Shown here piece by piece: positions 1 through 64,000 of a DNA stretch of 64,000 nt. The notes below the pieces were generated by a model that saw only the letters and a list, made by a program, of their open reading frames with translations, did not search any database and was not told the origin of the DNA. The translations under genes were made by a program, and so were the position numbers. Within the stretch, counting starts at the first letter, position 1, and every line of letters begins with the position of its first letter. This DNA is from Paludibacteraceae bacterium (lineage in GTDB: Bacteria; Bacteroidota; Bacteroidia; Bacteroidales; Paludibacteraceae), in NCBI GenBank assembly GCA_017625155.1, contig JAGALP010000010.1, positions 109,407-173,406 of the forward strand, in the 5' to 3' direction.

Positions 1-797
1 GGAAGGAGTACCCACCAGATGAAGAATGAGCCCGCGCAGATAACCGCAGCGTACTTCAGACCGATGATATAGCCCAGACCGAGCACTGCTGCACTAGTAT
101 TGATAGAGAAGACCAGTTTGAACTTCGCAGCCAATGCTTCGCCCCAACCCATCATGCGGGTAGAGAGCGATTCGGTCCAGAGTCCGAAAGTGGAGACAGC
201 AAAGTCATAGAGACCACCAATACCTGCAGCCCAGATGAGGGGTTTGGCTTGGTTGCCACCTTGTTCGCCCGAAACGAGCACCTGTGTGGTAGCTGTAGCT
301 TCAGGGAAGGGGTATTCGCCGTGCTTCTCTTGCACGAAGTACTTGCGGAAAGGAATAAGGAAGAGGATACCCAAGCAACCGCCGAGCAAGGATGATAGGA
401 AGACTTGCATGAAAGTGACGGTGATATCAGGGTATTTGGCTTGCAAGATATAGAGCGCAGGGAGGGTGAAGATGGCACCTGCTACGATGACACCGCTGGA
501 GGCACCGATGGATTGAATAATCACATTCTCGCCAAGGGCGTTCTTGCGCTTCATAGCCGAAGAGAGTCCGACTGCGATGATAGCGATAGGGATAGCTGCT
601 TCGAAGACTTGACCCACTTTGAGACCAAGATACGCTGCGGCAGCCGAGAAAATAATTGCCATGATAACACCCATGATGACGCTATAAGGCGTGATCTCGG
701 GATACTCTTGGTTGGGTTTGAGAATCGGTTCGTACTTCTCGCCTGGTTTGAGAGGGCGAGAAGCATTTTCGGGGAGTTGAATTTTTTCTTGTTTCAT
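1..797 (-). CDS. OPT family oligopeptide transporter (partial, C-terminus beyond the window)
   Basis: The reading frame opens with ATG at 797 (MKQEKIQLPENA) and runs off the left edge without a stop, so only about 265 N-terminal residues are visible. After a hydrophilic start come long hydrophobic segments, including IMAIIFSAAAAYLGLKVGQ and GASSGVIVAGAIFTLPALYI, which are typical of the oligopeptide transporter (OPT) family. These inner-membrane proteins take up small peptides or metal-chelate-like compounds by cation symport. It is the last visible gene of the minus-strand block and starts 15 nt after the aroF-type stop, so it is probably co-transcribed. The family call is firm; the substrate cannot be told. 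Confidence 0.85.
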   Translation of the reverse strand, partial: MKQEKIQLPENASRPLKPGEKYEPILKPNQEYPEITPYSVIMGVIMAIIFSAAAAYLGLKVGQVFEAAIPIAIIAVGLSSAMKRKNALGENVIIQSIGASSGVIVAGAIFTLPALYILQAKYPDITVTFMQVFLSSLLGGCLGILFLIPFRKYFVQEKHGEYPFPEATATTQVLVSGEQGGNQAKPLIWAAGIGGLYDFAVSTFGLWTESLSTRMMGWGEALAAKFKLVFSINTSAAVLGLGYIIGLKYAAVICAGSFFIWWVLL

Positions 798-812
798 ATG
801 TAGAATAGTTAT

Positions 813-1811
813 TTATACTAATGTTTTACCAATGGCTTGTGCGATAGGTTGCAACGATGCATACATGTCGGTAAACTGCTGATGGTCTAGTTGTTGAGGA
901 GCGTCGCTTTGTGCGAGAGCAGGGTTGGGATGTGTCTCGATGAGTAAGCCATCGATGCCCATAGCAGTACAAGCTCGTGCTAGGTCGGCGATGCCATAGG
1001 CATAGCCCATAGCATGGCTAGGGTCGAGGATGATAGGCAGATTGCAATGTTGTTTGAGCCATGCAACGCCACACAGGTCGAGTGTGAAGCGTGTGTTGGT
1101 TTCAAACGAACGGATGCCGCGTTCGCATAGGATGACTTGGTTGTTGCCGCAACTCATGATGAAATCGGCACAATTAACCAATTCTTGGAGTGTAGAACCA
1201 AAACCGCGTTTGAGGATTACAGGTTTGCCCGATTTTCCAGCTGCGGTCAGCAGACCATGGTCATACATAGCTTTGGCTCCCACTTGCACAATATCTGCGT
1301 ATTCCACTACTTTGTCAGCATGGGTGGCATCGCGCATCTCTGTAGCAATCAATAGTCCGTATTTATCGCGCATCTCGGCAAGGAACTTCAGTCCATCTTC
1401 GCCCAATCCTCGGAAGGTATATGGCGAGGTGCGAGGTTTGTAGCACCCTGCACGTAGCACGCGAATACCCTGTTGTTTGAGCATTTGGCACGATTGTTCG
1501 ATTTGTTCGCGACTCTCTACAGCGCATGGACCAGCAATCATAATTTGATTTTTGCCGTCGCCTCCAATATAGGTGTCACCGATAGTAATACAGTGTGTAT
1601 CAGCGATATATTGGCGTGAGGAGAGTTGCATGTCGGTGTCGAAAGTCCAATGCTGTAGAGCTATGTGCTTGAGCGAATCGGGCAACTGCTTTATGGAGTG
1701 GTTGGTGATCAAAACGAAGTGCTCGGACTGCTCCAAGCACAATGCCCCTATGCCATCGGCATACTCTTGTGCGTGAGCGCGCGTCGTATTTTTAGGTAAG
1801 TGAATGATCAT
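813..1811 (-). CDS. aroF: 3-deoxy-7-phosphoheptulonate (DAHP) synthase, type I-beta with N-terminal regulatory domain
   Basis: 332 residues. It condenses phosphoenolpyruvate and erythrose 4-phosphate into DAHP, the first step of the shikimate pathway. Residues 1 to about 75 resemble the ferredoxin-like regulatory domain of the type I-beta enzymes. The rest is the TIM-barrel catalytic domain, with AGPCAVES near residue 94, KPVILKRG, a CERGIRSFE stretch, ILDPSHAMG (metal and PEP site) and GLLIETHPNPALAQSDAPQQL near the C-terminus. The N-terminal domain suggests feedback control by an aromatic end product, as known for this subclass. It lies 19 nt downstream of kdsD and shares a fold with kdsA, the next gene but one. 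Confidence 0.92.
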   Translation of the reverse strand: MIIHLPKNTTRAHAQEYADGIGALCLEQSEHFVLITNHSIKQLPDSLKHIALQHWTFDTDMQLSSRQYIADTHCITIGDTYIGGDGKNQIMIAGPCAVESREQIEQSCQMLKQQGIRVLRAGCYKPRTSPYTFRGLGEDGLKFLAEMRDKYGLLIATEMRDATHADKVVEYADIVQVGAKAMYDHGLLTAAGKSGKPVILKRGFGSTLQELVNCADFIMSCGNNQVILCERGIRSFETNTRFTLDLCGVAWLKQHCNLPIILDPSHAMGYAYGIADLARACTAMGIDGLLIETHPNPALAQSDAPQQLDHQQFTDMYASLQPIAQAIGKTLV

Positions 1812-1830
1812 GTGTGTGGTGTAGCGTAGT

Positions 1831-2787
1831 TTAGTTGAAATCTATGATGTGGTGGATAGATATGATGCCTATGATGTCGGTAGAGGTTGTCGTTTCGGTT
1901 ACGGCTAGCGTGGTGATATTATAGGTATCCATAATGGCGAGTGCATCAGTAAGGAGGGCTTCCTTGGCAATACGTTTGTAGGATGGGGTCATGATGTCTG
2001 CTGCGGTGATATGTACATCGTTATACTTCTGTATTGCGCGGCGGATGTCTCCGTCGGTGATGATACCTAGGCAGTTGCCTTGTGGCAGGTGGTCATAAAC
2101 CATAGTCATTCCCAGATGTTTGTCAGACATTTCACAAACCACATTGCGGAAGGATGCATCTGCGGTTACGCGAGGCACATCGGTGGTCATCACTCGATGT
2201 ACACGGCCGAGCAATTTGCGCCCTAATGCACCACCAGGGTGATATAATGCAAAATCTTCGGCTTTGAATTGGCGCATCTCCATTAGGCACACCATCAGAG
2301 CATCACCCATCAGCAGTGTGGCTGTAGTGGATGTGGTAGGAGCGATACCCAGCGGGCACGCTTCTGTATCCACATGAATAGATAGTGCATAATCAGCTCG
2401 TTGGGCTAGAGGAGAATCCATGTTGCCCGTCATAGCGATGATGGTGCACCCTAAACGATGAAGTGGGTCAATAATATTCAATATCTCGTTGGTCGAACCA
2501 CTATTGCTCACTAGTATAGCTACATCGTTAGCATTAATCATACCGAGGTCGCCGTGCACCGCCTCTGCAGCATTTACGAAGATGGATGGTGTGCCAGTGG
2601 AAGCAAAGGATGCTGCCATCTTGTGGGCAATGATACCCGTCTTACCAATGCCCATCATCACCACTTTACCTTGGCAATGATATAGTACCTCAACGACTTG
2701 GTTGAAGTGGTTATCAATGCTGTTTTTTAATTTCTCTAGTTCGCGAATCTCTTCCTCGAATATTTGTTTTGCTCTTATTGCGTACAT
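1831..2787 (-). CDS. kdsD: Arabinose 5-phosphate isomerase
   Basis: 318 residues. It interconverts ribulose 5-phosphate and arabinose 5-phosphate, the first step of KDO synthesis for lipid A-core. Residues about 30 to 170 form a SIS (sugar isomerase) domain with GKVVMMGIGKTGIIAHK and the serine-rich LVSNSGSTNEI loop. Residues about 195 to 318 hold a tandem CBS pair (RVHRVMTTDVPRV, DIMTPSYKRI). The length is that of the KdsD/KpsF/GutQ family. It sits between kdsA and the DAHP synthase on the minus strand with 35 nt and 19 nt gaps, which supports the KDO role over a GutQ-like one. Confidence 0.93.
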   Translation of the reverse strand: MYAIRAKQIFEEEIRELEKLKNSIDNHFNQVVEVLYHCQGKVVMMGIGKTGIIAHKMAASFASTGTPSIFVNAAEAVHGDLGMINANDVAILVSNSGSTNEILNIIDPLHRLGCTIIAMTGNMDSPLAQRADYALSIHVDTEACPLGIAPTTSTTATLLMGDALMVCLMEMRQFKAEDFALYHPGGALGRKLLGRVHRVMTTDVPRVTADASFRNVVCEMSDKHLGMTMVYDHLPQGNCLGIITDGDIRRAIQKYNDVHITAADIMTPSYKRIAKEALLTDALAIMDTYNITTLAVTETTTSTDIIGIISIHHIIDFN

Positions 2788-2822
2788 TTCAATAAAGAAG
2801 TTGAAAAATTCTAATGGTATAA

Positions 2823-3683
2823 TTAAGCGTTTCTAACCAATTGATCAATTGCCAATGCTTGTTTGAGTATTGTCTCTACGTCGCTTAGGCGCACTTGGTT
2901 CGCAGCATCAGAGATGGCTTTCTCTGGCTGAGGATGTACTTCAAGGAACAACCCATCTACTCCCACCGCTACTGCAGCACGAATCAGATGTGGCACCATC
3001 TCGCGATTGCCCCCCGTAACACCCGCTTGATTGCTAGGTTGTTGTACAGAATGGGTAGCATCAAATACTACAGGATAACCATACTCGCGCATTTTCACGA
3101 GCGAGGTCATGTCCACTACAAGGTTGCCATAGCCAAAACTGCTTCCGCGCTCCGTGAGCCAAATCCCTGCCTCGCCTCTCGCCTTATCGCCCTCTCGCCA
3201 TGTCCCCTCTATCTTGGCTATCGCACCACGCATATCCCATGGAGCCATAAACTGACCTTTCTTCACGTTCACCACTCTGCCTGTCTTTGCTGCAGCTACG
3301 AGCAAGTCGGTTTGGCGCGATAAGAATGCAGGAATCTGCAATACATCTGCCACCTCTGCTACGGGTGCGCATTGCCACGACTCGTGCACATCGGTCAGAA
3401 TAGGCAGTTGGAAAGTAGATTTAACTTCTTGTAAGATTTTCAATCCCTCTTCCATACCCACACCACGCTCCGACATACTCGTGCGGTTGGCTTTATCGTA
3501 CGATGACTTGAAATATAGCGTGATTCCCAATCGCTCGCATACCTGCTTCAGTGTTTCGGCGGTATGCATTACGATATCACGGCTTTCTATAGCACAAGGT
3601 CCTGCAATGAGAAACATAGTTTGTTCACAATTATGGATTCCTGTCTCCGGATTCCTGATTAATTTTGATAAATGCGCATCCAA
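2823..3683 (-). CDS. kdsA: 3-deoxy-8-phosphooctulonate (KDO-8-P) synthase
   Basis: 286 residues from the first ATG. It condenses PEP with arabinose 5-phosphate to KDO 8-phosphate in the cytosol. Visible motifs are FLIAGPCAIESRD, YFKSSYDKANRTS (substrate loop), LPILTDVHE, QIPAFLSRQTDLLVAAA, KKGQFMAPWDM and FDATHSVQQP. The first ATG overlaps the upstream gene by 25 nt. A second ATG 22 codons in (MFLIAGPC) would remove the overlap and give a length nearer the usual one of about 270. The extra N-terminus contains the word ATTCCTGTCTCCGGATTCC of the CCGGA repeat family seen elsewhere here, so the shorter start deserves weight. Confidence 0.94.
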   Translation of the reverse strand: MDAHLSKLIRNPETGIHNCEQTMFLIAGPCAIESRDIVMHTAETLKQVCERLGITLYFKSSYDKANRTSMSERGVGMEEGLKILQEVKSTFQLPILTDVHESWQCAPVAEVADVLQIPAFLSRQTDLLVAAAKTGRVVNVKKGQFMAPWDMRGAIAKIEGTWREGDKARGEAGIWLTERGSSFGYGNLVVDMTSLVKMREYGYPVVFDATHSVQQPSNQAGVTGGNREMVPHLIRAAVAVGVDGLFLEVHPQPEKAISDAANQVRLSDVETILKQALAIDQLVRNA

Positions 3684-4738
3684 TCAATCTCCATCTTGCC
3701 AGTACCCTTCACATTCTCAGGTAAATAACTACGCATCAATACGTGGAGTGATTCACCTGCCAATGGGTTCTTGCTACGCGCAACTTCCATATCATTTACA
3801 TAGTTCACTACCTCTTTCTCGTTCCAAACAAGGGTATAGATAGCATCTTTCACTTGTTTATCAGCAGGCAATATATGCAATGACTTTTTTGCTCCTGCAG
3901 TAGTTAAACAAACCACGTGTTTAGCTTTGCCTGAGAGATGCACCTTCGCTTGCAACACACCTGCCTTTGGCGCAACCGCTTCGGCTGTATGCCACACATC
4001 ACTTGTATATGCAAATGGGTGCATAATCATACCTTTGGTTGGATGCCAAGCAGGGGCTGTGGTTTTCTCTTTCTTTGTCTGAATACTCAGCACACGGTTA
4101 GCAACTTGGGTGTTTCTACCTTGGGTATAAGCTTGCAACTCGTTTACATGCGAGTGATTAGCTTTCAACTCTTTGCTTGGATAGAGGAAACCTGTTTGCC
4201 ATTCGTCGGACAATGGAGCAGTCTCAAATTCAGCAGCCCACGCCATCTTATAAGCCTCCAAATTAGCAATTTCTTGCTCCGTATGTTGGAAATAGAAAAC
4301 AATATCCGCACGCTTTACCAATGCATCATATCGTTTCTCTTGTTGGCTTTCAGGGGTAGTAAACCAGCGTTTTTTATTCTTCCAAAACGCATTCGTTTGT
4401 TGAAACTCTGGTACTTTCACTTGTTCTGCCAATTCCAAGTACTCTGCCACTTCTGCTTTCTCTTTCCATGCTTCTTTCTTCAGCAGGTTGTAGAGTATTA
4501 CAGTTGAGTTCCATTTCAACTGTTTATATCTCGCCATCTTTTTACCTTCTTGGGTATCTTCATAACGAGTAGTAGTCAATTCTTTTTTCTTGGCTTGAAA
4601 ATCAGCCGATTCCACTACTTTCTTCAATGTGTTGTATTCGGCAAGTATCTCGCTTTTCTCCACTTGTCGGTAGCGCACCATCAGTTGTGCTTGCTCTTGC
4701 AACCATTGTTCAAATGCTTTGGTATTCATCATTTTCAT
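3659..4738 (-). CDS. Cytoplasmic protein with C-terminal GH16-like domain lacking the catalytic motif
   Basis: 359 residues with no signal peptide. The N-terminal two thirds are charged and helical (many K, E, Q and W; tyrosine- and lysine-rich segments). The last 125 or so residues follow the strand order of a GH16 concanavalin-like beta-sandwich: KGMIMHPFAYTSDVW, GVLQAKVHLSG, AIYTLVWNEKEVVNYVNDMEV, and the typical ending KMEIDWMRIYQ. The ExDxxE catalytic motif of GH16 is absent, so hydrolysis is unlikely. The gene is embedded in the kdsA-kdsD group and overlaps kdsA by 25 nt, hinting at translational coupling and a role around LPS or KDO. Function unknown; the fold assignment is inferred from pattern only. 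Confidence 0.65.
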   Translation of the reverse strand: MKMMNTKAFEQWLQEQAQLMVRYRQVEKSEILAEYNTLKKVVESADFQAKKKELTTTRYEDTQEGKKMARYKQLKWNSTVILYNLLKKEAWKEKAEVAEYLELAEQVKVPEFQQTNAFWKNKKRWFTTPESQQEKRYDALVKRADIVFYFQHTEQEIANLEAYKMAWAAEFETAPLSDEWQTGFLYPSKELKANHSHVNELQAYTQGRNTQVANRVLSIQTKKEKTTAPAWHPTKGMIMHPFAYTSDVWHTAEAVAPKAGVLQAKVHLSGKAKHVVCLTTAGAKKSLHILPADKQVKDAIYTLVWNEKEVVNYVNDMEVARSKNPLAGESLHVLMRSYLPENVKGTGKMEIDWMRIYQN

Positions 4739-4772
4739 GTCTATAAACTCTAAACTTTAAACTCTAAACAAG
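4739..4772. repeat. CTAAACT/TTTAAACT simple-sequence word between genes
   Basis: The short gap between the LOG-family gene and the GH16-like gene reads as near-tandem 8-nt words (AAACTCTAAACTTTAAACTC). It belongs to the ACTCTAA/ACTCTAC word family found at several other gene junctions in this window. No promoter is visible here. Confidence 0.6.
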
Positions 4773-5303
4773 ACGCTGCAAAGCGTCTAACAATTCTTCT
4801 ATTGTATCCACGAATTGCGGTGTATATTGCTCTTGCTGTGGAAGAAATGCCAATTGGCGCATATGCTCAATTTGCAGTTTCAATCCTTCATAGAAGCCCT
4901 GGTAGTTTAGTACGAAAATCGGCTTGCGGTGTTCATCCACTGTACCACTTGCCACCACGTCCATCATCTCATCCAGCGTGCCATAACTACCGGGTAGGCA
5001 AACGAAACAATCAGCCAATTCTTTCATTTTTTGCTTACGTTCGTTCATGTTTGCCACCGTGTATAGCACATCGCAGTTGTCTGCCATTCGTTTGGCTTGG
5101 ATGATACGTTGCGGAATCACTCCTTCTACTATACCACCACCTGCTTTCACCGCATTACTCACGCGTGTCATCAGTCCACCTGTAGCACCGCCATACACCA
5201 AGGTATGCCCTGCCTCGGCAATCCACTGACCCAGTACATCACCGAGAGCCAAATACTCCTCTGGTATTCTATCTTTTGCACTACAATATACGGCCACCTT
5301 CAT
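4764..5303 (-). CDS. LOG family (TIGR00730-type) Rossmann-fold protein
   Basis: 179 residues, usual family length. The fold starts with MKVAVYCSAKDRIPEEY and has GHTLVYGGATGGLM (nucleotide-phosphate loop), GVIPQRI, MNERKQKMKELAD and LPGSYGTLDEMMDV. The last is a variant of the PGGxGTxxE motif of LOG-type cytokinin riboside 5'-monophosphate phosphoribohydrolases, with the second glycine replaced by serine. Family members cleave N6-modified AMP to base and ribose 5-phosphate; many bacterial ones are annotated only as putative lysine decarboxylases. It lies 33 nt after gyrB in the same direction. The substrate here is unknown. Confidence 0.85.
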   Translation of the reverse strand: MKVAVYCSAKDRIPEEYLALGDVLGQWIAEAGHTLVYGGATGGLMTRVSNAVKAGGGIVEGVIPQRIIQAKRMADNCDVLYTVANMNERKQKMKELADCFVCLPGSYGTLDEMMDVVASGTVDEHRKPIFVLNYQGFYEGLKLQIEHMRQLAFLPQQEQYTPQFVDTIEELLDALQRLV

Positions 5304-5336
5304 CTCTAAACACTAAACTCTAAACACTAAACAAAA
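5304..5336. repeat. CTAAACA/CTAAACT word array between gyrB and the LOG gene
   Basis: The 33-nt gap is made of CTCTAAACACTAAACTCTAA-like words, about four 7- to 8-nt units. It belongs to the same family as 4739-4772 and 26155-26211. Confidence 0.65.
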
Positions 5337-7340
<2,004 letters not shown>

Positions 7341-7399
7341 TTATTATTGTCTTATTTTACTTGTCTTTTTCAAAAGGGTATCTTCTTCTGCATAGTTTA

Positions 7400-7490
7400 T
7401 CTATCTCTGCCTATCTCTGCCTATCTCTCTCAATCTCTCTCAATCTCTCTCTGTTTCTTTCTATTTCTTTCTATTTCTGTCTGTGTAAAT
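7400..7490. repeat. Pyrimidine-rich short tandem repeats in the gyrB leader
   Basis: On the plus strand this reads as successive CTATCTCTGC, TCTCTCAATC and TTTCTATTTC units, each present two or three times, with almost no purines in long stretches. On the gyrB transcript it would be a purine-rich, largely unstructured leader. No conserved reading frame is evident. Confidence 0.7.
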
Positions 7491-7556
7491 AGCTCTTAAC
7501 CTTAATACCATAATTTTATACGCGTACCCGTACTGCGCGCGTGCGCAAAACGACTG

Positions 7557-7587
7557 CAAAGTTACCACTTTTTTTTTATTTGTGCAA
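7557..7587 (-). promoter_or_regulatory. gyrB promoter (TTG - 20 nt - TAACTTTG)
   Basis: On the minus strand TAACTTTG at 7564-7557 matches the Bacteroidota -7 box TAnnTTTG, with TTG 20 nt upstream (7587-7585). The start-site region reads TTTGCAGTCG, as at the tRNA-Met and tRNA-Glu promoters. Confidence 0.65.
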
Positions 7588-7734
7588 TACCTTTCTGCTG
7601 ATTTATTGCGAAATGCGCTTAAATCGAAGAAAAACGCGCTTTCAGGCAAATGGCTCTTTTCTTTCTTTTTTCGCAAACACTGCTATCGCCTTAAAACGCA
7701 TTTTTTTATCCTCTTTTTTTCTATATAGATTGCT

Positions 7735-7840
7735 CTATTTTCTCCTTATACCTCTCTTATACCTCTCTTATTCCTCTCTTATTCCCCTCATATACCCCTC
7801 TTCTACCCCTTTTATTCTCCTTTTATTATCCCTTTACTAA
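7735..7840. repeat. Degenerate CTCTTATACC pyrimidine repeats
   Basis: Consecutive units (CTTATACCTCT twice, then CTTATTCCTCT, TTATTCCCCT and CATATACCCCT) form a pyrimidine-biased tract of about 100 nt, immediately followed by the 11-nt array at 7846. It lies between the divergent-leader region of gyrB and the tRNA-Met terminator; no gene is seen. Confidence 0.65.
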
Positions 7841-7845
7841 TCCCT

Positions 7846-7908
7846 TATCAATTACGTATGATATACGTACCATATACGTAAGATATACGTAGGATATACG
7901 TATGATAT
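7846..7908. repeat. TATCAATT plus five 11-nt direct repeats (ACGTANGATAT)
   Basis: After TATCAATT (7846-7853) come five exact-length 11-nt units at 7854, 7865, 7876, 7887 and 7898, each ACGTA followed by a variable base pair and ATAT. An element with the same 8-nt start and five 11-nt units occurs at 23461-23523. The period is close to one helical turn, so all copies face the same side of the DNA. Confidence 0.8.
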
Positions 7909-8008
7909 AGCGGTTAAAAAGCAAGGAAAACCATAGGGATAACCCTACGTTATCTTTTATATGATTAAAAATAAACGAAAAATGTGCTAGGTTTTATGGG
8001 GAGTATAA

Positions 8009-8053
8009 CAAAAAAATCAGGCACTTAGGTTAATCCTTGAGTGTCTGACTTTT
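8009..8053 (-). terminator. Terminator hairpin downstream of tRNA-Met
   Basis: On the minus strand, AAAAGTCAGACACTCAAGG, a short ATTAA loop and a mostly complementary arm ending in a run of Ts form an imperfect stem directly after the tRNA. Confidence 0.6.
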
Positions 8054-8059
8054 CTGTTG

Positions 8060-8133
8060 TAGCGGGACCCAGGATTGAACTGGGGACCTCATGATTATGA
8101 ATCATGCGCTCTAACCAGCTGAGCTATCCCGCC
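8060..8133 (-). tRNA. tRNA-Met (anticodon CAT)
   Basis: This 74-nt cloverleaf starts GGCGGGATAGCTCAG. The anticodon arm CATGA-TTCATAA-TCATG gives anticodon CAT. The acceptor ends TCCCGCT with discriminator A and a G1-U72 pair; CCA is not encoded. A CAT anticodon could also be the lysidine-type tRNA-Ile, but the sequence body reads like elongator tRNA-Met. Confidence 0.9.
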
Positions 8134-8168
8134 ATGCTCGAAAGATATGTTCTTTTCAAAAGCGACTG

Positions 8169-8176
8169 CAAAGGTA
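8169..8176 (-). promoter_or_regulatory. -7 box of the tRNA-Met promoter (TACCTTTG)
   Basis: TACCTTTG on the minus strand lies 36 nt before the tRNA 5' end and is followed by CAGTCG at the likely start site. Upstream it shares an A/T-rich stretch (TTTGGTCAAATCAAATAA) with the promoter at 9607-9614. Confidence 0.65.
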
Positions 8177-8308
8177 CAATAATTATTTGATTTGACCAAA
8201 TTTTCAACCATTTTTTTGATATTTTTGTCAAAGATAAGCCCTTTTTTGCAAATTTCTACCCCTTTTTACCACCTTAAAAGCAGAAAAATAGAGTTTTTTG
8301 ACAAAAGA

Positions 8309-8340
8309 TTTGCTTGATTCAAATAAATGTTGTAACTTTG
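8309..8340 (+). promoter_or_regulatory. rpsP promoter (TTTG - 20 nt - TAACTTTG)
   Basis: TTTG at 8309-8312 and TAACTTTG at 8333-8340 have 20-nt spacing. Transcription would start near 8347, giving a leader of about 90 nt before rpsP. Together with the tRNA-Met promoter this accounts for the roughly 300-nt gap 8134-8435. Confidence 0.7.
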
Positions 8341-8435
8341 CACGCTTTTTCGTGAAAAAAGCATACCATTATTATTTTATTATTAACCCGAGCAAGCAAC
8401 TCGTGCAGTTGTAGCTCACAAATAAACAAAAACAA

Positions 8436-8981
8436 ATGGCAACAAAAATTCGTTTGGCTCGTCATGGTCACAAAGACTACGCTTACTACCACATCGTAGT
8501 AGCTGACAGCCGCTCGCCACGTGATGGCAAGTACATTGAGCGTATTGGCTCTTACAACCCAAACAGCAACCCTGCTAAAGTAGATCTCAAATTTGATCGC
8601 GCTTTGTATTGGGTAAACGTAGGTGCTCAACCTACTGACACTGTTCGCAACATCCTCTCTGGTGAGGGCGTTATGCTCATGAAGCACTTGAATGGTGGTG
8701 TAGCTAAGGGTGCATTCTCTGCTGAAGAGGCTCAAAAGCGTTTCGACGCTTGGAAAGCTCAAAAGGATGCTAAGAATGGTAAGATTAGCCAAGCAGAGGC
8801 AGACAAGAAAGCTGCTGCTGCAAAAGCATTGTTCGCTCAAGAGGTAGAGACCAACAAGGCTAAGGCTGCTGAGGTGGCTAAAAAACGCCAAGAGGCTGCT
8901 GATGCACTCGCTGCTGCTGCAGTAGAGGCTGCTCAAGAGGCTGCTGCCGCTGAAGCAGAGGCAACTGAGGCTGCTGAGTAA
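8436..8981 (+). CDS. rpsP: 30S ribosomal protein S16
   Basis: 181 residues. The N-terminal 80 or so are the conserved S16 core ([60 protein letters not shown]). The last 70 or so are an alanine/glutamate/lysine-rich helical tail, which makes the protein twice the length of the E. coli one but is usual for Bacteroidota. It is monocistronic: own promoter at 8309-8340 and a strong terminator at 9012. Confidence 0.97.
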
Positions 8982-9011
8982 TCACAGAAAATAGGTTTTT
9001 TCCTATGATTA

Positions 9012-9047
9012 GAGCTCAAAACACTGTTTTGAGCTCTTTTCTTTTTT
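9012..9047 (+). terminator. Rho-independent terminator of rpsP
   Basis: GAGCTCAAAA pairs perfectly with TTTTGAGCTC across a short CACTG loop, followed by TTTTCTTTTTT. Confidence 0.88.
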
Positions 9048-9059
9048 ATAATGAATAGA

Positions 9060-9094
9060 AAAAAATAGAGCACCCTGAGGTGCCCTATTTTATA
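9060..9094 (-). terminator. Terminator of the lipocalin-like lipoprotein gene
   Basis: On the minus strand AAATAGGGCACC, loop TCAG, GGTGCTCTATTT and a T run form a stem about 25 nt after the stop codon. Convergent with the rpsP terminator. Confidence 0.75.
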
Positions 9095-9119
9095 TTATGG
9101 GAGTGTTGATTTTTGACAC

Positions 9120-9542
9120 TTATTTATTAGTATGCTTGAAACTTAGGGTTACAGTAATATTAATTTCACCTACTTTTGTTTTTTCGACATAACTTGCAGA
9201 CAGGATCAAATCTTCCAATGTTAGAGAGTCCACGTTGAAATGGTCTGTTTCATAAATCTTAGCATAGGGAGTGGTCAATGTGCTATTGGATAAGGTATAA
9301 TCATATGTTTTTTCACCGATTGTCAATTTGTTAGCATCATCGAACTTCCATATTTGACCTTTTTCTGATGATTCTTCTCCTCCAGAAGGATCAGTGTCTT
9401 GTTTCAAAATTGCACTCACGCATTCCCACGTGCCAACAATAGTTGGTTCTGGAGTTGGTTCTGGAGTTGGTTCGCAAGAAATAAATAACATAGGCATAAA
9501 AGCCACCAATAAAATTGTAATTAAAAAATTAAATTTGTTCAT
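9120..9542 (-). CDS. Small lipoprotein, lipocalin-like domain
   Basis: 140 residues. A lipoprotein signal peptide ends in MLFISC at residue 23. A proline repeat (EPTPEPTPEPT) follows as a spacer. The rest, from IVGTWECVSAI with KFDDANKLTI and YDYTLSNSTLT, resembles the small beta-barrel lipocalin-like lipoproteins common in Bacteroidales. The function of these is unknown. It has its own promoter (9607-9614) and terminator and no operon partner. The GGAGTTGGTTCT DNA repeat encoding PTPEP is a short tandem duplication. Confidence 0.8.
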   Translation of the reverse strand: MNKFNFLITILLVAFMPMLFISCEPTPEPTPEPTIVGTWECVSAILKQDTDPSGGEESSEKGQIWKFDDANKLTIGEKTYDYTLSNSTLTTPYAKIYETDHFNVDSLTLEDLILSASYVEKTKVGEINITVTLSFKHTNK

Positions 9543-9606
9543 AATATTAATGTTTTTTAGTTATTCTATATTAGGATGTAAGGATGTTCTACTCCAACGA
9601 GTGGTG

Positions 9607-9614
9607 CAAAGGTA
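9607..9614 (-). promoter_or_regulatory. -7 box upstream of the lipocalin-like lipoprotein (TACCTTTG)
   Basis: Minus-strand TACCTTTG lies 65 nt before the start codon. About 35 upstream nucleotides match those at the tRNA-Met promoter nearly base for base, including TTTGGTCAAATCAAATAA. Confidence 0.65.
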
Positions 9615-9680
9615 CAATATTTATTTGATTTGACCAAATTTTTGGTGTTTTTTTTATAAATTTATGAAATATTTGTTTTT

Positions 9681-9712
9681 TTTGTTAGTATCAGAAAAAA
9701 ATACTATCTTTG
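9681..9712 (+). promoter_or_regulatory. Promoter of the glycosyltransferase gene (TTTG - 20 nt - TATCTTTG)
   Basis: TTTG at 9681-9684 and TATCTTTG at 9705-9712. The box overlaps an in-frame ATG at 9710, which therefore cannot be the translation start; the usable ATG is at 9740. Confidence 0.72.
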
Positions 9713-9739
9713 CACGCATTTTTGTTTTTTTTGCAAACT

Positions 9740-10546
9740 ATGTTAAATATATCAATTGTATTATACCATCCCGATTGGCAGCAGGTGGCTGAATTGACGC
9801 AGGTGTTTTTGCAATCTAAAAAGGTTGAGCATATTTATTGGATCGACAATTCTCCTGTTGCAGAGAATAATCTGCCTATCCAATCTACTAAGATTTCCTA
9901 TAGTCATAATGCACGCAATATTGGCTATGGTGCTGCTCATAATATCGCTATTCGAGAGTCCATTTATGATGACGTTCCTTATCATTTAGTAATAAATCCA
10001 GATATTATCTTGACCAAGGAAACGTTAGAGACGATGTTAAATTTTATGCACCACCACCCTCAAGTGGGAAGTTTAATGCCCAAAGTGATATATCCGAATG
10101 GCGAATTGCAACCATTGTGCAAATTATTACCTACTCCAATAGATGTCTTCGGAAGACGCTTTTTGCCTAAGAAATGGATGGCTCAGCGCAATCAAATGTA
10201 TGAGATGCATGCATCTGGATACGACAAACTCATGAATGTACCCTATCTTAGTGGATGTTGTATGTTGTTGCGCACGAAAGCTGTAGAACAAGCTAGGCTT
10301 TTCGATGAACGTTTTTTCATGTATCCAGAAGATGTTGATCTTACTCGTCGAATACATCGAAACTATTTGACAGTCTTCTTCCCTCATGTCACTATTATCC
10401 ATAATCATGAAAGAGCATCCTATAAGTCATTCAAAATGTTATGGATACATGCTGTAAATATGTGCAAATATTTTAATAAATGGGGATGGTTCTGCGATAA
10501 AGAACGTCAACTCTTCAACCAAACTGCTATCAACGAGTACCTCTAA
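9740..10546 (+). CDS. Glycosyltransferase family 2 (rhamnosyltransferase-like)
   Basis: 268 residues from ATG 9740 (MLNISIVLYHPDWQQ). An upstream in-frame ATG at 9710 overlaps the promoter -7 box and is rejected. GT-A features: ISIVLYHPD at the N-terminus, SHNARNIGYGAAHNIAI, LVINPDI (metal-binding region, about residue 87), GCCMLLRTKA, and FDERFFMYPEDVDLTRRI (ED motif). The pattern matches WbbL-like rhamnosyl or related transferases that add sugars to surface polysaccharide using nucleotide sugars. It stands alone rather than in a polysaccharide cluster, so the acceptor is unknown. Confidence 0.88.
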   Translation: MLNISIVLYHPDWQQVAELTQVFLQSKKVEHIYWIDNSPVAENNLPIQSTKISYSHNARNIGYGAAHNIAIRESIYDDVPYHLVINPDIILTKETLETMLNFMHHHPQVGSLMPKVIYPNGELQPLCKLLPTPIDVFGRRFLPKKWMAQRNQMYEMHASGYDKLMNVPYLSGCCMLLRTKAVEQARLFDERFFMYPEDVDLTRRIHRNYLTVFFPHVTIIHNHERASYKSFKMLWIHAVNMCKYFNKWGWFCDKERQLFNQTAINEYL

Positions 10547-10698
10547 AATTCTTCAAAATGTTACATACACCCAAAATTGAACTCATTTGTTAATGTGTTT
10601 TAAAGCAGATGTTTATTCTATTTAAAGGGGAGCTATGTGCACTTATATGGCTGAAAAAATAATTAAAACCACCAAGACATGATAAGCATTTGTTCGCA

Positions 10699-10730
10699 CA
10701 AAAGGGGCTACCTTTTATCAGGCAGCCCCA
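10699..10730 (-). terminator. Terminator of rpsT
   Basis: On the minus strand GGGGCTGCC and GGTAGCCCC flank an 8-nt loop (one mismatch), followed by TTTTGTG. It lies 26 nt after the rpsT stop. The gap 10547-10755 contains nothing else recognisable. Confidence 0.68.
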
Positions 10731-10755
10731 CTATATTGTGGTTTGTAAAGTGCGC

Positions 10756-11007
10756 TTAAAGAGCGTTGGTATGCAAAGCCAAACTTGATTTCAAGTTTGC
10801 AGCTTTATTGCGATGGATAATATTGCGTTTAGCTAGTTTATCCAACATTGAACTTACCTTTGGAAGGAGAGCTTCAGCTGCTGCTTTGTCTGTTGTAGCA
10901 CGCAATACGCGAACAGCGTTGCGAGTAGTCTTTGCATAATAGTGGTTGTGAGCCTTACGAGTAGCCGTTTGGCGAATGCGCTTCAAGGATGATTTATGAT
11001 TTGCCAT
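10756..11007 (-). CDS. rpsT: 30S ribosomal protein S20
   Basis: 83 residues, the family's usual size. [29 protein letters not shown] at the N-terminus and the closing [17 protein letters not shown] are diagnostic. It is a primary 16S rRNA-binding helical protein. It lies 46 nt beyond the 3' end of tRNA-Glu on the same strand, so the two may share the promoter at 11156-11163. Confidence 0.95.
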
Positions 11008-11053
11008 CTCTTAAATGTAATGTAATTTAGTTGTTATACTTTATCGTTATTTG

Positions 11054-11125
11054 TAGTGCCACGGGGAATCGAACCCCGCTTTAGAGAATGAAAATCTCTT
11101 GTCCTAACCGATAGACGATGGCACC
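11054..11125 (-). tRNA. tRNA-Glu (anticodon TTC)
   Basis: 72 nt, beginning GGTGCCATCGTCTATCGG. The anticodon arm AGAGA-TTTTCAT-TCTCT gives TTC. The T arm is CGGGGTTCGATTCCCCG and the 3' end TGGCACT plus discriminator A, without encoded CCA. Confidence 0.95.
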
Positions 11126-11155
11126 ATTTTCTTCACTATGGGCGAAAATCGACTG

Positions 11156-11163
11156 CAAAGGTA
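11156..11163 (-). promoter_or_regulatory. -7 box of the tRNA-Glu promoter (TACCTTTG)
   Basis: Minus-strand TACCTTTG followed by CAGTCGATTTT, 31 nt before the tRNA. The same start-site sequence occurs at gyrB and tRNA-Met. Confidence 0.68.
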
Positions 11164-11223
11164 CTATAAAAAATGCAAATACGCAAATTTTTTTAGAAAA
11201 AAATGTGTTTTTGTGTGAAAAAA

Positions 11224-11254
11224 TTGCATATTTCAGTAGAATGTAGTACCTTTG
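11224..11254 (+). promoter_or_regulatory. Promoter of the outer-membrane barrel gene (TTG - 20 nt - TACCTTTG)
   Basis: TTG at 11224-11226 and TACCTTTG at 11247-11254. It lies inside the longest possible reading frame (ATG 11203), so translation must start downstream at 11275 or 11278. Confidence 0.7.
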
Positions 11255-11274
11255 TACCCCAAAATAAGCAAAAA

Positions 11275-12051
11275 ATGATGAAAATACGTAAAGTTTATAT
11301 TTGTTTTATTATGTGTGTGATGGCATCGTTTGCCTTGGCACAAGATGCAAGAAACACTCTACCTGATTTGCAAACGGCTGAAGAGGATTTCTTTGATCCT
11401 ACTCGAAATGATAAGCCAAAACAAGAATATCAATTTACCACTCCATGGCGTTTTGAGATAGGATATGCCCAGCTAAATCATCGTACGCAAGATACTTCTG
11501 CTATCTATCTCCATGGCTTGCGAGTAGGTGCAACCGTAGATTTTGTTTTGCCATATAATTTCAGCATTCAGACAGGTGCATTAGCAACTTTTACTTACGG
11601 ACAAAATAATCAGCATTGGCCGTCTATGGATGCGGAATCTGCGCAAATCAATATTTTACAGCATAATATTCTTCAGTTGCAATTGACCATTCCTGTGCGC
11701 GCGTACTATAATATTACGCTATGGAAGGAATTGCGTATGTTTATTTTTGCAGGTCCACAGCTGCAAGTTGGTTTGACAAATTATGACGTGATAAACAACG
11801 AAACTTCAGAATTAACTACGCAATGGATTGAGCAACAGGGTATATCTACACAGTCGGAGGAACGTTACCTTTCCAAAGAACTCTATCGTACTAATATGCA
11901 GTTCGGTTTAGGTGGCGGTATAGAGTGGGATCGTTATCGCTTGCAAGCTGGCTACGACTTCGGACTCAACAATATCTTGCGTACGCCTGTATTGCAAAAC
12001 CAAAAAATCAACGAATGGGGATGGATGTGTACCTTCTCCTATCAACTGTAA
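11275..12051 (+). CDS. Outer membrane beta-barrel protein (porin-family-like)
   Basis: 258 residues from ATG 11275; the alternative ATG 11278 differs by one residue. A signal peptide ends at FALAQ. A linker (DARNTLPDLQTAEEDFFDP) precedes alternating amphipathic strands of an outer-membrane barrel: WRFEIGYAQL, LRVGATVDFVLPYNFSIQTGALATF, LQLTIPVRAYYNI, MFIFAGPQLQVGL, RLQAGYDFGLNNI and the terminal WGWMCTFSYQL. This fits the PorT/OmpW-like outer-membrane barrels of Bacteroidota. The role is unknown. It has its own promoter; the next gene is under a riboswitch. Confidence 0.82.
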   Translation: MMKIRKVYICFIMCVMASFALAQDARNTLPDLQTAEEDFFDPTRNDKPKQEYQFTTPWRFEIGYAQLNHRTQDTSAIYLHGLRVGATVDFVLPYNFSIQTGALATFTYGQNNQHWPSMDAESAQINILQHNILQLQLTIPVRAYYNITLWKELRMFIFAGPQLQVGLTNYDVINNETSELTTQWIEQQGISTQSEERYLSKELYRTNMQFGLGGGIEWDRYRLQAGYDFGLNNILRTPVLQNQKINEWGWMCTFSYQL

Positions 12052-12137
12052 TGGATTTCCTGCAAGTCCATTCTGACGAAGCATAATACACCCTAAGTAC
12101 AAGCCGAGTGCTTATGGGATATTAGCTAACTATAGTA

Positions 12138-12210
12138 TTAACCAACAGGGGTGCCTCTCACGGCTGAGATTATACCCTTTGAACCTGGGCAGGTAATGCT
12201 GCTAAGGAAG
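12138..12210 (+). promoter_or_regulatory. TPP (thiamin pyrophosphate) riboswitch
   Basis: Conserved THI-box segments appear in order: GGGGTGCC, CGGCTGAGAT, ACCCTTTGAACCTG, and GCAGGTAATGCTGCTAAGGAAG. The aptamer ends one nucleotide before the ATG of the TonB receptor at 12212, so ligand binding could directly hide the start codon (translational control). No TAnnTTTG box was found just upstream. Confidence 0.93.
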
Positions 12211-12211
12211 T

Positions 12212-14458
12212 ATGAAAAAATTCTCTTTCTTTCTCTCCGCCACTTTGGCGGCAAGTGTCGTTGCACATGCGCAAACGGACACCATCACCCTCACCCGACA
12301 ATTGGATGAGGTCATCATCAACGCGCCAGTGGCGCAAGTTACTAACAATCACACGGAGCTTGCCAACGAGCAGCTTAATCAGAGCAACATGGGGCAGAAT
12401 CTTCCCTTTTTGCTCTCCGCTACGCCTGCTCTCGTGGCTACCAGCGACGACGGACTAGGAGTAGGGTACACCTATTTCCGCATCCGTGGTACCGATCACA
12501 CGCGTATCAATATGACGCTCAATGATGTCTCGCTCAACGATAGCGAGAGTCAAACTGTCTTCTGGGTCAATATGACCGATATGGCCAGCAGCATGTCCTC
12601 GCTGAATGTCCAACGCGGTGTAGGCACCTCCACCAACGGTAGCGCATCGTTTGGTGCGAGCATTAATATGGAGACGGGTAACCAGTGTCGGGAATTGGGA
12701 GCCGAGGATACGGTTAGTCATTATACCCTCTCCTTCAACGGCGGTATGTACAACACTTTCCGCGAGATGGTGAATGCCCATATTGTGCTACCTAACCAAT
12801 GGCGTGCTAATGCTCGATTCTCCAAAGTCAATTCCGATGGCTTCCTCTACCGCACTGCCTCCGACCTCTATTCCTATTACGGCGATCTTGGGTGGTATGG
12901 CGCTAAAACAGAAGTCGTTGGTCGTTTCTTTGGCGGAAGCGAGAAGACAGGCATGGGTTGGGATGGCGTGGATTATAACACTGCCTATGGTATCGATGGC
13001 GCCGATCGACGCTACAATCCTGCAGGCGAATATACCACTACTGCTGCTGACGGCTCCGATTCTACTGCTTACTATCCCAATCAAACCGACAACTACGCCC
13101 AGCAGCATGCACAGTTATCTGTTCTCCATCGCTTCACGCCCCAATGGTCACTCTCTGCCACTGTCCACTACACCCATGGCGCGGGCTACTACGAGCAATA
13201 CAAACGCAAGAAACTCTCCTATTGGGGCCTTCCTTATTCGCACAAAGCCTACGGCATGTACCGCAAGCAGCTCGACAACCATTTCTTTGGCGGAGTGGTG
13301 GCTGCTAAGTATATTTCTGAGCCAGTAGATGTGCAGTTTGGTGGCGCAGCCAACTACTATATGGGCGACCACTTTGGCACATTGCATTACCTCGAAGACT
13401 CGCTTATCCTGCCTATCAATTACGAATACTACCGCAACGATGCCAAGAAGACAGATGCGAACGTCTATGCCAAAGCCAACTGGCGCATTATCAATCGCGC
13501 ACAAGAGCAACTCTCGCTGTATGCCGACCTGCAATACCGCTACGTGCGTTATGAGCGCAATGGTATGAACGATGAGGATATGACCGACTTGCCTCTTGAG
13601 GTCAACTTCCATTTCTTCAACCCCAAGGCTGGACTCACGTACCAAAATCGCGGACACTTGCTTGCTGCTTCCTTTGCTATTGCTAACCGCGAACCTAGCC
13701 GTAACAACTACAAGGAGAATGTCCTCTACGATGCATCTACGGGCGAATATACGGGTCTGCCTCATGCCGAATGCCTCTATGACTACGAACTGGGCTATAC
13801 CTACTCGCATCCACGCTTTGCTATTGGGGCGAACCTCTATTTCATGGACTACGACAACCAACTCGTGCTCACAGGCGAGTACAACGATATGGGAGCGTAT
13901 AAGACCAAGAATGTCAAGGATTCGTATCGTATGGGAGCCGAATTGACCGCAGGGGTCAAGATTCTGGATTGGCTGCGTTGGGACGCTAATATTGTGGCAT
14001 CGCGTAATAAGATTCTCAACTACCACCAGTATATCGACCTCTATGACGACCAAGACAACTGGAATTGGCTCGGGCAGGATTCTGTGGTAGGCACTACTAC
14101 CATTGCTTTCTCGCCTACGATTACTGCTTCTTCGCTCTTTACTTTTGATGTAGCGGGCTTTACGGCTACGGTGCAAACCAATGTTGTGAGCAAGCAGTAT
14201 CTCGACAATACCGAGGACGAGAATGCCATGCTCCGTGCATATTCCACCACCAACCTCAATCTCCAATACCTATTGCCAATAGCCAATAGCCAATGGCCTA
14301 CTATCCGCCTCTTGTGCCAGATTAACAATATCTTCAATGCCAAGTATGCCAATAATGGTGGTGCGGAGGCCAGTAAGTTTATGGACAGTAGCCGCTGCTG
14401 TTGGTACTATGCCCAAGCAGGCATCAATGTCCATGCGGGATTCTCGGTAACGTTTTGA
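12212..14458 (+). CDS. TonB-dependent outer membrane receptor, predicted thiamin uptake
   Basis: 748 residues with a signal peptide to AHAQ. A TonB-box-like start and plug domain follow (LDEVIINAPVAQ, FRIRGTDHTRINMTLNDVSLNDSES, LNVQRGVGTSTNGSASFGASINMETG), then a 22-strand barrel ending VHAGFSVTF. It lacks the SusC N-terminal carboxypeptidase-like domain. Control by a TPP riboswitch makes thiamin or a precursor the likely ligand, as for the riboswitch-controlled receptor of Bacteroides. No pnuT or thiamin pyrophosphokinase gene follows, unlike the usual arrangement. In-frame CCAATAGCCAATAGCCAATG at 14274-14293 encodes PIANSQWP, a simple-sequence insert. Confidence 0.87.
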   Translation: MKKFSFFLSATLAASVVAHAQTDTITLTRQLDEVIINAPVAQVTNNHTELANEQLNQSNMGQNLPFLLSATPALVATSDDGLGVGYTYFRIRGTDHTRINMTLNDVSLNDSESQTVFWVNMTDMASSMSSLNVQRGVGTSTNGSASFGASINMETGNQCRELGAEDTVSHYTLSFNGGMYNTFREMVNAHIVLPNQWRANARFSKVNSDGFLYRTASDLYSYYGDLGWYGAKTEVVGRFFGGSEKTGMGWDGVDYNTAYGIDGADRRYNPAGEYTTTAADGSDSTAYYPNQTDNYAQQHAQLSVLHRFTPQWSLSATVHYTHGAGYYEQYKRKKLSYWGLPYSHKAYGMYRKQLDNHFFGGVVAAKYISEPVDVQFGGAANYYMGDHFGTLHYLEDSLILPINYEYYRNDAKKTDANVYAKANWRIINRAQEQLSLYADLQYRYVRYERNGMNDEDMTDLPLEVNFHFFNPKAGLTYQNRGHLLAASFAIANREPSRNNYKENVLYDASTGEYTGLPHAECLYDYELGYTYSHPRFAIGANLYFMDYDNQLVLTGEYNDMGAYKTKNVKDSYRMGAELTAGVKILDWLRWDANIVASRNKILNYHQYIDLYDDQDNWNWLGQDSVVGTTTIAFSPTITASSLFTFDVAGFTATVQTNVVSKQYLDNTEDENAMLRAYSTTNLNLQYLLPIANSQWPTIRLLCQINNIFNAKYANNGGAEASKFMDSSRCCWYYAQAGINVHAGFSVTF

Positions 14459-14526
14459 TTAAATATGCTTTATATGAATTACAAAATTATTTGTTGGATA
14501 AAACGAAAGAAAAAATCGTTTTATAT

Positions 14527-14557
14527 TTTGTGAATTCATAAAAAAATACTATCTTTG
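14527..14557 (+). promoter_or_regulatory. Promoter of the SusR-like regulator (TTTG - 19 nt - TATCTTTG)
   Basis: TTTG at 14527-14530 and TATCTTTG at 14550-14557, 36 nt before the start codon. Confidence 0.66.
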
Positions 14558-14592
14558 TGCGGTTTTTATTGTTATAGCATTATGTTAGTATC

Positions 14593-17430
14593 ATGAAAAT
14601 GTCTAATAAACATATCAATCAACGATTTTTTCTTTCGTTAATAAGCATTTTTTATTGTGCTTTTGCTTCTGCATCTTGGATACCTATCATCCGTCATTTT
14701 ACTCCTAAAAACTACGGAGCAGGTACACAAAACTGGGACATGGTAGAGCAAGTCAACGGATGGATGTACGTGGCAAATAATTATGGTTTGCTGGAGACTG
14801 ATGGCTGCCATTGGAACTTATATGGAATCAGCAACTCAACGGCAGTCCGAGCTATTACAACAGACCGAGATGGCAATATCTATGTGGGTGGAACAGATGA
14901 GTTTGGTGTCTTCAGTAGCAACGGGTTAGGCGGGTTGACATATAAACCGCTATCTGTAAACATCCCTGAGCGTTATCGCCAGTTTGGTGAAGTTTGGCGT
15001 TTGCAAATAGAAAACAACAAACTATATGTTCAGACACGCCACTATATATTTGTCTATACCGAAGATAATATAGAGGTTCTTGATCCAGGTGCCATTATTT
15101 ATGAATCCCTTGTTTGGGAAGGAAATTTATATGTAGCTACATCCAGAGATCTATTCGTACAAAGTGGAGGCAGATTGCATACCCTACGTGGTGCAGAAGC
15201 GATACAGAACTCTGTGGTTTGTGGTCTCATTCCCTATGGCAAAGAGGGTATGCTAATTGCCACTGATTTTCAGGGTCTTTACATATATGACGGCAAAAGC
15301 ATCAATCGATTCTATACCGAAGCCGATGATTATATTACAAGAAATCAACTCTATACCATAGCTGTCAGCCACGACAAAATAGCTCTTGGTACAGTTCAAG
15401 GCGGTGTAGTTCTAGCCGATTTGAATGGCAAAAATTGCAAATATATTACTCGAGAAGAAGGATTACAAAACAATACCATACTAAGTTTGCTCTTTGATAG
15501 TCAACAAAATCTATGGATGGGATTGGACAATGGAATAGACGTGTTAGAAACTACCAATCCTATCTTATTTTACAGAGACCCGAATCTCGATTATGGCTCA
15601 GGATATACTAGCTGTGAGCATAAAGGAAAATTGTATTTAGGTACCAATCAGGGCATATATGTACAACCTGCCATCAACGCTTCACTGCAGTTTATTAATG
15701 GCAGCAACGGACAAGTTTGGAAATTCAGCAAAGTGGGAGAAACACTATTCTGCTGCCATAATCGAGGTTTGTTCATCATCAACGATACGCATTTATATCC
15801 ACTGGATTGCAACGATGGTGTGTGGAAAGTGACAGCTCTATCCGACTCTACGGCTATCGTGGGTACGTATGTAGGATTCTACTACCTATATCTTTCCCAC
15901 GGCAAATGGCAACTGCAATTTCTACAAGGTTTTTCAGAAACAGTACTATATCATGAGATAGATGCACAAGGTAATATATGGCTATTGACATCACGTGGGA
16001 TAGAACGCTTATCTGTGGATTTAAGTACAAGCAAAGTGCATTCAGAGTTAATTATCGGACAAGTAAATGCTCCACGTATATATTCACTAACAAAGTGGCA
16101 AAATAAAGTACTAATAACAAGCGACGACTATTGTGCGGTAGTAGATTCCAACGGAGTATTATCTACCGACTCTTCCATCCTGTCCAACCTAGCAGGTACA
16201 CAACGCTATCTAAATATAACGGAAGATATTCATAAAAACATATGGTATATATATGACAATCTTATTGCTGTACGCACATATGATTCGCTGTTGCATACCT
16301 ACCAAAAAGAAAATATAGCGCTATACAATTCCTCCATATTAATTGATGGTTTCTCTAATCTGACACCTTCTATGTATGGAGGTGTCGTGATAGGAGGTGT
16401 AGATGGTTTTTATTGGATGAACCCAGCAACCACTCAACATAACAGAGAAGAAAATATTTATATACGACGCGTATCTACTCTGACTGATTCACCACAAATC
16501 CTATATGGAGAATCCTATCAACATGATATCAAGTCAATCGTAATCCCTGCTGCATATAGAGCTTTGAGAATACAATTCAGTGGTTCCAATGCTCTAGAAA
16601 ATGCACCTTTGTTCCGAACACGATTACATCCGCTAGAAGAATCCTTTACGCCTTGGCAACAAGAGTCACACCGAGATTTCATAGGTCTTCCTATTGGTGG
16701 AGATTATCAACTGGAAGTAGAAATGCTTTCTACACTCAATGGAGAAATCAGAACTAGAACTATCCCTATCTTATTAGAATATCCATTCTACTTTACTTGG
16801 TGGGCAAAAGTGATATATATACTGCTCATTATCAGTATAATGTCATTTGCTAGTTGGAGAATTTATCGAAACGTTCAAAATAGCAAAAAGCGCTTGGCAG
16901 AGGAAAAGAATAAGGAAATTAATCAACAGCAAATGCGTATCCTACAACTTGAAAACGAAAAAGCACAATTCGACCTTCGCAACAAGAGCCAAGAACTCAG
17001 CAATATGCTTCTCTCTGAGGCCAATCGCAAAGAGTGGAACGAATATGTACTCAATGAAATCAGACGCATTGTTGATTGTCTCAACAATGATCGCATTGCA
17101 GAAGCAAAAGGCAAAATGCAACATCTTCAACATCGACTTGCACGCAACGAACAGACGTCCATCAACTGGAAACGCTTTGAAGAAAACTTTGATATCGTCA
17201 ACAATCAATTCATTGCACGTCTCTCTAAGCACTATCCTTGGATGAGCAAGCAAGAACGAAAATTGTGCGTTTATATTCATATTGGATTGTCTAGCAAGGA
17301 AATAGCACCGTTACTCAACATCTCCGTTCGCGCAGTAGAAATGATGCGCTATCGCATACGCAATAAGATGCAAATTGATTCCTCAATCTCTCTAAAACAA
17401 CATTTCTACGAATTACAATCAAAAGAATAA
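14593..17430 (+). CDS. SusR-like membrane-spanning regulator: propeller repeats, Y_Y_Y domain, LuxR-type HTH
   Basis: 945 residues. A signal anchor is followed by a periplasmic region of two-component-regulator propeller repeats (for example ITTDRDGNIYVGGTDEFGVF and LLFDSQQNLWMGLDNGIDVLE). Next comes a Y_Y_Y-like beta domain (IQFSGSNALENAPLFRTRL, about residues 650-730) and one membrane helix (WWAKVIYILLIISIMSFASW, about 737-757). A cytoplasmic coiled coil (about 765-860) leads to a C-terminal LuxR-type helix-turn-helix (MSKQERKLCVYIHIGLSSKE, then a recognition helix). No histidine kinase domain is present, so it would sense a glycan and bind DNA directly. It sits just upstream of susC and probably controls the glucan locus. 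Alternative start: ATG 14599. Confidence 0.85.
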   Translation: MKMSNKHINQRFFLSLISIFYCAFASASWIPIIRHFTPKNYGAGTQNWDMVEQVNGWMYVANNYGLLETDGCHWNLYGISNSTAVRAITTDRDGNIYVGGTDEFGVFSSNGLGGLTYKPLSVNIPERYRQFGEVWRLQIENNKLYVQTRHYIFVYTEDNIEVLDPGAIIYESLVWEGNLYVATSRDLFVQSGGRLHTLRGAEAIQNSVVCGLIPYGKEGMLIATDFQGLYIYDGKSINRFYTEADDYITRNQLYTIAVSHDKIALGTVQGGVVLADLNGKNCKYITREEGLQNNTILSLLFDSQQNLWMGLDNGIDVLETTNPILFYRDPNLDYGSGYTSCEHKGKLYLGTNQGIYVQPAINASLQFINGSNGQVWKFSKVGETLFCCHNRGLFIINDTHLYPLDCNDGVWKVTALSDSTAIVGTYVGFYYLYLSHGKWQLQFLQGFSETVLYHEIDAQGNIWLLTSRGIERLSVDLSTSKVHSELIIGQVNAPRIYSLTKWQNKVLITSDDYCAVVDSNGVLSTDSSILSNLAGTQRYLNITEDIHKNIWYIYDNLIAVRTYDSLLHTYQKENIALYNSSILIDGFSNLTPSMYGGVVIGGVDGFYWMNPATTQHNREENIYIRRVSTLTDSPQILYGESYQHDIKSIVIPAAYRALRIQFSGSNALENAPLFRTRLHPLEESFTPWQQESHRDFIGLPIGGDYQLEVEMLSTLNGEIRTRTIPILLEYPFYFTWWAKVIYILLIISIMSFASWRIYRNVQNSKKRLAEEKNKEINQQQMRILQLENEKAQFDLRNKSQELSNMLLSEANRKEWNEYVLNEIRRIVDCLNNDRIAEAKGKMQHLQHRLARNEQTSINWKRFEENFDIVNNQFIARLSKHYPWMSKQERKLCVYIHIGLSSKEIAPLLNISVRAVEMMRYRIRNKMQIDSSISLKQHFYELQSKE

Positions 17431-17602
17431 ACACTCTATTCATCCCTACAAGATTACACAAATCAGAAAAATAAATCACTAATAATTGTGAAATAAAATC
17501 AAATCATTATATATCTGAATTCCAGCATTATACAATATTTATGTAGTATTAAACAAATAACAGAGAATTCGAAAAACATGTTGTAAAAAATATTCTCGTT
17601 TC

Positions 17603-17633
17603 TTGCACGTATACGCGAAAACTATTATCTTTG
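17603..17633 (+). promoter_or_regulatory. susC promoter (TTG - 20 nt - TATCTTTG)
   Basis: TTG at 17603-17605 and TATCTTTG at 17626-17633, only about 20 nt before the likely start codon at 17661; likely the main promoter of the glucan locus. The 230-nt gap 17431-17660 is A/T-rich and holds no gene; the regulator's binding site probably lies there but I cannot define it. Confidence 0.66.
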
Positions 17634-17660
17634 CCGCGTTTTTAACAAAACTCTAATGCA

Positions 17661-20600
17661 ATGAAACGAATTAATCTCTTTTTCCTGCTTCTTCTGATGC
17701 CTGTCTTATTAATGGCGCAGACACAGATTTCTGGTGTCGTAATGGCAGAAGGTGAACCGGATCCCGTAATCGGTGCAAATGTGATGGTAAAAGGTACTAC
17801 CAACGGTACGATCACCGACTTTGATGGTAAATTCCTGCTCGATGCGAACGTAGGTGACATCCTTGTATTTTCCTACATGGGCTACCAATCGCAAGAAGTA
17901 AAAGCTTCTTCCTCCTTCATGCGTATTACGCTCAAACCTGACAACGTCATGCTTGACGAGGTGGTAGCCATTGGCTATGGTACGATGAAGCGCTCCGACC
18001 TCACTGGTGCTATCACTTCTGTGAGTGCAGAAGACCTCAATAAAGCTCCTGTTGCTGGTCTTGACCAAGCATTGCAAGGTCGCGCGGCGGGTGTGACAGT
18101 TACCACCAACTCAGGTCAACCTGGCGAAGGCGCTACCATCCGTATTCGCGGTATTGGCTCTGCTATCGGAGGTAATGACCCGCTCTATGTGGTAGATGGT
18201 GTCATCACCGGCGATATTCGATTCTTGGCTCCTGCCGACATCCAATCCATGGAGATCCTGAAGGATGCATCTGCAACAGCTATCTACGGTTCTCGTGGTG
18301 CCAATGGTGTGATTCTTGTCACTACCAAGTCGGGTGGTCAAGGCAAAGCCAACATCTCATTCGATGCATATTGGGGTATCCAGAACCGTTGGAAGAAACT
18401 CGACCTCATGGACTCACGCGCACAGGTGGACACCGAGTTGCGTATTGGTGCCATGCGTAATGGTGCAGAGGAGATTGCCTTCTACAACCAACGCGGCTTC
18501 TCCGAATGGCTGAGCATGTATAAGTTGGGCAAATCGCCATATTATCCAATGAACTTCGACTACTCTCATCAGGAAACCGATTGGCAAGACGAGGTATTCA
18601 ATGCCAATGCCTTTATGCACAACTATACCCTCAGCATAGACGGTGGTAGCGACAAAGGTCACTATGCGTTCTCTTCTTCCTACTTCGGTCAAGAAGGTAC
18701 AATCATAGGTTCAGATTACAATCGTTTCACCCTTCGCCTCAATACCGACTACAAAGTCCGTGAGTGGTTGACTATTGGCGAGCACCTCTCGTTTGTTTCC
18801 ACTTCGGGGCGCAACGCGATGCACAACTCTTCTTCGGCAGGTGCTTCGGTTATCTCTGCTGCTATGGCTATGGCACAATGGGATCCTGTCTATTATCCAG
18901 AAGGTGCATTAAATACAGATGGCAAAGACCTATCGGGTGATTATTCTGCTGGTTCCAACTTCAAGAATGTTACCAACCCTTACCAAATGGCATTCAACAC
19001 CGAGCCATCTAGCAAGAGTGAACGTGTGGTAGGCGACTTCTACCTCGAAATCAAACCTATCGAGGGTCTCGTTATCCGCCCAAGTATCTCGTTGGACTAC
19101 TCGCTCAATCGCAATCGCAACTTCACATATCCTAACACCTATACATCCTACAATTACTCTGAGAAGAACTTCCTCTCCTCCTCTATGGATCGCCATTGCA
19201 CGCTCCTGGAAGAGGTGACAGCTACCTATGCCAAGAAGATTGGCAAGCACAATTTCTCTATCATGGTGGGTCAGACTTGGGAAGAGTACAACTACTATAG
19301 CATCGGCGGTTCAGGTGCACAAATCCTCAATCCAGTGGAGAGCAACTGGATTTTGAAAAATACCACCGAGGATCGCCTGCCTGCTTCCGACGGAGTAGGT
19401 CGTAGCCGTCGTTTGGCTTTCTTGGGTCGCGCATTCTATTCGTATGCAGACCGCTATCTGATTACGGCTAACTTCCGTGCAGATGCATCTTCTCGCTTCA
19501 CCAAAGACCCTTGGGGATTCTTCCCATCTGTGGCTTTGGCATGGCGTATGAGTGAGGAAGCATGGTTGAAAGAGGTACCATGGATTGATAATATGAAATT
19601 GCGTGTCGGCTTTGGTCAAGCAGGTAATGATGGTATTCCTTCAGGTTCATTTATTCCTACGATGGGTTCGAGCGAGGATGTATTCTATGGCTATCCATTA
19701 GGCGCTAACCCACAAGTGATGACGGGTGGTGCTGCCGTGCTCACTCAAGTCAATACAGCGGGTAAATGGGAGACCAACCAGCAATGGGATGCGGGTATCG
19801 ACTTCTCCTTCTGGAATGGCAAATTGAGCGGTACGATCGACTACTTCCTGCGCGATACAAAAGATGCACTCCTTTATGTCAACGCTCCAGCCCATGTAGG
19901 CAACCGCTATTCACTCATCAAGAATGTGGGTAATATCCGCAATACGGGTGTGGAAATCTCACTGGATCACAAGCATCATATTGGTAAGTTCCACTACAAT
20001 ATCGGTGGTAATGTATCCTTCGTCCACAACGAACTCACCGCGCTCAACGGTGGTTCACCACTATGGGGCGACCGCACCAAGACCGATATTGGCATGGCGC
20101 TCAACTCATTCTGAGGATATGAGTACGAAGGTATCTACCAAACCGACGAAGAGGCACTCGCACAACTCTATACCTACACCGCCGAGACCATCGGCGTACA
20201 CGCGGGTGATGCGCGCTACAAAGACCAAAACGGCGATGGTCTCCTCGATGAAGCTGACAAAAAGTGCATCGGAAATCCGTTCCCAAAACTGACCTATGGT
20301 ATCAATTTGGGTGCTGATTTCTATGGTGTGGATATCCAACTATTCTTCCAAGGCGTCAGTGGCAACAAGATCTACAACGCCATGCGCGAACGCCTCGAAG
20401 GCGATGGTACCAGCAATGCACTTGCTACCTATATGGCAGACGAAGTATGGGTAGGTTATACCGACGTAGTGCGTGATGCGATGCTAGCGAAAGGCGTCAA
20501 CTGGATGGAACTCGAGAACCGCAACGGTACTATTCCTAACCCACTTGGCTCTCCTACCAACACCGAGAACTCCACTCGTTTCATCGAAGATGGTAGTTAT

Positions 20601-20813
20601 CTCCGCCTCAAGAACCTCCAAATCGGCTACACCTTGCCTAAGAACATCACCGAGAAGTTCCGTTGCTCTCGCTTGCGCTTCTATCTCACAGCCAGCAACC
20701 TATTCACCATCACGAAGTATTCTGGATATGATCCAGAGGTCGGTTCGGGTGTAGACTATGGTAACTACCCACAAAGCCGCACATTCACATTTGGTTTGAA
20801 TGCTACATTCTAA
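17661..20813 (+). pseudogene. SusC-like TonB-dependent receptor interrupted by an in-frame TGA at codon 818
   Basis: The full frame has 1,051 codons. A signal peptide (to LLMAQ) is followed by a carboxypeptidase-regulatory-like domain (QISGVVMAEGEPDPVIGANV, SYMGYQSQEV), the SusC signature LDEVVAIGYGTMKRSDLTGAI, the plug (IRIRGIGSAIGGNDPLYVVDG, ILKDASATAIYGSRGANGVILVTTK) and the barrel. TGA at 20112-20114 replaces one codon in NSF-x-GYEYEGIYQTDEEA. The same frame continues without shift to the stop at 20811-20813 with a normal end (SRTFTFGLNATF). Tryptophan (TGG) fits the position. Truncation at 817 would remove the last barrel strands, so the protein would fail unless TGA is suppressed. It could be a sequencing error or a real mutation; the rest shows no decay. 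Confidence 0.85.
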
Positions 20814-20843
20814 ACAATATTGAACCTTTAAAATTTCACAAAT

Positions 20844-22442
20844 ATGAAAACGTTGAAATATTATATATTCGCTCTGCTCCTAGTATTTACAGGATGCCGT
20901 GATTATCTCACAGAGATTGAGCCAGGAACCACATTGCTGAATGACTTCTTTACCTCGACCGCAGCGGCCAAGCAAAATGTCACAGGTTGCTATGTGCCAC
21001 TGATGTGGGAATACAACAATACCTACCTCTCAGAATGGTTTATCGGCGATATCGTGAGCGACGATGCACTCAAGGGAGGTGGTAGTACCTCTGATATGGC
21101 GGATGCCTATGATATGGAAAACTGGCGCACCACATCGCAAAACACCCTGTTGCTAGATTTCTATCGTGCACAATACCAAGGTATTGCGCGTTGCAACCTG
21201 GCCATCAAGTATATCACCAATATGGAGATTGGTACGGACTCCATCTTCACCCCCACTATGAAGAATAACCTTTTGGGTGAAGCACACTACTTGCGCGCAT
21301 ACTACTATTTCCGCCTCGTACGCGTATTTGCAGGAGTACCTATTACGACTGAAGTAATCGATAACTCCGATAACTGGGGTGTTCCACGCGCATCCACAGA
21401 GCAAGTCTATAACCTCATCTTGGAAGACCTGACCAAGGCCAACTACATGCTACCAGTCCGCAGCGCTATGAAAGCTGAGGATCTCGGTCGCGCTACCAAG
21501 GGTGCTGCACAAGCCATGCTCCTCAAGGTCAATCTCTATATGGCTTCGCCTTATTGGAACAAACAACTCGCCCAAGAACCTGCCACCTATTTCGCAGCGG
21601 CTAAGCAATGGGGCGACTCTATCATCGCTTCTGGCGAGTACTCGCTCTGCCCTAACTACGAGGACAACTTCACCCTAGCAGGCGAGAATGGTCCAGAGTC
21701 CGTATTCGAAATCCAATACATGGAAGTTCCTTGGGGCGACTATGGAGAGGGCTTTGGCTTCACTGCTGGCTCGTTCACCCAGATACTCACGCGTTCACGC
21801 TCATCCCTCATCGGTGGCGGTTGGGGCTTCAACCACCCTACACAAAACCTCTACGATGAGTTCGAGCCATCTGACATCCGTCGCGATGTGGCTATCCTCA
21901 ACCCTGTAGATTCACTCATTGAGACACCTTCTGTTGAGATCTACCTCGGCTCACGCTACCTCAACAATAAGTACGGCATGTACCGCGACCCAGCAGACCA
22001 AGGTGGTGGCTATGGCAAGTGGTCCCTCCACGCTACTCGTGGTCCACTCAACAACCGCCAAATCCGCTATGCCGATGTCCTCCTCATGTATGCCGAGGCA
22101 GCTCTTGGCGCAGGCGATGAGGCTACCGCGCGCACGTATATCAATATGGTACGCACACGCGTAGGACTATCCGAGATTACCCTCGCTGACAACGCTTCTC
22201 TTCGCCACGAACGTCGCGTAGAGTTGGCTATGGAGGGTCACCGTTGGTTCGACCTCGTGCGTTGGGAAGGTGTGGCAGGCAATGGTCTGAAAGCCCATAT
22301 GGATGCCTACAAAGCCACCGAGACACAAGAGGCACAATCGCATATTCAGGAGTTTGTGGCTGGCAAACATGAGATTTTCCCAATCCCACAAGAGGAAATC
22401 CAGCTCAACCCAACAGAAATGAAACAAGACAATGGTTATTGA
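20844..22442 (+). CDS. SusD/RagB-like surface glycan-binding lipoprotein
   Basis: 532 residues. The lipoprotein signal ends LLLVFTGC (Cys 18), followed by RDYLTEIEPGTTLLNDFF. The helical SusD fold shows in QGIARCNLAIKYI, EAHYLRAYYYFRLVRVFAGVPITTEVI, ATKGAAQAMLLKVNLYMASPYW, RQIRYADVLLMYAEAAL and the C-terminal RRVELAMEGHRWFDLVRW. It is the extracellular partner that closes over SusC and binds the glucan. It follows susC by 30 nt and ends in TGA, so TGA acts as a stop in this genome. Confidence 0.95.
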   Translation: MKTLKYYIFALLLVFTGCRDYLTEIEPGTTLLNDFFTSTAAAKQNVTGCYVPLMWEYNNTYLSEWFIGDIVSDDALKGGGSTSDMADAYDMENWRTTSQNTLLLDFYRAQYQGIARCNLAIKYITNMEIGTDSIFTPTMKNNLLGEAHYLRAYYYFRLVRVFAGVPITTEVIDNSDNWGVPRASTEQVYNLILEDLTKANYMLPVRSAMKAEDLGRATKGAAQAMLLKVNLYMASPYWNKQLAQEPATYFAAAKQWGDSIIASGEYSLCPNYEDNFTLAGENGPESVFEIQYMEVPWGDYGEGFGFTAGSFTQILTRSRSSLIGGGWGFNHPTQNLYDEFEPSDIRRDVAILNPVDSLIETPSVEIYLGSRYLNNKYGMYRDPADQGGGYGKWSLHATRGPLNNRQIRYADVLLMYAEAALGAGDEATARTYINMVRTRVGLSEITLADNASLRHERRVELAMEGHRWFDLVRWEGVAGNGLKAHMDAYKATETQEAQSHIQEFVAGKHEIFPIPQEEIQLNPTEMKQDNGY

Positions 22443-22492
22443 TCAACCATTCTAATCAACATAATTTACTAACCACTTAATTTTTAAGTATT

Positions 22493-23419
22493 ATGAAAAC
22501 AAACAAATTTTTCGCTACTGCTCTTGCAGTACTCGCATTGGCTGGTTTCACCGCTTGTGACCAACCTACTCCTACCGAGCCATTGGAGCTCACAGAGACT
22601 TCTGTTACCATGAAAGTAGGTGAGACACACCAACTTACTGCTAACGTTGCTGTTGAGTCATGGACATCTTCTAACGAAGCTGTAGCTACTGTGGCTGACG
22701 GTCTTGTAACCGCTGTTTCTGCAGGTAATGCTATCATCTCTGCTACTGCAGCAGGTGTTACCAAAACTTGCGTTGTTCTTGTAGAGGCTGACCAAACACA
22801 AGGTGGTGGTGCTACGCTCAAGGGCTCACAATTCTGGCCAATCGCTATTGATGGTACTACCGCTGATGCGAATGCTTCAAAAATCGTGGGTGACTTCCGT
22901 CCAGACGATGTAGGCAAATTCTTGTATGTATGGGATGCTACCTACGTAGCTAATGAAAACCCTACAGGTCTCAACTTCCACGGCAACACCGATGGTTTCA
23001 CTGCTCTCACTGTTAGCACTTTAGGTTGGGCTGGTTGTGGCTACTGCCTCACCGAAACAGACGCTAGCAAGGCTTGGGAAGCTGCTGAGGCTCTCCGCGC
23101 TGCTATCGTAGCTAGCCCAGACGACTACTACCTCCACATGGCTCTCAAATCTACCGACAAAGCATCACACTGTTTCTATATCTTCGGTTCTGAGGCTACC
23201 AAGTTTGTCATTGGTCCTACCGCTGTTTACGATGGTCCTCTCTACGAAGACTTCACACGTAATGGTGAGTGGGCTGAGTTCGACATCCCAATGTCACGCT
23301 TCGCTACTGCTCTCGCTATCACCACTTGCGTTGCTGGCGTAAACGTATTCGTAGCACTCACTGAGGGTACTGCTGGTGCACAACTCAATATGGACGCTAT
23401 TTACTTCTACAAGAAATAA
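22493..23419 (+). CDS. Ig-like (Big_2) surface lipoprotein, candidate glycan-binding protein
   Basis: 308 residues. A lipoprotein signal with ALAGFTAC (Cys 22) precedes one bacterial Ig-like domain (VTMKVGETHQLTANVAV, WTSSNEAVATVADGLVTAVSAGNAIISATA) to about residue 98. A roughly 200-residue C-terminal beta-rich region (FWPIAIDGTTADANASKIV, ending NMDAIYFYKK) follows. The position directly after SusD is where surface glycan-binding proteins (SGBPs, SusE/F equivalents) are found. The C-terminal domain is not one I can name. Its ending resembles the other SGBP candidate (27233-28189) and the jelly-roll modules in 40509-45210. Confidence 0.8.
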   Translation: MKTNKFFATALAVLALAGFTACDQPTPTEPLELTETSVTMKVGETHQLTANVAVESWTSSNEAVATVADGLVTAVSAGNAIISATAAGVTKTCVVLVEADQTQGGGATLKGSQFWPIAIDGTTADANASKIVGDFRPDDVGKFLYVWDATYVANENPTGLNFHGNTDGFTALTVSTLGWAGCGYCLTETDASKAWEAAEALRAAIVASPDDYYLHMALKSTDKASHCFYIFGSEATKFVIGPTAVYDGPLYEDFTRNGEWAEFDIPMSRFATALAITTCVAGVNVFVALTEGTAGAQLNMDAIYFYKK

Positions 23420-23460
23420 GCGACCCTTAATACATCGCTACTCCTACACTATCTCTCCGC

Positions 23461-23523
23461 TATCAATTACGTTAGATACACGATAGATATACGTTAGATA
23501 CACGGTAGATAAACGGTACATTA
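23461..23523. repeat. TATCAATT plus five 11-nt direct repeats (ACGNTAGATAC)
   Basis: TATCAATT (23461-23468) is followed by 11-nt units at 23469, 23480, 23491, 23502 and 23513, the last degenerate. It has the same head and layout as 7846-7908. It lies in the gap between the SGBP gene and the first GH16 gene (23420-23614), which otherwise contains a CGCTTTGAGGAGGCTGATTACCTCC-like imperfect hairpin near 23560-23590. Confidence 0.78.
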
Positions 23524-23614
23524 GTATAGGCATACCGTATCAGTAAGCGATGATTCCCCCGCTTTGAGGAGGCTGATTACCTCCTCTTAGCCCTAAAACA
23601 AACAACCAACGAAT

Positions 23615-24883
23615 ATGAAACAGACATTACATACTCTTCTTTTCCTCTGCGCTGTGCTGTGTATAGCGTGCGAACCTACAGTGAATTTCTCGCTCAATCC
23701 CAACTCTCTGCAAATGAAGGTGGGCGAGATCACCACTATCAACGTCGTTGGCGAAGCTACTAATATCGAGTGGGCTTCCTCCGATGATTCGGTAGCCACC
23801 GTTTTCCACGGAGTTGTCACAGCCAATGCCATAGGAATGACTACAATCACAGCCAAATCGGGTTCTACCACTGTCAATGCACAGGTCTTTGTCAGCGGTA
23901 CTGACGGCTCTACCTTGCGTATATCTCCTGCCTTCGTATCCCTAAAAAAAGGCGATACCTACCAGTTCCAATATGGCAACACCTATGGTCTTGATCTCAC
24001 ATGGACTTCCTCTGCAGAAGACGTCGTGCAGGTGGATCAGCAAGGCACTATCACCGCGCTCAAACCAGGCAATGCTACCATCACTCTTTCCACTCCTGTG
24101 GAATCGGTTACAGCCCTCGTGGCTGTCGAGCATAAGTGGGGCGACTATTCGCTCGTGTGGTCCGATGAGTTCGATGGCACAACCCTCGACGAGTCCGTTT
24201 GGGGCTATAACCTCGGTGGAGGTGGTTGGGGAAACAACGAGTTGCAATACTACACCCAACGCCCCGAGAACGTGCGTGTCAAAGATGGTTGCCTTGAGAT
24301 CGAAGCACGCAAAGAGACCTACGAAAACCGCGAATATACTTCTGCACGCCTCCTTTCCAAAGGCAAAAAGTCCTTCCTCTATGGCAAGGTGGAAGCACGT
24401 ATCAAGTTCCCAGGTGGTATGGGTACATGGCCTGCTTTCTGGATGATGGGCGAGTCGGGCGGATGGCCTGCTTGTGGCGAGATTGACATCATTGAGCATA
24501 TTGGCTCGCAAGACACACGCGCCTCTTTCGCTGTCCACACCCCAGAGAAAAACGGCACCAACGGCAAGAACTGGCACGCTACTCGTTTCTTCGATGATCC
24601 GTTGTCTAACGACTTCCATACCTATGGAGTAGAATGGTGTCAAGAGGAGAAAGATGGCAAAGATTGTATCCGCTTCTTCGTGGACGGAGTAGAGTATGCT
24701 ACGGTTTGGGAAACGCTTATCGACAATCCTCGTTCATGGCCTTTCACCCAACCGCACTTCATCATTCTCAACTGCGCCATTGGTGGCAACATGGGCGGTA
24801 GAGTGGATGACTCCATCTTCAACCAACAACGTATCATGTACGTGGATTGGGTACGCGTGTACCAACGCCAAGAACAACCCTAA
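23615..24883 (+). CDS. GH16 endo-beta-1,3-glucanase (laminarinase) lipoprotein with two Ig-like domains
   Basis: 422 residues. The lipoprotein signal ends LCIAC (Cys 19). Two Big_2-type Ig domains (about 25-95 and 100-175) lead to a GH16 domain from YSLVWSDEFDGTTLD to MYVDWVRVYQR. The catalytic motif GEIDIIEHIG places the nucleophile at E289 and the acid/base at E294; WGNNELQYYTQRPENV and GTWPAFWMMG are typical of the laminarinase branch. It should cut beta-1,3-glucan at the cell surface. It is the first enzyme of the locus and a close relative of 28192-29466. Confidence 0.94.
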   Translation: MKQTLHTLLFLCAVLCIACEPTVNFSLNPNSLQMKVGEITTINVVGEATNIEWASSDDSVATVFHGVVTANAIGMTTITAKSGSTTVNAQVFVSGTDGSTLRISPAFVSLKKGDTYQFQYGNTYGLDLTWTSSAEDVVQVDQQGTITALKPGNATITLSTPVESVTALVAVEHKWGDYSLVWSDEFDGTTLDESVWGYNLGGGGWGNNELQYYTQRPENVRVKDGCLEIEARKETYENREYTSARLLSKGKKSFLYGKVEARIKFPGGMGTWPAFWMMGESGGWPACGEIDIIEHIGSQDTRASFAVHTPEKNGTNGKNWHATRFFDDPLSNDFHTYGVEWCQEEKDGKDCIRFFVDGVEYATVWETLIDNPRSWPFTQPHFIILNCAIGGNMGGRVDDSIFNQQRIMYVDWVRVYQRQEQP

Positions 24884-24903
24884 GTAATTTTGATAATGTC
24901 ACT

Positions 24904-26148
24904 ATGAAACAGCTAAGTAGTATAATATTTGTTGTAATAAGTGCTCTCTTCCTAATCTCTTGCGAAGGCAACTCCCCTACGCACGACCAGCCCTCTGCGA
25001 TGCAGAAGAGTGCCAAACGCGGTGTGTCCTTCAACTTCACCAATATCCAGGATCTCCCATTGCTCTCGCCAGCTATCTCGTGGTCCTATAATTGGGCTAA
25101 CGACCAAAACAGCACCTCTGCCCTTTGGTTCGACACCAACGAGATGGACTTCTGCCCTATGTGTTGGAATGGCTCCTATAGCGCAGCCAAGATTCGCCAG
25201 TACGTGCAGGAGCACCCCAACACCAAATACCTACTGGGCTTCAACGAACCCAACCTTACCGACCAATGCAACATGCTCCCTGCGCAGGCGGCTGAGCAAT
25301 GGCCACAAGTAGTAGCATTAGCCCGAGAACTGAACCTCAAACTCATCTCCCCTGCCATGAACTATGGCACGCTCGCGGGCTATCACGACCCTATCAAGTG
25401 GCTCGATGAGTTCTTTGCACAGCCCAACGTCTCCCTTGACGACATCCACGCTATTGCTATCCACTGCTACATGGCATCGCCTTCCGCAGTCAAAGATTAT
25501 ATCAAGCGTTTTGAGAAATATGGCAAACCCATCTGGATGACTGAGTTCTGTGCCTGGGATCCCGTGCCAAACAATGTGGAGAAGCAAATGGATTATATGT
25601 GCGCTGTGCTCAATCACATGGAGCAAAATCCTAATGTGGAACGCTATGCGTGGTTCATGCCTCGCACCAGTGGTAAGGTGGATTCTGCACCTTATATGCA
25701 ACTCCTCACCCACGGCTCGCCAGTCCTTCTCACGCCACTCGGACAAATCTTCACCCAGTTCTCTTCTTTCGACAAGAACGCCTACCTCTCCCTCGAACAA
25801 GGCATAGGTGCACACCAATACATCGCCTTAAAAGAGGAGAATATATCTTTGCGTGTGACAGACGACAACCAACTCTATATCCAATCCTTTATGCAGGGAC
25901 AATGGATTGATTATCAGGTTAATGCCCAAAGCAAACAACCGCTGCAAATCCAATATGCTTCCATTGTCAATAGCCAAGTATGTATTTCTATTGACGGCGT
26001 AGCCCAAGCAATAGTGGACATACCTAAAACCGCTGATATGCAAACGGTTACTACGCTCACCACTACCGTCATCCCACCGCTCGGCAACCACACCCTTCGC
26101 ATTGAAGCACTAAAAGGAACCTTTAATTGCTACCAACTCCTACACTAA
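24904..26148 (+). CDS. GH128-like beta-1,3-glucanase lipoprotein with C-terminal CBM6-like domain
   Basis: 414 residues from ATG 24904 (lipoprotein signal ALFLISC, Cys 18). An ATG at 24847 would overlap the previous gene and lacks a signal peptide. The catalytic domain (about 30-270) opens KRGVSFNF. It has YLLGFNEPN with the acid/base at E115 and IWMTEFCAWD with the nucleophile at E214, the pattern of the Asl1-like/GH128 family, known for beta-1,3-glucan hydrolysis. The last 130 or so residues (ISLRVTDDNQLYIQ, GQWIDYQVNA, GNHTLRIEALKG) look like a CBM6-type beta-sandwich. The family call rests on motif and fold order only. Confidence 0.85.
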   Translation: MKQLSSIIFVVISALFLISCEGNSPTHDQPSAMQKSAKRGVSFNFTNIQDLPLLSPAISWSYNWANDQNSTSALWFDTNEMDFCPMCWNGSYSAAKIRQYVQEHPNTKYLLGFNEPNLTDQCNMLPAQAAEQWPQVVALARELNLKLISPAMNYGTLAGYHDPIKWLDEFFAQPNVSLDDIHAIAIHCYMASPSAVKDYIKRFEKYGKPIWMTEFCAWDPVPNNVEKQMDYMCAVLNHMEQNPNVERYAWFMPRTSGKVDSAPYMQLLTHGSPVLLTPLGQIFTQFSSFDKNAYLSLEQGIGAHQYIALKEENISLRVTDDNQLYIQSFMQGQWIDYQVNAQSKQPLQIQYASIVNSQVCISIDGVAQAIVDIPKTADMQTVTTLTTTVIPPLGNHTLRIEALKGTFNCYQLLH

Positions 26149-26154
26149 ACAATA

Positions 26155-26211
26155 CTACACCACTCTAAACAACTCTACACTATGCTACACCACACCAAAC
26201 AACTCTACACC
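26155..26211. repeat. ACTCTAAAC/ACTCTACACC word array before the secreted GH16 gene
   Basis: The whole gap between the GH128 and the next GH16 gene is CTACAC-, CTAAAC- and CACCACACC-type words. It contains an in-frame ATG at 26182, but that start would only translate repeat sequence (MLHHTKQLYT) ahead of a complete signal peptide. Confidence 0.7.
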
Positions 26212-27231
26212 ATGCTTCTGCTAATGCTTGCCCTGCCTCTGGCAGCGCAGAGCAGTGCAGACGACTACACCCTCGTTTGGAACGAAGACTTCACCGACAC
26301 TACCCTCGACCGCAATGTCTGGAATATCGAGGTCAATGGCGAAGGCGGTGGTAACAACGAGTTGCAATACTATTGCGAGAAAGGTGTAACCCTTGACGTA
26401 GAACCTATCACAGGCAAGCATTGCCTTGTGCTCATCGCCACCAAAGAGGATTACAAGGGCAAAAAATGCACCTCGGGTCGTGTCAATACCAAGAACAATC
26501 TCTACTACACCTTCGGCAAGATCGAAGCGCGTATCAAGTTCCCTAACACCGCCAACGGTCTATGGCCTGCGTTCTGGCAGATGGGTAATGACTTCGATCA
26601 AGTAGGATGGCCACGCTGCGGAGAGACCGATATCATCGAACTAGGCAATGCCAATGGTATCAACCGTGGTACACAAGACCGCTACTTCAATGGCGCACTC
26701 CATCTTGGTTCCAGATGGGATGCCGTGTGGTGCGATGCACAAGACATCACCTATCCCTATTCCGTAGAAGACACCTTCCATATTGTCACCATGATCTGGA
26801 CACCCACCTCTATTGATATGTATATGGACCGCGATGCCAACCCGGGCGTAAAACCATACTTCCACGCCGACTTAGAGCCCAACGACGATGCCAACTACGA
26901 CCGTAGTCGCGTCTTTGCTAAGCCCAACTTCCTCATCGCTAACCTCGCTGTAGGTGGCAATTTCCCTCAGATTTGGGACATCAACAAGATTACTGCCCTT
27001 GCCAATGGTCCACGCTCCGTCTATATCGATTGGATTCGTATCTACCAACAAGGTACCGACAAAGAGACTTTCACCTCTCCATCGCCTTCCGATGCAATCG
27101 AGCCCGACGACGATACAGCAGTAGAAGATATTACTCTATCCCAACCTGCACAAAAGGTCATCATCAACGGACAAATCTTCATCCGCAAAGACGGACAACT
27201 ATACAATATCGTAGGACAAAAACTTGAATAA
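26212..27231 (+). CDS. Secreted GH16 beta-glucanase with the shared C-terminal tail
   Basis: 339 residues from ATG 26212; an ATG at 26182 is inside repeat words. An ordinary signal peptide (MLLLMLALPLAAQ) has no lipobox. The GH16 domain runs from YTLVWNEDFTDTTLD to YIDWIRIYQQ, with CGETDIIELG placing the catalytic residues at E138 and E143; isoleucine of the usual EID is threonine here. After an acidic linker (SPSDAIEPDDDTAVED) the protein ends in the 25-residue tail (KVIINGQIF... QKLE) shared with five other secreted proteins. It is the only enzyme of the locus with that tail and the only GH16 here without a lipid anchor. Confidence 0.92.
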   Translation: MLLLMLALPLAAQSSADDYTLVWNEDFTDTTLDRNVWNIEVNGEGGGNNELQYYCEKGVTLDVEPITGKHCLVLIATKEDYKGKKCTSGRVNTKNNLYYTFGKIEARIKFPNTANGLWPAFWQMGNDFDQVGWPRCGETDIIELGNANGINRGTQDRYFNGALHLGSRWDAVWCDAQDITYPYSVEDTFHIVTMIWTPTSIDMYMDRDANPGVKPYFHADLEPNDDANYDRSRVFAKPNFLIANLAVGGNFPQIWDINKITALANGPRSVYIDWIRIYQQGTDKETFTSPSPSDAIEPDDDTAVEDITLSQPAQKVIINGQIFIRKDGQLYNIVGQKLE

Positions 27232-27232
27232 T

Positions 27233-28189
27233 ATGAAGCAAAATCTATTCATCGCTTTGATAGCCATACTATTTGGCTGCGCAGCATGCAATCAAAACGC
27301 TCCAGAGGTAGAAGCGATTACCTTGGACAAAGTGGCAATCCAATTAGCTAACGGACAATCCGACACCATCGTAGCCACCCCCACTCCTGCGGATGCGGTT
27401 GTGGCATGGAGTAGTTCCAACCCTGCTGTCGCTGTAGTAGTGAATGGTGTAGTCACAGGCGTTGGCAATGGTACGGCTGTTGTTGTAGCCACTGCAGGCA
27501 ACCAACTCGCATCTTGCGTCGTTACTGTTGGAGCAGGTAGCAATAATCCAACGGAATCTGGTATTAATTTTACGCAATACCTCGAAGGTTCAGAATACTA
27601 TATCTTCCTTCTTGATGAAAAAGCTATGAGCCGCATCAAAGGTACGGTGCATGACTATCGTGTCAATGGCGAATATGCTTCTCCAGGTCAACCTGCCGAC
27701 GGAGTAACAGCTACCATGGATATTTGGAATGGTGATGTCACCGATGCTAACTTCGGTAAATGCAAAGGTGCAACGGCTTTTGGCGATACAGGCGTAGAAT
27801 GGATGTATTGGAAATCGGGCTCTATGGCATGGAGCAATATGTGCGGCGGTATTCGCCAATGGGGCGAGTGCGACTTCACGAGTGTAACCAATGATTTCAA
27901 CCTCGTCATCATCTACCGCACACCTCGTATGTTAGCAGGCACCAGTGTTACTGTTAAGTTATATAGCACCTCAGGAGGCGAACACAATGTGGATCGTGGT
28001 ATGATCTCACAGAGTCGAGGCGAATGGGACGTGGCTGAGTGGTCTATGGCAGATTTATTTGCAGACGGACTGGATTGGAGCAAACCTATTAAAGGCAGTT
28101 TATCCGATGTAGTTTATTCGCCTGCGTTGGTGGTAGAAGGAGCCAATCGCGAATTCGAGATTTGTGCTATCTTCTGCTACAAGAAGTAA
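27233..28189 (+). CDS. Ig-like (Big_2) surface lipoprotein, second candidate glycan-binding protein
   Basis: 318 residues from ATG 27233; the in-frame ATG at 27224 overlaps the previous stop. The lipoprotein signal is LFGCAAC. A Big_2 domain (VAIQLANGQSDTIVATPTP, WSSSNPAVAVVVNGVVTGVGNGTAVVVATA) is followed by about 215 residues (NFTQYLEGSEYYIFLLDE, MDIWNGDVTDANFGKC, ending REFEICAIFCYKK). The layout copies the first SGBP candidate but the C-terminal domains are diverged. It sits between two GH16 genes with gaps of 1 to 2 nt, so it is translated with them. Likely binds glucan at the surface; not recognised as a named family. Confidence 0.78.
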   Translation: MKQNLFIALIAILFGCAACNQNAPEVEAITLDKVAIQLANGQSDTIVATPTPADAVVAWSSSNPAVAVVVNGVVTGVGNGTAVVVATAGNQLASCVVTVGAGSNNPTESGINFTQYLEGSEYYIFLLDEKAMSRIKGTVHDYRVNGEYASPGQPADGVTATMDIWNGDVTDANFGKCKGATAFGDTGVEWMYWKSGSMAWSNMCGGIRQWGECDFTSVTNDFNLVIIYRTPRMLAGTSVTVKLYSTSGGEHNVDRGMISQSRGEWDVAEWSMADLFADGLDWSKPIKGSLSDVVYSPALVVEGANREFEICAIFCYKK

Positions 28190-28191
28190 GT

Positions 28192-29466
28192 ATGAATAGG
28201 CATGTAGCGCTATTATTGCTCGTTGTCGCATATGCTCTCACTGCTTGCAGCACATCCCAACCAGAGTTGCTCCAGCTCTCCACACATGTGCTACAGCTCC
28301 AAGTGGGAGAAGTGCATATCCTTACCGCAGCTACTTCTGACAAAGTCATTTGGCATTCAGAAGATACCCTCGTAGCACAGGTGTTGCATGGTGTGGTAAC
28401 GGCAAAGCAAGTAGGCACTACACGCATCATTGCTCAAGCAGGCAAAGCCCAAGCGGTATGCCAAGTGTTTGTTTCTGGAGCAGAAGGTCAAACGCTCGCA
28501 CTACCTGCCTACCTGCAATTGGAGAGGGATACTACATACCTATTGCAACCTGCATCACTGTATGACATCCCACTTGCTTGGCAGTCTTCGGACACCCTCG
28601 TGGCTACGGTCAATGCAGAAGGGTTAATCACTACCCACCAAGCAGGACGCACCACTCTGACCGTTTCCAACGGATTTGAAACTGCTTCCTGCTACCTCGC
28701 AGTCAAGCATCGTTGGGGAGAATACCAACTCGTTTGGAGCGATGAGTTCGATGCTGCGACACTCAACACCGACAACTGGAATATCGAGGTCAATGGCAAC
28801 GGGGGAGGAAACCAAGAGCTGCAATACTATACCGCTCGACCTACCAACCTGCGCGTGGAGAACGGAATACTTATCATTGAGGCGCATAAGGAGAATTATC
28901 AAGGCAAACGATACACCTCCGCACGCATCAATACAATGAATAAGCAGACCTTTCTATATGGCAAGATAGAAGCCCGAATAGCATTCCCCAGCGGGGGAGG
29001 AACATGGCCAGCGTTTTGGATGATGGGAAACGATTATAGTCGGGTAGGGTGGCCTGCTTGTGGCGAGATAGATATCATAGAGCATGTGGGAAATCAGCCC
29101 AATATGATCACCCATGCTTTACATTATCCCTACAAGAGCGGAGGCAATTGCTGGTCAGTACAAAAAACGCAAAACAATATAGAGAATCAATACCACACCT
29201 ACGCCATCGAATGGCTGCAAGAGGAGGAATATGGTAGAGATGTCATCCGATTCCTATACGACGGACAAGTGCAAGCCGTTCAGTCGGAGACGTTGGAGAA
29301 TATGGACAACGAGTATTTTTGGCCATTCAACAAACCCAACTTCATCTTGCTCAACATGGCAATTGGAGGCAGTATGGGTGGACAAGTCAACGATCAGATA
29401 TTCTCTCAACCTATACAGATGAAGGTGGATTGGGTACGAGTATATCAACGAAAAGAAATAGAATAA
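28192..29466 (+). CDS. GH16 endo-beta-1,3-glucanase lipoprotein with two Ig-like domains
   Basis: 424 residues from ATG 28192 (MNRHVALLLLVVAYALTAC; Cys 19); an ATG 30 nt upstream lies inside the preceding gene. Two Ig-like domains (about 25-180) precede a GH16 domain from YQLVWSDEFDAATLN to MKVDWVRVYQR. GEIDIIEHVG gives catalytic E292 and E297. WNIEVNGNGGGNQELQYYTARPTNLRV and GGTWPAFWMMGNDYS match the laminarinase branch. Domain order is the same as 23615-24883, so the two probably arose by duplication within the locus. Confidence 0.94.
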   Translation: MNRHVALLLLVVAYALTACSTSQPELLQLSTHVLQLQVGEVHILTAATSDKVIWHSEDTLVAQVLHGVVTAKQVGTTRIIAQAGKAQAVCQVFVSGAEGQTLALPAYLQLERDTTYLLQPASLYDIPLAWQSSDTLVATVNAEGLITTHQAGRTTLTVSNGFETASCYLAVKHRWGEYQLVWSDEFDAATLNTDNWNIEVNGNGGGNQELQYYTARPTNLRVENGILIIEAHKENYQGKRYTSARINTMNKQTFLYGKIEARIAFPSGGGTWPAFWMMGNDYSRVGWPACGEIDIIEHVGNQPNMITHALHYPYKSGGNCWSVQKTQNNIENQYHTYAIEWLQEEEYGRDVIRFLYDGQVQAVQSETLENMDNEYFWPFNKPNFILLNMAIGGSMGGQVNDQIFSQPIQMKVDWVRVYQRKEIE

Positions 29467-29470
29467 AGAT

Positions 29471-30442
29471 ATGAATAGTTTGAAAGGTATTTTATGTGTT
29501 GCTATCGCTTGCGTTACTATCGCTTGCGCACCTAAGCAATCCTATACCCTCGTATGGGAAGATGATTTCAATGCCCCTACGCTGGACACTGCTTATTGGA
29601 ACGTGGACGATAACGCTCGTGGTGGAGGCAATGCCGAGATGCAGTACTACACCCCCCGCAATGTCACTATCGAGCATCATCCCGTATCGGGCGAGTCATG
29701 CCTCGTGCTCAATGCCAAACGCGAGGACTATCGCAACCGCCCTGCCACTTCGGCACGTGTCAATACCCAGGACAAAGTCACTGTTTGCTATGGCAAAATC
29801 GAGGCGCGTATCGCTTTCCCTTACACGGGCAATGGTCTATGGCCTGCGTTCTGGATGCTGGGCAACAACCTTGCTACCAACCTTGGCAATGATGATTCCA
29901 TTGATCAGAAAAAGAAGCAGTTAGAAGCACAAGGGCGCGTGGTATGGCCCAAATGCGGTGAAATCGACATTGTAGAGATGGGTCACAAAGATGGTATCGA
30001 GAAAGGAGTATCTGATCGCTACTTCAATGGTGCTGCGCATTGGGGCGAAAGTTTTAACGATGGCAAGTATCCTAACGAAGCAGGCGTATGCGAAGCGGCC
30101 TATCCTGTGCAAGGCGACTTCCACCTCTTCACCGTCATCTGGACCGAAGATAGTCTGGCCATGTACCTCGACCAAGACCAATATCCTGAGGTAGCACCTT
30201 ATTTCGCACTCTCGCTGCGTGATACATCTATCAACGAACCAGGACACTACTTTAATCACCCCTTCTATATCGTGCTCAACTTGGCAGTAGGTGGCTTCTT
30301 CCCAGGGCTACCAATGCACGAGAAGTACCCCGAGGTATATACTGCCGACCACGAGAACTTCCAACGTGTCACCGCCCTCCCTGCCGATGGCACCCCTGTT
30401 AAAATGTACATCGATTATATACGAATTTATCAACAAAAATAA
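29471..30442 (+). CDS. GH16 beta-1,3-glucanase lipoprotein (single domain)
   Basis: 323 residues. The lipoprotein signal CVTIAC (Cys 19) is followed directly by GH16 (YTLVWEDDFNAPTLD to MYIDYIRIYQQ). CGEIDIVEMG gives E164 and E169. There is a charged insertion (NDDSIDQKKKQLEAQGR) just before the catalytic strand. WPKCGEIDIVEMGHKDGIEKG and DRYFNGAAHWGE resemble the secreted enzyme at 26212 more than the two Ig-bearing ones. It may act on a different chain length or on mixed-linkage glucan; substrate specificity cannot be read from the sequence. Confidence 0.93.
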   Translation: MNSLKGILCVAIACVTIACAPKQSYTLVWEDDFNAPTLDTAYWNVDDNARGGGNAEMQYYTPRNVTIEHHPVSGESCLVLNAKREDYRNRPATSARVNTQDKVTVCYGKIEARIAFPYTGNGLWPAFWMLGNNLATNLGNDDSIDQKKKQLEAQGRVVWPKCGEIDIVEMGHKDGIEKGVSDRYFNGAAHWGESFNDGKYPNEAGVCEAAYPVQGDFHLFTVIWTEDSLAMYLDQDQYPEVAPYFALSLRDTSINEPGHYFNHPFYIVLNLAVGGFFPGLPMHEKYPEVYTADHENFQRVTALPADGTPVKMYIDYIRIYQQK

Positions 30443-30535
30443 TAACGTGAAACCACTCACGCAAAGCCACTTTACGCGTTAGCCATTTTCGCGAACAAAG
30501 TGAGCCATCAACGTGAGCGAAGCGAATAGAAGATT

Positions 30536-31972
30536 ATGAAACTCTCTATCAAAGAAAAACTCGGCTACAGTCTTGGTGATACTGCCTCACACTTTGTGTG
30601 GGACATGGTCAATTTCTGGTTAATATTCTACTATACCGACGTACTCGGTATCAGCCCCGCATGGTCCACTGCCATCGCAATCCTCGGCACCATCATGGAT
30701 GCGGTTATGGATCCTATCGTAGGCATCTGGGCAGACCGCACCAACACCCGTTGGGGTAAGTTCCGTCCGTTCTTGCTCTACGGTTGCATTCCTTTTGCGC
30801 TGTTTGTCTTCCTTGCCTTCCTCGGTCCCGACCTGCAAGGCAATGCCCTCATCGCATATATCCTGCCTATGTTTATTGGCTTGCGTATCATTTATGCAGT
30901 AGTCAATATCCCTTACTCCTCTTTGGGAGCCGTGATGACCAACGACTCCATCGAGCGCGCAGGACTCAACTCCTATCGCTTTGTAGCAGCTAATATCGGT
31001 CAGTTGCTCGTATCGGGCTTTGCACTTTATATCGTGTACTACCTCGGTTCACAAGCTACAGGCATGGACTACTCCATTATGTCCGATGACGGTGCGCGCA
31101 AACTCTTCATGGAAAACGGCGCAGGTAATACCGACCTCGTGCGCTCATCTTATATCATCGGTTTCAGATATCTTGTGGCTATCTTCGGTGCAATAGGTGT
31201 GATTCTCTTCCTCATCACATTTGCTACTACCAAAGAGCGTATTGCTCCACCTAAACGCCAAGAGACTGACCTCAAACATGACTTCAAGTACCTCTTCAAG
31301 AACCGCCCATGGGTGGTATTGATGCTCGTAGGTATTGTTTCCTTTATCATGTTTGCTATCCAAAACATCTCCGCGACTTACTACTTCAAGTATTTCCTCG
31401 ATGCCGAATCCAAGAGCCAAATCTTCAATATCCTTGGTACGGTTGCACTCATCATCGCTATTCCTACCACCAAACCATTGGTCAAGAAGTTTGGCGCTAA
31501 GCAACTATATATCGTCTGCTCATTGCTCTCAGGACTATTCTTCTGTTTGCTCTATTTCGCAGGCACCAATTTCGTACTCATCAATGTCTTCAACTGCTTG
31601 GGTAAGATTGCCTATGCACCTGCTATCTCGTTGCTATGGACCATGCTCGCCGATGCAGCAGACTATGGCGAGTGGAAGTTCCAACGCCGCACCACAGGCC
31701 TTTGCCTCTCTGCTGCGGTCTTCGCACAGAAGATAGGTTGGTCCATCGGTGCTGCTCTCTTTGGCGCTATCATGACAGCCGTTCATTTTGATGCTACAAT
31801 GGGCTTGCAACAAATTCAGAACGACCCCACTATCATGACCAGTATCCATTGGCTCTTTGGTATCTTGCCGGGTGTACTCTATGCATCATGCGCTATCCTG
31901 CTGGCATTCTACAACCTCGACACCCCAACCCTACAACAAATGAAATCCGACCTCGAACAACGCCAAGATTAA
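30536..31972 (+). CDS. GPH-family (glycoside-pentoside-hexuronide) cation symporter
   Basis: 478 residues, no cleavable signal, about 12 membrane helices. Family marks: KLGYSLGDTASHFVWDMVNFWLIFYYTDVLG at the start, MDAVMDPIVGIWADRTNTRWGKFRPFLL (the D-P-x-x-G-x-x-x-D-R cytoplasmic loop), and YGEWKFQRRTTGLCLSA near the end. It would import short glucans from periplasm to cytosol with a cation. It directly precedes the cytosolic phosphorylase, the expected consumer of the imported sugar. The 93-nt gap before it contains CACTTT...AAAGTG and CGCG/CGCG inverted words but no clear terminator. Confidence 0.93.
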   Translation: MKLSIKEKLGYSLGDTASHFVWDMVNFWLIFYYTDVLGISPAWSTAIAILGTIMDAVMDPIVGIWADRTNTRWGKFRPFLLYGCIPFALFVFLAFLGPDLQGNALIAYILPMFIGLRIIYAVVNIPYSSLGAVMTNDSIERAGLNSYRFVAANIGQLLVSGFALYIVYYLGSQATGMDYSIMSDDGARKLFMENGAGNTDLVRSSYIIGFRYLVAIFGAIGVILFLITFATTKERIAPPKRQETDLKHDFKYLFKNRPWVVLMLVGIVSFIMFAIQNISATYYFKYFLDAESKSQIFNILGTVALIIAIPTTKPLVKKFGAKQLYIVCSLLSGLFFCLLYFAGTNFVLINVFNCLGKIAYAPAISLLWTMLADAADYGEWKFQRRTTGLCLSAAVFAQKIGWSIGAALFGAIMTAVHFDATMGLQQIQNDPTIMTSIHWLFGILPGVLYASCAILLAFYNLDTPTLQQMKSDLEQRQD

Positions 31973-31979
31973 TATAATT

Positions 31980-32004
31980 GGGCCCCCGGACTCCGGGGCC
32001 CCGG
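31980..32004 (+). other. GC-rich hairpin just upstream of the phosphorylase gene
   Basis: GGGCCCCCGG and CCGGGGCCCC can pair (one bulge) across a 3-nt loop, 20 nt before the ATG at 32025. In an otherwise A/T-rich gap it could attenuate transcription or affect translation of the phosphorylase. The same CCGGA-type words recur inside this gene and elsewhere. Confidence 0.5.
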
Positions 32005-32024
32005 TTTCCCAAAAAAAGAAAACC

Positions 32025-35000
32025 ATGACCCCTACAGGACACTACATAGATATCCACGGCGAACGCTTCTACTGCATTGAGAACTACAATCACATGCAGC
32101 CTTTCTTCATATCGCTCGCCAGCGATACCGACCTATGGATGTACATATCATCCACAGGCGGACTCACATGCGGTCGCCGCAACCCCGAGCAGGTACTCTT
32201 CCCTTATTACACCGATGATAAGATCACCGAGAACTACGAGCAGACTGGTCCTAAGACTATCCTCCGCGTGCAAACGGCACAAGGCACCCAACTATGGGAA
32301 CCTTTCTCTTCGCGTCAGATGGGTATGTACCACATCATTCGCTCCATTGCTAAGTCCGTGACGGGCAACCGCCTCATCTTCATTGAGAAGAATATAGATT
32401 TGGGTATCACCTTCTCTTACGAGTGGGCGCCTGCTACGCATCTCGGCTGGGTACGTACCGCACGTCTCTCCAACGAGACCGACGCTCCTATCACCGTAGA
32501 AGTGCTGGACGGCTTACAAAATGTCATGCCTTCGGGAGTAGAGCGTGTCACACAAAACACCTTTTCTACGTTGGTGGATGGCTATAAGCGTACCGAACAT
32601 GTAGGCAATGGTATGGTACTCTTCCGCATGGAAGCTATCCTCGTGGACCGCGCTGAACCCAGCGAATCCCTTCGTTGCAATTCCGTTTATACTTTAGGGC
32701 TTCCAGACGCCGGAAGCCGGGCCCCCCAATATCTCTGTTCAAGTGCCCAACTCGATGCTTTCCGCCAAGGTGGTGATATCCAATCCGAACCCGAGTCCAA
32801 AGGTGTCCGCGGAGCCATCTTCGCCCATTTTACCACCACATTACCTGGTAAAAACAACTCTACACAACTCTACACCACACCACACAACTCTACACCATGC
32901 ACTTGGCACTTCATCTGCGACGTCATGCAGGACGCCGTCTCCGTGCGCCGCAACATGGCTTTCATGCAGCAACCCGATGCTATAGAGCTGCTGCAAGCTG
33001 CCCTGCAAACCACCACCCGCAACCTGCGCCAGATTGTAGCGCAGAACGATGGTGTACAATCTACTGCCGATGAGGCCAACGATGCTCGCCATTTTGCTAA
33101 CACGCTCTTCAACACCATGCGTGGAGGTTTCTATTGCGACAATTATCAGATATCTGGTCCCGCTTTCGCAGCGCATGTGGCGCTCTTCAACCGTGCTTTG
33201 GCAGACAAACACCATACTTTCCTCAGCGACCTGCCTGATTCTATCTCCTATGCCGAACTCGACCAAGCGGTGCAAGACCGTCAGGACCACCAACTCCATC
33301 GCCTCTTCATGGAGTACTTACCACTCACATTCTCACGCCGTCACGGCGACCCAAGTCGTCCTTGGAACCTCTTTGATATCCGCGTGAAGGATGAGCAAGA
33401 CCGCCATATCATATCCTACCAAGGCAACTGGCGCGACATCTTCCAGAACTGGGAAGCTCTATCGCTCTCCTATCCTGATTATGTGAATAGCATCATCGCT
33501 AAGTTCCTCAACGCAACCACAGCCGATGGCTATAATCCATACAAAGTAACCTCCGAAGGTATTGATTGGGAGGTCATCGAACCTGAGAACCCTTGGTCGA
33601 ACATCGGCTATTGGGGCGACCACCAGATTATTTATCTCTGTCGCTTGCTCGAACTCAGCCACCAGCACAACCCACAGGCGTTGCGCGATATGTTGGGCAT
33701 GCGCGAGTTTGCTTTCGCGGCAGTGCCGTATCGCTTCCGCTCGTATGCCGACATCGTGCGCGATCCTAAGAACACTATCACGTTCGACCAAGCAGCCCAC
33801 GACCATATATTCTCGCAGCTATCCACCTACGGACAAGATGCACGCCTCGTGATGGGTACTGACAACCAACCACTCTTGGTTACTTTCACCGAGAAACTGC
33901 TCATCACGCTGCTCACCAAACTCAGCAACTTCATTCCTGAGGCGGGTATATGGATGAACACCCTGCGCCCTGAGTGGAACGATGCCAATAATGCGTTGGT
34001 AGGCAATGGTGCCTCTATGGTCACGCTCTACTATATGCGCCGCTTCGTGGCATTCCTCATCGACCTATATCAGTCAGAGGAAACCACCTACGCTCTCTCC
34101 GAAGAGGTCGTACTCTTCTTGCGCAATATACTGACCGCTATGGTCAATCACTTGCCAGAGCAAGCCGACCAACCAATCTCCTTCACGGACTACACCCGCC
34201 GCACATTTACCGACCAAGTGGGGCGCGCAGGCGAGGCTTACCGCAACGCTATCTATGCAGGACACTCTGGCAAGAAAGTGGAGCTGGACGCATCGCTCAT
34301 CTGCCAGTTCCTCAATATGACGCTTGACTTCATCGACCAGTCTATCGATGTCAATCAGCGCGAAGATGGTCTGTACCATGCCTACAATCTCGTGAAGTTC
34401 GACCGCGGCACTATCACTATCAGCCATCTCTATGAGATGCTCGAGGGTCAGGTGGCACTCCTCTCTTCTCGCCGTTTGAATGCTGAGCAAGCAGCCCATC
34501 TCTTAGATGCCATGCGCCAGTCTGCGCTTTATCGCGAAGATCAACGCAGCTATATGCTCTACCCCGCACGCAAGCGCGCATCTTTCTTAGATATGAACAC
34601 TCTGCCAGAGGAGGCATTATCCTTGCCTATCGTGCAACGCCTCTTGGCTCATCATGCTACGGACATCCTCACGCAAGACTGCACTGGTAAGGTACATTTC
34701 TCGGCTAACTTCAACAATGCCGACTTCCTCCTGCGCGCTATCCAAATGAGCAGCGAGGACATCACCCCAGAGGAGACAGAGCAACTGCTCGACCTCTACG
34801 AACAGCTCTTCAACCACCACGCCTTCACAGGTCGCTCAGGCACCTTCTATAAGTACGAAGGTCTGGGCTGTATCTACTGGCACATGGTCAGCAAACTCCT
34901 CCTCGCCGTAGGTGAGTGTATCGGCAACATAGGTATCCTGATGCCGGAAGCCGGACAAACTGCATTGGAGCGCTTGCGCTCTCATTATAAGGCGATCCGC

Positions 35001-35363
35001 GAAGGCATCGGCTCCCACAAGACCCCTGCCGAGTACGGCTCTTTCCCTTTCGATGCCTACTCGCATACGCCTTCTATGAGCGGAGTGCAACAACCGGGCA
35101 TGACAGGACAAGTCAAGGAGGACATTATCTCTCGCTTCTTCGAGTTGGGCGTACATGTGCAAGATGGACAAATCACCTTCTGCCCTACCATGCTCACCGA
35201 TGCTGACTTCCGCGATGGCGAACTGCGCTTCTCGTATTGTGGCACAGAGATTATCTACCGCAAAACGGGCAAAGGCACAGGCAGTGTCACCCTAACCCCA
35301 GAACAAAGCCAACACATCTTCGCCCGCGATGGCGAGATTAAACAACTAATAATAGAACTATAA
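32025..35363 (+). CDS. Cytosolic beta-1,3-oligoglucan phosphorylase-like protein (GH94/GH149/GH161 clan)
   Basis: 1,112 residues, no signal peptide. The N-terminal beta-sandwich (MTPTGHYIDIHGERFYCIENYNHMQP, GLTCGRRNPEQVLFPYYTDDK, EKNIDLGITFSYEWAPA) leads to an (alpha/alpha)6 barrel with PSRPWNLFDIRVKDE, ENPWSNIGYWGDHQIIYLCRL and RPEWNDANNALVGNGASMVT. The Asp of WND (D653) is the likely general acid. Length and neighbours best fit GH149, which phosphorolyses beta-1,3-oligoglucans to glucose 1-phosphate; GH161 is the alternative. In-frame CTACAC words at 32855-32898 (NSTQLYTTPHNSTP) and CCGGAAGCCGG words at 32708 and 34944 mark inserted stretches. Confidence 0.8.
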   Translation: MTPTGHYIDIHGERFYCIENYNHMQPFFISLASDTDLWMYISSTGGLTCGRRNPEQVLFPYYTDDKITENYEQTGPKTILRVQTAQGTQLWEPFSSRQMGMYHIIRSIAKSVTGNRLIFIEKNIDLGITFSYEWAPATHLGWVRTARLSNETDAPITVEVLDGLQNVMPSGVERVTQNTFSTLVDGYKRTEHVGNGMVLFRMEAILVDRAEPSESLRCNSVYTLGLPDAGSRAPQYLCSSAQLDAFRQGGDIQSEPESKGVRGAIFAHFTTTLPGKNNSTQLYTTPHNSTPCTWHFICDVMQDAVSVRRNMAFMQQPDAIELLQAALQTTTRNLRQIVAQNDGVQSTADEANDARHFANTLFNTMRGGFYCDNYQISGPAFAAHVALFNRALADKHHTFLSDLPDSISYAELDQAVQDRQDHQLHRLFMEYLPLTFSRRHGDPSRPWNLFDIRVKDEQDRHIISYQGNWRDIFQNWEALSLSYPDYVNSIIAKFLNATTADGYNPYKVTSEGIDWEVIEPENPWSNIGYWGDHQIIYLCRLLELSHQHNPQALRDMLGMREFAFAAVPYRFRSYADIVRDPKNTITFDQAAHDHIFSQLSTYGQDARLVMGTDNQPLLVTFTEKLLITLLTKLSNFIPEAGIWMNTLRPEWNDANNALVGNGASMVTLYYMRRFVAFLIDLYQSEETTYALSEEVVLFLRNILTAMVNHLPEQADQPISFTDYTRRTFTDQVGRAGEAYRNAIYAGHSGKKVELDASLICQFLNMTLDFIDQSIDVNQREDGLYHAYNLVKFDRGTITISHLYEMLEGQVALLSSRRLNAEQAAHLLDAMRQSALYREDQRSYMLYPARKRASFLDMNTLPEEALSLPIVQRLLAHHATDILTQDCTGKVHFSANFNNADFLLRAIQMSSEDITPEETEQLLDLYEQLFNHHAFTGRSGTFYKYEGLGCIYWHMVSKLLLAVGECIGNIGILMPEAGQTALERLRSHYKAIREGIGSHKTPAEYGSFPFDAYSHTPSMSGVQQPGMTGQVKEDIISRFFELGVHVQDGQITFCPTMLTDADFRDGELRFSYCGTEIIYRKTGKGTGSVTLTPEQSQHIFARDGEIKQLIIEL

Positions 35364-35380
35364 AAAAACAAGTAACCATT

Positions 35381-35432
35381 TTTGTTTTCGCTCACCAATG
35401 CAACTCGTTGCATTCATTTGAGCGAAAAACAA
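35381..35432 (+). terminator. Large hairpin after the phosphorylase gene, possible terminator
   Basis: TTTTCGCTCA pairs with TGAGCGAAAA and, inside it, AATGCAAC with GTTGCATT across a 2-nt loop. No long T run follows, so it may be a processing or partial-termination site before GH30. Confidence 0.5.
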
Positions 35433-35500
35433 AATACAAACATGAATTGACAATAATTGACACCATAATTGACCCTAATTGTCTTTAAAAAAATATCCAT

Positions 35501-37135
35501 ATGAGAAAGTTATTAATCGCATCATCGCTCTTTTTGCTGGCATCATGCACCGCAAAAGTCCCCTCCACCCACGTTTGGCTCACTTCTGCTGCGGGCGACA
35601 AATGCACCGAACAAAAGGCAGTCGTTTTCCACGAGGGCACAGCCGACAATGCTATCACCATCCATGTGGATGAGCGAAAGCAGACCATCGACGGCTACGG
35701 TGGCTCGCTCACCGAGTCTTCGGCTTTCGTGCTTGCGTGCCTCACACCCGATCAACGCCAGAGCGTACTCCACGAACTCTTCTCTGAGGAGGGTGCCAAC
35801 TTCTCCGTAGTCCGCACCCAAATCGGCTCATCCGACTTCTCTGTCGAAGGCAAGTACGCTCTCACCGAGGTGGACGGCGATACCGAGATGAAGCACTTCT
35901 CGCTCAACCGCGACAAAGAGGGCTTCCCTGCCAGCAAGTACCCACAGGTGAAGGATGAGCAATACGACCTCTACCACCTCATGCTGGACGTCTGGAACAT
36001 CAAGCAAGGGCAGTCGGACAACACCTATCGCATCATGGCGAACACTTGGACCGCGCCTGCATGGATGAAGGATAACAAGAAGTACTACGAGCGTGAGAAC
36101 GGCGTAGCCCGTGGTGGCGCATTGCTGCCTGAGTACTATCAGGCGTATGCCAACTATATCGCTGCTTATATCGAGGCATGGAAGGCAGAGGGTGTCAATA
36201 TCTGGTCTGTGACCCCTGTCAACGAACCTATGGGCAACGATGGCGGTTGGGAGAGCATGGATTTCTCGCCACAAGTGGAGACCGAGTTTATCCGCGACTA
36301 CCTCGCACCTACGCTCATCAGCCGTGGACACGGCGATGTGGCTATCTTTGGCTTCGACCAAAACATCTTCGAGATGATGCCTTACGCCGATGCGATCTAC
36401 CAAGACTTGCTCGCTAACCAATACACCACTGGTATGGCTGTCCACTGGTATGGCAGCACGATTGGTTGCTTCCCTGAGACATTGGAGGAGGCACATGCCA
36501 AATACCCTAATAAGACTATCTTCCACTCTGAGGGCTGTATCGACAACCTCGGTTGCCCACCATGGGACGGTGTTACTGACCCAGTCGGCTTCCAAGAGTC
36601 TGGGTGGTTCAATAACGATGCTTTCTGGTGGGACAAGATTGCCACCGATTGGGCATATTCCACACGTTGGGCAGGTGGCACACACCCTAAGTATTCGCCT
36701 GTCTTCCGCTATGCGCAGTATATCATCGATGGCACCAACCACTGGCTCACGGGCTATTGCGATTGGAATATCGTGCTCGACTCCATTGGCGGACCTAACC
36801 ACGTGAATAATTTCGCAGGTGCGCAGGTGATGGTTGATTATCAGAATGACGTGATTTATTATACACCTTATTATTATGTGCTCAAGCAATTCTCTCGCTC
36901 CATGCGCCCAGGCGATGTAGCGTTGCAAGTGGACTACCCTGCTACCATGAAGACGGGTGCCGATTGCGAGACACAGGATATCTTCCTCTGCGCCGTAGAG
37001 AAAGCGGATGGCTCCTATGCTATCAATATACTCAACATGGGTCCAGCTACCACGTTGCCTGTGCAATTGGGCAACCACTATGCGAAGGTGAACCTCCCTG
37101 CTTCCTCTGTACAAACCATCATTGTAAAATTATAA
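35501..37135 (+). CDS. GH30 beta-glucanase lipoprotein (probable beta-1,6-glucanase)
   Basis: 544 residues. The lipoprotein signal is LFLLASC (Cys 16). The GH30 fold starts QTIDGYGGSLTESSAFVL. TWTAPAWMKDN, VTPVNEPMG (acid/base E242) and IFHSEGC (nucleophile E344) are the family's active-site segments; the end is a small beta-domain (SYAINILNMG, LPASSVQTIIVKL). In laminarin and yeast-glucan loci of Bacteroides, related GH30_3 enzymes remove beta-1,6 branches, and that is the likely job here. It precedes GH3 by 29 nt. Confidence 0.92.
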   Translation: MRKLLIASSLFLLASCTAKVPSTHVWLTSAAGDKCTEQKAVVFHEGTADNAITIHVDERKQTIDGYGGSLTESSAFVLACLTPDQRQSVLHELFSEEGANFSVVRTQIGSSDFSVEGKYALTEVDGDTEMKHFSLNRDKEGFPASKYPQVKDEQYDLYHLMLDVWNIKQGQSDNTYRIMANTWTAPAWMKDNKKYYERENGVARGGALLPEYYQAYANYIAAYIEAWKAEGVNIWSVTPVNEPMGNDGGWESMDFSPQVETEFIRDYLAPTLISRGHGDVAIFGFDQNIFEMMPYADAIYQDLLANQYTTGMAVHWYGSTIGCFPETLEEAHAKYPNKTIFHSEGCIDNLGCPPWDGVTDPVGFQESGWFNNDAFWWDKIATDWAYSTRWAGGTHPKYSPVFRYAQYIIDGTNHWLTGYCDWNIVLDSIGGPNHVNNFAGAQVMVDYQNDVIYYTPYYYVLKQFSRSMRPGDVALQVDYPATMKTGADCETQDIFLCAVEKADGSYAINILNMGPATTLPVQLGNHYAKVNLPASSVQTIIVKL

Positions 37136-37164
37136 CAATAGTAATTGTAAAACCAAGTAAGAAT

Positions 37165-39435
37165 ATGAAACGCCTCATCCCTATAATAGCCCTTTTCGCC
37201 CTCGTTTCCTGCCAATCTAAGGATCCTGTTGAGCAACGCATTGACGACCTTCTTGCTCAGATGACGCTCGCGGAGAAGATTGGTCAGATGAACCAACTCG
37301 ACCCTTCGTGGAGTGCCGAGGAGAAGGAAGCACAAATTCGTGAGGGCTTGGTAGGTTCAATTTTCAATATCGTTGATCCTAAAGAGGTGAATCGCCTGCA
37401 ACGCATGGCGGTAGAGGAAACGCGTTTAGGTATTCCGTTGCTTGTAGCGCGCGATGTCATTCATGGCTTCCGCACCATCTATCCTATACCATTGGGTCAA
37501 GCTGCCACTTTCGACCCTGCTTTGGTGGAGGAGGCTGCGTGCTTGACTGCTGACGAGGCAGTGCAAGCAGGTGTACGTTGGACGTTCTCACCAATGGTGG
37601 ACGTAGCACGCGACCCTCGTTGGGGACGTGTGGCTGAAGGCTATGGCGAAGACACCTATCTTACTTCCGTCATGGGTGCTGCTGCGGTGCGTGGCTATCA
37701 GGGTAGCGACTCCATTGTCCGCCTTGCTGCTTGTGTCAAGCATTTCGCTGGCTATAGCGTATCCGAGGGCGGACGCGACTACAACTCCACTTGGATTCCC
37801 GAGGTGCAACTCCGCGAGACGTATCTGCCACCATTCAAAGCGGCTATTGATGCAGGTTCTCTCTCTATCATGTGTGCTTTCAACGACATCAACGGTGTGC
37901 CTGCTTCGGGCAATAAGCACCTCAACGTAGATATCCTCCGCCACGAGTGGCAGTTCGATGGCTTGCTCGTGTCCGATTGGGGCTCTATTGGCAATATGGT
38001 GGCTCATGGTATCTCTACCGACCTCTGCCAGACGGCAGCCCAGAGTTTGGATGCACAGGTGGATATGGATATGCAGAGCAATGCGTATCTATGGTATCTC
38101 GACGACCTCGTTGCGCAAGGCAAAGTCAGCGAGAAGCAATTGGATGCTTGCGTGCGTAATATCTTGCGCATGAAGTTCCGTTTGGGTCTGTTTGATAATC
38201 CATATTGCTATATCGAGGACACCCCTACCTATTTCGCTCCCGAGGCTCTTGCAGCAGCTCAACGCGCCGCCGAAGAATCCGCCGTACTTCTCAAGAACAA
38301 CGGCATCTTGCCTCTAAACACTCAACACTCAACACAAAACACAAAACCTATGGTTTTACTCTGCGGTCCCCTCGCTCACGCCCAACACGACCAGAACGGC
38401 ACTTGGTGCTTCGACAAGGTGGATTCCATGACTATCACTCCGCTGATGGCGTTCCGTCAGTTGGCTGAGCAGGGTGAGATTCGCCTCATCGAGCAAACGG
38501 GCAAGCACTGGTCACGCGAGGTCAGTGCAGCTAATATCGCTTCTCTCACTCGTTTGGCTCGCCAAGCCGATGTGGTGTTGTATTTCGGTGGCGAGGAGAG
38601 TATCTTGTCGGGTGAAGCACGCTGCCGTGCGCATCTCAATCTGCCTGGCGACCAATCCGCTCAGCTCCGCGCGCTCAAGGCTACGGGCAAACCTGTGGTG
38701 CTTACTGTTATGGCAGGTCGCCCATTATGCATAGGCGATGATATTGCTGCGGTGGATGCATGTTTGTATGCTTTCCACGGTGGCACCATGCAAGGTCCTG
38801 CGTTGGCTAATCTCATTATGGGTAAGGTTGCACCTTCGGGTCGCCTGCCTATCACTTTCCCTAATGCAGAAGGTCAGATTCCTTTGTATTATAATAAGAA
38901 GAACACAGGTCGTCCTACCGACCACCCTGTGCTGATTGATGATATACCTGTAGGCGCAGGCCAGTTCTCTATTGGCGAATCCAGTTATTGGTTGGAGTAC
39001 GGTGATCAACCACTCTATCCATTCGGCTACGGCTTGACCTACACCACTTTCGAGTATGGTCCAGTAACCTTGTCGGATACGGTATTATTGACCCCCGACT
39101 CCCGACTTCCGATAACGGCTTCCTGCGTAATTACAAATACGGGCAGCACAGCTGCCGTAGCCGTTCCTCAACTCTACATCCGCGATCTTGTGGGCTCGCT
39201 CACTCGCCCTGTTCGCGAACTAAAGGGTTTCCAACGCGTGACTATCCCTGCGGGCGAATCACGCATGGTCACTTTCGAATTGACCGCAGAGGATTTGGCA
39301 TACTGGCATTTGGCGGAAGGTGTCACTTTGGGTGCTGATGGCGCATATGTGCATACTGCCGAGTCGGGCGACTTCCATGTATGGATTGCCCCCAACGCTG
39401 CCGAAGGTCAACCCGCTAAATTCACATTGAAATAA
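37165..39435 (+). CDS. GH3 beta-glucosidase lipoprotein
   Basis: 756 residues from ATG 37165 (MKRLIPIIALFALVSC, Cys 16); the frame is open 67 codons further upstream but that part lies within the GH30 gene. Domains: (beta/alpha)8 domain with KIGQMNQLD, ARDVIHGFRTIYP, SPMVDVARDPRWGRVAEGYGED and LLVSDWGS (nucleophile D271); alpha/beta domain with AAEESAVLLKNNGILPLN; C-terminal fibronectin III-like domain (LYIRDLVGSLTRPVRELKGF). It releases glucose from chain ends in the periplasm. In-frame simple words at 38311-38347 (NTQHSTQNTKP) and 39091-39118 (PDSRLPITA) look inserted. Confidence 0.94.
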   Translation: MKRLIPIIALFALVSCQSKDPVEQRIDDLLAQMTLAEKIGQMNQLDPSWSAEEKEAQIREGLVGSIFNIVDPKEVNRLQRMAVEETRLGIPLLVARDVIHGFRTIYPIPLGQAATFDPALVEEAACLTADEAVQAGVRWTFSPMVDVARDPRWGRVAEGYGEDTYLTSVMGAAAVRGYQGSDSIVRLAACVKHFAGYSVSEGGRDYNSTWIPEVQLRETYLPPFKAAIDAGSLSIMCAFNDINGVPASGNKHLNVDILRHEWQFDGLLVSDWGSIGNMVAHGISTDLCQTAAQSLDAQVDMDMQSNAYLWYLDDLVAQGKVSEKQLDACVRNILRMKFRLGLFDNPYCYIEDTPTYFAPEALAAAQRAAEESAVLLKNNGILPLNTQHSTQNTKPMVLLCGPLAHAQHDQNGTWCFDKVDSMTITPLMAFRQLAEQGEIRLIEQTGKHWSREVSAANIASLTRLARQADVVLYFGGEESILSGEARCRAHLNLPGDQSAQLRALKATGKPVVLTVMAGRPLCIGDDIAAVDACLYAFHGGTMQGPALANLIMGKVAPSGRLPITFPNAEGQIPLYYNKKNTGRPTDHPVLIDDIPVGAGQFSIGESSYWLEYGDQPLYPFGYGLTYTTFEYGPVTLSDTVLLTPDSRLPITASCVITNTGSTAAVAVPQLYIRDLVGSLTRPVRELKGFQRVTIPAGESRMVTFELTAEDLAYWHLAEGVTLGADGAYVHTAESGDFHVWIAPNAAEGQPAKFTLK

Positions 39436-39472
39436 ACAACTATAAAATATTAACCTTTAAAATGTTATAATT

Positions 39473-40435
39473 ATGAAGAAAAATTTTCTCAAATCGTTCG
39501 CACTTATAGCGATGCTATTTAGTGCACTTACACTTTCTGCTGCTTCTGGCGTAGATTGGAGTACAATTGAATTCCTCGGCGATGGCGCAGGTGGAGGTAA
39601 ATATGCGAATAAGTACAAAGTATCTGAAGCGGAAGGGTTAGCTGTGGTTAATATCCAACATCCAGGTTTTGCATCAGAAGATGGAATTTATGTTCATGTA
39701 CCAGCAGGTATCACAGCTTGTTCTGTTAAAAGTGATATCCAAGGTGCTGGCGTGCTTTTGCATCTTTCTGCATTTACGGCACAAGAGACAAATGTTACGA
39801 TTACCTATGGCGCAAATCTAACTTGTACTTTCTGGGTATATTACGTAGATGGTACTACAGACGGCTCTGATACTCCTGATACACCTGATAATCCAGATAC
39901 ACCAGATACTCCTGATACTCCAGAAGATCTTCAAGAAGGTGCATGTTCTGGTACGGCAAAGGGAGTTGATTCGTATTACACCGAAGCAGATCCTGATCAT
40001 GCTATCACTTCACTTGAACAAGGATTCTATTGGCAAGTTCAAACCACTACTGCTGGTGTGAATATCACGGTACAATTCCTTGACAATCTCCCTGGCATGG
40101 CAGCGCCATATCTTTTCCGTTTCGACCAAAATGGTGTGATGATGGGCGGTGATATTCAAATGGCAGGTTGGGATGCTGCCACGCGCACAGCTACCCATAC
40201 CCTTACTGGTTTAGCTAATGGAGAGCAACTTGTTTTCCTTGTAAAAGTTGCACTTGAAGCTGGTAAAGTTCTCTTTACTGAGCGTGTTTCTTATACTGTT
40301 GGTGAAAATTGCGAAACAACCGATATTGATAATGTAGCTACCAATACCGCTGCTAAGAAAGTGATACAAGACGGTCAAATCTACATCATTCACAATGGTA
40401 TTCGCTACAATGCCTTGGGTATGCAGATTAAATAA
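39473..40435 (+). CDS. Secreted two-domain protein with the shared C-terminal tail
   Basis: 320 residues. The signal peptide (MKKNFLKSFALIAMLFSALTLSA) is nearly identical to that of the next gene. Residues about 25-125 form a domain (VDWSTIEFLGDG, YKVSEAEGLAVVNIQHPGF, GIYVHVPAGITACSV, TCTFWVYYVDGTTDG) also present in the next protein. A TPDTPDNPDTPDTP linker follows, then a second beta-rich domain (about 150-280). The protein ends in the 25-residue tail (KVIQDGQIYI... MQIK). Neither domain is one I can name. It begins 37 nt after GH3 on the same strand and so may be part of the glucan regulon. Confidence 0.78.
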   Translation: MKKNFLKSFALIAMLFSALTLSAASGVDWSTIEFLGDGAGGGKYANKYKVSEAEGLAVVNIQHPGFASEDGIYVHVPAGITACSVKSDIQGAGVLLHLSAFTAQETNVTITYGANLTCTFWVYYVDGTTDGSDTPDTPDNPDTPDTPDTPEDLQEGACSGTAKGVDSYYTEADPDHAITSLEQGFYWQVQTTTAGVNITVQFLDNLPGMAAPYLFRFDQNGVMMGGDIQMAGWDAATRTATHTLTGLANGEQLVFLVKVALEAGKVLFTERVSYTVGENCETTDIDNVATNTAAKKVIQDGQIYIIHNGIRYNALGMQIK

Positions 40436-40508
40436 CCATACCCCTTACAAAGCAAAACTCAAAACAACAAATATTAACCTTATTATTAACTTTTAAATTA
40501 TTACGGTT

Positions 40509-43500
40509 ATGAAAAAACATTTTCTAAAATCATTCGCACTACTCGCGATGCTGTTTAGTGCGCTAACCATGAGTGCTAAGCAGTACTGCCAAGAGCCATT
40601 AACACTCAATGGAGGGGCTACTATCCAATTGTCTTGTGAATTGGTTAGTGCAGGTAATTATCGCATTACTATTGAAGGCGAAAATCTTGCTGGATTAGGT
40701 GGTTCATTTTACAATCCAGGAGGAGTAGATTTACGTACTGCAATTACAACTAATACAGCAACAAAGATTGTATGTGATATTGAAGCTGCTTCTGCACCTA
40801 CACTTTATACTCCTCTATATGTCCTTTGTCCAGGCGAACAAAATATCGACTGGCCAAATGATATTGATTGGACGGGTACTTGTGGCGAAGGTGGCGAAAC
40901 TCCATCTACTCCAGAACCAGAAGAGCCTGAAGTAACTGACAAATGGGCTAATGTGGATTGGGTTGAAGATTCAGATAATAAGTATAAAGTATCACACGAG
41001 TGTTTGTCTAGTGTTGTAAATGTACAACAACCACCTTGGGCTGCAGAAAAAGGTATCTATATAACAGCTCCAGCAGGTATTTCTGATTGTACTGTTAATG
41101 GAAAGATTGATGGCGCAGGTATGATTCTTTATCTATCTTCATTTACAGCCAAAGAAACAGAAGTAACTATTACCCATGGATTGGGCTCTTGCACTTTCTG
41201 GGTATATTATGCGGATGGAACCGAGGACGGTGGCGAAACTCCATCTACTCCTACGGAAATCTATGATGTGAATTTTGCTCTTGCTTCTAATGGTTCTTCT
41301 GCTGAAGCAACATCAGGTGATGCTGCACAAGCGATTGACAATAACGCAGGTACTCGTTGGGAATCAGCACAAGAAGACCCTCAAACTTGGACGTTGGATC
41401 TTGGTCAAGCACGTATCTTTAACACTCTTGAGATTGTATGGGAAGGTGCGTATGGAAAAACATTTACCGTTTCTGCAAGTGATGATAAGGAGAATTGGAC
41501 ACCTGTTTGGACTGTAGAAGATCAACAACTGGAAGGATTCCCTTATACCCAAACACAAGTTATCGACAAAACCACTGCTCGCTACATCCAATTCCATGGT
41601 ACAGCGCGTGGTACAGGATATGGCTACTCATTCTGGGAGTTCCGAGTATATCTCGCAGGTGTAAGTACATTTACTTCATTGGAAGCAAAACCAGCTACTA
41701 ACCTCACAAAGATAGGCGAAGGTAATGCTATCACTCTTACTGCTAAAGACCAAAATGGTCAATTAATAGCAACTCCTGATGGAGTCACTTATACAATCAC
41801 CCCAGCAGATGCGGGTACTATTACCAACAATATATATACCCCTGCAAGAATTGGTTTGGCTTCTATTGTTGCTACTATCGGCGAGGTAAGTGCTCCTGCA
41901 TTTGAAGTATTGGCTTATGATGGAGAAAATGTGGCTTTGAGCCCAGATATCAATGCTAGCAAAATCGTTGCTCAATCTGACTTTGCTCCAAGCGGTACAG
42001 ATGCATGGCATGCTATTGATGGCAACGAGGGTAGTGTATGGCAAGGTTCTGCTACCAATGGTGGCGCTGGTGATGAAGAATCTCGCACATACGACTCGTG
42101 GTTTGTAGTTGACTTCGGTGGTTACTACGATATCAACCTTGTATCTATTAAATTTGAAGGTGCTTGCTCACAAGAATATACAGTGGCATTCTCTGCGGAT
42201 AATGCTACATGGGCGACAGCTTACGAATATGTAGGTAACGCAGGTGTATATGGTCACACCAAACTCATTTATGGCAATGATCTCCAAAACAATACCAAAG
42301 CGCGCTATGCTCGTTTTAAGAGCACCAAAGCAGCAACAGAATGGGGTATGAAGATGTTCGAATTTAAAGCATTTGGTACACCATGGGTGGCTCCTGCGGA
42401 TGATGTTAAACCTGTAATGGGTACTGCTACACTCGTTTCTAATACACACAATACGGCTGTGATTGCTGTTACTGCCACCGACAACGAAGAAGTTGGTAAA
42501 TACCATGTTGTATCTGCAACTCCTGCATATGACAAGATGGTAGTTCCTACAGATGGTAAAATTACCGTTACAGATCTTACCCCTTCTACAGAATATGCGC
42601 TCACCATTACAGCTGTTGACTTGGCAGGAAATGAATCTGAGAATGCTGCTACAATGGAAGTGACAACTGACAAATATGATGAAGCACCATCAGGCTTGCC
42701 AACGGTTCCTACTTATCCTGACAACCAAGTGAAAGCAGTATATTCTGAAACTTATAATGCAGACTGCAACTTTGGAGAGTGGGGATCTGGAACACAATAT
42801 ACTCAAGATACATATGGTAAAAAATATGTAACAACAAATTTAGGATATTTTGGTTTGTTTGAATTTGCCTTAAACTGCTCTAATCTAGAAGCGCTCCACT
42901 TGGACGTATGGACTGCTGACGATATGACTTTCCGCGTAGTACCTATTCATGGTGCAGCTGAAGTTGGCGTAACCGTAAGTCTCAAAGGCCAACAATGGAA
43001 CTCCGTAGAAATTCCTCTTTCTGATTATGTAGGCGTACCAGATTGGACTAATGTTTATCAAATCAAGATTGACAATGCGTCTAATAGAACATTCTGGCTT
43101 AACAATATCTATTTCTATACCACTCAGGCACCAGATACTGATAATGAGGCTCCTACCGCAGTTACTGCTACGGCTACTCCTTCCTATTTCTCGGTAACAA
43201 TCCATGCTAAAGCTACTGATAATTCAGGGGCAGTTATTTATGAAGTAAAGAATGGTGAAGATGTTCTTGCTAGTCGCACAGGTGTATCTGCGGAAAACAC
43301 AGATATTGTGGTTAGCAATTTGACTCCAAATACAGATTATATTCTCACATTGGTCGCAAAGGATGAGTCTGCTAATGCGGCAGAACCAGTTAATATTGCT
43401 GTTAAGACTCTGGAAGCACCTGCTCCTGCTCCAGTTCCTACACATGCGGCTGAGAATGTATATGCTATCTATTCCGATGCATATACTTCTCCTGTTTATT

Positions 43501-44009
43501 TTGGTATCGGCGGTTGGGGACAAGCTACTGTGGCTACTGAAGGCAACCTTGCTGCGGAAGACAAGGCATACCTATTGCAAAATACCAACTACCTCGGCTG
43601 GGAGATTAATAATAACCAACCAATTAATGTCTCTGCTTACAATAAAGTGCACTTAGATGTATATGCATTGGCAGATGGTTCTTTGCAATTCACTCCTATT
43701 TCTTTGGCAACTCCTAACAACAAAGAGAACGTTCAAACATTGACGCTCAAAGAAGGTTGGAATCAGTTTGATATAGATTGTGCTACATTCACAGGTGTTG
43801 AATTTGATAAGGTGATCCAAATCAAGTTTGCAGAAGGTGGCAATGCTACATACTTTATCGATAATGTATATTTCTACAAACCAGCAGTTGGTTCTGCTGT
43901 AGAAAATACACAAGTTGAGGTACAATCTCAAAAACTCATTCGCAATGGCGTATTGTACATCATCCGCAATGGTGTTACATACGACGTTATGGGTCGTGTA
44001 GTACGCTAA
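40509..44009 (+). CDS. Large secreted multi-domain protein: two discoidin-like, two FnIII-like, two jelly-roll modules, shared tail
   Basis: 1,166 residues. Order: signal peptide 1-23; unnamed N-domain 24-128; domain shared with the previous protein 144-240; F5/8 type C (discoidin, CBM32-like) 250-385 (GTRWESAQEDPQTWTLDLGQ); Ig-like 390-470; second discoidin-like 473-625; FnIII 632-720; jelly-roll module A 733-872; FnIII 878-968; module B 975-1125 (NVYAIYSDAYTSPVYFG ... YFIDNVYFYKP); tail 1142-1166. No catalytic motif is visible. Such a chain of putative sugar-binding units suggests a surface or secreted adhesin or glycan capturer. Its discoidin-Ig-discoidin block is repeated in 45299-46624 and module B in 44107-45210. 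Confidence 0.83.
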   Translation: MKKHFLKSFALLAMLFSALTMSAKQYCQEPLTLNGGATIQLSCELVSAGNYRITIEGENLAGLGGSFYNPGGVDLRTAITTNTATKIVCDIEAASAPTLYTPLYVLCPGEQNIDWPNDIDWTGTCGEGGETPSTPEPEEPEVTDKWANVDWVEDSDNKYKVSHECLSSVVNVQQPPWAAEKGIYITAPAGISDCTVNGKIDGAGMILYLSSFTAKETEVTITHGLGSCTFWVYYADGTEDGGETPSTPTEIYDVNFALASNGSSAEATSGDAAQAIDNNAGTRWESAQEDPQTWTLDLGQARIFNTLEIVWEGAYGKTFTVSASDDKENWTPVWTVEDQQLEGFPYTQTQVIDKTTARYIQFHGTARGTGYGYSFWEFRVYLAGVSTFTSLEAKPATNLTKIGEGNAITLTAKDQNGQLIATPDGVTYTITPADAGTITNNIYTPARIGLASIVATIGEVSAPAFEVLAYDGENVALSPDINASKIVAQSDFAPSGTDAWHAIDGNEGSVWQGSATNGGAGDEESRTYDSWFVVDFGGYYDINLVSIKFEGACSQEYTVAFSADNATWATAYEYVGNAGVYGHTKLIYGNDLQNNTKARYARFKSTKAATEWGMKMFEFKAFGTPWVAPADDVKPVMGTATLVSNTHNTAVIAVTATDNEEVGKYHVVSATPAYDKMVVPTDGKITVTDLTPSTEYALTITAVDLAGNESENAATMEVTTDKYDEAPSGLPTVPTYPDNQVKAVYSETYNADCNFGEWGSGTQYTQDTYGKKYVTTNLGYFGLFEFALNCSNLEALHLDVWTADDMTFRVVPIHGAAEVGVTVSLKGQQWNSVEIPLSDYVGVPDWTNVYQIKIDNASNRTFWLNNIYFYTTQAPDTDNEAPTAVTATATPSYFSVTIHAKATDNSGAVIYEVKNGEDVLASRTGVSAENTDIVVSNLTPNTDYILTLVAKDESANAAEPVNIAVKTLEAPAPAPVPTHAAENVYAIYSDAYTSPVYFGIGGWGQATVATEGNLAAEDKAYLLQNTNYLGWEINNNQPINVSAYNKVHLDVYALADGSLQFTPISLATPNNKENVQTLTLKEGWNQFDIDCATFTGVEFDKVIQIKFAEGGNATYFIDNVYFYKPAVGSAVENTQVEVQSQKLIRNGVLYIIRNGVTYDVMGRVVR

Positions 44010-44019
44010 TCCTTTTATT

Positions 44020-44050
44020 AGGTTAGGGAGGGTGGCTCCCTCCCTAACTT
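44020..44050 (+). terminator. Perfect 11-bp hairpin, copy 1
   Basis: GTTAGGGAGGG (44022-44032), loop TGGCT, CCCTCCCTAAC (44038-44048), then TTCCTAAA. It lies 10 nt after the stop codon. A copy with the same arms, loop and TTCCTAAA follows the next gene. No T run, so it may act as an RNA-stabilising 3' end as well as a terminator. Confidence 0.7.
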
Positions 44051-44106
44051 CCTAAACCAAACAATGTTTGGCAATATAATTATTAACCTTTTAAATTATT
44101 ACACGT

Positions 44107-45210
44107 ATGAAAAAAATCTTTTCTCTTTTCGCTATTGCGTTATTCGCAATTAGCGCGACGGCTGCTACAGAGTTATTCAATCCATCAACAGCCTCCATTT
44201 TAGAAACTTATTTTGCACCAAATTGGAATCCTGATGGTGTAAGTACTGCTACATACAATGCTACTACTGGTACTATTTCAGTGGACCTTAAGAGCCAGTT
44301 CTACGGTCAATGGCAAGCACAAGTGAAACTCAAACATAATGTTGTTTTTAATCCTGCAAAACAATATGTGTTCTCTGCTAAGTTCCACTCTACCATCGCG
44401 CTGGGTGGTGTTACCGTGAAGATGGACGATAATGTAGCACCTGTGTATGACAACCAAATTAACCTTCCTGCTAATTCAGATTATGTATATACTTCTGAAG
44501 CGGCTAATGGCATAGAAGGCAACAATCAAATTCTAGTATTCGACTTTGGTTGGGCTACTCCTTGCCAAATCACTATCAGCGAAATCTCTATCAAAGAAGT
44601 GGGTGATGCTGTGGCTCCTCCTATAGTTGAGCATCCTGCTGCTGCACCAGTACCTACTCGCGATGCTACCGAAGTGTTCTCTATCTACTCCGACGTTTAT
44701 ACCAGCAACGTTATACGTGTTACTGGTGGATGGAGCCAAACGACTGTTGAACAAGAAGTTCAACTTGCTGAAGGCGATAAGGCGTTTTATTATACGAAGT
44801 GCAATTATCTTGGTTGGGAGTTTAATCATAGTTCTACAATTGGCGATATGAATACATATCCAAGATTCCATATGGATATTTATGTGGCTGAGGCAGGAAG
44901 TATTCAATTCACACCAATTTGGGGTGCAGATGCACTTAAAACTTATACTCTCCAAGCTGGCTGGAACACCATTGATATTGACCTCGTAACAGAGTTTGTA
45001 GGCATCAATTTGGCAAATATCATTCAAATTAAATGGGATAAGATGCCAGCTACATGCTATATTGATAACGTTTATTTCTATAAACCCGTTTCTACTGAAG
45101 TAGATAACATTATTATAGAGAATCATGCTACCAAAGTTATTGAAAATGGTCAATTATTCATCATTCGAAATGGTGTAAAATTTGACGCTACAGGTAGTGT
45201 TGTACGCTAA
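44107..45210 (+). CDS. Secreted protein: CBM4/9-like domain, jelly-roll module, shared tail
   Basis: 367 residues. Signal peptide to SATAA. Residues about 22-172 resemble a CBM4/9-type carbohydrate-binding domain (QVKLKHNVVFNPAKQYVFSAKFHS, VFDFGWATPCQITISEISIKEV). Residues about 180-330 are the PVPTRDATEVFSIYSDVYT ... CYIDNVYFYKP module, closely matching module B of the preceding protein. The tail occupies the last 25 residues (KVIENGQLFI... SVVR). No catalytic residues are evident; a glycan-binding role is inferred. It is flanked by the two identical hairpins. Confidence 0.8.
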   Translation: MKKIFSLFAIALFAISATAATELFNPSTASILETYFAPNWNPDGVSTATYNATTGTISVDLKSQFYGQWQAQVKLKHNVVFNPAKQYVFSAKFHSTIALGGVTVKMDDNVAPVYDNQINLPANSDYVYTSEAANGIEGNNQILVFDFGWATPCQITISEISIKEVGDAVAPPIVEHPAAAPVPTRDATEVFSIYSDVYTSNVIRVTGGWSQTTVEQEVQLAEGDKAFYYTKCNYLGWEFNHSSTIGDMNTYPRFHMDIYVAEAGSIQFTPIWGADALKTYTLQAGWNTIDIDLVTEFVGINLANIIQIKWDKMPATCYIDNVYFYKPVSTEVDNIIIENHATKVIENGQLFIIRNGVKFDATGSVVR

Positions 45211-45220
45211 CTCATTCCCT

Positions 45221-45251
45221 TGGTTAGGGAGGGTGGCTCCCTCCCTAACTT
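45221..45251 (+). terminator. Perfect 11-bp hairpin, copy 2
   Basis: GTTAGGGAGGG (45223-45233), loop TGGCT, CCCTCCCTAAC (45239-45249), identical to copy 1 including the following TTCCTAAA. Confidence 0.7.
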
Positions 45252-45298
45252 CCTAAATAATCCAAGACAATATTACACAACTCTAAAATTTTACAATC

Positions 45299-46624
45299 AT
45301 GAAACACTTATTTATTTCTTTCATTTTATGCAGTTTGACACTATCTGCTTTCGCTCAAGAAACTGATGTTAACTTTGCTCTCACAGCCAATGGCGCAACA
45401 GCAATTGCCACATCGGGTAATCCGCTCCTCGCTATTGATGATAATACGGGTACACGTTGGGAGTCTGAACATGGTGTTGATCCACAAACTCTAACTATTG
45501 ATTTGGGACAACCTCGTACATTCAACACTATCCAAATTGTGTGGGAAGGTGCTTATGCAAAAGACTTTGCAGTATCTACTAGTTTAGATAATGCAACTTG
45601 GACTCCCGTTTTGACGGTAGAAGACCAATATCTGCTCCCTGAAGAACGTACTCAAACGCATTTTATTGATCAAACCACTGCACGCTATATTCAGTTCCAC
45701 GGTACAGAACGTGCATTGGATTATGGCTATTCATTCTATGAGTTCCGTGTATATCTCACAGGCACGAGCACACTTACCACACTTGAAGCTAAACCAGCGG
45801 TTAATCTGACAAAGGTAGGCGAAGGGAATACCATTACCATTATTCAAAAAGACCAAAATGGACTGCCTATGGAGGGTGCAGGCGAGGTGACTTATACGGT
45901 TCTTCCAGCAGGTGCAGGTACAGTAACCAACAATATCTACACTCCTGCCAAAGTGGGTTCTGCACTCATCAAGGCAGCGATTGGTGATGTTGAGGCTACT
46001 CCATTCGAGGTATTTGCTTACGACGGCGAGAATGTAGCAGCTGGTTCTGACAAAGAGAATAGCAAGGTGATTGCTCAATCCGATATCAATCCCGAACTTG
46101 ATGCTAATAATGCATACTATGCTGTGGATAACAATGATGCCACTATATGGCAAGGCTGCTACAATGGCGAAGCAGGTGATGGTGATGAAGCAGCTCGTAC
46201 CTACGATGCGTGGTTTACTGTGGACTTGGGCGCTTATTACGATGTAAATATGGTGTATATCCTATTCGAAGGAGCTAGTTCACAAATGTATCATGTAGAT
46301 TTCTCTGAAGATAATGCGGCTTGGACTACTACCTACACTTATGAGGGTAATGCAGGTATCAATGCACATACACGAGCAATCTATGGCGATGATCTCAAGA
46401 ATGCCTCTAAAGTACGTTATGTGCGCTTCTGGAGTACCAAAGCAGCTACACAATGGGGGGTTAAGATGTTCGATTTCAAGGTATTTGGCTTGCCTTTACA
46501 AGTAACGGACATTTCTTCTGTTGCTACACCAGAAAATCATATGACAAAGGTAATTGAGAACGGTCAACTCATCATCATCCACAATGGTGTGAAGTATGAC
46601 GTGAATGGCAGAATGATAAAATAA
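45299..46624 (+). CDS. Secreted protein with two discoidin-like domains and the shared tail
   Basis: 441 residues. Signal peptide to SAFAQ. F5/8 type C-like domain 1 is about 21-160 (GTRWESEHGVDPQTLTIDLGQ, NTIQIVWEGAYAKDFAVS, ARYIQFHGTER). An Ig-like insert covers about 163-245 and domain 2 about 248-395 (YDAWFTVDLGAYYDVNMVYILFEGAS). The tail is the last 25 residues (KVIENGQLII... RMIK). The first 395 residues parallel residues 250-625 of the protein at 40509, so this is a duplicated block. Sugar-binding is inferred from the discoidin fold. It is the last gene of the plus-strand run and converges with 46665-47471. Confidence 0.83.
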   Translation: MKHLFISFILCSLTLSAFAQETDVNFALTANGATAIATSGNPLLAIDDNTGTRWESEHGVDPQTLTIDLGQPRTFNTIQIVWEGAYAKDFAVSTSLDNATWTPVLTVEDQYLLPEERTQTHFIDQTTARYIQFHGTERALDYGYSFYEFRVYLTGTSTLTTLEAKPAVNLTKVGEGNTITIIQKDQNGLPMEGAGEVTYTVLPAGAGTVTNNIYTPAKVGSALIKAAIGDVEATPFEVFAYDGENVAAGSDKENSKVIAQSDINPELDANNAYYAVDNNDATIWQGCYNGEAGDGDEAARTYDAWFTVDLGAYYDVNMVYILFEGASSQMYHVDFSEDNAAWTTTYTYEGNAGINAHTRAIYGDDLKNASKVRYVRFWSTKAATQWGVKMFDFKVFGLPLQVTDISSVATPENHMTKVIENGQLIIIHNGVKYDVNGRMIK

Positions 46625-46664
46625 TGTATCGCGTTATTTTTGCGCTTGTAACGCTAAATTGTTT

Positions 46665-47471
46665 TCAACGCTGCTTATAGCGATTGATTTGGGCATTGGA
46701 AACACGTTGCATTTGCTCTAAACGATTGATATCTTTCATCAGCCAGCCAAGTTGATAGGTGTCGGAGAGTGCCTGCTTTTCTTGGTCATTGAGATAATAC
46801 ACCCAATTACGATTAGGTTTATCACCTTTTCCTTCAATACGAATTTTGTGCTGATGATGGGTGCTGATAAAATTGAGTAGGGCAAGTGCATCTTCGTTTT
46901 CAATGGTCATAATTTCGTGGTGTGCTCCGTCTTGAAAATGATGATTGCGACCAGCAAATTTAGTATCTTCTCCTTCAGAGTGGAGTAGGATAGACTGCTG
47001 GTTTACTTGGATATTTCCGTAGTAATAACTTTTCACGATAGTTTGCCGATTATCCAATACGTATGCTTGCAAAAAATTACGCGAGGTATTGCTGCCTGTA
47101 TTAAGGAGGCGATGCACATACTTACCATAATCTTCGTAGTCCGCATTCTTTTCGTATTTAAAGCGTTTGATAAGCCGATCTACTTGTTCTAATAATGGAG
47201 GCAAGAGGGTGTCGGTGTATGCCAATGTGCGTTGCGCTTCGAGGTACGTGATACTATCTTCAAGTGCCTTAGCAAGACGACGTTGTGCAACTTGTTTAGG
47301 ATAAGTGACATGCAGAGAATCCAGCACAATACGCGCTTGACGCCATTGCCCACTATCTACGAGTGTTTGTGCATCAGAAACTAGGATTGCTGCACGTTGT
47401 TCTTCCGAAGGTTGGCAAGCGACGAGGGTAGTTGCGCAGAGCACGCAAATAAAAATGTGTTGCTTTATCAT
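46665..47471 (-). CDS. Lipoprotein with helical N-terminal region, unknown function
   Basis: 268 residues. Lipoprotein signal TTLVAC (Cys 19). Residues 22-110 are helical and TPR-like in rhythm (AQTLVDSGQWRQARIVLDSLHVTYPKQ). The middle is beta-rich (YYYGNIQVNQQSILLHSEGEDTKFAGRNHHFQDGAHHEIMTIEN) and the end helical (DINRLEQMQRVSNAQINRYKQR). Similar lipoproteins of unknown function are widespread in Bacteroidales. It has its own promoter (47508-47515) separate from the sigma-factor pair. Confidence 0.75.
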   Translation of the reverse strand: MIKQHIFICVLCATTLVACQPSEEQRAAILVSDAQTLVDSGQWRQARIVLDSLHVTYPKQVAQRRLAKALEDSITYLEAQRTLAYTDTLLPPLLEQVDRLIKRFKYEKNADYEDYGKYVHRLLNTGSNTSRNFLQAYVLDNRQTIVKSYYYGNIQVNQQSILLHSEGEDTKFAGRNHHFQDGAHHEIMTIENEDALALLNFISTHHQHKIRIEGKGDKPNRNWVYYLNDQEKQALSDTYQLGWLMKDINRLEQMQRVSNAQINRYKQR

Positions 47472-47507
47472 ATTCTATGGTTTGTAATACTATTTATATT
47501 TTCGCTG

Positions 47508-47515
47508 CAAAAGTA
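47508..47515 (-). promoter_or_regulatory. -7 box of the 46665-47471 gene (TACTTTTG)
   Basis: Minus-strand TACTTTTG lies 37 nt before the start codon. It fits TAnnTTTG. Confidence 0.55.
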
Positions 47516-47584
47516 CAAAAAAAAACGCACTTCTGCAAGAGAAATGCGTTTTTTCTATTGTTTTCACCTTTCCGTTTTCAGTTT

Positions 47585-48244
47585 TCACTTTTCTGTTTCC
47601 TCTTTTTCCTCGTCTAAATCGGACATTTCTTCAATCTGACGGATATATTCGTCCCATTCTGTTGTGCGTTTTTTCCTCCCTATTTTTTTATTCATCCATT
47701 CACCTAGTTTCCGTTGCCATTCGGGGAAGAATAAGTTTAATAAAGTTAGCACCAGCAGCAAAACAAAAACTACTTTTTCATGTACATCAAAATCAAACCG
47801 ACCATTGCTATAGTTGTCCACCAATAATAGAACTATAACCATAATACAAAATACTCCATATACGATTCTATATCTCCTTTCTACCATAGGAGTACTCATT
47901 TTACGTATTTGCTCTTTTACCGTTTGCAAGTTTCCAGAGCGAATATCCTTTATGTTTATGATTGAAGTCCCTATAATTAACATCGTTAGCATTATTGCCG
48001 TTGCTATAGTTCCCCATATCAGTTGAAAGTCAGTATGCGTTCCTTCAAACCATGCAAAGTTCATTATCCAAAGTGCGACAGTAGGAGTAGCAATAAGTAA
48101 GATTCCTATCCACATAAAGATTTTAAAGCGTAACGCCTTCCGAAACATCAATTTTCGCAAGTTCTTTTCATTTATAATCTCCTGCTTATTCAATTTCTCT
48201 TTCAGCGCAGCCAATTGCTCGCGCATTTCTTGCAATTCATCCAT
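47585..48244 (-). CDS. Four-helix membrane protein co-located with an ECF sigma factor
   Basis: 219 residues. The N-terminal 45 residues are a cytoplasmic coiled coil (ELQEMREQLAALKEKLNKQ). Two pairs of membrane helices follow (IFMWIGILLIATPTVALWIM, IWGTIATAIMLTMLIIGTSI; VYGVFCIMVIVLLLV, VVFVLLLVLTLLNLF). The tail is strongly charged (EEMSDLDEEKEETEK). It starts 26 nt after the sigma gene, the position of an anti-sigma factor, but has no recognisable zinc-binding or FecR domain. The C-terminal DNA contains TTTTCA-type simple words (47570-47600). Confidence 0.72.
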   Translation of the reverse strand: MDELQEMREQLAALKEKLNKQEIINEKNLRKLMFRKALRFKIFMWIGILLIATPTVALWIMNFAWFEGTHTDFQLIWGTIATAIMLTMLIIGTSIINIKDIRSGNLQTVKEQIRKMSTPMVERRYRIVYGVFCIMVIVLLLVDNYSNGRFDFDVHEKVVFVLLLVLTLLNLFFPEWQRKLGEWMNKKIGRKKRTTEWDEYIRQIEEMSDLDEEKEETEK

Positions 48245-48270
48245 ATTATTTATTCGTTAAAGGTTAATGG

Positions 48271-48744
48271 TTACTGTTTCTTTAATTGTTCACGGATACG
48301 CACCAGTCGTACCGACACATTTTTGGCACTGATACCTACAATTTCCCCGATTTCATCGTAACTCAGGTTCTCCAACCACAGCATAATAATTGCCCTGTCA
48401 AACACGCCCAACCGATGGATTCGCTTGTAGAGCATCTGTATTTGGTGCATATCTTTGTCGGTTTCATCGAACAAATCGATATTCACATCCAGCGCGATAT
48501 GCTCTCCGCGCCTTTTCTCTTTTCGATCCATGGAGATGCAGGTGTTCATTGTTACACGATAAATCCATGTCTCAATCTTACTCTCGTTGCGAAATTTCTC
48601 ATAGCCCTGCCACAGATGAATCAATGTCTCCTGAAAGAGATCATCTATCTCATCCTTGTCTTTGGAGAACATATAGCAGATACTATATATCGTGCTTTTG
48701 TGCTCCTTGACGAGGGCTGCAAATTCTTTTTCTTCCTGTTTCAT
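48271..48744 (-). CDS. ECF-type RNA polymerase sigma factor
   Basis: 157 residues. Sigma region 2 has STIYSICYMFSKDKDEIDDLFQETLIHLWQGYEKF and the WIYRVTMNTCISMDRK end. Region 4 has LWLENLSYDEIGEIVGISAKNVSVRLVRIREQLKKQ (helix-turn-helix). Size and layout are those of extracytoplasmic-function sigma factors. Its own promoter is at 48831-48838. The target genes are not evident; it is likely regulated by the membrane protein encoded next. Confidence 0.93.
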   Translation of the reverse strand: MKQEEKEFAALVKEHKSTIYSICYMFSKDKDEIDDLFQETLIHLWQGYEKFRNESKIETWIYRVTMNTCISMDRKEKRRGEHIALDVNIDLFDETDKDMHQIQMLYKRIHRLGVFDRAIIMLWLENLSYDEIGEIVGISAKNVSVRLVRIREQLKKQ

Positions 48745-48830
48745 ATCTCTTTTGTTTTATGCTTTTGTCTTTTAGACGTAGCACTTATATTATTTACTAC
48801 AATATTATTCTAAATTTTTCAAATATTTTG

Positions 48831-48838
48831 CAAAGATA
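48831..48838 (-). promoter_or_regulatory. -7 box of the ECF sigma operon (TATCTTTG)
   Basis: Minus-strand TATCTTTG, 87 nt before the sigma ATG, back to back with the promoter of the HD gene. Confidence 0.6.
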
Positions 48839-48846
48839 CATTAAAA

Positions 48847-48878
48847 TTTGTGTAATTGCAAAAAATATAGTACCTTTG
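48847..48878 (+). promoter_or_regulatory. Promoter of the HD-domain gene (TTTG - 20 nt - TACCTTTG)
   Basis: TTTG at 48847-48850 and TACCTTTG at 48871-48878, 33 nt before the ATG. Confidence 0.7.
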
Positions 48879-48910
48879 CATGGTTTTAGATTATTTATTC
48901 TGAATTTCTT

Positions 48911-50146
48911 ATGGCTCAAACGCGAAAGATAATCAACGATCCAGTTTTTGGTTTCCTCAGTATTCCAGATGGTGTACTATTTCAGATTTTGCAACATCCT
49001 TTTATGCAACGACTCAACCGCATTCGCCAGTTGGGATTGAGTTTCTTTGTCTATCCAGGTGCGATGCATAGCCGCTTCTTACACTCGTTAGGAGCGATGC
49101 ATCTCATGCACGAGGCCATCACTTCGCTCCGCGAGAAAGGAGTGGAGATTACCGACAATGAAGCCACTGCTTCTATGGCTGCCATCCTTATGCACGATAT
49201 TGGTCATGGTCCTTTCTCCCATGTGTTTGAGGAGGCAGGCATGTTACCCGAAGGTATGTCGCATGAGGACATTAGTCTGATGATGATGCAGGAGATTAGA
49301 AGTGAAATGGGAAAGATGGAAAGTGAAAATTATGAACAAGTTTTGTCTTTGGCAATAGATATTTTCCAAGATAACTACCCTAAGCATTTTCTTCATCAGC
49401 TTATTTCTTCGCAGTTGGATGTAGATCGCCTCGATTATCTATGTCGTGATTCTTTTTTCTGCGGAGTGACCGAAGGTAGTGTAGCGAGTGCGCGTATTCT
49501 TAAGATGATGAATGTGGTGGACAACCACCTTGTAGTAGAAGCCAAAGGTATTTATTCTGTAGAGAAGTTCCTCGTAGCTCGCCGACTGATGTATTGGCAA
49601 GTATATCTGCACCATACCAGCGTGGCAGCCGAACAACTACTTATCAAAATCCTCACTCGCGCTAAGCATCTAATAGCTGCTGGTGTACAACTTTTTGCTT
49701 CGCCTGCGTTGCATTATTTTCTGCAATCGAACATACAAAACAGTTCCATTTTACTCGCTCATTACGCCCAATTAGACGACTCTGATCTCCTCTCTGCCAT
49801 CAAGGTTTGGGCGAATAGCGATGACAAAGTGCTTCGTATCTTGTGCGAATGTTTCACCAATCGCAACCTCTTCAAAGGTAATCTCCTTGAACTACCGCTC
49901 ACAATAGCCGAACGCGAAGAGTTATGTCATGAATATGCCACTCGTTTTGGCATTAGCCCTGAGGAAGGAGCATACTTCTTTGTGGAGCATATCTCTACAT
50001 CGAATACCTATAGCGAAAAGGGCGAATCCATCGGTATTCTTCTCAAGGATGGTACGGTTCGCGATATCGCCGAGGCTTCCGATATGCTCAACATGGAAAC
50101 TCTCACTTACAAACCACAAAAACGCTACTTATTTAGAATGAAATAA
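48911..50146 (+). CDS. HD-domain phosphohydrolase (dNTPase/SAMHD1-like)
   Basis: 411 residues. N-terminal [52 protein letters not shown] is diagnostic of the HD superfamily group near dGTP triphosphohydrolases. The metal motif is [42 protein letters not shown] completes the site. Members cleave nucleotides or deoxynucleoside triphosphates; the true substrate in Bacteroidota is not established. It lies 38 nt before lpxD, a conserved pairing in this phylum. An in-frame TTTTCACTTTCC-type word (reverse strand, 49300-49335) encodes the unusual [14 protein letters not shown]. Confidence 0.88.
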
Positions 50147-50184
50147 CAACTTTTCACTTTTCAACTTTCAGTTTTCAGTTTATT
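50147..50184. repeat. TTTTCA/CTTTCA word array before lpxD
   Basis: The gap between the HD gene and lpxD is CTTTTCACTTTTCAACTTTC-like: four or five TTTTCA/TTTCAG units. The same word occurs at 47570-47600 and, in coding sequence, at 49300-49335. Confidence 0.65.
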
Positions 50185-51204
50185 ATGAAGTTTTCTGCAC
50201 AACAAATAGCCGCACTGCTTGGCGGTAAGATTACAGGCGATGCCAATCGCCAAGTTTGGGACGTGGGCTCTATCGAAAGTGCCAAAGAGGGCCAACTCAC
50301 TTTCCTATGCGATGCCAAGTACTTACCTCACTTGCCTCAAACAGGTGCCAGTGTGGTACTTATGACCGATTCCATCGAGTTTTCTGGTTCTACTAATGCC
50401 ACTCTTATCCGCGTGGAGAATGCTCGTGCAGCGATGGGCCAATTGCTTGCACTCGTGGCAAAAGCCATGAATCCTGCCAAGCAAGGCGTAGAGCAACCAT
50501 CTTTCATCAGCGAAGGCGTTACTGTGCCCGAAGATGCCTATATCGGAGCATTTGCGTATATCGGCAAGAATGTGCAATTGGGCAAAGGTGTGCAAATCTA
50601 TCCGCACACCTATATAGGGGATAATGTGCGCATTGGTGATAATACCATCCTTTATTCAGGTGTGAAGGTCTATTACAATTGCGTCGTGGGCAGCGATTGT
50701 ATCTTGCACGCAGGTGTGGTCATTGGTAGCGATGGTTTTGGTTTTGAGCCCGATGCGAAGGGTGTAAATCAGAAACTCCCACAGATTGGCAATGTGATTA
50801 TTGAAGACGATGTAGAGATTGGTGCTAATACGACAGTAGATCGCGCAATGATGGGTTCTACTATTGTTCGACGCAATGCTAAGATTGACAACCTTGTGCA
50901 AGTGGCACACAATGTGGAAGTAGGCGAGAGCACTTTCCTATGCTCACAAGTAGGCATTGCTGGTTCATCGAAGATAGGTGGTCATTGTATCCTTGCAGGA
51001 CAAGTAGGTGTGGCGGGGCACCTTGAAATCGCTGATAATTGCATTTTTGGTGCACAATCAGGTATCCCAAGCAATGTCCGCAAAGCGGGCATGTACCAAG
51101 GTTCGCCTATCATCGATGCCATGAACTGGCGCCGCAGCATTGTCGGCTTTAAGAACCTTCCAGACATCATGAAACGCCTGCAAGAATTGGAGAAGAAAGC
51201 GTAA
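50185..51204 (+). CDS. lpxD: UDP-3-O-acylglucosamine N-acyltransferase
   Basis: 339 residues. It adds the second acyl chain to UDP-3-O-acyl-glucosamine in lipid A synthesis. The N-terminal uridine-binding domain (about 1-100) opens [19 protein letters not shown]. The left-handed beta-helix of hexapeptide repeats covers about 105-310 ([25 protein letters not shown]). The catalytic His is in [31 protein letters not shown]-terminal helix ends KRLQELEKK. Usual length. lpxC/fabZ and lpxA, often next in this phylum, are not adjacent; a 301-nt gap and a new promoter follow. Confidence 0.96.
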
Positions 51205-51404
51205 TATACAATATTAGAAAATCCTAAATAAGCACGAGATTTATATCGTGTTGTATGTGATGTTTTGTTTCTAAATTAATTACACGTGCAAAAATAAAAT
51301 TTGAATATTCTGTACCATAGTACTATCATAAAGACAGACTAATAGGTAAAAGGCTATAATTTGCTCATTGATTTTGACAAAATTCAAAAAATACTGCTTT
51401 CAGT

Positions 51405-51435
51405 TTTGAAAAGTCATAAATTTTCAGTACCTTTG
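51405..51435 (+). promoter_or_regulatory. pgk promoter (TTTG - 19 nt - TACCTTTG)
   Basis: TTTG at 51405-51408 and TACCTTTG at 51428-51435, 70 nt before the pgk ATG. The remainder of the 301-nt gap 51205-51505 is A/T-rich; apart from a short ATTTATATCGTG-type imperfect palindrome near 51240 nothing else is recognisable. Confidence 0.7.
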
Positions 51436-51505
51436 CATCCTAATTTGGTCAAATATACGATACTATCCAACATAGAACAATATTAACAATAAATTATACA
51501 CGATT

Positions 51506-52753
51506 ATGACAATTAATGATTACAAATTCGCTGGAAAGAAAGCGATTGTTCGCGTGGACTTTAATGTGCCATTGAACGAGAACGGACAAATCACAGACGA
51601 CACCCGTATCCGTGGTGCGTTGCCAACCCTCAAACACATCCTCGAAGAGGGTGGTGCGCTCATCATCATGAGCCACATGGGTAAACCAAAAGGCAAAGTA
51701 GTTGCTAAATATAGCTTGAAGCAAATTGTTGATGCTGTTAGTGCTGCACTCGGTGCTCCTGTACAATTCGCTGAGGACTGCGCTAAAGCCGCTGAGCAAG
51801 CTGCTGCACTCAAAGCAGGCGAAGTACTTCTTCTTGAGAACCTCCGCTACTATCCAGAAGAGGAAGGCAAACCAGTAGGTATCGACAAAGAGGATCCTGC
51901 ATACGAGGAGGCTAAGAAAGCCATGAAGGCAAGCCAAAAAGAGTTCGCTAAGACCCTCGCAAGCTACGCTGACTGCTATGTAAACGATGCTTTCGGTACT
52001 GCTCACCGCAAACACGCTTCTACCGCAGTTATCGCTGATTACTTCGATGCGGACAACAAGATGCTCGGTTACCTCATGGAGAAAGAGGTACAAGCTGTGG
52101 ATAATATCCTCTCTAACATCAAACGTCCTTTCACCGCTATCATGGGTGGCTCTAAGGTATCTACCAAGATTGGTATCATCGAGAACCTTATGGACAAGGT
52201 GGACAACCTCATCCTCTGTGGTGGTATGACTTATACTTTCGCTAAAGCCAATGGTGGCGAGATTGGTAACTCTATCTGCGAGAATGATAAATTAGAGCTC
52301 GCTCTTGATATCATCGCTCAAGCTAAAGCAAAAGGTGTGAACCTCGTATTGGCTACCGACTGCGTAGCAGCTGATGATTTCTCTAACGATGCTAACACTC
52401 AAATCTGCCCAAGCAACGCTATCCCAGAGGGTTGGGAAGGTGTGGACGCTGGTCCAGAGAGCCGCAAAGCATTTGCTGCTGCCATCGAAGGTGCAAAGAC
52501 TATCCTTTGGAATGGTCCTGCAGGTGTGTTTGAGTTCGACAACTTCGCTGCTGGTTCTAAGGCAATCGCTGAGGCCATTGCTAAAGCAACCGACGAAGGT
52601 GCATATAGTTTGATTGGTGGTGGTGATAGCGTAGCTTGTGTCAACAAGTTCGGTATGGCTGACCGCGTAAGTTATATCTCTACTGGTGGTGGCGCATTGC
52701 TCGAGGCAATCGAGGGTAAAGTACTCCCAGGTGTAGCAGCAATTAAAGGTTAA
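51506..52753 (+). CDS. pgk: Phosphoglycerate kinase
   Basis: 415 residues. It transfers phosphate from 1,3-bisphosphoglycerate to ADP in glycolysis. N-terminal [25 protein letters not shown] and [12 protein letters not shown] bind phosphoglycerate. [20 protein letters not shown] and [11 protein letters not shown] are central. [19 protein letters not shown] and [16 protein letters not shown] form the nucleotide side, and the protein closes [19 protein letters not shown]. Its codons are strongly biased, as expected for a highly expressed gene. It is the first gene of a short operon with the DUF3127 protein and a phosphoesterase. Confidence 0.98.
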
Positions 52754-52757
52754 GAAT

Positions 52758-53150
52758 ATGGAAATTTCAGGTAAGATTATACAAGTATTGCCAGAGCAAG
52801 GTGGCGTAAGCAAGACTTCTGGTAAAGAGTGGAAACTCCAAGCATACGTACTTGAGACACAGGAGCAATATCCTCGTAAGGTGCATTTTGAGGTGTTTGG
52901 CGAAGATCGTATCAAAGCTAACCCATGCCAATTGGATGATATTGTAACTGTTAGTTTTGATATTGAAAGCCGCGAGTTCAACGGCCGTTGGTACACTTCC
53001 ATTCGTGCATGGAAAATCCAACAAGGCGTAGTTGACACTGCTGCTCCACAAGTCGTTCCTGTTGCGCAACCAGCGCCTGCTCCACAAGCTAATGTGGAAA
53101 CTTTTGACGCTGCTGCAGGCGTAGATGAAACTACTGATCTCCCATTCTAA
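52758..53150 (+). CDS. DUF3127-type OB-fold protein with SSB-like C-terminal tip
   Basis: 130 residues. The conserved N-terminal 85 residues (MEISGKIIQVLPEQGGVSKTSGKEWKLQAYVLET, KVHFEVFGEDRIKAN, VTVSFDIESREFNGRWYTSIRAWKIQ) match the Bacteroidota DUF3127 family, whose strand pattern looks like an OB fold. A proline/alanine/glutamine linker follows and the protein ends DETTDLPF, very similar to the acidic DDDIPF tip by which single-stranded DNA-binding protein recruits partners. A nucleic-acid role is therefore plausible but inferred. Starts 4 nt after pgk and overlaps the next start by 1 nt (TAATG). Confidence 0.86.
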   Translation: MEISGKIIQVLPEQGGVSKTSGKEWKLQAYVLETQEQYPRKVHFEVFGEDRIKANPCQLDDIVTVSFDIESREFNGRWYTSIRAWKIQQGVVDTAAPQVVPVAQPAPAPQANVETFDAAAGVDETTDLPF

Positions 53151-54145
53151 TGCGTCGTTGGATAGGATGGATTATCGTGCTTTGCCTTCTGGCAGGTGGC
53201 GCTACTACTTGCGCCATCCGCTGGGAGGCGTGGTTTGGTAATCCACCTGAGCCAGAATGGACAGAACCTATCATCACGCATCAGTTTAAGACTTTTAACA
53301 ATGATAGTGTGTTGCGTGCTTTGCAACGTGACACATTGTCGTTTCTTTTGTTGGGCGATATTCACAATTCGCTCACTAACGACCAAATGGCTGCTCTCTC
53401 TGAGCGCCATTCGGATATACAATTCTGGGCACAGACGGGCGATTGGATGGAGAGACCTTATCTTTGCTATGAGCAGATGATGTACCAATCGTTGTTGGGT
53501 ACACGTCTTGACTCGCTGCCTATTGTAGCCATTCCTGGTAATCACGAATACCTCAAAGGCGTGGTGAAAACTTTGCCTGAACATTGGAAAACCATCTTCC
53601 CTAATCCGCAGAATGGTCCTGCCAGGTTCGTAGCTACGACCTACTTTGTGGACTTCCCACACCTACGACTAATAGCTATTGACACGGATGGTCTGCATCG
53701 TATGTCCGACTATACACAAGTAGCATTTTGGCTAAAGAAAACCTTGCGTGAGGCAGGTGATAAGTTCACTATAGTGATGATGCACCACCCTGTGTATAGC
53801 ACCGCCAAAGGCAGACAAAATCCGCTCATGTGGCTAACGTTTTACGGTGCTATGCGCGAAGCAGATGTGGTGTTCTCTGGTCATGACCATAACTACGCTC
53901 GTCGTACGGAGTATTATAAGGAGCGTTTTTGGAAGAAAGAAGAACCTACAGTATTCATTGCGACCAACGCCTCGAAAAAGAACTACCCTATCAAAGAAAA
54001 CACGAGATACGACTATTCATTCTCTGGCGAACCCGTATATGAACACATCTCAATACAACCTAACCTACTGCGTATCTCTACCTATCAACTCTCTTCTGAA
54101 AAACTCCTTGATGAGGTGCTTATCCACCGCTTATCCACTCGATAA
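53150..54145 (+). CDS. Calcineurin-like metallophosphoesterase, exported or membrane-anchored
   Basis: 331 residues. The N-terminal hydrophobic segment (WIGWIIVLCLLAGGATTCAI) is a signal anchor, or possibly a lipobox. Metal-site motifs appear in order: LLLGDIHNS, QTGDWME, IPGNHEY, VMMHHPVY and FSGHDHNYAR, the complete dimetal set of this superfamily. It is placed in the cell envelope; the substrate (phosphomonoester, diester or nucleotide) is unknown. Its ATG overlaps the stop of the DUF3127 gene, so translation is coupled. Confidence 0.9.
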   Translation: MRRWIGWIIVLCLLAGGATTCAIRWEAWFGNPPEPEWTEPIITHQFKTFNNDSVLRALQRDTLSFLLLGDIHNSLTNDQMAALSERHSDIQFWAQTGDWMERPYLCYEQMMYQSLLGTRLDSLPIVAIPGNHEYLKGVVKTLPEHWKTIFPNPQNGPARFVATTYFVDFPHLRLIAIDTDGLHRMSDYTQVAFWLKKTLREAGDKFTIVMMHHPVYSTAKGRQNPLMWLTFYGAMREADVVFSGHDHNYARRTEYYKERFWKKEEPTVFIATNASKKNYPIKENTRYDYSFSGEPVYEHISIQPNLLRISTYQLSSEKLLDEVLIHRLSTR

Positions 54146-54220
54146 CGTTCATCATCAGCAAACAAATCTCGCATAGTGTAAGGTGGCGAAGATAGTGAAT
54201 CTTGTTACACTATATAATAA

Positions 54221-54255
54221 CAAAAATCACCTGCGCTATGCGTAGGTGATTTTTG
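54221..54255. terminator. Bidirectional terminator between the phosphoesterase and exbD genes
   Basis: AAAAATCACCTGCG and CGTAGGTGATTTTT form a 14-bp stem (one G-T pair) with a CTATG loop, with As on one side and Ts on the other, so it can serve both convergent transcripts. Confidence 0.85.
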
Positions 54256-54274
54256 TTAATAGCAATCTATTAGA

Positions 54275-54745
54275 TTAGTAGGATGTGCGTTGGGTAGCAG
54301 CGTAGCTGATCTTCAGCGCGTATGCACGGCGAAGCTCTTGCTTAATATCTGCGATAATACCCATCTTAGTCTCCTTGTCTGCTTTGATTGACACTGTCAT
54401 CAAACCTTGGTCAGACTCTTTCATAGAAGAACGCTCGTTGATGATATAATCACCAATCTCCTTAGCGTCAGCGAAAGCATCGTCCAATTGGATACGTGTC
54501 TCTGCACCGTATTGCTTGCGGAACTCAGCAGTAGGAGTACCTACATAGATGTAACGAACCAATGATTTCTTCTCCAACTTAGTCAACTCTGTGGCTTGAG
54601 GATTCTGGATTTGAACCTTGTAAGTAACCTCCTTCATAGATGTTACAGACATGAAGAAGAACAAGAGCATGAAGATGATATCTGGCAATGAACTGGTGTT
54701 CAGCGCAGGCATCTCACGTTTATCGTTTCTACGAATTTTTGCCAT
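54275..54745 (-). CDS. ExbD/TolR family biopolymer transport protein (second copy)
   Basis: 156 residues. Short cytoplasmic N-terminus (AKIRRNDKREMPALNTSSLPDIIFMLLFFFMSVTSM) with the single membrane helix and the functional Asp (D in SLPDIIF), then a periplasmic domain ending KQELRRAYALKISYAATQRTSY. It forms a proton channel with ExbB and energises TonB or a related motor. It lies 2 nt after the first exbD. Two adjacent ExbD paralogs with one ExbB is a common Bacteroidota arrangement. Confidence 0.9.
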   Translation of the reverse strand: MAKIRRNDKREMPALNTSSLPDIIFMLLFFFMSVTSMKEVTYKVQIQNPQATELTKLEKKSLVRYIYVGTPTAEFRKQYGAETRIQLDDAFADAKEIGDYIINERSSMKESDQGLMTVSIKADKETKMGIIADIKQELRRAYALKISYAATQRTSY

Positions 54746-54747
54746 AC

Positions 54748-55329
54748 TTATTTTCCTCCATAATTTTTAGGTTCAGCCTCAGAAATCTTTTGAGGATAAA
54801 TCTTGGCAATCTTCTTTTGCCACTCCTCATCAAGATCGTTGTAAGACTTGTGGAAATACTGTTGTGCGCACTCTTCGCGCAATTCATTGTAGGCGGCTAC
54901 GAGTTCGTTTTGCACCTCCAAATATGCTTGATATTGTGTATCAGCGTCGTTTTGAACGGAGATAACGTGATCTTTTGCATATTTAACCATGCCAAATGGA
55001 GCACCGAAATCCTCCTCTACCAACTTAGGCATATTGGCATCATCGTTGGGGTTAGCAATAAACTCCTTCGCCTTAGCGCGCAGTTGACGTACATCGAGTT
55101 CTTGACCTTGCACAAGGAGTTTGTTCTCCCAGTTGATCTTCACAACAAACAAGTTACGCTTGTTGATATCGGTGTCCTCAATCTTTTGATCGGGTGGAAT
55201 AGGAGGTGGCAAACGACGTGCCAAACCTTGATTCACATCCATAGAGGTGGTCACCAAGAAGAAGATGAGCAGCAAGAACGAGATGTCGGCCATGGAACTG
55301 GCGTTGATCTGCGGGATTTTCTTTGCCAT
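54748..55329 (-). CDS. ExbD/TolR family biopolymer transport protein (first copy)
   Basis: 193 residues. N-terminus AKKIPQINASSMADISFLLLIFFLVTTSMD carries the conserved Asp in the membrane helix. The periplasmic part is longer than in the second copy and helical (AYLEVQNELVAAYNELREECAQQYFHKSYNDLDEEW). Paralog of 54275-54745. It follows the small membrane protein by 8 nt. Confidence 0.9.
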   Translation of the reverse strand: MAKKIPQINASSMADISFLLLIFFLVTTSMDVNQGLARRLPPPIPPDQKIEDTDINKRNLFVVKINWENKLLVQGQELDVRQLRAKAKEFIANPNDDANMPKLVEEDFGAPFGMVKYAKDHVISVQNDADTQYQAYLEVQNELVAAYNELREECAQQYFHKSYNDLDEEWQKKIAKIYPQKISEAEPKNYGGK

Positions 55330-55337
55330 AACTACAA

Positions 55338-55814
55338 TTACTTTTTAACTTTAGTATAAATAACACCCCAAACCAAAGCTGCTACAGTAGAAGCGGTAAG
55401 GATGTAAACAAGATACATAATAGCATCGCTCATGCGAGCCATGTTACCTACGTTGTCGGTACCTTCGTAACCAAGGATCTCTACCTTCTCAGGGCTACCC
55501 AAGAACCAGCAGAGTGCGCAGAGGGCAACAGCACCTAGCACTACAGCTACAGATACGAGACCGCGCTTAGGATCTACCTTGAAGGTCTCTACAAGCTTAG
55601 CCAATACGAAACCGAAAGTAACAAGGATAACAAGTACTACGAGCGCGTAAATCCAATAGAGGAGCACGTTGGTGAACTTAGGAATATCCAAGAAGTCACC
55701 AGCTACCTCCAACGAACCTTCAGAGCCTCCAAGGAAGAACAACGCAGTTGCTACGATGCCTACCAACATGAGTACCCAGAGGGTTACTTTTGGGAATAAT
55801 TTATAATTCTTCAT
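55338..55814 (-). CDS. Four-helix inner membrane protein of the exb operon
   Basis: 158 residues, about four membrane helices (VTLWVLMLVGIVATALFFLGG, VLLYWIYALVVLVILVTFGFVLA, GLVSVAVVLGAVALCALCWFLG, AIMYLVYILTASTVAALVWGVIYT). No named family known to me; a gene of this kind regularly sits between exbB and exbD in Bacteroidales, so it is probably an accessory of the motor complex. Confidence 0.78.
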   Translation of the reverse strand: MKNYKLFPKVTLWVLMLVGIVATALFFLGGSEGSLEVAGDFLDIPKFTNVLLYWIYALVVLVILVTFGFVLAKLVETFKVDPKRGLVSVAVVLGAVALCALCWFLGSPEKVEILGYEGTDNVGNMARMSDAIMYLVYILTASTVAALVWGVIYTKVKK

Positions 55815-55870
55815 AATAATCTATAATTTTGCAAGTTTAACAATTCACGTTCTGCACAATGCAAAATAGA

Positions 55871-56698
55871 TTATTTCTTTTGTGCTGCGTCGTATTCAAC
55901 CACGAGGTCGAGGAGGCTGATAGAGCTATCCTCCATCTCGTTAACGAGACCCTCGATCAAGCTAAGAATGTAGTTATAGAATACTTGAAGAATAATAGCG
56001 ATGATCAAACCGAGGAGGGTTGTCAAAAGAGCGACCTTGATACCACCAGCAACGACAGTTGCAGAGATATCACCTACTTGTTGGATCTTATCGAACGCTT
56101 GGATCATACCGATAATGGTACCCAAGAATCCCAAAGATGGAGCGATGGAGATAAAGAGAGAAATCCAAGAGAGGTTCTTCTCGAGGAGACCGAGTTGAAC
56201 ACCACCGTAAGAAGCTACGGTTTTCTCAACAACGTCAACGCCTTCGTTGTAGCGGCTCAAACCTTGATAGAAGATACTTGCTACAGGACCACGAGTGTTG
56301 CGGCAAACTTCGAGAGCAGCCTCGATACCACCGTTCTTCAATGCTTTCTCAACCTCAGCCAAGAGCGCCTTGGTGTTAGTTTTGCTCAAGCTCAAATAGA
56401 TGATACGCTCAATACAGAGTGCCAAACCAAATACCAAGCAGATAAGGGTTGCAGCCATAAAGCCAGCACCACCTTCAATGAACTTAGTTTTGAGAGTCTT
56501 GTGGAGAGCTACGATACCGCCTTCCTCAGCCTCTTCTACTACTTCTTCAGCCTCAACTACAGGAGCTTCAACAGCTGCAGAATCTACAGTTACTTCCTCA
56601 GCTACAGGAGCAGCCTCAGCTGCGTCTTGAGCCATTACTGCAACGCTTCCGAAAGAAAACATTGCCAACACCGTTAGGGTTGCAAAAATTTTTTTCAT
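55871..56698 (-). CDS. exbB: ExbB/TolQ/MotA family proton channel protein
   Basis: 275 residues. It has an N-terminal signal-like helix (FATLTVLAMFSFGSVAVMAQ) and an acidic alanine/valine/glutamate-rich stretch (25-65) absent from E. coli ExbB. Three membrane helices follow, with the conserved SLGFLGTIIGMIQAF (about residue 190) and GGIKVALLTTLLGLIIAIILQVFYNY. It pairs with the two ExbD proteins to convert proton flow into work on TonB, probably powering the TonB receptors of this genome. First gene of the operon. Confidence 0.93.
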   Translation of the reverse strand: MKKIFATLTVLAMFSFGSVAVMAQDAAEAAPVAEEVTVDSAAVEAPVVEAEEVVEEAEEGGIVALHKTLKTKFIEGGAGFMAATLICLVFGLALCIERIIYLSLSKTNTKALLAEVEKALKNGGIEAALEVCRNTRGPVASIFYQGLSRYNEGVDVVEKTVASYGGVQLGLLEKNLSWISLFISIAPSLGFLGTIIGMIQAFDKIQQVGDISATVVAGGIKVALLTTLLGLIIAIILQVFYNYILSLIEGLVNEMEDSSISLLDLVVEYDAAQKK

Positions 56699-56739
56699 AC
56701 GATTTGTTTTTAGTATTAAATTGTTTATAATTATTTAAT

Positions 56740-57183
56740 TCGCTTTCGCTCATGTTGGTGGCTCGCTGTGCGAGCGTTAATGGCAGCAGAGCTGCGAAAT
56801 GTGGTTACGCTCACGCTTCACGAAAGTGGTTCACTTCGTTCACGTTACGTGAGGATTCGAGGGCACCGACCTCGCTACGCTCGCCCACTTCGAATACCCA
56901 CAGTCTGCCACGGGCATCCTTGAGAGAGGGGGATTTCTTATCTCGGCTACGCCTCGAACGATTATTTCTGCGTAATCCTCACAAGCTGTCACAAGAGGGG
57001 ATTCGAGGGCACCGACCTCGCTACGCTCGCCCACCTCGAATACCCACAGTCTGCCACGGGCATCCTTGAGAGAGGGGGATTGCTGCGTAATCCCCACAGT
57101 CTGCCGACGGCATCCTGTGCAAATCTTTTTACTCTCAATCTCACTTGAGCAAGCTCAGATTCGATTGTTCGTAAAAATCTTTG
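56740..57183. repeat. Non-coding region with an 83-nt direct repeat containing tRNA-Ser 3'-end sequence
   Basis: Two 83-nt copies, 56853-56935 and 56999-57081, differ at a single base (T at 56889, C at 57035). Both end in GAGAGAGGGGGATT, the same 14 nt found at the 3' end of tRNA-Ser (57186-57199), and both begin with GGATTCGA, which continues that motif in the tRNA T arm. A partial third unit follows at 57083-57115. The left part (56740-56850) holds small palindromes such as GCTCGCTGTGCGAGC. No credible gene. On the minus strand this lies directly downstream of tRNA-Ser. Confidence 0.8.
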
Positions 57184-57271
57184 CGGAGAGAGGGGGATTC
57201 GAACCCCCGAAACCCTTTTGGAGTTTACACGCTTTCCAGGCGTGCCTCTTCAACCACTCGAGCATCTCTCC
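57184..57271 (-). tRNA. tRNA-Ser (anticodon GGA)
   Basis: 88 nt, class II with a long variable arm. It begins GGAGAGATGCTCGAGTGG. The anticodon arm CACGC-CTGGAAA-GCGTG gives GGA. The T arm is GGGGGTTCGAATCCCCC, acceptor end TCTCTCC with discriminator G. No encoded CCA. Confidence 0.95.
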
Positions 57272-57467
57272 TTCGTCGCAACTGGCTTGCAAAAAGAAAC
57301 TCGCCTGCGAGTTTGGCTTGCCGCCGTTGCTCCTCTTAAATCGAACCCACGAGGTTCGATTTATTTTCTATTCGGTCCATGACCGACACAAGTTTTCAAT
57401 GAACATTTTTGGCATAGGCGCGGATGCGTTTTCGTTCGCGAAACGACACAATACGCCTAATGACCCG
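57272..57467 (-). other. Structured leader between a promoter and tRNA-Ser
   Basis: Nearly 200 nt separate the -7 box at 57468 from the tRNA. They contain several perfect hairpins: AACTCGC/GCGAGTT (loop CT), AAATCGAACC/GGTTCGATTT (loop CACGA) and CGGTC/GACCG (loop CAT). This is unusually long and structured for a tRNA leader and could include a small RNA. No reading frame looks real. Confidence 0.5.
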
Positions 57468-57475
57468 CAAAGGTA
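57468..57475 (-). promoter_or_regulatory. -7 box upstream of tRNA-Ser (TACCTTTG)
   Basis: Minus-strand TACCTTTG followed by CGGGTCATTAG. It is the nearest promoter to tRNA-Ser on that strand. Confidence 0.58.
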
Positions 57476-57525
57476 CAAAAAATATTTGACATATACACAA
57501 TAATTTGCACTTTTTTTGTTTTTTT

Positions 57526-58347
57526 TCACAAATTTATAACAAAAAGTGCCTTTGCGTTGGCTGTTGTTACTTCATTCACATGCTCTACAGAGCATTGATA
57601 CACCTCTGCCAAACGCTCCGCTACATGCCACATCCACTTGCTCTCGTTGCGCTTGCCACGATGAGGGACAGGTGCCATATAAGGTGCATCCGTCTCCAAT
57701 ACCAATCGCTCCAAAGGAATACCTACCAAGTGCTCCGCCAATTTACAATTCTTAAATGTTAGCACGCCACCAATACCCAAATAATACCCCATATCTACCA
57801 CCTGCTTCGCTACCTCATGACTGCCACTGAAGCAGTGCATCACACCCTTGACAGTAGGGAACTCGCGAAGGATGTTGAGGGTGTCTTCTGTGGCATCGCG
57901 GCTATGAATCATCACAGGCAAATCATACTGCTCTGCCCAACGCATCTGCTCACGCAATGCCTCATGCTGCTGCTCCTTGAAGGTGGTATCCCAATGGTAA
58001 TCTAAGCCTATCTCACCGATGGCGATGAGTTTTTTTTTGGATATTGGACGCTCCGCTATTGGATAAGGGACGCCCTTCGGACTATTGGACATGCGCGTAT
58101 CGACTGCTGCTTTGAGTACTTGCAGTTGTTCTTGCCAATCTTCTTTCACATTCTCTGGGTGCAAACCCAATGCAGGAAAGAGATATTGGGGGTATTTATC
58201 ACACACCTCCAATACATCTTTTACCGAAGTCTTATCTACACCAGGCACCAGAATAGCTTCTACTCCATTCGCCTGTTGGTCAGCTAAAAAAGTGGCTAAC
58301 TCTTCCGCATACTGCGGGTCATCTATGTGGCAGTGGGTGTCGATCAT
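57526..58347 (-). CDS. tatD: TatD family metal-dependent hydrolase
   Basis: 273 residues. TIM-barrel metallohydrolase with MIDTHCHIDDPQY, LVPGVDKTS, IGEIGLDYHWD, LPVMIHSRDA, VMHCFSGSHE and ETDAPYMAPVPHRGKRN, the full TatD set. Family members act as 3'-5' DNA exonucleases or D-tyrosyl-tRNA/peptide-type hydrolases; the name does not imply Tat transport. Between residues 91 and 112 an insert SNSPKGVPYPIAERPISKKK is encoded by GACTATTGG/GCTATTGGATAAGGGACG words (58030-58095), repeating words found at queA and before the methyltransferase gene. Confidence 0.93.
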   Translation of the reverse strand: MIDTHCHIDDPQYAEELATFLADQQANGVEAILVPGVDKTSVKDVLEVCDKYPQYLFPALGLHPENVKEDWQEQLQVLKAAVDTRMSNSPKGVPYPIAERPISKKKLIAIGEIGLDYHWDTTFKEQQHEALREQMRWAEQYDLPVMIHSRDATEDTLNILREFPTVKGVMHCFSGSHEVAKQVVDMGYYLGIGGVLTFKNCKLAEHLVGIPLERLVLETDAPYMAPVPHRGKRNESKWMWHVAERLAEVYQCSVEHVNEVTTANAKALFVINL

Positions 58348-58412
58348 ATTGTTGGTTCGCTGCGCTCACGTTGTATGCTTCGCGTTGTTATGTTATTTGT
58401 CGCTGTACGACG

Positions 58413-59714
58413 TTATTTGCTTCGCGTTAGAATGCTGCTGTCACCGTAGCTAAGGAAGCGGAAATCATGCGAGAGGGCATAGTCGTAGATAGTATGCCAA
58501 TTGCCTCCTACGAACGCACTTACCAACAACAACAGCGTTGATTTGGGTTGGTGGAAATTCGTAATCAACTGATCTACTACGCGGAACTTATATCCTGGTT
58601 TAATCATTATCTGCGTTTCGGCATGCAAGACGTTTTGCTCTATACAGTCCAGATAATCCACTATTGCCTGCAATGCCTCGCGTGTAGAAAGTGTATATTC
58701 TTTCTCGTATGGCTCAAATTGGGCGACAGTAAGCTGTGGTGTAGCGTTGTGTAGCAGTTGTGTTCCGAGGAAATATAGACTCTCCAAGGTACGCATACTG
58801 GTGGTGCCTACCGCCACAATATGTCCGAGGTTACTGATAATCGTTTGAATAGTAGCTTTGGGTACGGCAATAATCTCGGTGTGCATGGTATGTTGGTTAG
58901 CATCCGCCACCTTGACTGGCTGGAAGGTTCCTGCGCCGACATGCAACGTCACTTCTGCCGTTTGTATGCCACGCGCGCGCAAACCATTCAACACCTTATC
59001 CGTAAAGTGAAGTCCTGCGGTAGGGGCTGCTACCGAACCTTTGATACGTGAATAGACGGTCTGATAGGTAGTTTTGTCGCTCTCTTCGGTCTTGCGATTA
59101 AGATATGGAGGGATTGGCAACTCGCCTACGGCGTCGAGGATCTCAGCGAAGCTGATGTTTAGACCGTTGCACTGTTGGACCGCTGCGCTGTTAGACCGCT
59201 GCGCTATTGGACTCCATGAGAAGTGTACGGCGAAAGTGTTGCCTGTTTGTTCGCCTTTTTCGGCGAAAAGGGTGATTTCTTCGCCCGAAGGGAGTTGTAC
59301 GGGCAGGGACAATGCACCTGTTTTCCACTTCTTGGCATTGCCAATCATGCACTTCCATGTACAGCCGTCTGTGCTACCCAAAGCCAACTGATAGTCGTGC
59401 GGCTGCAATGGTTCGAGGCAAAAAACCTCTATGCGGGCGCCGAGAGTATTGTGTAGCGGTGGTGTAGATGTGGTGTAGGGTTGTGTAGCGGTAGTTTTAT
59501 GAAACTCGAGGCGCGCTTGTATTACGCGCGTGTTATTATATATAAGGAGGGAATCGGCAGACAGGTAGTCGCCGATATGGTCAAAACGGTCTTCGCTCAC
59601 TTGTCCATCACGATAAACGAGCAGTTTGCTTTGGTCACGGTTTGCCAATGGGTATTTGGCGATGCGTTCGTCGGGTAAGGGATAATTATATTCTTCTATA
59701 AGGATTTCTTCCAT
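58413..59714 (-). CDS. queA: S-adenosylmethionine:tRNA ribosyltransferase-isomerase, with three simple-sequence inserts
   Basis: 433 residues. It converts preQ1 in tRNA to epoxyqueuosine. Core motifs: IEEYNYPLPDERIAKYPLANRDQSKLLVY, LLIYNNTRVIQARL, AEILDAVGELPIPPYLNR, YQTVYSRIKGSVAAPTAGLHFT, GTFQPVKV, GTTSMRTLESLY and ITNFHQPKSTLLLLVSAF. It is longer than typical because of inserts: ATQPYTTSTPPLHNTLG (DNA 59450-59490, CTACAC words), SPIAQRSNSAAVQQCNG (59165-59215, CCAATAG and GCGCAGCGGTC words) and TQLLHNATPQ (58735-58760, CTACAC words). All are in frame and avoid the catalytic motifs. Overlaps the next gene upstream by 19 nt. Confidence 0.95.
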   Translation of the reverse strand: MEEILIEEYNYPLPDERIAKYPLANRDQSKLLVYRDGQVSEDRFDHIGDYLSADSLLIYNNTRVIQARLEFHKTTATQPYTTSTPPLHNTLGARIEVFCLEPLQPHDYQLALGSTDGCTWKCMIGNAKKWKTGALSLPVQLPSGEEITLFAEKGEQTGNTFAVHFSWSPIAQRSNSAAVQQCNGLNISFAEILDAVGELPIPPYLNRKTEESDKTTYQTVYSRIKGSVAAPTAGLHFTDKVLNGLRARGIQTAEVTLHVGAGTFQPVKVADANQHTMHTEIIAVPKATIQTIISNLGHIVAVGTTSMRTLESLYFLGTQLLHNATPQLTVAQFEPYEKEYTLSTREALQAIVDYLDCIEQNVLHAETQIMIKPGYKFRVVDQLITNFHQPKSTLLLLVSAFVGGNWHTIYDYALSHDFRFLSYGDSSILTRSK

Positions 59715-60865
59715 GATTTTCTATCGCCACTAAATAGCACATATTGATTAAACAGACAGTCTAAGTCACCATTGATGAGATGAATGCGCTTGGCGGGACG
59801 TAGTCCCACACACTTAAGCGCCTCCTCGTTGCTGGAGATAATCCATGCGGTTGCGCCACAGAATTGGTGCTTCAATGCGGTACCCATATCTTGATAGAGG
59901 CGTAGGACATCTTTGTCTTGCGACAGGCGTTCGCCATACGGTGGATTCATCATCACGAGTGCACCTTCCGTGTTTTTATCAGCAAGCCGCAGTTCTTCGA
60001 TACGGATTTGCTTTACTTCTATGTCACGCTGTAGGTTAGCTGATTGGATGTTCTTTTGGGCAGTTTGTACGGCATAGAAGCCCGCATCTGAACCATAGAT
60101 CTTGTACTTGAAATCGCGCTCGCGACTATCATCGCTATAGATATCCTCAAAGAGGTCTGCATCGAAGGAAGCCCATTTCTCGAAGGCAAAGCCCTTGCGA
60201 TAGATGCCTGGTGCGATGTTGCGGGCAATGAGTGCTGCTTCGATAAGAAGCGTACCTGAACCGCACATGGGGTCGTAGAAATCGCTTTGGCCATGCCAAC
60301 CAGCGAGCAAGAGCATGCCTGCTGCAAGCGCCTCGTTGATAGGAGCTTGTGTGTTGGCTACGCGATAACCGCGCTTATGTAAGCTTTCGCCTGAACTATC
60401 CAGCGAAAGGGTAACTGTGTCGCCTGCAATGTGTACGTTGAGGTAGATGTCAGGGTTAGAGAGTTGGACACTGGGTCGCACTCCGCCATGTTCTATCCAC
60501 CAGTCCACGATAGCGTCTTTGACTCGGTAGGTGATGAATTGTGAATGGCGAAAGAGGTCGGAATAGACAGTAGCGTCAATCTGGAACGTGGTTTTAGCGG
60601 TCATGTATTGCGCCCAGTCTAATAGTTTGACTTGTTCGTATATGTCGTCTGTCTTTTTCGCCTTGAATGTAGCGATTGGTACCAATACGCGTGAAGCTGT
60701 GCGCAAACAGAAGTTGGCGGTGTAAAGCATACGTTTGTCGCCCGTAAAGGAGACAGCACGGCGTTCTATTTGTACGTTGTTGGCTCCAAGTTCGATGAGT
60801 TCTTTCGCGAGTACTTGTTCTAGTCCCTTGAAAGTCTTTGCCAACATTTGAAATTCTTTGGTCAT
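59696..60865 (-). CDS. THUMP-domain class I RNA methyltransferase (RlmL N-terminal-like)
   Basis: 389 residues from ATG 60865 (MTKEFQMLAKTFKGLEQVLAKEL). The frame is open 65 codons further upstream, but a -7 box at 60887-60894 lies within that part and it encodes simple-repeat sequence. The N-terminal ferredoxin-like and THUMP domains run to about residue 155. The Rossmann methyltransferase domain has YDPMCGSGTLLIEAALIARNIAPG (SAM binding), SDAGFYAVQTAQKNI and VMMNPPYGERL (target-base motif). This matches the half of RlmKL that makes m2G2445 in 23S rRNA; the standalone size suggests the RlmL activity. The exact target is inferred. Confidence 0.9.
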   Translation of the reverse strand: MTKEFQMLAKTFKGLEQVLAKELIELGANNVQIERRAVSFTGDKRMLYTANFCLRTASRVLVPIATFKAKKTDDIYEQVKLLDWAQYMTAKTTFQIDATVYSDLFRHSQFITYRVKDAIVDWWIEHGGVRPSVQLSNPDIYLNVHIAGDTVTLSLDSSGESLHKRGYRVANTQAPINEALAAGMLLLAGWHGQSDFYDPMCGSGTLLIEAALIARNIAPGIYRKGFAFEKWASFDADLFEDIYSDDSRERDFKYKIYGSDAGFYAVQTAQKNIQSANLQRDIEVKQIRIEELRLADKNTEGALVMMNPPYGERLSQDKDVLRLYQDMGTALKHQFCGATAWIISSNEEALKCVGLRPAKRIHLINGDLDCLFNQYVLFSGDRKSWKKSL

Positions 60866-60886
60866 GTTTTCAGCAGAAATATTCGA

Positions 60887-60894
60887 CAAAGGTA
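60887..60894 (-). promoter_or_regulatory. -7 box of the methyltransferase-queA operon (TACCTTTG)
   Basis: Minus-strand TACCTTTG, 22 nt before the chosen ATG. It rules out any start codon upstream of it. Confidence 0.68.
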
Positions 60895-60944
60895 CGAAAT
60901 TATTTGCAGGTGTGCAAGAAAATAGCAAATTTTTCGCAAATTTC

Positions 60945-61015
60945 AGGATAAAGGACGCTACGCTATGGGACGCCCGTTGGGCTATTGGGTAAGGGATAAG
61001 GGGTAATGAAAAACC
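60945..61015. repeat. GGACGC / GGGCTATTGGGTAAGGGATAAG word array
   Basis: The gap between the methyltransferase promoter and the 61061 gene carries CTATTGGG, TAAGGGATAAGGGG and GGACGCTACGC words, the same ones that appear in frame inside tatD and queA. Immediately to the right, AACCGAGCGG and CCGCTCGGTTT (61013-61038) form a perfect hairpin that is the likely terminator for the 61061 gene on the minus strand. Confidence 0.6.
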
Positions 61016-61060
61016 GAGCGGTGATGCCGCTCGGTTTGGAGTTGGTATGTGGTTTTGCAA

Positions 61061-63397
61061 TTATTTGATTTCTGCGCCCATGATGTTGTAGGTTTTGCCG
61101 TCGCGAATGATGAGGAGTTGCCCATTGCGCAGGATCTTTTGGGTATTGGTTATTGGCGATGGGGTATTATCTATAGAAGAAAGAATATTGCTCTGGGTAG
61201 TAAATTCGCCTGAGTGCGATTGAAGAGTGTTATCTTCTGTATCCTTTGCCGTAATATCGTAGGTATAGTGAGTTCCTTCATTCAACCCAGTGATTGTAAA
61301 GCGCAGACCATTAATCGTTTGCGTTGCATATTGGGTGGTACGATTGTTCCCATTGCGACCTGGAGCAAAAGCGATATTGAGTAGCTGACCATCGGCGTTA
61401 AAAGTAAGAGTGCAGAATACCTCGTTGCCTTTCTGGATAACGATAGTATAGGTGTCTGCATTCTCAGCAGTTGGCCATGTGATGGTAACATCGTTGGTGC
61501 CAGGAGTAACGACAACGTCATCGGTTGGCACATTCTCAGAATCGGCTTCCATGCATTGGATATATTTGAACGAGCCAAAGACCATATCTAATTGATAATC
61601 TTGCAAATTGTCACATGGTACATTTAGATATACGTTGTAGTTTGCAAAAGATGTACTTTCTGCCATAGGAGGATTGATAGCATAGCAATTCACGTGAACC
61701 AACTTTTTGCAACCTGCAAATGCATAATCGCCAATCGAAGTGACGGTATAAGGAATGGTTATTTCGTTTAGTCCGGTACAATCGCTAAATGCGTCATTTC
61801 CAATATGGGTAATACCATTAGGCAATACCACAGTTTGTATTTCGTTTGTAAACAATCCCCAAGGACGGTTATCATACATTCCGCCAAATCCTGATATTGT
61901 GAGAGTGTTATTTTGATAACTCCAATACAGATTATCGCCGCATTGCCCAAAGAATGTTTGTGCAAACTCAGCAAAGAAAGTTGTATCTTGAGTGAGAATA
62001 AAATGACGTGGATTGTCGGTGTTGCCGTCTGACCATTGCACGAAGTGATAGCCGTAGTTGGCTTCGGCGGTTAATGTGATATTATCTAAATACTCGCCAG
62101 AGGAGTAACCATCTACATAACCTTGATTGCTATCATAGTTTTTGGTGATATAATATGTGTTCTTATCAAAATATGCAGTATAGGTCATATCTCTGTAGGG
62201 ATAAACCGTCACGGTAGCAATACTATCTTTCTCTGGAGTAGGGATAGGCTCGGATTTAACGATGGTATAGGTAGCCTTCTCATCTCCTTCTTGGGTGATT
62301 TCAATCCAAATGTTTTCTTCTACGTTAGTGATATCTATAGTTTGGTTCGCATCACCGCTCCAATAGTCACCATTGCGGAAGATTATGTTGAGTGATTCGC
62401 CGTATTCAGCGTAGTATGTATATGTGTACCAGTCTCCTTCTTTTGTGGTATAATCAGGGTACATGTCGTTGTCATTCCAAATCCAAACTGTGATTTCATC
62501 AGTCCAATGTGCAGGCACTTTGGCTTTAACGGTAATGGGGTAGTTCTTCTCTCGATATTGGTTCCAGTCTTCATCTTGCCAATAAGCTAAGTGGTATCCG
62601 TAGTTTGATTTTGCAGATAGGGTAACTGCTTCGCCATAAACAACTGTAGTGTCGCCATAGACAGTACCACGTGGTTCCTCATCCCACTCTTGATAAATAG
62701 CAGTGCTAATGGTATAGGCAATGCGAGAGGATATTGTAGTGTCGCTAGTAACAACAATTGTACGCTCTTTATCTGTCACCCCGTCACTCCAACCGAGCCA
62801 TGTGCCAGATTCGCTTTCATCCCTGAAACTTATAGAACAGCCTTCACGCATGGTAATTTGAAAAGAAGACTCTCCATAGAACTGGGATGTATATTGTTCG
62901 CAGTGATATTCTTGGACGTAGTATTCGTACGAACCATACAAATTCAATCCCTTGATATTTACAGTGTAATAACGAGCATTTTCGTATAATGATGTGATGG
63001 TTGTATCGCTAGTAACAACAATTGTACGATCTTTATCTGTTACACCATCGCTCCATCCTAGCCAAATAATATCACATCCCCCCTCTTCCCGGAATTGCAC
63101 TTCTGTTCCTTCAGGAACTTGGAACTGCATTTTTGTTACGTCATGTATTGGCTCATTGTAGTAGGTTGGATCATAACCATCTAGATTGTATCCTTGGATT
63201 GTTACGGTGTAAGTTGGATTGAGTTCTTGAGCATTGTCGGTTACCTCAACGGCAGGTTCGCTAGTGCTATTACAATACAAGTCACCAGATTGGAAGTCAT
63301 ATGCCCAGAGGGTGGTGGTGGCGAGGAGGGCGAAGAGGAGCCCACATAATCTCTCTTTTAGAGGGGAGGAAATGATTGTAGAGAAAATCTTTTTCAT
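61061..63397 (-). CDS. Large secreted protein: tandem repeats, CBM26-like domain, LRR_5 repeats, FnIII-like domain, shared tail
   Basis: 778 residues. Long signal peptide ending TTLWAY. Two InlB/flagellin-type repeats contain nearly the same WLGWSDGVTDKDRTIVVTSD block (about 118 and 202), also repeated at DNA level. A region around 305-390 (ITVWIWNDND, EGDWYTYTYYAEYGESLNIIFRNGDYW) looks like a CBM26-type starch-binding module. BspA-like leucine-rich repeats follow (VVLPNGITHIGNDAFSDCTGLNEI), then an FnIII-like domain (DVTITWPTAENADTYTI). The 25-residue tail ends the protein (KILRNGQLLI... AEIK). Likely a surface or secreted adhesin or glycan binder; no catalytic motif. Confidence 0.8.
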   Translation of the reverse strand: MKKIFSTIISSPLKERLCGLLFALLATTTLWAYDFQSGDLYCNSTSEPAVEVTDNAQELNPTYTVTIQGYNLDGYDPTYYNEPIHDVTKMQFQVPEGTEVQFREEGGCDIIWLGWSDGVTDKDRTIVVTSDTTITSLYENARYYTVNIKGLNLYGSYEYYVQEYHCEQYTSQFYGESSFQITMREGCSISFRDESESGTWLGWSDGVTDKERTIVVTSDTTISSRIAYTISTAIYQEWDEEPRGTVYGDTTVVYGEAVTLSAKSNYGYHLAYWQDEDWNQYREKNYPITVKAKVPAHWTDEITVWIWNDNDMYPDYTTKEGDWYTYTYYAEYGESLNIIFRNGDYWSGDANQTIDITNVEENIWIEITQEGDEKATYTIVKSEPIPTPEKDSIATVTVYPYRDMTYTAYFDKNTYYITKNYDSNQGYVDGYSSGEYLDNITLTAEANYGYHFVQWSDGNTDNPRHFILTQDTTFFAEFAQTFFGQCGDNLYWSYQNNTLTISGFGGMYDNRPWGLFTNEIQTVVLPNGITHIGNDAFSDCTGLNEITIPYTVTSIGDYAFAGCKKLVHVNCYAINPPMAESTSFANYNVYLNVPCDNLQDYQLDMVFGSFKYIQCMEADSENVPTDDVVVTPGTNDVTITWPTAENADTYTIVIQKGNEVFCTLTFNADGQLLNIAFAPGRNGNNRTTQYATQTINGLRFTITGLNEGTHYTYDITAKDTEDNTLQSHSGEFTTQSNILSSIDNTPSPITNTQKILRNGQLLIIRDGKTYNIMGAEIK

Positions 63398-63480
63398 GTT
63401 GATTGAATTTTTAATTGTTAGTATTATTGTTATTTATTGGTATATAGACAGAAAAAGCGTGCGCTTTCGTTCGCTTCAAT

Positions 63481-63616
63481 TTGATTATCTGAGGTCTTCG
63501 ACTACCTTACTTGTTCAAATCTACGCACGGAAAACTCACGCTGAAAGCATGAGCGTGCATAAACCATACTTGAACAAGTAGTGATTACTGAAGTTGTCGA
63601 AGTTTCAGATAATCAA
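63481..63616 (-). other. 136-nt inverted-repeat element in the leader of the 61061 gene
   Basis: Nested arms pair in order: TTGATTATCTGA (63481-63492) with TCAGATAATCAA (63605-63616); CTTCGAC (63496) with GTCGAAG (63596); TACTTGTTCAA (63508) with TTGAACAAGTA (63570); and an apical CACGCT (63537) with AGCGTG (63552). That is 36 base pairs in one elongated structure, located between the promoter at 63679 and the start codon at 63397, so it would be transcribed. It could be a cis-regulatory RNA or a mobile inverted-repeat element. Confidence 0.7.
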
Positions 63617-63678
63617 GTCTGGGCTTATAACGCTATATAAAATATGTAGTGATGGGTAACACTTTACCGAATCGGGGA

Positions 63679-63686
63679 CAAAGGTA
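63679..63686 (-). promoter_or_regulatory. -7 box of the 61061 gene (TACCTTTG)
   Basis: Minus-strand TACCTTTG, about 280 nt before the start codon; the leader contains the inverted-repeat element. Confidence 0.6.
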
Positions 63687-64000
63687 CAACAAAATTTGCA
63701 AGTGTGCAAATTTCTGAGGAGAAAAGTGAAAAGTATAGGGTGTAGAGGCGGGGATACTCGGCGAATTAACGCCGAGCACTTGACAGGCGGCGGGTGACAG
63801 GTGGTAGTTCGCTTCGCTGTAGATCGGCGCTGTGCGCCTGTAGTTGGTAGGTTGCTGCACTGGAGGTGGAGGATATTAGGGAGTCGAGCGGAGGATAGGT
63901 GGCATGGTACGGGGAAAGTATTGGATGGTGATACAGTGGTAACAGAGTGGTATCGGAATAGTAACGAGGTGGTTTCGAGAAAGATAGCGGGAAAGAAGCA
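63687..64000. other. Non-coding region at the right edge with a perfect hairpin and purine-rich repeats
   Basis: CTCGGCG (63757-63763), loop AATTAA, CGCCGAG (63770-63776) form a perfect 7-bp hairpin. The remainder is purine-rich on the plus strand, with recurring GTGGTA, GGTGGT and GGATA words (63880-63990), resembling the simple-sequence tracts at 7400-7840 on the opposite strand. No gene is supported up to the window edge. Confidence 0.55.

Follow-up and report, generated by a model that had tools for sequence, protein, structure and literature searches.

A compact C-terminal tail as the probable type IX sorting signal of a genus of Paludibacteraceae

Introduction

Among uncultured bacteria from the gut of plant eaters, dozens of secreted proteins carry a short C-terminal tag where their relatives carry a much longer type IX signal. 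We describe this tag in one genus of Paludibacteraceae, in which the compact tail and the canonical C-terminal sorting domain (CTD) of the type IX secretion system (T9SS) replace each other on the same protein bodies and never occur in one protein. The tail seems to have largely replaced the longer signal in this group. Judged from sequence, the best explanation is that it acts as a compact, or minimal, T9SS sorting signal, a reading to which we assign a probability of about 0.8. The analysis starts from a stretch of 64,000 nucleotides (hereafter the window; contig JAGALP010000010.1, positions 109,407 to 173,406) of a source genome of 1.61 Mb that is 62% complete (G000, assembly GCA_017625155.1).

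Six proteins of the window end in one tail

A preliminary description of the window had listed six proteins that end in one ungapped pattern of 25 residues. The pattern is present at all six translated C-termini, and every residue position listed for it is matched by all six proteins. On the forward strand, a GH16 enzyme recognized by translation, Pfam and its orthologues occupies 26182..27231 and ends in a tail at 27154..27228 that is defined by translation, profile and an AlphaFold2 model. Its tail stands as described, but the start given at 26212 does not: 26182 is more plausible, as a basic n-region then precedes the hydrophobic core. Upstream of this tail, a T-A-V-E-D junction motif at 27115..27129 (forward strand) marks a candidate PorU cleavage region within a predicted flexible linker; motif enrichment and a pLDDT below 50 at model residues 287-292 suggest this role.

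Four adjacent tail genes, all on the forward strand, fill positions 39473-46624. They encode a secreted protein without Pfam domain at 39473..40435 (translation, Pfam scan and profile; tail at 40358..40432), a mosaic discoidin / Fn3 protein at 40509..44009 (tail at 43932..44006), another secreted protein without Pfam domain at 44107..45210 (tail at 45133..45207) and a two-discoidin protein at 45299..46624, whose tail at 46547..46621 is the first row of the 85-tail AlphaFold2 model discussed below; the last three proteins were characterized by Pfam and pairwise comparison. The sixth, an InlB-repeat / BspA-type LRR protein identified by translation and Pfam, lies on the reverse strand at 61061..63397, with its tail at 61064..61138. 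These five tails were delimited by translation and profile. All six proteins carry ordinary signal peptides, as had been claimed, with leaders of the signal peptidase I (SPI) type by a home-made rule. The domains said to differ before the tail are borne out for GH16, discoidin and LRR, while the jelly-roll is not, Pfam having none in the proteins beginning at 39473 and 44107.

The stretch 39473-46624 is a mosaic paralogue cluster, whose 1,166-aa member (40509-44009) has segments akin to all three neighbours: it is 51% identical to 39473-40435 over 103 aa, 48% identical to 44107-45210 over 206 aa and 62% identical to 45299-46624 over 377 aa. Because of these shared segments the six window tails are not independent; independent support for the tail comes instead from unrelated bodies elsewhere in the source genome, where 6 of the 10 scanned proteins among the 28 other tail proteins have Pfam domains (subtilase, endonuclease I, DUF4465, starch-binding and InlB-repeat among them).

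Distribution of the tail

The preliminary description had proposed a profile search of the genome and its relatives. When a first profile of 26 columns, built from the six window tails, was run against the source genome, it matched at 34 places with E < 1e-3. Within the window and 17 further stretches that surround these matches, all 34 corresponding ORFs have their match (E up to 5e-3) 0-4 residues from the stop, which places the tail far beyond chance; three weak matches in the same material (E 0.04-0.8) are internal rather than C-terminal. Two small ORFs (L034:5975-6382 and L036:14745-15158) have tail-like C-termini whose second turn contains a short insertion (E 0.02 and 0.1), perhaps a variant tail.

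A second profile (A2) was built from the 34 tails of the source genome, which as seeds match it by construction. At E <= 1e-3 it detects the tail in all 61 genomes of the genus, with at least 3,089 tails in total and from 2 to at least 91 per genome. Further away the signal fades: A2 matches in 30 of the 165 other genomes of the family (1-8 each) and in 2 of the 147 other genomes of the order (one each), and at E <= 1e-4 in none of 394 other genomes of the phylum, the source genome alone being positive out of 395. Among the matches listed for a DNA pattern of the tail (80 of at least 118 stretches), all contigs belong to a Paludibacteraceae or Bacteroidales bacterium, and the animal named in the titles is always a ruminant.

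Tails accompany signal peptidase I leaders

The lipobox part of our leader rule exists in a looser and a strict form; the strict one was set after the looser had flagged tail proteins, and was therefore not blind. The looser form returned 12 tail proteins among 105 lipobox ORFs. As lipoproteins these were rejected: by eye, the cysteine of 11 falls within the hydrophobic core, with further hydrophobic residues or an AxA-like site after it, while the twelfth (L207) does not lie at a true N-terminus. By the strict rule, the tail is found on 170 of 478 SPI-like ORFs vs 0 of 71 lipobox (SPII) ORFs in the fetched stretches, with a Fisher p of 6e-13 that is only a guide, since the proteins are related, signals guided the choice of stretches and the strict form of the rule came second. 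Restricted to the 175 tail ORFs of at least 150 aa with both ends seen, the count is 170 SPI, none SPII and five unclassified.

Within the window, the strict rule finds a lipobox in ten ORFs, all of them tailless. Eight lipoproteins of the glucan locus had been said to lack it, and all eight do: seven are among these ten, and the eighth (23615-24883; ORF 23597-24880), called SPI by the rule, has a lipobox by eye and is likewise tailless. The 93 distinct GH16 homologues, this enzyme among them, extend this picture. Here, 47 tail proteins and 2 CTD proteins have SPI leaders, and 40 lipobox proteins have neither signal; the C-terminus of 14 of the 40 lies beyond the fetched stretch, and all of the 26 informative ones are without tail. 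One homologue (L340) combines an SPI-like leader with neither signal, a point against the tail as T9SS signal, and the leader rule left unclassed one homologue with a tail and one with neither signal. That proteins reach the surface either by lipid anchoring or by the tail, as had been suggested, is thereby well supported within GH16, L340 being the one exception.

Exchange of the tail with the canonical CTD

In order to compare tail and CTD proteins, genus stretches were fetched around tails and TIGR04183 matches, together with the 118 loci of the DNA pattern; the CTD loci were taken among the best-scoring TIGR04183 matches, so that CTD-rich genomes are over-represented. The fetched ORFs comprise 241 with a tail (238 of them with the match within 5 residues of the stop), 91 with a CTD and none with both. 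After both signals had been stripped, the bodies formed 93 homologous tail/CTD pairs at E <= 1e-10. Seven of the 93, involving seven CTD and five tail proteins, have an alignment of 150 aa or more that stops no further than 30 residues from either signal. One such pair aligns over 1,782 aa at 43% identity and stops 9 residues before the CTD and 10 before the tail; the subtilase of the source genome is also found among the exchange pairs.

The same exchange touches the GH16 enzyme of the window, which is 55% identical to an enzyme of genome G256 with a canonical CTD at its end. A GH16 search of 151 genus genomes matched 66 at E <= 1e-40, and we read the 30 best-scoring loci, 20 picked from the lower-scoring ones and L126. 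Of the 51 GH16 proteins that reach 50% identity, 48 have the tail at their end, two have a CTD there and one has neither. The two CTD-ending orthologues belong to genomes that are poor in tails and rich in CTDs, G246 (10 tails vs 46 TIGR04183 matches) and G256 (9 vs 44); the one with neither signal (L376, genome G232, 706 aa) has a lipobox at its N-terminus. It is from this body-for-body exchange with the canonical CTD that the T9SS reading gains most.

The exchange also bears on another reading, in which the tail would be a surface-binding or stabilizing module of proteins exported by other means. Several bearers are carbohydrate-active or adhesin-like, and the export of tail proteins is itself deduced, both of which suit such a module. 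Against it, the tail stands instead of the CTD and not beside it, no protein having both, and the GH16 homologues with neither signal are nearly all lipobox proteins; we regard this reading as improbable.

T9SS machinery in tail-bearing genomes

SprA (TIGR04189) is matched in 57 of the 61 genus genomes and PorU (NF033707) in 58, and each of them in 26 of the 26 near-complete ones; genomes with many tails and no T9SS are thus not seen among the near-complete members of the genus. The sole genus genome without a match to either is G379, which is 59% complete. In the 62%-complete source genome, SprA gave no match, which counts against the T9SS reading; PorU is present there with an adjoining PorV (NF033710, E 2e-127) outside the window. 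Its side-by-side porU and porV genes lie at G000:C31:66510-69827 and L316:9217-10428. The source genome also has, within a 755-aa frame (G000:C3:31290-32372), another PorU-like match that is partial and does not reach the family cut-off, and a protein adjoining a TIGR04183 match (L320:2-1036) whose match to the FISUMP domain is weak and likewise short of the cut-off.

Across the family, SprA occurs in 192 of 200 genomes. The tail-bearing ones without an SprA match are G000, G177, G226 and G269, the first three of which have PorU. Two of them lie outside the genus: G177, with 7 tails at 96% completeness, and G269, which has 2 tails at 80% completeness and matches neither SprA nor PorU. A count of co-occurrence with leader types and T9SS genes had also been proposed, and it finds the tails with SPI rather than SPII leaders and both SprA and PorU across most of the genus. 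The near confinement of the tail, among the genomes searched, to one genus and its family might suggest that it serves an export machine of its own, peculiar to this lineage and distinct from T9SS. Two things speak against such a machine, the retention of SprA and PorU in the genus and the presence of the tail in the place of CTDs, and we hold it to be very unlikely.

Anatomy and predicted fold of the tail

For the conservation, profile and junction analyses, six weak or gapped tails of the 241 were dropped. The remaining 235 have K2 in 99%, G7 in 98%, Q8 in 91%, I11 in 98%, G15 in 92%, Y or F18 in 99% and G22 in 100%, and in the GH16 proteins (A4, 37 of the 48 GH16 tail proteins) conservation is 0.58 in the tail vs 0.48 in the preceding linker. 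The sharing of domains by four of the six window proteins could be taken to mean that the tail has no function and spread passively at the C-terminus as mosaic genes were duplicated; with unrelated bodies carrying it, with K, G, I, G, Y/F and G (nearly) invariant over 235 tails and with the GH16 tail better conserved than its linker, we find this hardly credible.

AlphaFold2 models of 85 tails predict strands at model residues 18-23, 26-31 and 34-36, with a mean pLDDT of 88 (91-95 over residues 21-44) and a pTM of 0.52. The model of the window GH16 enzyme with 36 orthologues has the same three tail strands (300-304, 307-312 and 315-317, pLDDT 81-90), preceded by a linker of pLDDT 66-67 that drops below 50 at 287-292, where T-A-V-E-D sits. 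The 3+4 beta sandwich of the type A CTD is not predicted for the tail by AlphaFold2, which gives a three-stranded meander instead.

A junction pattern, [TSP]-[AGSTNDE]?-[VIL]-[DE]-[ND], chosen after looking at the sequences, occurs upstream of 75 of the 235 tails, in 64 cases 12-14 residues before the start of the profile. It is present in 13 of 55 CTDs, the count covering those with a YPNP-like anchor only, and in 41 of 2,150 and 18 of 1,600 body windows (1-2%); with a first form of the pattern, the counts for tails, CTDs and body windows were 79 of 235, 17 of 89 and 30 of 1,090. Two thirds of the tails are without the junction motif, which counts against a minimal T9SS signal.

When the tail profile was compared with a CTD profile (2 of the 91 CTDs dropped), only tail positions 18-25 aligned, with the motif B block, at an hhalign probability of 34% and a score of 16.5 that 1 of 100 column shuffles also reached. 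This local comparison aligned no D or E block. A forced global alignment set tail positions 1-6 on the C-terminal lysine stretch of the CTD (the E region) with P 0.16 and is not used as evidence; a reordered (E-D-B) CTD was not supported enough to be retained. The tail had been proposed as a compact sorting signal, possibly a divergent type IX tail. Its role as such a signal is favoured by the CTD exchange, while the motif B alignment gives no more than a hint of homology to the type A CTD.

Comparison with known sorting signals

Pfam and NCBIfam scans covered the six window proteins and 85 tails of 44 aa (A3, 85 of 139 non-redundant tails), with HMMER filters that drop most matches above about 0.1; no model matches the tail credibly in either set. 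In the comparison with TIGR04183 and TIGR04131 recommended earlier, none of the 85 tails is matched by the type A models TIGR04183 and PF18962 up to an E of 10 with the filters on, nor by the type B model TIGR04131. The single match to the type C model NF033708 (1 of 85, E 0.028) is best read as chance, as are the top sequence matches among solved structures, which rest on the hexamer RNGQLL in WD40-type proteins. We did not find the tail described in the open-licence literature of PubMed Central, and the recognized classes of T9SS CTD, according to the excerpted text of PMC10202324, are types A, B and C.

The tail resembles the type A CTD (TIGR04183, PF18962) in its C-terminal position, its SPI leader, some of its bodies, the junction motif and, tentatively, a motif-B-like Y-[ND]-x-x-G-x-x-V. 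It differs in having 26 residues against about 72-80, three predicted strands against seven and no recognized motifs D and E. Type B (TIGR04131) and type C (NF033708) CTDs likewise are alternative C-terminal T9SS signals, but measure about 100 residues or more in the excerpts of PMC10202324 and PMC12618676. A precedent for a short signal is HBP35 of Porphyromonas gingivalis, in which nested deletion found the last 22 residues to be the minimum for surface translocation of a GFP fusion (PMC3120885, in excerpt). This region, unlike the tail, has the motifs D and E that HBP35 needs, and it stems from an engineered deletion rather than a natural class; the lack of a recognizable D/E after motif B in the tail accordingly weighs against a minimal T9SS signal. 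In the excerpts of two further papers, P. gingivalis CTDs need the beta3-beta4 loop with its glycine as well as the C-terminus, and CTDs may work in a species-specific way (PMC11285876), and the conserved type A motifs of Flavobacterium johnsoniae mainly set the fold, with a near-invariant lysine near the C-terminus as a possible exception (PMC10994853).

Nearest in kind to the tail are the short CTDs of Prevotella intermedia, 48 of which are predicted with 43-55 aa (PMC11969387, in excerpt). They too are compact, are predicted to form one three-stranded sheet and share their genome with long CTDs; they retain motif B, which a block of the tail may resemble, and lie after a PT/GI cleavage motif. 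The tail could then be this known short type A CTD in another lineage rather than a separate class, as would also fit the T-[AG]-[VI]-[ED]-N-like motif before a third of the tails and the fact that only the motif-B-like block aligns to the CTD profile. On their description in that excerpt, the P. intermedia CTDs are set apart: they span 40-55 aa from the cleavage site in the order B-D-E and were mostly found by older CTD profiles, according to their authors, whereas the tail spans about 38-40 aa from the junction motif, places its motif-B-like block last, has no visible D/E and matches the type A and B models in 0 of 85 cases. This identity strikes us as possible but doubtful. We put at roughly even odds the stronger statement that the tail is a further class of T9SS signal, which lacks motifs D and E, ends after the motif-B-like loop, is shorter than the natural signals that we found described and displaced the type A CTD gene by gene as the main signal of the genus while the machinery was kept.

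Proposed route and its significance

If the tail is a compact T9SS signal, its bearers would leave the cytoplasm by Sec with the SPI leader seen in their sequence. In the periplasm, the C-terminal 26 residues are predicted to fold into a three-stranded beta meander. Its closing turn, Y-[ND]-x-x-G-x-x-[VIL], after which a basic residue comes in most cases, would resemble the beta3-beta4 loop (motif B) of type A CTDs. Given the CTD exchange and the presence of the machinery, we infer that the tail stands in for the CTD at the SprA translocon and is then collected by PorV. PorU would probably cut the disordered linker near the T-[AG]-[VI]-[ED]-N-like motif, which in about a third of tails lies 12-14 residues upstream, and might then attach the protein to a surface glycan; this PorU step is the least certain of all. 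Lipoproteins, which have no tail, would take a separate route to the surface.

Should this hold, present profiles miss most T9SS cargo of the genus, where at least 3,089 tails (E <= 1e-3) stand against 915 TIGR04183 matches (E <= 0.01, the CTD of PorU itself included) in the 61 genomes. About 25 residues ending in a motif-B-like turn would then be enough for type IX export, limiting the features that the translocon and PorV need to recognize, and the tail would be a very small natural export tag. The genus offers a natural series from CTD-rich to tail-rich species, along which signal replacement can be traced on the same enzymes.

Probable displacement of the CTD along the genus

Along this series, the compact tail would have progressively displaced a CTD of roughly 75 residues. 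Tail and CTD counts per genome are weakly anticorrelated, both in all 61 genomes (rho -0.23, p 0.077) and in a smaller set (n 28, rho -0.37, p 0.05), kinship being ignored in each case. One genome, G388, lies within the tail-rich clade yet has 2 tails and 10 CTDs, possibly through secretome reduction. This weak anticorrelation and the exception of G388 weigh against a takeover by a minimal T9SS signal.

The tree of SprA, built with FastTree, is more telling than the simple correlation of counts; it covers 38 genus genomes, out of the 57 in which SprA is matched (the source genome not included), and two genomes of other genera. A clade of G246, G256 and G359 has 44 tails and 115 CTDs, or 28% tails; G362 and G363, next on the tree, have 53 and 56 (49%), and the remaining 33 genomes 1,806 and 433 (81%). 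The four nodes that define these groups have support of 0.98-1.0, and the sequence of shares suggests a graded takeover of the CTD by the tail along the genus.
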